DNA of 32,887 nucleotides from Hyphomicrobiales bacterium (GTDB lineage Bacteria; Pseudomonadota; Alphaproteobacteria; Rhizobiales; Beijerinckiaceae). Made by a program: the position numbers and the translations under genes. Below the pieces are notes generated by a model that worked only from the letters and a program-made list of their open reading frames with translations, had not been told where the DNA came from and made no database searches. Location of the stretch: NCBI GenBank assembly GCA_026400555.1, contig JAPLOW010000089.1, forward strand, positions 1 to 32,887, read 5' to 3'. Numbering within the stretch: position 1 is the stretch's first letter; every line of letters starts with the position of its first letter. Positions 1 to 32,887 of the stretch are shown piece by piece.

Positions 1-166
1 GGCTCCGAATCAGACCCCACACCGAATCACGATTGCAACAACCCGAAAACCGCCGTTAACCCGAGTTCGGTGCCCTGATCAGCGCCCGTAGACGTTGACA
101 ATGCTGCCGGTTGTGCAATTTGTGCATCCCGTGTGCTTCGTGCACGATTTCGCAGGAGAGACTCCC

Positions 167-706
167 ATTCGCAGACCATTCCGAGCCCTTCCCGTTCCCC
201 AGAAAGACGGCCCTCGCACCAACCGCGACATCCGCATCCGGGAAGTCCAGCTGATTGACCAGAACGGGGAAAACAAGGGTGTCGTGCTGACTATCGATGC
301 CCTGAAAATGGCCGAGGACGCCGGGCTCGATCTGGTTGAAATCGCACCCAATTCCGTCCCTCCTGTCTGCAAGATCCTGGATTATGGCCGCTTCCGCTTT
401 GCGGAGCAGAAGAAGGCTGCCGAGGCGCGCAAGAACCAGAAGGTCATCGAGATCAAGGAAATCAAGCTGCGGCCCGGCATCGACAAGCATGACTATGAGG
501 TCAAGATGCGGTCGCTGAAGGGGTTCATCGAGGAAGGTGACAAGGTCAAGATCACCTTGCGCTTCCGCGGCCGCGAGATGGCACACCAGCACCTGGGGAT
601 GGAGGTCCTCAACCGGGTCAAGGCCGAGACGGCTGCTTTCGTGAAGGTGGAGTCCGAACCCAGCCTCGACGGCCGCCAGGTCGTTATGGTGCTGGCGCCC
701 AAGTGA
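167..706 (+). CDS. infC: Translation initiation factor IF-3, probable ATT start codon
   Basis: Translation [82 protein letters not shown] is IF-3. In-frame ATT at 167 lies 8 nt after AGGAG (154-158). Confidence 0.96.
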
Positions 707-730
707 CCGCCTATGCCCTCGCATTTGAGC

Positions 731-764
731 AAGCCTGGCCCCACCGGTCAGGCTTTCTTGTTTT
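731..764 (+). terminator. Rho-independent terminator downstream of infC
   Basis: AAGCCTGGCC-CCACC-GGTCAGGCTT 10-bp stem (one G-T pair) followed by the T-rich tract TCTTGTTTT. Confidence 0.8.
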
Positions 765-838
765 GGGGCTGGCGCATTGGCCGCTCTGGCGCGACAATTG
801 CTGCCACGAACAGCCACGCCTTACAGAGCAGGTTCCGG

Positions 839-1693
839 ATGAATTACGACGCCAAACCGATGCAGCCCGTTGATCCCGGCATTGATGTGAGCCAGAATCA
901 TTACTGGACCTATCACAACCTGCCGACGCTGCTTGCCTGCAAGAAGCCGGTCACCGCCTCCAAGGACGAGGACCTGTTCATCGCGGTGCACCAGGTCTGC
1001 GAAATATCGTTCCACCAGATGATCATCGATCTGGACCGCACGCTCTCGGCCATGCGGACGGGCATCGATGTGACAACGGGGACCATCGGCGATCTTGCCG
1101 AGGCCTGCTACTTCCTCAAGCGGGTGTTGCAGTTCTGGCGCACGGTCAACGCCACCATGCCGATCCTGTCGGACATGCGCGGCTTCGCGGAATTCCGCAC
1201 CGCGCTCGGTCCGACCTCGGGCTTCCAGTCCTGGCAGTTCCGCCGGATCGAGATCATGAGCGGAATCCGCAAGCAGTACTGGACCGGCGGCACCGCGGAC
1301 GCCGCGGGCAACATCCACGAGGCCGAAAAGCAGTTCGAGCGCTACTACGGCCCTGACGTGGCCACCTGGTTCCACAGCTACACCAATCACAGCCTGCTGG
1401 CCTATGTAGAGAAGCTGACGGCCATCGCGGACGGACACTCCGGTGATCCACGCGGCTGGCTCGACGCCCATGCGCAGGCTGGGCCGCTGACGCGCCTGAT
1501 CGCGTCCTATGACCGGGCGCAATTGGCCTTCCACCGGGCGCATCTGCAGCTCGCCGTCGTCCAACTCACCCGGGTCGGCGTCGAGGTCGGCACGGGGGGA
1601 ACGTCCTACAAAGACTATCTCGCGAAGTACGAGGCCGAGTTGGCGCCCCTGTTCCCGAAGCTGCACCCCGAGGGCGTAGCGGAGGCTGCATAG
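839..1693 (+). CDS. Tryptophan 2,3-dioxygenase family protein
   Basis: Motifs FIAVHQVCEISFHQ, SGFQSWQFRRIE and GTGGTSYKDYL match the TDO family layout. Start chosen at MNYDAK. Confidence 0.82.
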   Translation: MNYDAKPMQPVDPGIDVSQNHYWTYHNLPTLLACKKPVTASKDEDLFIAVHQVCEISFHQMIIDLDRTLSAMRTGIDVTTGTIGDLAEACYFLKRVLQFWRTVNATMPILSDMRGFAEFRTALGPTSGFQSWQFRRIEIMSGIRKQYWTGGTADAAGNIHEAEKQFERYYGPDVATWFHSYTNHSLLAYVEKLTAIADGHSGDPRGWLDAHAQAGPLTRLIASYDRAQLAFHRAHLQLAVVQLTRVGVEVGTGGTSYKDYLAKYEAELAPLFPKLHPEGVAEAA

Positions 1694-1814
1694 GATTCCG
1701 GCCGGGCGCTCGACCCCATGTGACCGTTCCGATTGGCCGAACATGCAATGAACAGTTCACAATCCCTGCATTCCACGGTCTAACAGGGGCATGTAACGCT
1801 CCGGAACGAATCTC

Positions 1815-3890
1815 ATGACACTGTTGATTGCACTGTCCGCCATCGCCTCCGCGCTTGGCCTTGCCGGGGGGATGGGGGCCGGCTGGTTCTCCGGCATCCC
1901 GCTCTATGTCGGCATCGCCGGCCTGCTGATGACGGCGGCGCTGGTAATGAGCCGCAGCATCGGTCCGTTCCTGCGCTTCTTCATCGTCTTTTACGCCATG
2001 GGCTATGTTGGCCTGATCGCGATGATCGCGGCGGGGCCGATCCTGCCCGCATCGCTGGCCGGCTACACGCCGCCGCCACTGACGGCCTTCACCTCGGCGG
2101 CCTTCGCGCTGCTCGCATTCGGCATGAGCCGGGTTCCGGTGATGAGGCAGATCGTCGGCATCACCGACAAGTATTTCTCGACAAACGAGCGCGCCAGCTA
2201 TGATCTGGGTTTCGGCAAGCCCTTCACCTTCTCGGTGAAGTGGATGGCGATGGGCCTTCTGGCCATCATCATCCTGATCAACCTCGGTCAGGTCTGGATT
2301 TCTGTCAGCCTGTCCTTCTTCAACCGCAACTGGTTCGACGCCATCCAGGCCAAGAACGGCGTCGAGTTCTGGCGGCTTCTGTTCCAGGTCTGGGTGCCGC
2401 TGGTCGCGATCCTTATCGCCTCGAACTTCATCGAGTTCCTGATCGTCTCGGCCTTCAAGATCCGGTGGCGCTCGTGGCTGACCGAGAAGTTGTTCGGCCG
2501 CTGGCTCGAGGACGGCACCCATTATCGACTGCAATTCGGCGATGCCCGTGTCGACAACCCCGACCAGCGCATATCGGAGGACATCCGCAAATACATCGAG
2601 ACGACCTATTCGCTGACGATCTCGATGATCCAGCAGATTTCGTCGCTGGTGTCGTTTTCGGTAATCCTGTGGGGGCTGTCCTCCAATCTGACCCTGCCCG
2701 GCCTCGACACCAAGATTCCGGGCCTGCTGTTCTGGATCGCGCTGGCCTACGCCACCATCGGCACGCTGGTTGCGCATCTGATCGGAAAGAAGCTGATCCG
2801 GCTGAACTTCCAGCAGGAGGTCTATGAGGCGGACTTCCGTTTTGGCCTTGCCCGCCTGCGCGAGTATGGCGAGCCTGTCGCGCTGCTCGGCGGCGAGAAG
2901 GCCGAGAACAAGCGTCTCAGCCAGCAGTTCGGTGAGGTCATCCGCAACTTCTTCGACATCGTCCGCGTGCAGAAATGGCTCTCCGCCTTCATCCAGCTCT
3001 ACGGCTCGTCGAACTCGATCGTGCCGATCGTGATCACTGCGCCGTTCTTCTTTGCCGGCCAGATCACGCTCGGCGTCCTGACCCAGACCAGCCAGGCCTT
3101 CGCCCGCGTCGACGCGGCGCTGTCGTTCTTCATCGACCGCTATTCTCTGCTGGCTGATTTCAAGGCGGTGGTGGATCGCCTCTCCAGCTTCGACACCTCG
3201 CTGGCCAAGGCCGAAGCCATCAAAGCCGACAGCAAGATCAGCCTGACCCACGCCACCGGCGCGCATTTGCACCTGTCGGAGCTGACCCTGATGCTGCCGG
3301 ATCGGCAGCCTATCGTGAAAGTCGACAACCTCAGCCTCCAGGCCGGCGAACGCACCTTGCTGATCGGCCCGTCGGGCTCGGGTAAATCGACCATGTTCCG
3401 CGCCATCGCCGGCATCTGGCCCTTCGGCGAAGGGCAGATCGCGGCGCCCGATGGCAAATCGGTGCTGCTGCTGCCGCAGCGGCCCTATCTGCCGCTCGGC
3501 ACGCTGCGCGCCGCCGTCAGCTATCCGGGCGTCTCCGGCGCCTATAGCGATGAGGCCATCAAGGCGGCCCTGATCGCGGCGAAACTGCCGCAGCTGGCGG
3601 AGCGGCTGAACGAGGAAGCCTACTGGGTGCAGGTCCTGTCGCTCGGCGAACAGCAGCGCGTCGCCATCGCGCGGGTGCTGCTGGCCAAACCGGACTGGCT
3701 CTTCCTCGACGAAGCGACCTCGGCGATGGACGAGCCGATGGAACTGGCGATCTACGACGTCCTGCGCCGGGAACTGCCGGGGACAACCGTTGTCTCCATC
3801 GGGCACCGCTCGACGCTGAAGGCGATGCATGACCGCATCATCGAGATGAAACCTGTCGGAGCCTCGGACCGCCTGTTCAGCCCGGCCTGA
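1815..3890 (+). CDS. ABC transporter, SbmA/BacA-like permease fused to ATPase (YddA/BclA-like)
   Basis: N-terminal TM segments and SbmA/BacA-type core (NRNWFDAIQAKNGVEFWRLL, QLQFGDARVDNPDQRISEDIRKYIETT), Walker A GPSGSGKST, signature LSLGEQQRVAIAR, Walker B WLFLDEATSAMDE. Confidence 0.9.
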   Translation: MTLLIALSAIASALGLAGGMGAGWFSGIPLYVGIAGLLMTAALVMSRSIGPFLRFFIVFYAMGYVGLIAMIAAGPILPASLAGYTPPPLTAFTSAAFALLAFGMSRVPVMRQIVGITDKYFSTNERASYDLGFGKPFTFSVKWMAMGLLAIIILINLGQVWISVSLSFFNRNWFDAIQAKNGVEFWRLLFQVWVPLVAILIASNFIEFLIVSAFKIRWRSWLTEKLFGRWLEDGTHYRLQFGDARVDNPDQRISEDIRKYIETTYSLTISMIQQISSLVSFSVILWGLSSNLTLPGLDTKIPGLLFWIALAYATIGTLVAHLIGKKLIRLNFQQEVYEADFRFGLARLREYGEPVALLGGEKAENKRLSQQFGEVIRNFFDIVRVQKWLSAFIQLYGSSNSIVPIVITAPFFFAGQITLGVLTQTSQAFARVDAALSFFIDRYSLLADFKAVVDRLSSFDTSLAKAEAIKADSKISLTHATGAHLHLSELTLMLPDRQPIVKVDNLSLQAGERTLLIGPSGSGKSTMFRAIAGIWPFGEGQIAAPDGKSVLLLPQRPYLPLGTLRAAVSYPGVSGAYSDEAIKAALIAAKLPQLAERLNEEAYWVQVLSLGEQQRVAIARVLLAKPDWLFLDEATSAMDEPMELAIYDVLRRELPGTTVVSIGHRSTLKAMHDRIIEMKPVGASDRLFSPA

Positions 3891-3896
3891 GCGAGC

Positions 3897-4373
3897 TCAG
3901 AGGGCGCGCTCGAAGCGGATCTCACCGGCGACGCCGGTGATCACGAGGCGTCCTTCGACGAGGTCCCATTTGCGGGCGCCGCGCAGCGCCACAAGGAAGG
4001 CGCGCTCGCTGTTCATCTGTCCGCCGTCGCAAGCCCGCTTGGTGACTGCCACGGGTCCGACCGCGAGACCCTGCTGGTTCAGCGGGTAAGCCGTCGCCGA
4101 ATAGGTGTTGCAACCACCGAACCCCTTAGCGCGCAACTGGTCATCAACCAGCAACGACGGGCGTTCGCCCGAAACCGGCTTGCCGCCAACGCTGACGGCT
4201 GTCCAGGCTGCGCCGAGCGGAAACTGCTTCTCGGGCCGCGGCTGCGGAATGATGCTTTCCTCTTGCGTCGGCGCGCGCACCGGCGCGCGCCCGGCCCCTT
4301 GCGCAAACGCGAGCGCGGGCAGGCCAATGCCGATTGCGGCGGCAGCAAAAACAAAAACACGACTCTTGAGCAT
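3897..4373 (-). CDS. META domain-containing (HslJ-like) secreted protein
   Basis: N-terminal signal-like segment MLKSRVFVFAAAAIGIGLPALAFAQ; GFGGCNTYSATAYPLNQQGLAVGPVAVTKRACDGGQMNSERAFLVAL is META-domain-like. Confidence 0.75.
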   Translation of the reverse strand: MLKSRVFVFAAAAIGIGLPALAFAQGAGRAPVRAPTQEESIIPQPRPEKQFPLGAAWTAVSVGGKPVSGERPSLLVDDQLRAKGFGGCNTYSATAYPLNQQGLAVGPVAVTKRACDGGQMNSERAFLVALRGARKWDLVEGRLVITGVAGEIRFERAL

Positions 4374-4587
4374 CGACAAACCCGCCAAAAAAACGAAGCG
4401 GACCATAGATCATGTCCGGCGAAAGGGGAATCCGGTTTTTGCCCGCTGAAAGCAGGGCCCGGCAGATCGCCCCGACCTCAGCCGGTCGCGTTTACTGCGT
4501 CGCAACCACGCCGCCCGAAACCGGCACAGCGTTAGACCGTCCGAAACCTTCATGGCGTCAGATGAGGGTCGTTCAGCCGGGAGTTCG

Positions 4588-6654
4588 ATGGTTTTGGAGC
4601 AGCTCACCATCCTTCTGACAGTCCTTTGCGGGGTGTTGGCGGTCGCCGCCGGCATCGCGACCATGGCTGCCTGGGGGCTGACCAAGGATCACCGGCGACT
4701 TGAGCAGCAAGCCGAGGAGCTGGGCGCGGCCAAGGAAGCGCTGAACGACCAGCTATTCGTCGTGGCCGAAAGCGAGGAGCGGCACCGCAGCCTGATCGAG
4801 GCGCAGGGCGACCTCATCGTGCGGCGTCATCTGGGCGGAGCAGTCATCTTCGCCAATGCCGCCTACCGCGACCTGCTTGGCCCGGACGGCGATGCCGCAC
4901 CGCTGACGGCGAACCTGGTTGAAGTCCGCGCCGATGGCGCCCGCCTCGTCGATGAGCGCTTTGCCACCACACAGGGCGAGCGCTGGATTTCCTGGGCCGA
5001 GAGCCACGTCCCGCTGCCGGACGGTTCGACCGTGATCCAGCGGGTCGGGCGCGATGTGACCGCCCGCGTTGCGTCCGAACAACAGCTCGACGAAGCCCTC
5101 GCCCATGCCAAAAGCGCCAACGAGGCCAAGTCCCGGTTTCTCGCCACGGTCAGCCACGAGTTCCGTACCCCGCTCAATGGCATCATCGGCATGGCCGACC
5201 TGCTGAGCGACACGCGCCTTGATCAGGAACAGACGACTTACGTGCGCGCGCTCAGGACGTCAGGCCAGGCCCTGCTCTCGCTGATCGAGGAGATCCTCGA
5301 TTTCGCCAAGGTCGAGGCGGGCCGCACGACGCTGACCGAGGAGCCTTTCGACCTTGTCGCCCTGGCGGAGGGCGTGGTGGAACTGCTCGCTCCCAAGGCC
5401 CATGACAAGGGCCTGTCGCTGGCCAGTTTTGCGGACCCCGGCTTTCCCCATCTTGTCATGGGCGATCCGGACCGCGTGCGCCAGATCCTGATCAACCTTG
5501 TCGGCAACGCCGTCAAATTCACAGAGGCCGGCGGCGTCGGGCTTCGGCTGCACTGGCACGATGGCGTCGTGCACCTGCGCATCGAGGATACGGGGCCCGG
5601 CATCGCGGCCGATCGCATCGGCGCCATCTTCGAGGATTTCGAGCAGGCTGATGAGACGACAGCCAGGACGCATGGCGGTTCGGGCCTGGGACTCGCGATC
5701 GTCAAGCGCCTGCTCGACCTGATGAGGGGCGACATCGCCGTCTCCAGCACGCCCGGCGAAGGCTCATGCTTCACCGTGACCTTGCCGCTGAGTTCGGTCG
5801 AACCAGCCTCGCCCTTTGTGCCGGAGGCCAGCGGCTTCAATGTTGTGATCGTCGGCGCCGGCCCCTTCGACCGCAGCTACCATGCCGAATTGACAAGGCT
5901 GGCCGGCGCCGATGTGACGCTGTGCGCCAATCCCGAGGACGCGCAGGCCTTGTTGCTGGACCGGCCGATCGACGTGCTGCTGGTTGATCTCGCGGTGGGT
6001 CCCGAACGGGCGAGGGAGCTCGCGATCCTGGCGCGGGCCGCACGGGTCGGTCGCCGTGTCATCATCCTGTCGCCGTTCGAACGCCGCAGCTTCGGTGCGC
6101 CAGCGGCGGCGGGCTTCGATGCCTTCCTCGTGAAGCCCGTGCGCGGGCGCTCGCTGCTGGCGCAACTGAGGGAGCAGGCGCCCCGCATCGACGCGGCGCC
6201 GCAGATTCCATCCCCTGACGGCGATGGGGAGCCGCCGCTGCGCCCGCGCGTCCTGCTAGCCGAAGATAATGAGATCAACGCCCTGCTCGCGCGACGCACG
6301 CTCGAGAAGCTGGGCGCCGAGCCCGTCTGGGTGCGCAATGGCAAGGAAGCCTTCGACGTGATGGCCTCGGTGCTGGCGGGCGAAGCCGAGCCCTTCGCCC
6401 TCGGCGTCTTCGATGTACGGATGCCGATCATGGACGGGTTGACCGCTGCCCGGCTGATTCGTGACGAGGAGGCAGCGATGGGCGTCATGCACCGCATGCC
6501 CCTGATCGCGGTAACGGCCAATGTTGCTGCCGAAGACCGGCAGGCCGCCATGGCCGCTGGCTTCGATGACTGCCTGCCCAAGCCGCTGGTGCGTGACCAG
6601 CTCAAGCTCTGGCTCAAGCTGGCGCTTGATCCGGCGCAGTCCCACGCCGCCTGA
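4588..6654 (+). CDS. Hybrid sensor histidine kinase (TM, PAS-like, HisKA, HATPase, degenerate REC, REC)
   Basis: FLATVSHEFRTPLNGIIGMADLL (H box), INLVGNAVKFT (N box), DTGPGI, GGSGLGLAIVKRL, C-terminal receiver VLLAEDNEINALLA...GVFDVRMPIMDG...KP. Confidence 0.94.
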   Translation: MVLEQLTILLTVLCGVLAVAAGIATMAAWGLTKDHRRLEQQAEELGAAKEALNDQLFVVAESEERHRSLIEAQGDLIVRRHLGGAVIFANAAYRDLLGPDGDAAPLTANLVEVRADGARLVDERFATTQGERWISWAESHVPLPDGSTVIQRVGRDVTARVASEQQLDEALAHAKSANEAKSRFLATVSHEFRTPLNGIIGMADLLSDTRLDQEQTTYVRALRTSGQALLSLIEEILDFAKVEAGRTTLTEEPFDLVALAEGVVELLAPKAHDKGLSLASFADPGFPHLVMGDPDRVRQILINLVGNAVKFTEAGGVGLRLHWHDGVVHLRIEDTGPGIAADRIGAIFEDFEQADETTARTHGGSGLGLAIVKRLLDLMRGDIAVSSTPGEGSCFTVTLPLSSVEPASPFVPEASGFNVVIVGAGPFDRSYHAELTRLAGADVTLCANPEDAQALLLDRPIDVLLVDLAVGPERARELAILARAARVGRRVIILSPFERRSFGAPAAAGFDAFLVKPVRGRSLLAQLREQAPRIDAAPQIPSPDGDGEPPLRPRVLLAEDNEINALLARRTLEKLGAEPVWVRNGKEAFDVMASVLAGEAEPFALGVFDVRMPIMDGLTAARLIRDEEAAMGVMHRMPLIAVTANVAAEDRQAAMAAGFDDCLPKPLVRDQLKLWLKLALDPAQSHAA

Positions 6655-6681
6655 CGCGCAGGTCCTGTCGGCCGCCCGAGA

Positions 6682-6710
6682 CTGTCATGTAAATGTCATC
6701 TTTATGTCAC
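6682..6710 (+). promoter_or_regulatory. Putative Pho box (three 7-bp repeats at 11-bp period)
   Basis: CTGTCAT-GTAA-ATGTCAT-CTTT-ATGTCAC, located 94 bp upstream of the OlsB-like ORF. Confidence 0.8.
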
Positions 6711-6804
6711 ATCGGTGTTTGTGGCGTATGTGACATCAGGCGCTAGCGGGTGTCGGGTTGCGAATCGCCGCAACGGAACACACGCAGGATGGAACCGACC
6801 AGCC

Positions 6805-7758
6805 ATGTTCAACGGCTCGCCTTCTGACAATCCACGTTTTGACTTCGGCGCCTTGCGCGTCCCTGAGCCGGCGATGGCCTTCCTGTCGAGCCTTCCGCCG
6901 CAGATCGTGCCGTTCACGGCCCGCCAGTTCCCGAATCACGGCCTGCCGAAAGTGCTTGGCCGCTCCGGCACGCTCGAGATCCGGCTTGCGAAGAACGCGC
7001 GCGATGTGCGACGCGCCCAGCGGCTGCGCTACCAGGTGTTTTATGAGGAAATGTCAGCCTCTCCGAATGCGCGCTGCAGGTTCCTGCGCCGCGACATCGA
7101 TGCTTATGACGGCATCTGCGACCATCTGCTGGTTGTGGATACGGCGCGACTTGACATCCGCAAGGGACGCAAGCCGCGGCCCATGGTGGTCGGGACCTAC
7201 CGTCTCCTGCGGCAGGATCAAGCCGGCGGCTCGGGCTTCTACACGCAGGGCGAATTCGACATTGCGGCGCTGATCCGGCGCCACCCCGGCAAACGCTTCC
7301 TCGAACTGGGCCGCTCCTGCGTTCTCGAAGCCTACCGCACCAAGAAGACGGTGGAACTGCTCTGGCATGGCATCTGGGCCTATGTCCGCCATCACCGCAT
7401 CGATGTGATGTTCGGTTGCGCCTCGCTTGAAGGCGTCAATCCCGCCGAACTCTCCGAGCGGCTCGCCTTCCTGCATCACCACGCCCGCGCCAGCGGCGAA
7501 TGGAGCGCCCGAGCCCACCCCTTCAATCATGTCGCGATGGACCGTGTGTCCGCCAAGGCGCTCGACGCGAAGGCCGCCCTGAAGGCGCTGCCCCCGCTGA
7601 TCAAGGGTTATCTCAGGGTGGGTGCGCGCTTCGGCGAGGGCGCCGTCGTGGATCGCCAGTTCGGCACGACGGACGTGCTGGTTGTCCTGCCGGTCAGCCA
7701 GATCGACCGGCGCTATGTCGACTATTACGGCGCCGACGGCGAGCGTTACGCCGCCTGA
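6805..7758 (+). CDS. olsB: OlsB-like ornithine-acyl-ACP N-acyltransferase (GNAT/hemolysin-like)
   Basis: LEIRLAKNARDVRRAQRLRYQVFYEEM...DAYDGICDHLLVVD...VVGTYRLL...ELGRSCVLEAYRTKKTVELLWHGIWAYVRHHRIDVMFGCASLEG is the OlsB-type layout. Confidence 0.85.
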   Translation: MFNGSPSDNPRFDFGALRVPEPAMAFLSSLPPQIVPFTARQFPNHGLPKVLGRSGTLEIRLAKNARDVRRAQRLRYQVFYEEMSASPNARCRFLRRDIDAYDGICDHLLVVDTARLDIRKGRKPRPMVVGTYRLLRQDQAGGSGFYTQGEFDIAALIRRHPGKRFLELGRSCVLEAYRTKKTVELLWHGIWAYVRHHRIDVMFGCASLEGVNPAELSERLAFLHHHARASGEWSARAHPFNHVAMDRVSAKALDAKAALKALPPLIKGYLRVGARFGEGAVVDRQFGTTDVLVVLPVSQIDRRYVDYYGADGERYAA

Positions 7759-7887
7759 GCGTCGCCGCGCGCACCGTTGAAGCCGTTCACCGTGCGGGCC
7801 AAAAAGGGTCGCGTCCCGGCGGAGGCGCTGATAAAGAGCGCTGATGAACGTGCTTTTGACCCCAATTCCCGTCTGGACTGCCGGCGC

Positions 7888-9009
7888 ATGAGTGGCGCTG
7901 CGCCTCCTTCCCTGCGCGGGGCCGCGCTGCTGGCCGTGTTCGAACGCGAGGGTTACCGCCCTGTTGAGCCCGCCATCCTGCAACCGGCAGACATCTTCCT
8001 CGATGTCTCGGGCGAAGACCTGCGCAAGCGGATGTTCATGACACAGGATGCCGAGGGCCGTGACATGTGCCTGCGGCCGGACTTCACCATTCCGGTCTGC
8101 CGCGACCATCTCAGCCAGTACCGTGACGGCGACATCGGGGCCTATGCCTATCTCGGTCCGGTCTTCCGCATGCGCAGCGGCGAGAGCGGTGAGTTCCTGC
8201 AGGCCGGCATCGAACTCCTCGGACGCAGCGATATCGAGGCGGCGGATGCGGAGGTTCTGGCGCTCACGGTCGAGGCCGTTGCCCTGGCCGGCCTTGCCGC
8301 GCCCCAGACCAGGCTTGGTGACGTAGCGGTAATCAGGGCTCTCGTGAAGGCGCTGAAGGTGCCGCCCACCCCGGCGCGCCGCCTGATGCGTGCGATCAGC
8401 GCCGGCAAGGGAGCAGAGGCCATCACCGCAGTCGCATCGGTCGCGGGGACGCAGGGCTTCGCCCAGCCAGGCCTGATCGCGGCCCTTCAGGGGCAGGACC
8501 CCGGAGCGGCGAAGTCCTTCGTCGAGGACATCCTCGCGATTGCCGGAATTTCCAGCGTGGGCGGCCGCAGCGCCGGGGACATCGCCGCGCGTTTCCTCGC
8601 CAAGGCCAGCGAACAGCAGTCCGTGCCGGACGAGGCGCAGGCCATTCTCGGCCGTGTGCTGGCCGTGGAGGGAGACCCGGACCACGCTGCTGTGCAGCTC
8701 CGGCGCATCGCCGACGAGGCCGGGCTCGATCTGTCGGCCGAACTCGACGCTTTCGAGGCTCGCACCGGCTTCATGGCGGCGCGGGGTCTCGATGTCGGCG
8801 CCATGCAGTTCAGCGCCGGCTTCGCGCGCAATCTCGATTACTACAGCAGCTTCATTTTCGAACTGCATGACCCCGCGCCCGGATCGCCCAAGCCGGTTGC
8901 CGGCGGCGGGCGCTATGACTCGCTGCTCAGCCGGCTGGGGGCTGCCGCACCGGTTCCGGCTGTCGGCGCCTCGATCTGGCTCGACCGCTTGAACGGGAGG
9001 CCGGCATGA
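7888..9009 (+). CDS. hisZ: ATP phosphoribosyltransferase regulatory subunit HisZ
   Basis: HisRS-like core: MFMTQDAEGRDMCLRPDFTIPVCRDHL, AYLGPVFRM, FLQAGIELLG, VAGGGRYDSLLSRLG. Adjacent to hisG. Confidence 0.92.
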   Translation: MSGAAPPSLRGAALLAVFEREGYRPVEPAILQPADIFLDVSGEDLRKRMFMTQDAEGRDMCLRPDFTIPVCRDHLSQYRDGDIGAYAYLGPVFRMRSGESGEFLQAGIELLGRSDIEAADAEVLALTVEAVALAGLAAPQTRLGDVAVIRALVKALKVPPTPARRLMRAISAGKGAEAITAVASVAGTQGFAQPGLIAALQGQDPGAAKSFVEDILAIAGISSVGGRSAGDIAARFLAKASEQQSVPDEAQAILGRVLAVEGDPDHAAVQLRRIADEAGLDLSAELDAFEARTGFMAARGLDVGAMQFSAGFARNLDYYSSFIFELHDPAPGSPKPVAGGGRYDSLLSRLGAAAPVPAVGASIWLDRLNGRPA

Positions 9010-9989
9010 AAGGGGAGCTTGATCCGGCTCTGGTCCTCGCAGTTCCATCAAAAGGGCGGCTGCAGGAGAACGCCGCCGCCTTCTTTGGCCGCGCCGGGCT
9101 CGGCTTCGTTCAGCCGCGCGGTGAACGCAACTATCGTGGCGCCATCAAGGGCCTCGGCGATATCGAGATCGCTTTCCTGTCCGCCTCCGAGATCGTCGCC
9201 CAGCTTGCCTCGGGGGCAGCTCACCTCGGCATCACAGGCGAGGATCTGGTGCGCGAGCAGATCGCGGACGTACCCGGAACGGTCGAACTCCTGACCTCGC
9301 TCGGCTTCGGTCAGGCCAATGTGGTCGTGGCGGTTCCGCAGGCCTGGATCGATGTGGCCCGGATGGCCGATCTCGATGACATCGCCGAAGACATGCGCCT
9401 CAGGCACGGACGCAAGCTCAGGGTCGCGACCAAGTATATCAACCTCACGCGGCGCTTCTTCGCGGAGAACGGCGTCACCGATTACCGCATCGTCGAGAGC
9501 CTGGGCGCGACCGAGGGCGCGCCCGCAGCCGGCACCGCGGAGGTTATCGTCGATATCACGACCACCGGCTCGACCCTGGCGGCCAATGCGCTCAAGGTGC
9601 TGGACGACGGGGTCATCCTTGCGTCAGAGGCCAATCTTGTGGCTTCTCTGAAGGCGCAATGGGGACCCCGCGCCCGCAAGGCAGCGCATGCGATCCTGAC
9701 GCGCATCGCGGCGGAGGAAGTCGGCCGTGCGGTTCATGAGGTCAGGGCGCGCCTCGACGTGGTCGACCAGGCGCTCGCGGACAGGCTGGGCCGGGAGCAC
9801 AAGGCCCGCCTGCCGTTCGGGCTTGAGGCTCCGGGCGGTATCGTCACCATTTACTGCCCCCGCGCCGCCGGCTTTGCGCTGGTGGACGATCTCAGGGCCC
9901 TCGGCGCGACCGACGTGACGATGCGGTCGCTCGACTATGTCTTCCGGCAGGACAATCCTTTGCTCGACCGGCTGATGGCGCGCATCTGA
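9006..9989 (+). CDS. hisG: ATP phosphoribosyltransferase HisG (long, 327 aa)
   Basis: AVPSKGRLQENAAAFFGRAGL, LGITGEDLV, RVATKYINLTRRFF, EVIVDITTTGSTLAANALKVLDDG. ATGA overlap with hisZ. Confidence 0.95.
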   Translation: MKGELDPALVLAVPSKGRLQENAAAFFGRAGLGFVQPRGERNYRGAIKGLGDIEIAFLSASEIVAQLASGAAHLGITGEDLVREQIADVPGTVELLTSLGFGQANVVVAVPQAWIDVARMADLDDIAEDMRLRHGRKLRVATKYINLTRRFFAENGVTDYRIVESLGATEGAPAAGTAEVIVDITTTGSTLAANALKVLDDGVILASEANLVASLKAQWGPRARKAAHAILTRIAAEEVGRAVHEVRARLDVVDQALADRLGREHKARLPFGLEAPGGIVTIYCPRAAGFALVDDLRALGATDVTMRSLDYVFRQDNPLLDRLMARI

Positions 9990-10006
9990 GCGAACCGGCG
10001 CAAACC

Positions 10007-10043
10007 CCAAAAAAGGAGGCCACCCCGGGGGAGAGGTGGCCTC
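10007..10043 (-). terminator. Intrinsic terminator of aceB (minus strand)
   Basis: GAGGCCACC (10016-10024) / GGTGGCCTC (10035-10043) perfect 9-bp stem; the A-run at 10009-10014 becomes a U-tract on the minus-strand transcript. Confidence 0.8.
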
Positions 10044-10188
10044 GCAGGGACGATCTGGCCGGGGGAGTGGCCGATCGTGATGGGGAAGGAAGTCCCGAAG
10101 GGCTTCATGGGAGTATACGTAGTCTCCCGTAGACCGGATCAACAGCCGCATAAAAAAATTCCAGCGGCTGCGTGACGCGCGCCTAGGC

Positions 10189-11799
10189 CTAACCTTTGAT
10201 CATCTGATAGGCCGGCAGCGTCAGGAAGTCCGCGAAGTCCGGCGCCAGCGACATCTCCTTGAAGAGCTTCGCCGCCTCCGGGAAGCGCCCACCACTGAAC
10301 GCAGCGTCACCGATCTCGGCCTTCACCTTGTCCATTTCCTCGGCGTAGACCGTCTCGAACCAGGCCGGCGTGACCTTGCGGCCGCCTTCCAGTTCGACGC
10401 CGTACTTGATGAACTGCCAGATCTGGGCGCGCGAGATCTCGGCCGTCGCTGCATCCTCCATCATGTTGTAGATCGGCACCGCGCCGCGGCCACGCAGCCA
10501 GGCTTCCATGTACTGCACGCCGACGCGGATGTTTTCGCGGAAGCCGGCTTCGGTGCGGGTGCCCGTGTGCGGCTCCAGAAGATCGGCGCGGGTGACCTGC
10601 GCATCCTCGCGCAGTTTGGAAAGCTGGTTCGGCATCGGCATCATGCGGTTGAACACCTCCATGGCCACCGGCACGAGGTCCGGATGCGCCACCCAGGTGC
10701 CGTCATGGCCGTTGCCTGCTTCACGCTCCTTGTCGGCCTTGACCTTGGCGAAGGCGGCGGCATTGGCCTCGGGATTGTTCTTGATCGGGATCTGCGCCGC
10801 CATGCCGCCCATCGCGAAAGCTCCGCGCTTGTGGCAGGTCTTGATCAACAGGAGCGAATAGGCCTGCAGGAATGCCTTGCTCATCACCACCTGCGAGCGA
10901 TCCGGCAGCACGTAGTTGGGGTTCTTGGCCAGCTTCTTGATGTAGGAGAATATGTAGTCCCAGCGGCCGCAGTTGAGGCCGGCCATGTGGTCCTTCAGTT
11001 CATAGATGATCTCGTCCATCTCGAACGCCGCCGGCAGCGTCTCGATCAGGACCGTGGCCTTGATGGTGCCGATCCTGAGGCCGAGCACGCCCTGCGCGTG
11101 GACCATGACGTCGTTCCAGAGCCGCGCCTCAAGATGGCTTTCCATCTTCGGCAGATAGAAATATGGACCCGAACCCGCCGCGATGGCGGATTTGGCATTG
11201 TGGAAGAGATACATGCCGAAATCGAACAACGATCCGCTCATCTCCTCGCCGTCCACCGTGACATGCGCTTCCATCAGGTGCCAGCCGCGTGGGCGCACGA
11301 TCAGGACGGCGGGGGTGGGGCCAAGCCTGTAGGCCTTTCCGGTAACGGCATCCGTGAAGTCGAGCTTGCCGGCCCAGCGGTCCTTGAGGTTGAGCTGACC
11401 CTCGATGCAGTTGGTCCAGGTCGGCGAGTTGGCGTCCTCGAAGTCGGTCATGAAGACCTTTGCGCCGCAGTTCAGAGCATTGACCACCATCTTGCGGTCG
11501 GTCGGGCCGGTGATCTCGACGCGGCGGTCCTGCAGGTCTGCCGGGATCGGCGCAACCTTCCAGTCGCCGTCGCGGACGTGCTTGGTCTCGGTCAGGAAGT
11601 CAGGCGTCTCACCGGCGTCGAAACGCTTCTGGCGCTCGGCGCGCAGGGCGAGCAAGCGCCTGCGGGTGGCATCGAAACGGCGATGCAGATCCGCAACGAA
11701 GGCAAGCGCGTCGTGGGTGAGGATCTCGTCAAAGCGGGCGTTCATGGCGCCCGTGACGGCGAAGCCCTTTGTCAAGGCGGTGTTGCTGGTGACAGACAT
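10189..11799 (-). CDS. aceB: Malate synthase A
   Basis: VFMTDFEDANSPTWTNCIEGQLNLKDR, VLIVRPRGWHLMEAHV, LRIGTIKATVLIETLPAAFEMDEIIYELKDHMAGLNCGRWDYIFSYIKK. Start chosen at MSVTSNTAL. Confidence 0.96.
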   Translation of the reverse strand: MSVTSNTALTKGFAVTGAMNARFDEILTHDALAFVADLHRRFDATRRRLLALRAERQKRFDAGETPDFLTETKHVRDGDWKVAPIPADLQDRRVEITGPTDRKMVVNALNCGAKVFMTDFEDANSPTWTNCIEGQLNLKDRWAGKLDFTDAVTGKAYRLGPTPAVLIVRPRGWHLMEAHVTVDGEEMSGSLFDFGMYLFHNAKSAIAAGSGPYFYLPKMESHLEARLWNDVMVHAQGVLGLRIGTIKATVLIETLPAAFEMDEIIYELKDHMAGLNCGRWDYIFSYIKKLAKNPNYVLPDRSQVVMSKAFLQAYSLLLIKTCHKRGAFAMGGMAAQIPIKNNPEANAAAFAKVKADKEREAGNGHDGTWVAHPDLVPVAMEVFNRMMPMPNQLSKLREDAQVTRADLLEPHTGTRTEAGFRENIRVGVQYMEAWLRGRGAVPIYNMMEDAATAEISRAQIWQFIKYGVELEGGRKVTPAWFETVYAEEMDKVKAEIGDAAFSGGRFPEAAKLFKEMSLAPDFADFLTLPAYQMIKG

Positions 11800-12031
11800 G
11801 GGCGGTCTCCTGAAGGTGCCGGCGATGGCGAACTCGTGATCGACCGGCATCGGAGGGATGTTATCATTCAGAATGACTATCGCCGAAAGTGGCTAGAATA
11901 TCAGATCAGTATTTCTAAATCGGAACAAATCACGTTGGCATCACGACAGCGTGAGCCCTGTAACGAACGGGTAGGGCGGCACGAAACCAGTGGAACAGGT
12001 CCAACATCCACGCCTGTCAACGGAGGCTCCC

Positions 12032-12409
12032 ATGAAGCTCTTTCTCGCTGCCCCTATCGCCATTCTGATGGCTGCGCCAGCGATGGCCGGTGAATTCAAG
12101 CCCTACAACAAGGCGGAATTCGACAAACTGATCGCCACCGGACAATCGGTTCTTGTCCATGTGCAGGCCGACTGGTGCCCGACCTGCAAGCGTCAGTTGA
12201 AGGTCCTCGGCCCGATGCTCAACGATCCAGCAAATGCCCGGATCACGGCCGTGACCGTGAATTTCGACACCGAGACAGCCTTCAAGCAGGCCAACAGGAT
12301 CGGCGGCCAGTCCACGCTGATCATCTACAAGGGTGGCAAAGAAGTGGCCCGCTCTGTTGGCGCCACCGATGCCACGGCGATTGGTAATCTGATCGCAAAG
12401 GTTCGCTGA
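12032..12409 (+). CDS. Thioredoxin-fold protein with signal peptide (WCPTC motif)
   Basis: MKLFLAAPIAILMAAPAMAG signal; VLVHVQADWCPTCKRQLKVL redox motif. Confidence 0.9.
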   Translation: MKLFLAAPIAILMAAPAMAGEFKPYNKAEFDKLIATGQSVLVHVQADWCPTCKRQLKVLGPMLNDPANARITAVTVNFDTETAFKQANRIGGQSTLIIYKGGKEVARSVGATDATAIGNLIAKVR

Positions 12410-12487
12410 GCACGACGAACGCGCCGCGCCTCCCTGTCTTTCCAATCGGCAGGGAATGGCTGCGGTCGCGTCAGCGGGGACATTCGC

Positions 12488-13204
12488 ATGCTTGCCATCC
12501 TGTCATCCTACGCAGCGGGGATGCTGACGACGCTGAACCCGTGCGTGCTGCCGGTCCTGCCGATCATCATGGCAACCGCCTTCCAGGGCGGCCGCTTCGG
12601 TCCGCTCGCCCTCGCGACGGGGCTGTCATTCAGCTTCACGTCGATCGTGCTGGTTGTTGCGGCGACCGGCGCTTTCTTCGGCCTTGACCCCTCGGTTCTA
12701 AGGACCGCCGCCGCGATCATGTTCATCCTGGCCGGCTGCCTGTTCCTGTTCAGGCGTCTGCAGGACGGCCTGGCAACGCTCATGCAACCCCTGGCCGATC
12801 GCGCCAATGCGCTGTCGACGGGTGCAGACACCGGTTCCCTGTTTGGTCAGTTCGGTATCGGGCTACTGCTCGGCGTTGTCTGGTCACCCTGTTCCGGACC
12901 GGCGCTTGGCGCGGCGATCGGGCTTGCAACCCAGGCGGACGGGTTGAAGGATGCGGCGCTGCGGATGGCCTTCTTCGGACTTGGCGCCGGGACCGTTCTT
13001 GCCGGTATCGCCTATGGTTCCCGCGCGGCCATGTCCGCCAACAAGGCGCGACTGATGCGCTTCGCAACGGCTGCAAAGCCGGTCGCCGGGGCCGTCTTCA
13101 TCGGAGTCGGCCTTCTGGCCCTGACCGGTTACGACAAGGTGCTTGAGCGCGCCATGACCGAGGCCATGCCGGACTGGCTGATCAATCTGACAACGTCGAT
13201 CTGA
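12488..13204 (+). CDS. Cytochrome c biogenesis CcdA/DsbD-type transmembrane electron transporter
   Basis: SYAAGMLTTLNPCVLPVLPIIMATA and GVVWSPCSGPALGAAI: paired intramembrane Cys motifs with multiple TMs. Confidence 0.9.
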   Translation: MLAILSSYAAGMLTTLNPCVLPVLPIIMATAFQGGRFGPLALATGLSFSFTSIVLVVAATGAFFGLDPSVLRTAAAIMFILAGCLFLFRRLQDGLATLMQPLADRANALSTGADTGSLFGQFGIGLLLGVVWSPCSGPALGAAIGLATQADGLKDAALRMAFFGLGAGTVLAGIAYGSRAAMSANKARLMRFATAAKPVAGAVFIGVGLLALTGYDKVLERAMTEAMPDWLINLTTSI

Positions 13205-14005
13205 TCACCCGAGCGCGATGATCAGCGCCAGCCCGATGCTGCCCACCGCGATGCGCCAGTAGGCGAAGGGCTTGAAGCCGTAGTTCGACACGATGTCGAG
13301 CAGCTTGCGGACCACGACGAGGCCCGCCAGGAAGGCCGAGACGAAGCCGATCGCGATCAGGGCGACATTGTCGGCGCTGAGCTGCTTGTAGCTCTTGAGC
13401 AGATCATAGGCGAAGGCGCCGGCCATGGTCGGCATGGCAAGGAAGAAGGAGAACTCGGCCGCCGCCCGCTTGGACGCCCCCAGCAGCATCGCGCCGACGA
13501 TCGATGAACCCGAGCGCGACACGCCCGGCACCATGGCGAGGCACTGGATCAGGCCGATCTTGAGGTACATCAGGGTCGGGAACGCCATGGCGTCATCGTG
13601 CTTCACCTCAAGATCGAGGTCATCGACGACGAGCAGGATCAGGCCGCCCGCGATCAGGGTGCAGCAGACCAGAAACGGGTTGAACAGCACACCCTTGATG
13701 AAGCCATGCAGCAGAGCGCCGAAGAAGGCGGCCGGCAGGAAGGCCAGCAAAACGCCGAACACGAAGCGGCGCGCTGCGGCGCTCGACGGCAGCGTGACGG
13801 CCACATGCCAGAGCTTGCCGAAATAGACCGAAAGGATCGCGAGGATCGCCCCAAGCTGGATCAGGATCGCAAAGGTCTTGCCGAAATCATCGTCGCCAAT
13901 GCCGAGGAAATGGTCGAGCAAGAGCAGATGGCCCGTCGATGAGACGGGGATGAACTCGGTCAGTCCCTCGACCAGCCCCAGAACCAGCGCCTTGATGTAG
14001 TCCAT
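13205..14005 (-). CDS. uppP: Undecaprenyl-diphosphatase UppP
   Basis: [35 protein letters not shown] and [38 protein letters not shown]. Confidence 0.97.
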
Positions 14006-14163
14006 GTCGCGACAGACCCTTTCTCCGGCCAAGCTGATCGCCTGCCCCATCCGCCTTCACGGCAACGACCGAATCGGGTTGTGGGCAACGCTTTCGGGTT
14101 CTATACGCGGGGACCCTTCCGCACCACCCGGCGCATGGTCCAGACCCTCGCCGGCCAACCCAG

Positions 14164-14871
14164 ATGCCAGAAGACTTCATGCCGCGCCTCATCCATGCCC
14201 CGTTCTGCCCGCACTCGCGTTTCATCCGTCTTGTCATGGGCGAGATGGGCATGGAGGCGGACCTGGCGGAGGAGCGCGCCTGGGAGCGGCGGCCCGAATT
14301 CCTCAGCCTCAATCCGGCCGGAACGACGCCCATACTGATCGAGGAAAGCACGCTGGTGGTGCCCACCGCCGATGTGATTTCCGAGTATCTTGATGAGACG
14401 CGGGGGCTTGCGCTCGGCGAACGGCGGCTTCTGCCCGATCCGCCAGCAGAGCGCATCGAAGTGCGACGGCTGACGAACTGGTTCAATCACAAGTTCTTCG
14501 ATGAGGTTTCCGGGCCGCTGACGCTCGAGAAGATCAACAAGCGCTTCATGCGCAATGACGAAGGCGGTGGACCGCCTGACACAGTCTCGATCCGGGCCGC
14601 GCGCAACAATGTGCGTTACCACCTGCAGTATATCGGCTGGCTGACCGCCCGGCGGAACTGGCTTGCCGGACCCAACATGTCCTATGCTGATCTTGCTGCC
14701 GCCGCCCACCTGTCCTGTGTGGACTACCTCGGCGATGCAGCCTGGGATGAGAGCGAAGGCGCGCGCGCATGGTACGCGAAGATGAAGTCCCGCCCGAGCT
14801 TCCGCCCGCTGCTCGCCGACCGCGTGGCCGGCATGGCGCCCTCGGCGACCTACGACAACCTCGACTTTTGA
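14164..14871 (+). CDS. Glutathione S-transferase family protein
   Basis: N-terminal thioredoxin-like domain [17 protein letters not shown]...[29 protein letters not shown] and C-terminal helical GST domain. Confidence 0.85.
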
Positions 14872-15995
14872 CCCCGGCAGCCCTGAAGCAGGCGGTTCTG
14901 GCGAGGGCGAGGACCGAAGGCTTCGGCATCGTGCGCGTGACCACGCCTTCGGCTATTCCGGACGCCGCCCGCCGGCTCAGGCAATGGCTCGACGCCTCGT
15001 ACCACGGGACGATGGACTGGATGGCCGACCGGGCCGACTGGCGCGGCGATCCGGCGCGGCTCTGGCCGGAGGCGCGCTCGGTGATCATGCTCGGCCTGTC
15101 CTACACGCCGCCGCACGACCCACTGGCGGTCCTCGCGGAGCCTGAAAAGGCGGCGCTGTCGGTCTACGCGGCCCGGCGGGACTATCACGATGTGATCAAG
15201 GGCAAGCTCAAGACAGTGGCTGGAGCGCTGACTGCCAGCGACGCTGCCATCAAGGTCTTCGTCGACACCGCGCCAGTGATGGAAAAGGCGCTGGCCGAGG
15301 CCGCGGGGCTCGGCTGGCAGGGCAAGCACACGGTGCTGGTGTCGCGCGAGCATGGCTCTTGGCTGTTCCTGGGCGCGATCTTTACCAGCGCCGAGCTACC
15401 GGCGGATGAAGCCGGAACTGACCATTGCGGCCGCTGCACGCGCTGTCTCGACATTTGCCCGACCAAGGCCTTCCCGGCGCCCTATGTGCTGGATGCGCGG
15501 CGCTGCGTCGCCTATCTGACCATCGAGCATGCCGGCCATATCGACCGTGACCTGCGCCCCGGCATCGGCAACAGGGTTTTCGGCTGCGATGACTGCCTCG
15601 CAATCTGTCCTTGGAACAAGTTCGCGGACGCCGCCCGCGAATCGCGTTTGGCCCTTCGGGAGGACCTTCTCGGGATGCCGCTGTCCGCCCTCGCGGCGCT
15701 CGGTGATGCATCCTTCCGCAGGCTGTTCGCGGGCACGCCGGTCAAGCGGACGGGGCGGGACCGTTTTGTGCGCAATGTCCTGATCGCCATCGGCAACTCG
15801 GACGCAGCCGAACTGGGCGACGTTGCGCAAGCGCGGCTTGACGACGCCTCGCCACTGGTGCGCGCCATGGCGGTCTGGGCGCTGGCGCGGCTAGCGCCAG
15901 GGCGCGCGCGTGAGCTCGCCGCCGGATTGGCGCAGATGGAGACCGATACCGCTGTGCAGGCCGAGTGGCGCACCGTGCTGGACGGTGCCGCATGA
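14868..15995 (+). CDS. queG: Epoxyqueuosine reductase QueG, probable TTG start
   Basis: 4Fe-4S motifs [16 protein letters not shown] and [26 protein letters not shown]-terminal HEAT-like region. TTGA overlap with the GST stop codon. Confidence 0.93.
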
Positions 15996-16873
15996 GGCTC
16001 GTCGTTCTCGGCATGGGTTATTCGGCGGCGCAATTCGTGGCGCAGGGGCGCGCGCGCTTCGCCAGTGTCAGCGTCACAGTGCGCAGCGCGGAGAAGGCCG
16101 CCCGCCTGCGGGCCGGCGGCTTCGAGGCCTTCGTTCTGTCGGGACAGATGGTTGACCCTGCGCTGGAGACCGCGATCCGGGATGCGGGTGCGCTGCTTGT
16201 TTCCATTCCAGCCGAGGATGGCGGGGACCCTGCCCTGCCGGTGCTCGGTGAGGTGATCCGGACAGCGCCGCGCCTTGGCTGGATTGGCTATCTCTCCACC
16301 GTTGGCGTCTACGGTGATCATCAGGGCGCAGTGGTCGATGAAACATCAGACCTGCGGGCAACCTCGGAGCGCGGGCTCAGGCGGATCGCGGCCGAGCTAG
16401 GCTGGCTCGATCTCGGCGTGGCCTCCGGCAAGGCCGTCCAGGTTTTCCGGCTCGCGGGGATTTACGGGCCCGGGCGCAACCAGCTCGTCTCGATCGCGGA
16501 CGGATCGGCGCGGCGGATCATCAAGGCCGGCCAGAAATTCAGCCGCATCCATGTTGAGGACATCGCTGGGGCCTGTCTCGCCTCGCTCGACAGGCCCGAT
16601 CCGGGCGCCGTCTACAATGTGGCCGACAATGAACCGGCGCCGCCGCAGGACGTGATCGCCTTCGCGGCCGGGCTGCTCGGCCTTCCGGCGCCACGCGAGG
16701 AGCCGTTCGACAGCGCGACGCTCTCGCCCATGGCGCGCTCCTTCTACATGGACAGCCGCCAGATCTCGAACGCGAAGCTGCGGACGCGGCTGGGCTATGT
16801 GATGCGCTATCCGACCTACCGCGAAGGCCTCACTGCCCTGTTCCGGGCGGGCGAAGGCCAACGAAGTCGTTAA
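15992..16873 (+). CDS. NAD-dependent epimerase/SDR family protein (YeeZ-like)
   Basis: [13 protein letters not shown] nucleotide-binding start, [46 protein letters not shown] overlap with queG. Confidence 0.85.
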
Positions 16874-16890
16874 CCTGCCTCGCAGCGCGC

Positions 16891-17535
16891 CTATTTCGTG
16901 CCGAACATCCTGTCGCCGGCGTCGCCGAGCCCTGGCACGATGTAGCCGTGATCGTTGAGATGGCTGTCGATGGACGCGGTCCAGATGCGGACCTCCGGAT
17001 GTGCGTCGCGCATCTTGGCGATACCCTCCGGGGCCGCGAGCAGGCACACGAAGCGCAGGTCTTTCGCGCCGCGCTCCTTGAGGCGGTCGACGGCCGCGAT
17101 AGCAGAGTTGGCGGTAGCCAGCATGGGGTCCATCACGATGACCATGCGGTCGGCGATGTCCGACGGAGCCTTGAAGTAGTATTCGACGGCCTGCAGCGTC
17201 TCGGGGTCGCGGTACAGGCCAATATGGGCCACGCGGGCTGCCGGCACCATCTCGAGCATGCCATCGAGGAAGCCCACGCCGGCACGCAGGATCGGGGCGA
17301 AGACCAGCTTCTTGCCGGCGATGATCGGGGCCTGCATCTTCTGAAGCGGCGTCTCGATTTCGGTCATCGTGATCGGCAGATCGCGCGTGACCTCGTAGCA
17401 CAGCAGCATGCCAATTTCGTTGAGCAACTGCCGGAAGCTCTTGGTCGAGCGCTCCTTGTCGCGCATCAGGGTGAGCTTGTGCTGCACCAGCGGATGATCG
17501 ACGACCGTGACGCCTGGATCTTTCTGACTTGCCAT
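16891..17535 (-). CDS. upp: Uracil phosphoribosyltransferase
   Basis: [103 protein letters not shown]. Confidence 0.97.
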
Positions 17536-17558
17536 GCTCGCATTCCCTCCCAAGACCC

Positions 17559-18797
17559 TCAGAATACCGTTCCGTCGCTGATGATGGCCAGCGGCGGGCC
17601 GCCATCCGCACGCTTTTCTTTCGCGATCCGCCGACCGGCTGCCCAGGTGCCGCCTTCGAGGACCTTGGCGAGCGGCAGTTCGGCGGCGCTCAGCCCGAGT
17701 CTGGCACGCATCCTCGCAGCGATGATGTCGAGCAGCGCCACGGTCAGCGCGCGCCACTCGACGACGAGTACGGACGACACGGCATGCCTGCGCGTCCAGT
17801 CAGCGGGGTCCTTCAGGGACAGAACGCCGAAATCAAGCAGCAATCCTCCGTTGCGGTACTCGGGAAGACCGGTGAGGCCATCAATGTCGCGGACATCGTG
17901 ACCGGCCCATTGCAGCGGCTCGATCAGCGAGTAGGTCAGCCATTGCGAGAGCTTGTGGAACGGGACGGCGCTGCCATGCCCCGGGAGCGGGATGCCGTGC
18001 GGATGAAACCACGTATCGCCGCAGCCGGGGACGGCGCCGGCGCGCTCGGGCCAGATGCCGCTGAATTCCTTCAGAACCTCCACCAGCATCATCGACGCCA
18101 GCAGCGGGTTGCCCGACTCCAGCGTTTCGAGGAACAGGTCTGCAAGGATCGAGGGCCGCTGATTGCCGGGCTGATCGGCATGGCGGTCGGCCAGTTCCTC
18201 GCCAAGCCGGTGCAACAGCGCTGTCCGCCCTTCAAGGCCGACAAGCGGATTGTCCGCCCCGACCTGGAAGCCGCGGCGCAGGTCGCCGACCGAGAGTCGC
18301 TGCAGCCGTTCGGCATCGACCCTGAGCGGTTCGCCCGGATGAGCCGAAAACAGTCCCTCCCGGAACATGGTGAAAGAGGCCAGCCCAAGCCCCTCGGACT
18401 TGCTGGCTTCGACGCGCGTGATCGGCTCCACAAAGCGCCAGCCCATCCCGGCCCCCGCATCCAGCAGCACGCTGACAATCACAAGGTCATAGGCGGCCTT
18501 GACGCGCGCCCGCTGCGACGTCCAGTCCGTCGCCTTGTCGAGGTCTGCCCACAGATCGCGGCCGCCGGCACGGAAATGCCGCCAGCGCGCGTGAAACGGG
18601 ATCTCGCCCGTCGGATAGTTCGCGCGCGTGGTCTCGATGACATAGTCGACCACCGCATCAAGGCGGCTCTCGTCGAGCGACAAATGGGCCAGCTCGCCGG
18701 CGCGGGCGTGGTCGAGCAGCTTCCGGGCGGCCATGCGCACGGCTCCGCCGTTCATGAGGCGCTGGTTCAGGCCATGATGGCTGAGAATGCCGGACAT
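17559..18797 (-). CDS. DUF1688 family protein (URC4/Urg3-like), probable uracil catabolism
   Basis: [106 protein letters not shown]. Sits between a GTP cyclohydrolase II-like gene and upp. Confidence 0.87.
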
Positions 18798-18800
18798 CGC

Positions 18801-20060
18801 TCAGAACTTGTCCAGCCCACGGCCGACCGTGCCTTTCAGCGCATTGTCGCCGGGCGTGCCCTCGGGCGCATAGTAGCCGGCGGCCTTCTTGGCCTCCATC
18901 TCGACCGAGGCGTCCTGCGGGATCAATTCGGGCGGGATCGGCACACGCTCGCCGATCTCGATGCCGGACTGGACCATGGCGTCGTACTTCATGTTCGACA
19001 TCGACATCAGCCGGTCGATCTTCGTCACGCCGAGCCAGTGCAGGATATCCGGCATGAGCTGCTGAAAGCGCGCATCCTGCACACCGGCCACGCATTCGGT
19101 GCGTTCGAAATAGGTCGCGGCGCTGTCTCCGCCCTCCTGCCGCTTGCGGGCGTTGTAGACGAGGAATTTCGTGACCTCGCCGAGCGCCCTGCCCTCCTTG
19201 CGGTTGTAGACGATGAGGCCGACGCCGCCGCGCTGGGCTTCGATGGTGGCTTCCTCGATGCCATGGGTGAGGTAGGGCCGGCAGGTGCAGATGTCGGAGC
19301 CGAACACATCCGAGCCGTTGCATTCGTCATGAACGCGGCACGCGAGTCTCTTCTTCGGATTGGCGAGATCGGCCACGTCGCCGATCACATAGGCCGTCAT
19401 CGAGCCGATCGGCGGCAGGAAGACCTTCATGTCCGGCCGGGTCACCAGTTCGGTGAACATGCCGCCCGTCTGCTCGAACAGGGTGCGGCGCAACTCGTTC
19501 TCGCTCGTGCCGAAACGCTCGGCGACGCCCGGCAGCCACCAGACCGAATCGACCGCGATCTTGGTGACCGAGATATCGCCGGAGGCATGCAGGATTCGGC
19601 CATCGGGCGCGAGCCTGCGGGCGGCCATGGCGGCCGTGATCTCGGGCAGGTTCAGCCGCGCTTTCGTCACGGCAATGGTCGGGCGAATGTCGACGCCCTC
19701 GGCGATCTCGCGGGAAAAGTCGCGCGCCACGCGGTGGCCCCAGGGATCGAGCGAGACGATCTTGCCGGGCGTCGACCACTGCGGATAGGGCCCGATCTCG
19801 GCAGTCGGGTAGGTGTTGGTAAGGTCAGGCCGGGCCGACGGGTTCATGGCGCGGGCAGAGACCGCCAGTGCCCGATAGAGCGAATAGGCGCCGCCATAGG
19901 CGCCGATCACGTTGCGGTCGAGCGGCGTCGTCGTCGCCCCCACAACGGGACCGCGCTCCTCGATCGTGGCGGCGTCCCACTTCACCGGAAAGCGCGAGGT
20001 CGCAGTGCCCGGTTCCGGGTGGGAGGTGAGGCGGATATGAGTGGACCGGTTGGCGGTCAT
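18801..20060 (-). CDS. GTP cyclohydrolase II-like protein with N-terminal extension (URC1/Urg1-like)
   Basis: C-terminal GCHII-like domain RVHDECNGSDVFGSDICTCRPYLTHGIEEA...VYNRKEGRALGEVTKFLVYN...QDARF...GIEIGERVPI, plus a long N-terminal extension that does not look like RibB. Confidence 0.87.
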   Translation of the reverse strand: MTANRSTHIRLTSHPEPGTATSRFPVKWDAATIEERGPVVGATTTPLDRNVIGAYGGAYSLYRALAVSARAMNPSARPDLTNTYPTAEIGPYPQWSTPGKIVSLDPWGHRVARDFSREIAEGVDIRPTIAVTKARLNLPEITAAMAARRLAPDGRILHASGDISVTKIAVDSVWWLPGVAERFGTSENELRRTLFEQTGGMFTELVTRPDMKVFLPPIGSMTAYVIGDVADLANPKKRLACRVHDECNGSDVFGSDICTCRPYLTHGIEEATIEAQRGGVGLIVYNRKEGRALGEVTKFLVYNARKRQEGGDSAATYFERTECVAGVQDARFQQLMPDILHWLGVTKIDRLMSMSNMKYDAMVQSGIEIGERVPIPPELIPQDASVEMEAKKAAGYYAPEGTPGDNALKGTVGRGLDKF

Positions 20061-20310
20061 CACGGGGCTCCAAAACAAATGTGGCTCCGGACGCAAGAGG
20101 CCGGAGCCGTTCGATCAGGCGTCGCAGCGCCTCACACTCGTAAGGTGGCGCGGCGGAAGCCTGACGTCAACGCGTTGCTCGATGAACATTGCGCAGCCTG
20201 CGTCAAATCCGCCGGCGTTCATGGCGGGGATCGGCTGTTCGTCTTTGCGTCCGTTGGCGATTCTCCGCATAGAGGCAGGACAGACTGATTCAACAAGGCT
20301 GCGTTGCTCC

Positions 20311-21414
20311 ATGATCCGTATCTTCATCCTGATCGCAGCCATGCTGTTTGCAGCCCCGACCTGGGGCCAGAGCGCGGTGCCCGCGAGCACACAGCCCCTG
20401 ACGGTCGCGACGCGGGTTGTGCCGCCGATGGTGATCAAGGACAACAAGGGCGACCTGAGCGGATTCAGCATCGACCTGTGGAACGCCATTGCGCGCGATC
20501 TCAACATGGCCTTCACCTACCGCGAGATCGCGGCGTTGCCGGACCTGCTCGCAAGCGTGCAGACCAAACAGGCCGACCTCGCCGTAGCCGCCATCTCGAT
20601 CACCGCCGAGCGCGAGCGCATTTTCGACTTTTCGCAGCCCATTCTTGACGCCGGATTGCAGATCATGGTGCGCGCGGATCGCGGCGGCCCGCCTCCACTC
20701 TATGCGACGCTGTGGAGCCTGATGACTTCGGGGCCAATGCGTGACCTGTTCGTGCTGATGCTGCTGCTGGCGATCATCCCTGTGCCGTTGGTCTATTTGT
20801 CCGAGCGGCGCAAGCCGGATTCAGTGATCCACGCGCCGTCGGGGGCCGGCAAGATCGGCAATTCGCTGTGGTGGTCGATCACAACCATGGCAGGCCAGGC
20901 CCCCGACATGCCGCGGTCGCTGCTGGGCCGGTTCATCGCCGTGGCCTGGATTTTCACAGGCGTCGTGTTCATCTCCTATTTCACGGCGACCGTGACGGCC
21001 TCGCTCACGGTGCGGCAGCTCGATTCGTCGATTTCGAAGCTCGACGATTTACCCGGCAAGCGGGTCGGCACCGTGCGCGCCAGCACTGCCGACACATTCC
21101 TGCGCGCCCAGCGGATCGAGACCAGCGGGTTCGTGCAGATCAAGGACGCATTCGATGCACTCCAGTCCGACAGGCTCGATGCGGTCGTCTTCGATGCGCC
21201 AGTCCTCAGTTTTCATGCGGCCCGGGAAGGCAAGGGCAAGGTGGTCGTGGTCGGGACGATCCTCAAGCCGGAAGCCTACGGCATCCTGTTCGCTGACGAC
21301 AACCCGCTCCGCAAGGCGGTCAACCAGAGCTTGCTGAAACTGCGCGAGAGCGGGGAGCACGAGGCGATCCGGCGCAAGTGGTTTGGCGGCGCTGAGGCCG
21401 CTGCCGGCGGTTGA
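20311..21414 (+). CDS. Ionotropic glutamate receptor-like protein: periplasmic SBP_bac_3-type ligand-binding domain interrupted by TM1-pore loop-TM2
   Basis: Signal peptide; S1 lobe PLTVATRVVPPMVIKDNKGDLSGFSIDLWNAIARDL...ISITAERERIFDFSQPI; TM LFVLMLLLAIIPVPLVYLSER; pore-like SLWWSITTMAGQAPDMPRSLLGRF; TM IAVAWIFTGVVFISYFTATVTASLTV; S2 lobe to KWFGG. Confidence 0.87.
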   Translation: MIRIFILIAAMLFAAPTWGQSAVPASTQPLTVATRVVPPMVIKDNKGDLSGFSIDLWNAIARDLNMAFTYREIAALPDLLASVQTKQADLAVAAISITAERERIFDFSQPILDAGLQIMVRADRGGPPPLYATLWSLMTSGPMRDLFVLMLLLAIIPVPLVYLSERRKPDSVIHAPSGAGKIGNSLWWSITTMAGQAPDMPRSLLGRFIAVAWIFTGVVFISYFTATVTASLTVRQLDSSISKLDDLPGKRVGTVRASTADTFLRAQRIETSGFVQIKDAFDALQSDRLDAVVFDAPVLSFHAAREGKGKVVVVGTILKPEAYGILFADDNPLRKAVNQSLLKLRESGEHEAIRRKWFGGAEAAAGG

Positions 21415-21452
21415 GGCTCGACGGCGCACATCGGTGGCCTTAAACAGGCGTC

Positions 21453-21881
21453 ATGACAGACACGACCTTCGCACTCGACCCGCGCCTGGAAGGCGATACC
21501 TATCTGGTGGCTGACTGGCCGCTCTGCCAGGTCAGACTGATCAAGGACGCACGCTATGTCTGGCTCGTCCTCGTTCCGAAGCGCGCCGGCGCCTCCGAGA
21601 TCACCGACCTTTCCCCGATCGACCGCGTGCGGCTCAGCGCCGAGATCGACAGGGCCGCGCTTGGCCTCAAGGCGTCCGTACCCTGCGACAAGCTCAATAT
21701 CGCGGCGCTCGGCAATATGGTGGCGCAGTTGCATGTGCATGTGATCGCGCGCCGCAAGACCGACGCCGCCTGGCCCAAGCCCGTATGGGGCCTCGGCAAT
21801 CCGGAAGCCTATGACAAGGCCGAACTATCCGGGCTGATCTTGCGCCTCATCGCAGCCTTCGACGGAGGCGGCCGCCCATGA
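21453..21881 (+). CDS. HIT family protein
   Basis: Histidine-triad segment QLHVHVIARRKTD; HIT fold pattern LDPRLEGDTYLVADWPLCQVRLIKDARYVWLVLVPKR. Confidence 0.9.
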   Translation: MTDTTFALDPRLEGDTYLVADWPLCQVRLIKDARYVWLVLVPKRAGASEITDLSPIDRVRLSAEIDRAALGLKASVPCDKLNIAALGNMVAQLHVHVIARRKTDAAWPKPVWGLGNPEAYDKAELSGLILRLIAAFDGGGRP

Positions 21882-22825
21882 ATCCGCATCTCCCGATCAC
21901 GTCGCGCGCCGAGCTTTCGGCCGGTACCGGCTTTGCCGCCAACCTGTTCGACCGGGCCGCCGAGCTGCGCGATTCGCCGGAGGCGCAAACCGTGCTGCGC
22001 GCCGGGCCACTGGCGCGGTTTGCGGTGGTGGCCGGCGAAAGGCCGGTGCTTCGCAGGGTGGGCGATGGCTTCACGGTCTGGCATGATGCGGAAGCGTTGG
22101 ACGAACTCGGCGACGTCGAACACGAGATCCTGCTCGGGCGCGACGATGGCGCGGGGCGCTTTGGCGTCCGCATCGCTGCTGTGCTCGGGGATGCGCTGAA
22201 GGCCAGACCGGAGCTGCTGGTGCTCGACCTGCGCTCGCTGGCCATTCAGGGGCTCGTGCCTGTCGCGGAGCTGGGCGCCGTCGGCGAAACCAAGGCGATG
22301 ACCGACTGGCATGCTCGCCACCGCTTCTGCGCCAATTGCGGCCAGTCCACCGCCGCCAGCCCCGGCGGCTGGAAACGCGAATGCAGCGCCTGCACCGCGC
22401 AGCACTTTCCCCGCACGGACCCCGTGACCATCATGCTGGTGACCCATGGCGACCGGTGCCTGCTGGCGAGACAGGCGCGCTTTCCGCCCGGTATGCATTC
22501 GGCCATCGCAGGCTTTGTCGAGCCGGGCGAAACCATCGAGGACGCCGTGCGCCGCGAGACGCTGGAGGAAACAGGGCTTGCGGTCGGCAAGGTGACCTAT
22601 CTTGCCTCACAGCCCTGGCCGTTTCCCTCGTCCCTGATGATCGGTTGCCTTGCCGAGGCGCTCCATGACGACATCACGCTCGATCAGACGGAACTTGAGG
22701 CCGGGCGCTGGTTCAGCCGCGACGAGGCCCGACTCATGCTGAAGGGCCAGCATCCGGAGGGACTGACCGCGCCAGTGCACATCGCCATCGCGAACACGCT
22801 GCTGACGCATTGGCTGGCAAACTGA
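21878..22825 (+). CDS. nudC: NAD(+)/NADH diphosphatase NudC (Nudix)
   Basis: Zinc ribbon FCANCGQ...CSACTAQHFPRTDPVTIML; Nudix box GFVEPGETIEDAVRRETLEETGL; SQPWPFPSSLMIGC. Confidence 0.94.
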   Translation: MNPHLPITSRAELSAGTGFAANLFDRAAELRDSPEAQTVLRAGPLARFAVVAGERPVLRRVGDGFTVWHDAEALDELGDVEHEILLGRDDGAGRFGVRIAAVLGDALKARPELLVLDLRSLAIQGLVPVAELGAVGETKAMTDWHARHRFCANCGQSTAASPGGWKRECSACTAQHFPRTDPVTIMLVTHGDRCLLARQARFPPGMHSAIAGFVEPGETIEDAVRRETLEETGLAVGKVTYLASQPWPFPSSLMIGCLAEALHDDITLDQTELEAGRWFSRDEARLMLKGQHPEGLTAPVHIAIANTLLTHWLAN

Positions 22826-22861
22826 GCCGGCTCGGCGCGATGTCCGCGCCAAATGCCGTCG

Positions 22862-23707
22862 TCAGCCTTCCTTGAAGCTTTCGCGGAAGGGGTGAGCCGG
22901 GTAGACGCCGAGGATCTTCACCTCGCGGGAGAAATACTCCAGCTCCTCGAGCGCGCGCTTGAGTGCCGGGTCGTCCGGGTGGCCGTCGACATCGACGTAG
23001 AACATCGTGGCGTAGAAGTGCCCGTCCAGCATGTAGCTTTCGAGCTTGGTCATGTTGACGCCATTGGTCGCAAACCCGCCCATGGCCTTGTAGAGCGCTG
23101 CCGGAATGTTGCGCACGCGGAAAACGAAGGTGGTGATCGTCGGGCCACCGCCTGCCCGGGCATACTCGGGATACTTCGACAGGATGACAAAGCGCGTGGT
23201 GTTGTGCTTTTCGTCCTCGACATCTTCCGCGAGGACATCAAGGCCGTAAATCTCCGCCGCAAGCTTCGAGGCGAGTGCGCCACGGGTGGGGTCCTTCGCC
23301 TCAGCGATGATCCGCGCAGAGCCCGCGGTGTCGCTGGCGACCACAGGGCTGAGACGGTGCTTGCGAATGAAGCCCATGTTCTGGCCGAGCGCGACGACAT
23401 GGCTTTCGGCAGTCTTGAGGCCATCCAGCGTCGCGCCCTTCACGGCCATCAGCTGGAAATGGATCGGCAGGAAGAACTCGCCGATGATGTGCAGGCCCGA
23501 TTTGGGCAGGAGCTGGTAGATGTCGCCGACCCGGCCTACTGTCGAATTCTCGATCGGAATCATGCCGTAGCGTGCCGTTCCATCCTGAACGGCGGCCAGC
23601 GCGTCCTGGAAGGTCGGGCAGGCCAGCGGCGTGCAGTTCGGAAAGACCTCCAGCGCAGCGGCCTGACTGTAGGCGCCGGGCTCGCCCTGGTAACAAACAA
23701 CAGTCAT
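22862..23707 (-). CDS. pheA: Prephenate dehydratase
   Basis: MTVVCYQGEPGAYSQAAAL, YGMIPIENSTVGRVGDIYQLL, HNTTRFVILS, C-terminal ACT domain with NMTKLESYMLDG. Confidence 0.95.
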   Translation of the reverse strand: MTVVCYQGEPGAYSQAAALEVFPNCTPLACPTFQDALAAVQDGTARYGMIPIENSTVGRVGDIYQLLPKSGLHIIGEFFLPIHFQLMAVKGATLDGLKTAESHVVALGQNMGFIRKHRLSPVVASDTAGSARIIAEAKDPTRGALASKLAAEIYGLDVLAEDVEDEKHNTTRFVILSKYPEYARAGGGPTITTFVFRVRNIPAALYKAMGGFATNGVNMTKLESYMLDGHFYATMFYVDVDGHPDDPALKRALEELEYFSREVKILGVYPAHPFRESFKEG

Positions 23708-23717
23708 GAAGAGCTCC

Positions 23718-24452
23718 TCAGTGTGCCGCAAGGGCGGCGCGGGCGCGCACAAGATCGTCGGGTGTGTCAACGCCGCGAGGGACATGGGCGATGATCCGGG
23801 CATCAATGCGCATGCCATCCTCGAGCGCACGCAATTGTTCGAGCTTCTCACGCAGTTCCAGCGGCGAAGGCGGCAGCGCCACGAAGCGCTCCAGCGCGCG
23901 GCGGCGATAGGCGTAGACGCCGACATGGTGATACAGCGGCCCGTCGCCATAAGGGGCCGTGGCGCGGGTGAAATAGAGCGCACGCATGCGGCCCGGGCTG
24001 ATCATGCTGCCCACCAGCTTGACCACGCTAGGAGCCATCCGTTCCTCCTCGTCGACGATTTCGGCGGCCAGCGTCGCGATCTGAACAGCCGGATCGGCCA
24101 GCGGCTCGATCGAGATCGCGACGGCGCCCGCGTCAATCGTTGGAAAGTCGCCCTGGAGATTGACCACGATGTCGTACCTGCCCTCGGGGTCGAGCACGTC
24201 CGCCGCCTCCTTGATCCGGTCGGACCCCGACTGGTGGTCGGAGCGCGTCATCACGGCGCGGCCGCCCACGGCCTCGACAGCCGCGACGATCTCGGCCGAA
24301 TCGGTCGCCACCGCCACCGGGCCGATGCCAGCCGCGATCGCCTTGCGCCAGACACGCACGATCATCGGCTCGCCGTTGATGTCGGCCAGCGGCTTGTTCG
24401 GCAGGCGTGTGGCGGCCATGCGGGCGGGGATCAGGACAAGCGGGTCGGACAT
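23718..24452 (-). CDS. kdsB: 3-deoxy-manno-octulosonate cytidylyltransferase
   Basis: [106 protein letters not shown]. Confidence 0.96.
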
Positions 24453-24505
24453 GCGTATAACTTTGGTCGGCGTCAAAAAGTCTCAAACTGTTACGTGCTT
24501 ATAGG

Positions 24506-24529
24506 AGTTGCAAACACAGTTGCAAACAC
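24506..24529. repeat. 12-bp perfect tandem repeat (2 copies) in the kdsB/cytochrome c divergent intergenic region
   Basis: AGTTGCAAACAC-AGTTGCAAACAC, followed by a degenerate AAGCGCAAAGC. Confidence 0.85.
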
Positions 24530-24640
24530 AAGCGCAAAGCGGCTAATCAGCAAGGAAATCATGACGGCTTTGGCCGTCCTTGGGCAAAGCGCGCGTTTTG
24601 TTGGCCATCACGGCCCGGAATGCGGCAGACGAGGGAAACA

Positions 24641-25165
24641 ATGGACTCGTTCGAACTGAACAAGATCGCCGGCACCGTGCTGGGCGTCGCGCTCGTGGTG
24701 ATGGGCCTCAACATGTTGGGCGGCATCGTCGTCAACCCGTCCAAGCCGAAGGTTCCCGGCTATGAGCTGCCCGGCGGCGAAGTTGCGGCCGCTCCGGCCG
24801 CCGGCCCGGCCGCCGCGGCCGACACGCCCATCGATGAGCGCATGAAGGTGGCTGACGCCGGCCGTGGCGAGCGCGCGGTGGGGGCCTGCAAGGCCTGCCA
24901 CTCTTTCGAGAATGGCGGCGCCAACAAGGTCGGCCCGAACCTGTGGAAGGTCGTTGACGGCCCGAAGGCCCATGTCGATGGCTTCGGCTACTCGGCGGCG
25001 CTCAAGGAGCGCAAGGCCAAGGGCGAGAAGTGGGGCGCGGCGGAGCTCGACGGCTTCCTGAAGAACCCGAAGGCCTATCTGGCCGGCACCACGATGGGCT
25101 TTGCGGGCATTGCGCGCCCCGACCAGCGCGCCGACATCGTTGCCTATCTGGCCTCGCTCAAGTGA
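24641..25165 (+). CDS. Membrane-anchored class I cytochrome c (CycM-like)
   Basis: N-terminal TM anchor LNKIAGTVLGVALVVMGLNMLGGIVV; heme motif CKACH; GPNLWKVVDG; distal TTMGFAGI. Confidence 0.92.
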   Translation: MDSFELNKIAGTVLGVALVVMGLNMLGGIVVNPSKPKVPGYELPGGEVAAAPAAGPAAAADTPIDERMKVADAGRGERAVGACKACHSFENGGANKVGPNLWKVVDGPKAHVDGFGYSAALKERKAKGEKWGAAELDGFLKNPKAYLAGTTMGFAGIARPDQRADIVAYLASLK

Positions 25166-25203
25166 GTCGCAGGCCGGCTCCCGCGGCATCGTGATCCACA
25201 AAG

Positions 25204-25227
25204 GCCGGGCCGGACGCCCGGCTTTTT
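25204..25227 (+). terminator. Rho-independent terminator downstream of the cytochrome c gene
   Basis: GCCGGGC-CGGAC-GCCCGGC followed by TTTTT. Confidence 0.85.
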
Positions 25228-25327
25228 CAGTTGCGGCGTCAAGATGGCTGGCAACGCGCGCGGATCGCGACATATTGTTCAGGCGAATCAGACGCAGCGG
25301 CAACCGGACCACGACAGGAGGCGGCGC

Positions 25328-27205
25328 ATGGCACGATGGACACGGCGCGAGGCGCTGAAGGGAACAGCGGCCACACTTGCCCTGCCTGCGATTGCTTCGC
25401 CTGTGCTGATCAACCCGGCTTTTGCCGAGACCGGCTGGACCGAGACCCATGGTCTATCGACCTTCGGCGAGCTTGGTCTTCCGGCGGACTTCAAGCACTT
25501 CGCCTACGTCAATCCTGCTGCTCCCAAGGGCGGCTTTGTCACGATCCAGCTCAGGAGCGGCGGCGGCAACCAGAGCTTCGATACCTTCAACACCCTCAAC
25601 TCCTTCGTCGACAAGGGCGACGGTGTGGGCGGCACCGAACTCATCTTCGACAGCCTCGTGACCAGCCATGCGGATGAGCCGCTGACCGCCTATGGGCTGC
25701 TGGCCAAGTCGATCCTGATCGCGCCTGACAAACTGACCTATCGCTTCAAGCTGCGCGAGCAGGCCCGCTTCCATGACGGCTCGCCGCTGACGGCGGAGGA
25801 TATCGCCTTCTCGATGAACATCATCAAGACGAAAGGCCATTCCTCCTATCGCCTGTTGCTGCGCGAGCTTGAAAGCGTGACAGCCGATGACCGGCATACG
25901 GTCACCGTCAGGCTCACGCCGAAGAAGAGCCGCGACCTGCACCTGCTCGTCGGCTCGCTCAATGTGTTCTCCAAGAAATTCTGGGACGGGCGCGATTTCG
26001 AAGCTGCGATCCTTGAGCCGATCCTGGGCTCCAGCGCCTACCGGATGGGGCGTTTCGAGCAAGGCCGCTTTATGGAGTATGAGCGGGTCGCCGACTACTG
26101 GGGCAAGGACCTGCCGGTCAGCGTCGGGCTCAACAATTTCGACCGCATCCGCTATGAGTATTACCGCGACCGCAACGTCGCATTCGAGGCCTTCAAGGCC
26201 GGCTCCATCACATTCCAGGAAGAATACACCGCACGGCAGTGGGCAACGGGCTACGACTTCCCGGCCCTTCGCGACGGCAGGGTCAAGCGCGAGGAGCTGC
26301 CGCGTACCGGCACGACGGCGGCGCAGGGCTGGTACTTCAACACCCGCCGCGAGATGTTCAAGGACAAGCGGGTGCGGGAAGCCATCGCGATCTGCTTCGA
26401 TTTCGAGTGGACCAACAAGAACATCATGTTCGGGCTGCGCGCCCGGACCACCTCGTACTTCGAACGCTCCGACAAGAAGGCGGAAGGGCTGCCCTCGCCG
26501 GAGGAACTGGCGCTGCTTGAGCCGTTCCGCGCGACGCTGGATCCGGAGGTCTTCGCCGCGCCATGGGTGCCGCCCGTCTCAGATGGTTCGGGCAATGACA
26601 GGGCTCTCCTGAGGCGCGCCAACGAGCTTCTGCTGGCGGCCGGCTGCAAGCGCGACGGCGCCATCATGCGCCTGCCCGACGGAAAGCCGTTCGAGATCGA
26701 ATTCCTTGATTCCAACCCCGCGCTGCACCCGCACACGCAGCCCTTCATTGCCAACCTGAAGCGGCTCGGCATCGAGGGGCGGCTGCGCACGGTCGACCCG
26801 GCCCAGTACCAGAACCGGACCAACGGCTTTGAGTTCGATATGGTCAGCTTGGCCCTCGGCGGCTCGCAGATCCCGGGCGACACCCTGCGCATCGTTATGG
26901 GTTCGGAGGCGGCGAAGACGCCCGGTTCGCGCAACTATGCCGGGATCGCCGACCCCGCGATCGACGCGTTGCTGACCGTGATCGCCAATGCGACCTCCTA
27001 CAAGGAGGTGGTCGTGGCCTGCCGGGCGCTCGACCGCGTGTTTCGGGCCGGGCGCTACTGGATCCCGATGTGGCATGCGCCGACGGTCTGGCTGGCCTAC
27101 TGGGACATGTATGAGCGGCCCGAAGTCCAGCCGAAATTCGGCGAGGGCGCACCTTCGACATGGTGGTTCAATCCGGAAAAAGCCCGTCGGATCGGGAGAG
27201 CCTGA
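25328..27205 (+). CDS. yejA: Oligopeptide/microcin C-type ABC transporter substrate-binding protein YejA
   Basis: HGLSTFGELGLPADFKHFAYVNPAAPKGG, SFDTFNTLNSFVDKG, RYEYYRDRNVAFEAFKAG; followed by yejB-yejE-yejF homologs; good SD AGGAGG. Confidence 0.93.
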   Translation: MARWTRREALKGTAATLALPAIASPVLINPAFAETGWTETHGLSTFGELGLPADFKHFAYVNPAAPKGGFVTIQLRSGGGNQSFDTFNTLNSFVDKGDGVGGTELIFDSLVTSHADEPLTAYGLLAKSILIAPDKLTYRFKLREQARFHDGSPLTAEDIAFSMNIIKTKGHSSYRLLLRELESVTADDRHTVTVRLTPKKSRDLHLLVGSLNVFSKKFWDGRDFEAAILEPILGSSAYRMGRFEQGRFMEYERVADYWGKDLPVSVGLNNFDRIRYEYYRDRNVAFEAFKAGSITFQEEYTARQWATGYDFPALRDGRVKREELPRTGTTAAQGWYFNTRREMFKDKRVREAIAICFDFEWTNKNIMFGLRARTTSYFERSDKKAEGLPSPEELALLEPFRATLDPEVFAAPWVPPVSDGSGNDRALLRRANELLLAAGCKRDGAIMRLPDGKPFEIEFLDSNPALHPHTQPFIANLKRLGIEGRLRTVDPAQYQNRTNGFEFDMVSLALGGSQIPGDTLRIVMGSEAAKTPGSRNYAGIADPAIDALLTVIANATSYKEVVVACRALDRVFRAGRYWIPMWHAPTVWLAYWDMYERPEVQPKFGEGAPSTWWFNPEKARRIGRA

Positions 27206-27208
27206 GGC

Positions 27209-28318
27209 ATGTTGGCCTACATCGCCCGCCGCGTGCTTTTGATGATCCCGACGCTGTTCGGAATCATGCTGATCTCGTTTGTGCTGGTGCAGTTCGCGCC
27301 CGGCGGGCCGGTCGAGCGCATGATCGCGCAGTTACAGGGGCAGGACGCGGGCACATCGAGCCGGCTCGGCGGGGGCGGCGATGTCGCGGGTGGCGCGCCC
27401 CAGGCCGGCAGCGGCACGGGCGGGGATGTCACCTCGGCCTATCGAGGCGCGCAGGGGCTCGACCCGCAATTCATCAAGGAGCTCGAAAAGCAGTTCGGCT
27501 TCGACAAGCCGGCCCATGAGCGCTTCTTCAAGATGCTGGTCGATTATTCCACCTTCAACTTCGGCAAGAGCTATTTCCGCGACGCGCCCGTGCTGCAGCT
27601 GATCAAGGAAAAGCTGCCGGTCTCGATCTCGCTCGGGCTGTGGATCCTGATCATCGGCTATGCCGTATCGATCCCGCTTGGTATCAGGAAGGCCGTTTCT
27701 GACGGCTCGAAATTCGATGTCTGGACTTCGGGGCTGGTCATTCTCGGCTACGCCATTCCGGGTTTCCTGTTCGCCATCCTGCTGATCGTGCTGTTTGCAG
27801 GCGGCTCGTTCTGGCAAGTGTTTCCGCTGCGCGGGCTGACCTCCGACGGCTGGAAGGACATGCCCTGGCACCGCCAGATCCTCGACTATCTCTGGCACAT
27901 CACGCTGCCGGTGACGGCAATGGCGCTCGGGATCTTTGCCACCAAGACGCTGCTGACCAAGAACTCGTTCCTCGATGAAATCCGCAAGCAGTATGTGCTG
28001 ACCGCCCGTATGAAGGGGCTGAGCGAGACCGGAGTCCTGTATGGGCACGTCTTCCGCAACGCGATGATGATCATCGTGGCAGGCTTTCCCGGCGCTTTTG
28101 TCGGCGCGCTGTTCACCGGCTCGCTGCTGATCGAGACCATTTTCTCTCTCGATGGGCTGGGTCTTCTGTCCTTCGAGGCCATCGTCAACCGTGATTATCC
28201 GGTGGTGTTCGCCACCCTGTTCATCTTCTCGCTCGTCGGCCTCGTGGTGCACCTTATCTCCGATCTCATGTATACTTGGATCGATCCGCGCATCGATTTC
28301 GAGACGCGGGAGACGTGA
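27209..28318 (+). CDS. yejB: ABC transporter permease YejB
   Basis: [42 protein letters not shown], Gly-rich linker then [29 protein letters not shown]; permease signature. Confidence 0.94.
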
Positions 28319-29463
28319 CGTTGGACGCTGCCATTGCCCGCCCGGATGTCGTACCGCCGCCGCCGAAGCGCCCCTTCCTGACGCCGATCAACCAGCGCCG
28401 GCTGTCGAACTTCACCGCCAACAGGCGCGGCTTCTGGTCGCTCGTGATCTTCATGGCGCTGTTCGTGCTGTGCCTGTTCGCCGAACTGATCGCCAACGAC
28501 CGGCCGATTTTTGTCAGCTACAAGGGCGAATTCCTTGTGCCGATCGCCGTCGACTATCCCGAAGAGAAGTTCGGCGGCTTCCTCGCGCGCACCGACTACC
28601 GTGACCCGGTCATCCAGAAGGAAATCGCCGCCAACGGTTTCGCCATCTGGCCGCTCATCCGCTTCAGCTATTCCACCCACAATCTCGACCTGCCGGTGCC
28701 GGCTCCTGCCCCCCCGACGTGGCTATTGAAGGACGAGCAATGCAAGGCGCAGGCGCAGAAAGTGGGCGGCAGCACCTGCCACGACATCGAGTGGAACTGG
28801 CTCGGCACCGATGACCAGGGCCGTGATGTGGTGGCGCGGCTGATCTATGGCTTCCGGCTCTCGGTGCTGTTCGGCCTGACGCTGGCGATCATCTCATCCG
28901 TCATCGGCATCGCGGCCGGCGCGGTGCAGGGCTATTTCGGCGGCTGGACGGACCTGATCTTCCAACGCGTGATCGAAATCTGGACCTCGATCCCCTCGCT
29001 CTATCTGCTGATCATCATCTCATCAGTGATCACGCCGAGCTTCTGGGTGCTGCTCGGCATCCTCTTGCTGTTCTCATGGGTGGCGCTGGTCGGCGTGGTG
29101 CGTGCCGAATTCCTGCGGGCGCGCAATTTCGAATATGTCCGCGCCGCCCGCGCACTCGGCCTCTCCAGCTCAAAGATCATGGTCAAGCATCTGTTGCCCA
29201 ACGCCATGGTGGCGACGCTGACCTTCATGCCCTTCGTGCTCAACGGCTCGATCACAACGCTGACTTCACTCGATTTTCTTGGCTTCGGCCTGCCCCCAGG
29301 CTCACCCTCGCTGGGCGAATTGCTGGCGCAGGGCAAAAACAACCTGCAAGCGCCCTGGCTTGGCCTCGCGGGGTTCCTCGTGATCTCGCTAATGCTGTCG
29401 CTCTTGGTGTTCATCGGCGAGGCGGTGCGCGATGCGTTTGACCCGAGGAAGACGTTCGCGTGA
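28315..29463 (+). CDS. yejE: ABC transporter permease YejE, probable GTG start
   Basis: [93 protein letters not shown] overlap with yejB. Confidence 0.93.
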
Positions 29464-31091
29464 CCTCCCCCCTGCTCTACGTCGAAAACCTCTCCGTCGC
29501 CTTCTCACAGGGCGGCCAGCAGACCCTCGCGGTCGATGACGTGTCATTCACCCTCCAGCCTGGCGAGACGCTGGCGCTGGTGGGCGAGTCGGGTTCCGGC
29601 AAGTCCGTCACCGCCCTGTCGATCCTCAAGCTGCTGCAATATCCGCCCGCCTCGCACCCGTCAGGCCGCGTGATGTTCATGGGCCGGGACTTGCTCAGCG
29701 CCAGCGAGGACAAACTCAGGCAGGTGCGCGGCAATGACATCACCATGGTGTTCCAGGAGCCGATGACCTCGCTCAACCCGCTGCACACCATCGAGAAGCA
29801 GATCGGCGAGATTCTGGCCCTGCACAAGGGACTAACCGGCGAGACTGCCCGCAAGCGCACGCTGGAACTGCTCGATCTCGTGGGCATCCGCAACGCGGCA
29901 GAGCGGCTCGACGCCTATCCGCACCAACTCTCCGGCGGACAGCGCCAGCGCGTGATGATCGCCATGGCGCTGGCCAACGAGCCGAAGCTGCTGATCGCGG
30001 ATGAGCCGACCACGGCGCTCGATGTCACCGTCCAGGCGCAAATCCTCAAGCTGCTCAAGGAGCTGCAGCAGCGGCTCGGCATGGCGATGCTGTTTATCAC
30101 CCATGACCTTGGCATTGTGCGCCGCATCGCAACCCGAGTCTGCGTGATGCTGCAGGGCAGAATCGTCGAGCAGGGCAAGATCGCCGAGGTGTTTGACGCG
30201 CCGCAGCATGCCTACACACAGCGCCTGCTGGCGGCGGAGCCAAAGGGCAAGCCGAGGCCGATTCCGCCGGATGCGAAGACCATTCTCGAAGCCGGCCCGC
30301 TGAAAATCTGGTTCCCGATCAAGAAGGGTTTCCTGCGCTCCACGGTCGGCCATGTGAAGGCGGTCGACGGCGTCTCGATCACCATCCGCGAAGGTGAGAC
30401 AGTCGGCGTGGTTGGGGAATCCGGCTCCGGCAAAACCACGCTCGGCCTTGCCATCCTGCGCCTGATCTCCTCCGAAGGACCGATCGTGTTCCTGGGCGAG
30501 AACATCAACGGGCTCAAATCCGCGGCGATGCGCCCAAAGCGCCGCGCCATGCAGGTCGTCTTCCAGGACCCTTATGGCTCACTGTCCCCTCGCCTGTCCG
30601 TTGCCGGCATCGTCGAGGAAGGCCTGCTGGTGCAGGACAAGGGCCTCTCCTACAACGAACGCCGGGCCGTTGTGGCCCGTGCCCTGATCGATGTCGGGCT
30701 CGACCCCGCCGCCATGGACCGCTATCCGCATGAGTTTTCAGGCGGTCAGCGCCAGCGCATCGCCATCGCTCGCGCCATGGCGCTCAACCCAGGTTTTGTG
30801 GTGCTGGACGAGCCGACCTCGGCGCTCGACATGTCAGTGCAGGCGCAGATCGTCGACCTGCTGCGCGACCTGCAGGACAGGCGCGGGCTCGCCTACATGT
30901 TCATCAGCCATGACCTCAAGGTGGTGCGCGCGCTCTCGCACCGCGTGCTGGTGATGCAGAACGGCAAGGTCGTCGAAGAGGGCGAAGGTGAAGCCATCTT
31001 TGCCGCCCCGCAGACAGACTATACCAAGGCCCTGTTTGCAGCAGCCTTCAATCTGGACGCGCACGGGGCTGCGCACGCGGTGCGGGAGTAG
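29460..31091 (+). CDS. yejF: ABC transporter duplicated ATP-binding protein YejF
   Basis: Two ATPase modules: [14 protein letters not shown] / [15 protein letters not shown] / [12 protein letters not shown] and [14 protein letters not shown] / [15 protein letters not shown] / [15 protein letters not shown] overlap with yejE. Confidence 0.96.
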
Positions 31092-31094
31092 CGG

Positions 31095-32315
31095 ATGCCC
31101 CGCGCGATGATTATCGTGCTCGATTCGGTTGGCTGCGGCGCGTCCGCCGATGCAGCGGACTATGGCGACGCGGGCGCGAACACGCTTGGACACATCGCCG
31201 AGCACTGCGCGACAGGCAAAGCCGATCGGGCGGGCCTGCGCGCGGGACCGCTCCATGTGCCCAACATGGCGGCGCTCGGCCTCAGCGGCGCGCATCTTGC
31301 TTCGACCGGCCAACCGCTGGCTGGCGTGCCGATGCCAGCCGACCCGACGGGGGAGTATGGCTGCGCCGTTGAGCTCAGCCAGGGCAAGGATACCCCCTCC
31401 GGCCATTGGGAGATCGCCGGCTGCCCGGTGCCGTTCAAATGGGGTTACTTCCGCGACAGGGACAACAGCTTTCCGCCCGATCTCGTGGCCGGCATCATCC
31501 GCGAGTGCAAGCTGCCCGGCATTCTGGGCAACTGTCACGCGTCCGGCATGGCGATCATCGACGAACTCGCCGCCGAGCACATGCGGTCGGGCATGCCGAT
31601 CTGCTACACCTCCGTCGACAGCGTGCTGCAGATCGCCGCCCATGAAGCCACCTTCGGTCTGAAGCGCCTCTATGAGCTGTGCAAGACCGTGCGGATCCTG
31701 GTCGATCCACTCAACATCGGACGCGTCATCGCGCGGCCCTTCATCGGCTCGCCGGGGACAGGGTTCCAGCGGACCCCCAACCGCAAGGACTTCGCGGTCG
31801 CCCCGCCCAATGCCACAATCCTCGACCGGGCCCATGAGGCCGGTCGCGCCATCGTCACCATCGGAAAGATCGGCGACATCTTCGCCCATCGCAACACACA
31901 GACCGAGCGCAAGGCCGTCAGCAACGATACGCATTTCACGATGGCGGTCGAGAGCATGCGGGAGATGCCCGTTGGCGGCTTTGCCTTCGTCAACCTCGTG
32001 GACTTCGACACCGAATGTGGCCACCGCCGCGACGTGCCGGGCTATGCGGCGGCGCTGGAAGCCTTCGACCGGCGGCTGCCGGAGCTGCAGGCGGTGCTCA
32101 AGCCCGGCGATCTCATCATCATCACGGCCGATCATGGCAATGATCCGAGCTGGCCGGGCACCGACCACACCCGTGAGCATGTGCCGATCCTTGGCTTCGG
32201 GCCCGGCATCGCCGGCCGGGCCGTCGGCAAGCGGGGCAGCTTCGCCGACATCGGCCAACGTGTCGCGAGCCATCTTGGCCTTGCCGCACTGCCGGCCGGG
32301 ACAAGCTGGAGATGA
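31095..32315 (+). CDS. deoB: Phosphopentomutase
   Basis: [72 protein letters not shown]. Confidence 0.97.
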
Positions 32316-32402
32316 TGGGTTGATTTGGTAACCCCCATCGTCTATCCAGCCGCTGCTGACGGTTGTTTGCGTGTCTCTTGCGTTCGATCAACCCCGTTCG
32401 GC

Positions 32403-32477
32403 GCTGCGGTAGCTCAGTGGTAGAGCACACCATTGGTAATGGTGAGGTCGAGAGTTCAATCCTCTCTCGCAGCACCA
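32403..32477 (+). tRNA. tRNA-Thr (anticodon GGT), CCA encoded
   Basis: Acceptor GCTGCGG/TCGCAGC (one G-T pair), D arm GCTC-AGTGGTA-GAGC, anticodon arm CACCA-TTGGTAA-TGGTG, T arm GAGAG-TTCAATC-CTCTC, ACCA end. Confidence 0.95.
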
Positions 32478-32510
32478 GCCAGAGTTCAATCCTCTCTCGC
32501 AGCACCAGCC
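32451..32510. repeat. Perfect 30-bp tandem duplication of the tRNA-Thr 3' end (possible att remnant)
   Basis: AGAGTTCAATCCTCTCTCGCAGCACCAGCC at 32451-32480 and 32481-32510. Confidence 0.95.
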
Positions 32511-32767
32511 ACTCTCAAGAAAACCGATGGTTTTCCGGTTTTGGTAGAGAAGGCTGGCGATTTCCGGGGTTTAGGCAAATGCCCCTCGCCCAGAGAGAGC
32601 TAAAGGCAGAGAATTTCGAGCGCTTCGAGGGATGGAATTCCGAGCAATTCTGGGCACTCAAGTGGGCATTTTCCGAGTGCGACCGGTGGCGCGAACCAGA
32701 GAGCGGTTCGAGTTTCAGCAGAGATTGGGACTATCAGGAATTCCGTGTTTGGGCGGCGGGTTGAACA

Positions 32768-32887
32768 TCAGGCCGCCATGGCCCTTGTGAAGCGCTCGCC
32801 GAAGATGACGGCGAATTGGGCCTTTGCCATGACCCATTCACGCGGCCCCATCGTCCACTCCTTTTCGGAGCGGTTCAAGACCAGGAA
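32768..32887 (-). mobile_element. C-terminal end of an IS256/mutator-like transposase, truncated by the window edge
   Basis: Minus-strand frame reads FLVLNRSEKEWTMGPREWVMAKAQFAVIFGERFTRAMAA*, resembling the IS256-family C-terminus (K.WTMP...W..A..QFAI.FGERF). Confidence 0.65.

Follow-up and report, generated by a model that had tools for sequence, protein, structure and literature searches.

A Hyphomicrobiales glutamate receptor-like protein without a GYG filter belongs to a conserved clade of bacterial Q-filter proteins

Does a bacterial gene with the architecture of an ionotropic glutamate receptor (iGluR), and with no GYG motif in its pore, encode a K+ channel that has decayed, a channel of another selectivity or no channel at all? 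The origin of glutamate receptors is told in reviews through one K+-selective bacterial channel, GluR0, which is presented as the bacterial type (PMC12332018, PMC11479355, PMC12551409). Ger et al. (2010) described 22 prokaryotic proteins of S1-M1-P-M3-S2 topology, dividing them into 12 with a K+ filter (Group 1) and 10 without a recognisable K+ filter (Group 2), and proposed that Group 2 is nearer to the eukaryotic receptors than Group 1 (PMC2950845). The question is raised here by a gene in a stretch of 32,887 nucleotides (the window) from a Hyphomicrobiales bacterium.

The gene lies on the forward strand of the window at 20311-21414 and encodes an iGluR-like protein of 367 residues, with an open frame, start and stop as given by an earlier, sequence-only reading. 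The frame remains open 5' of 20311, as far as a GTG at 20041; the start is placed at 20311 since the N-terminus from there resembles a signal peptide. The order of parts, signal peptide-S1-M1-P-M3-S2, emerges from the reading frame, Pfam and an AlphaFold2 model. The predicted signal peptide, MIRIFILIAAMLFAAPTWGQ (20311-20370), is helical at residues 3-12 of the model. The S1 lobe of the ligand-binding domain (approximately residues 27-122, 20389-20676) aligns to the structure 2PYY from residue 28 and contains S96 and R101. The M1 helix follows within residues 141-165 (20731-20805), ending in ERRK, and then a pore helix of 16 residues (178-193, 20842-20889), predicted to re-enter from the cytoplasmic side. 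The extended filter loop AGQAPDMPRS (residues 194-203, 20890-20919), which lacks GYG, includes Q196, encoded at 20896-20898. The M3 helix (residues 204-237, 20920-21021) contains FISYFTATVTASLTV, the counterpart of SSYTANLAAFLTV in the alignment with AMPA receptors, and the S2 lobe (approximately residues 240-360, 21028-21390) carries S258, T259 and D295, recognised as amino-acid-site residues from the 2PYY alignment and from conservation. Neither the sequence nor the model contains an M4 helix or an amino-terminal domain, the protein beginning at S1 and ending after S2. Nor do they contain an output domain besides the pore, the predicted cytoplasmic parts being short loops only.

The secreted S1 lobe, transmembrane segment, re-entrant loop, second transmembrane segment and S2 lobe claimed in the earlier reading are borne out by Pfam and by the AlphaFold2 monomer prediction, which was made from 42 sequences and has a mean pLDDT of 85.8. 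In this model M1, the short pore helix, the extended loop and M3 all lie between the lobes, so that the ligand-binding domain is split into S1 and S2 by M1-P-M3 as in the iGluR superfamily. The Arg/Lys-rich segments ERRK, after M1, and PRSLLGR, between the loop and M3, fit the cytoplasmic side by the positive-inside rule, and the membrane domain appears to be inverted, as in iGluRs. Among solved structures, sequence comparison gives the closest match (218 bits) to 2PYY, the binding domain of Nostoc punctiforme GluR0. A Foldseek search with the model also puts 2PYY on top (TM-score 0.95, normalised by target length); AMPA receptor chains come next, aligned across both lobes and the membrane domain. 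The Pfam families Lig_chan (PF00060) and Lig_chan-Glu_bd score 58 and 43.9 bits respectively (cut-offs 30.8 and 30), whilst the K+-channel family Ion_trans_2 reaches 18.8, under its cut-off of 22.5. This is the one Lig_chan match in the host genome assembly (3.79 Mb, 262 contigs, approximately 85% complete).

Both lobes also match SBP_bac_3, the 102.9-bit match being split over residues 30-359, and GlnH-type proteins, and plasmid-borne relatives are annotated as 'transporter substrate-binding domain-containing protein'. It is nevertheless scarcely credible that the protein is a membrane-anchored but otherwise ordinary binding protein of an amino-acid ABC transporter. Binding proteins are not expected to have M1-P-M3 inserted between their lobes or to match Lig_chan, the NCBIfam binding-protein models all score far under their cut-offs, and the locus has no ABC permease or ATPase gene as its direct neighbour. 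The domain order by itself already largely refutes this reading. The plasmid relatives are full-length and occur in 21 plasmid records, with 29-37% identity among the matches listed; most are annotated as transporter substrate-binding proteins and three of the records are labelled Salmonella. Further along the window, at 25244-31091 on the forward strand, stands a row of oligopeptide-type ABC transporter genes (SBP_bac_5, two permeases and a double ATPase) that shows no obvious connection with the iGluR-like gene.

The pore loop, WWSITTMAGQAPDMPRSLLGR, is free of GYG, in agreement with the sequence-only reading, whose quoted loop and M3 strings are found at 20863-20934 and 20971-21012; its TTMAGQAPDMP segment departs from the TVGYG(D) filter of the Group 1 or GluR0 type. 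When the pore segment alone (20698-21033, lobes removed) was compared with all PDB chains, AMPA receptors were the best matches (E = 3.8e-7), and the 60 matches listed were AMPA receptor chains throughout. The pore of a relative from the same genus (L003), with the loop LVTQGESNP and the M3 sequence ALYTAQLTATLTV, likewise matches GluA2 (1.1e-7). As a control, the pore of L005, a protein 36% identical overall that carries TTVGYGD, matches Kv and KcsA channels (6.6e-11). With pores only, Lig_chan gives 51.9 and 61.9 bits for these two non-GYG proteins versus 40.5, 36.8 and 27.4 for three GYG proteins, and Ion_trans_2 gives 22.1 and 25.1 versus 64.4, 69.3 and 60.1. These structure searches and Pfam scores uphold the earlier suggestion that the pore is nearer to AMPA receptors than to K+ channels or GYG relatives. 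The E-value of the AMPA match, the existence of full-length relatives with up to 51% identity and the topology of the model together place the iGluR-like identity beyond chance.

Compared with the AMPA loop this one lacks a residue, and the AMPA alignment therefore requires a one-residue gap; compared with GYG loops it lacks two. In the HMMER alignment the AMPA Q/R site is occupied by G195, the next position by Q196 and the +4 acidic position by D199; 61 of 85 sequences have Asp or Glu there. In M3, ISYFTATVTASLTV, a gating motif resembling SYTANLAAFLTV, aligns without gaps to ISSYTANLAAFLTV. T225, A226, L232 and T233 are invariant or almost so across the clade of relatives described below, while the N and the AAF are not retained.

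Scanning one genome per species with an alignment yielded 441 relatives; an alignment query was needed, a scan of genome contigs with a single sequence having detected none. GYG is absent from all of the best 80 of these 441, in which the loop has the general form TLATQADEMP. Over 85 distinct sequences, a count which is no unbiased census since 80 of the loci were picked by similarity to Q-filter members, the pore positions Q196, W188, F220, A226 and T233 are invariant. So are the ligand positions S96, R101 and D295, with S258 kept in 83 and T259 in 84 of the 85; the contacts to an alpha-amino acid typical of the iGluR superfamily, an Arg in S1 and Asp/Glu and Ser/Thr in S2, are thus conserved. 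The filter of the Hyphomicrobiales protein, GQAPDMP, differs from the clade consensus TQADEMP at G195 and P198, and its own conductance could therefore differ. In a tree built with the filter columns removed, 30 rows representing the Q-filter type form a single clade (support 100/99). The clade extends over Cyanobacteriota, Pseudomonadota, Armatimonadota, Abditibacteriota, Myxococcota and Chloroflexota, as the phyla are named in the source records, several of which are metagenome bins. GYG sequences lie outside it, three label changes being required.

These results bear on whether the protein is a GluR0-type K+ channel that merely lost its motif, or one that is still K+-selective. The sequence-only reading had recognised that GYG homologs aligned at the same position would speak for degeneration, and such homologs do exist: relatives of the same domain order, 36-39% identical, carry TVGYGD there, and the pore alone comes near the Ion_trans_2 threshold (22.1 against 22.5). 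They do not make this protein degenerate, however, because it belongs to a separately supported non-GYG clade whose filter shows strong conservation, not decay, and pore-only searches lead to AMPA receptors rather than K+ channels. The notion of a merely degenerate K+ channel was rejected on the conservation and support of the clade, and a K+-selective channel of this origin is highly improbable.

At least five more non-GYG filter types occur within the same architecture, each forming its own supported clade: GGFE (L039, L050, L147-L149), AMTQ (L037, L038, L044, L047), GHHK (L040, L049), SGK (L008, L159-L161, L163, L164) and GPFN (L167, L168), with AMTQ and GHHK nested among GYG rows. We know of no description of any of these five types. 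In L007 (G040:C1:630845-631840) a Pro/Arg/Lys-rich stretch, GPPQRPRKEMLPQPKLPPQPGKRTSPR, stands in place of the pore loop, and the protein may be a pore-less descendant. In another genome (G230) an iGluR-like gene is split over two neighbouring open frames, each of 235 residues (L053/L169), apparently a frameshifted copy.

Within the genus, among the matches listed, the Q-filter gene occurs in only two of 37 genomes, this one and G031, while another genome of the genus, G020, has the GYG type. The two Q-filter genes belong to different subclades, one with Raskinella (100/94) and the other, that of G031, with Devosia (100/99); such a patchy spread fits horizontal transfer or repeated loss. Misbinning of the contig was checked with its malate synthase, which is 76-79% identical to those of same-genus genomes and 63-73% to others, as expected for a contig of this genus. 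The upstream neighbours of the iGluR-like gene, which lie on the opposite strand, are a GTP cyclohydrolase-II-like gene and a DUF1688 gene; downstream are a HIT gene and a NUDIX gene. Neither at the locus nor across the clade was there any sign of functional linkage or conservation of these four neighbours. The GTP_CH_N/GTP cyclohydrolase II-like gene (17559-20096, reverse strand) is divergent from the iGluR-like gene and stands beside the DUF1688 gene, a pairing known from the URC pathway of uracil degradation. No operon or partner gene was recognised: no neighbour is common across the clade, save for lineage synteny in Nostoc.

The lack of a conserved partner gene tells against the possibility that the protein is a non-conducting receptor, which would bind amino acids and keep the membrane scaffold with a pore that neither opens nor conducts, either signalling through a partner or working as a binding protein tethered to the membrane. 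In its favour, the superfamily can lose the pore, as the replaced loop of L007 illustrates, and no recordings are known: in a search of largely open-access literature, no electrical recordings of any Group 2 or Q-filter protein were found, which is weak evidence that none exist. Against this, the five invariant pore residues are as constant across six phyla as the ligand residues, which suggests that the pore is under selection. A non-conducting receptor is accordingly an improbable alternative.

We consider it likely instead that the protein forms a tetrameric cation channel in the inner membrane, gated by an amino acid and not selective for K+, of the NpGluR0 or Group 2 type; the domain order, fold, clade, absence of GYG and conserved ligand residues are computed, and from them we infer the tetramer, gating, selectivity, ligand and role. 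Each polypeptide would be one subunit of this channel. The exported S1 and S2 lobes would form a clamshell in the periplasm and bind an alpha-amino acid, with R101 holding the carboxylate and D295 the amino group, assisted by S96, S258 and T259. Four M3 helices and four loops entering from the cytoplasmic side would make up the pore, which would open as the closing clamshell pulls on M3. The pore would pass Na+, K+ and perhaps Ca2+. No K+ selectivity is expected of it, since the loop has an iGluR-like G-Q-A-P-D segment in place of the carbonyl cage of TVGYGD. Given the lack of a cytoplasmic output domain, ion flux would be the simplest output, a periplasmic amino-acid signal being converted into a change of membrane potential or cation entry.

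A further proposal is that the non-selective pore of animal and plant receptors arose from or beside the Q-filter clade, in which case K+-selective GluR0 would be a side branch and not ancestral; we regard this as rather doubtful. The bacterial pore profiles, Q-filter and GYG, give eukaryotic pores about the same scores: 40.0 versus 39.3 bits for GluA, 35.8 versus 30.2 for AtGLR3.4, 32.4 versus 28.3 for GluK5 and 25.0 versus 37.4 for GluN1, which favours GYG. AU tests were run on a tree of the region from the end of S1 to the start of S2, filter columns removed. They reject neither placement, giving p = 0.475 for eukaryotes with the Q-filter clade and p = 0.531 with the main GYG group, at a low power since GluN1 and AtGLR3.4 entered as pore strings only (the letters of GluN1 and the plant pore being taken from PDB records). 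Were the proposal true, bacteria would have possessed non-selective amino-acid-gated channels before there were eukaryotes. The gene in the window is by itself an ordinary clade member, and the clade is the object of interest: widespread in bacteria, its amino-acid site intact and its non-K+ filter conserved and animal-like, it offers an experimentally tractable minimal system for asking how a non-selective filter works and whether such a filter predates eukaryotes.

Set beside known systems, the protein is a further member of the already described Group 2 class, which is not itself new (PMC2950845). It has the Group 2 topology with a non-K+ filter and clusters with the N. punctiforme GluR0 ortholog (L085) to the exclusion of GYG types. 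It shares with the Group 2 of Ger et al. the S1-M1-P-M3-S2 order, the lack of a recognisable K+ filter, the Arg in S1 and the Asp in S2, and both that group and the present clade have members in cyanobacteria and proteobacteria (PMC2950845). We found in that text no description of the invariant Q, nor of members from Armatimonadota, Abditibacteriota, Myxococcota or Chloroflexota (PMC2950845). What the present analysis adds is how widely the Q-filter clade extends, the invariance of its Q and the further non-GYG filter types. NpGluR0 and its orthologs have the same domain order and ligand residues, fall in the same clade and are 44-46% identical over the full protein; the filter of the orthologs examined (L085) is of the non-GYG TQADEMP type, in contrast to GQAPDMP in the Hyphomicrobiales protein. 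The NpGluR0 crystal, 2PYY, comprises the binding domain only, with L-glutamate, and the NpGluR0-type pore was read from N. punctiforme NIES-2108, not from the gene of the crystallised strain. The nearest relative, 51% identical and sister in the tree (100/94), is an uncharacterised protein of Raskinella chloraquaticus (L035/L063), from another family of the same order, with the loop STLAGQATDMP. A locus of 3,303 bases in G088, a genome of the same order, is identical to a contig of R. chloraquaticus, in keeping with the host's place in Hyphomicrobiales. Synechocystis GluR0, which is K+-selective, and the other Group 1 proteins share the overall architecture but have a TVGYGD filter and lie outside the clade. 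Animal AMPA and kainate receptors and plant GLR3.4 resemble the protein in their pore helix and similar M3 gating motif, whereas it lacks their amino-terminal domain, M4 and C-terminal domain; its filter region, from W187 to F208, spans 22 residues as in AtGLR3.4, compared with 23 in AMPA and kainate receptors.
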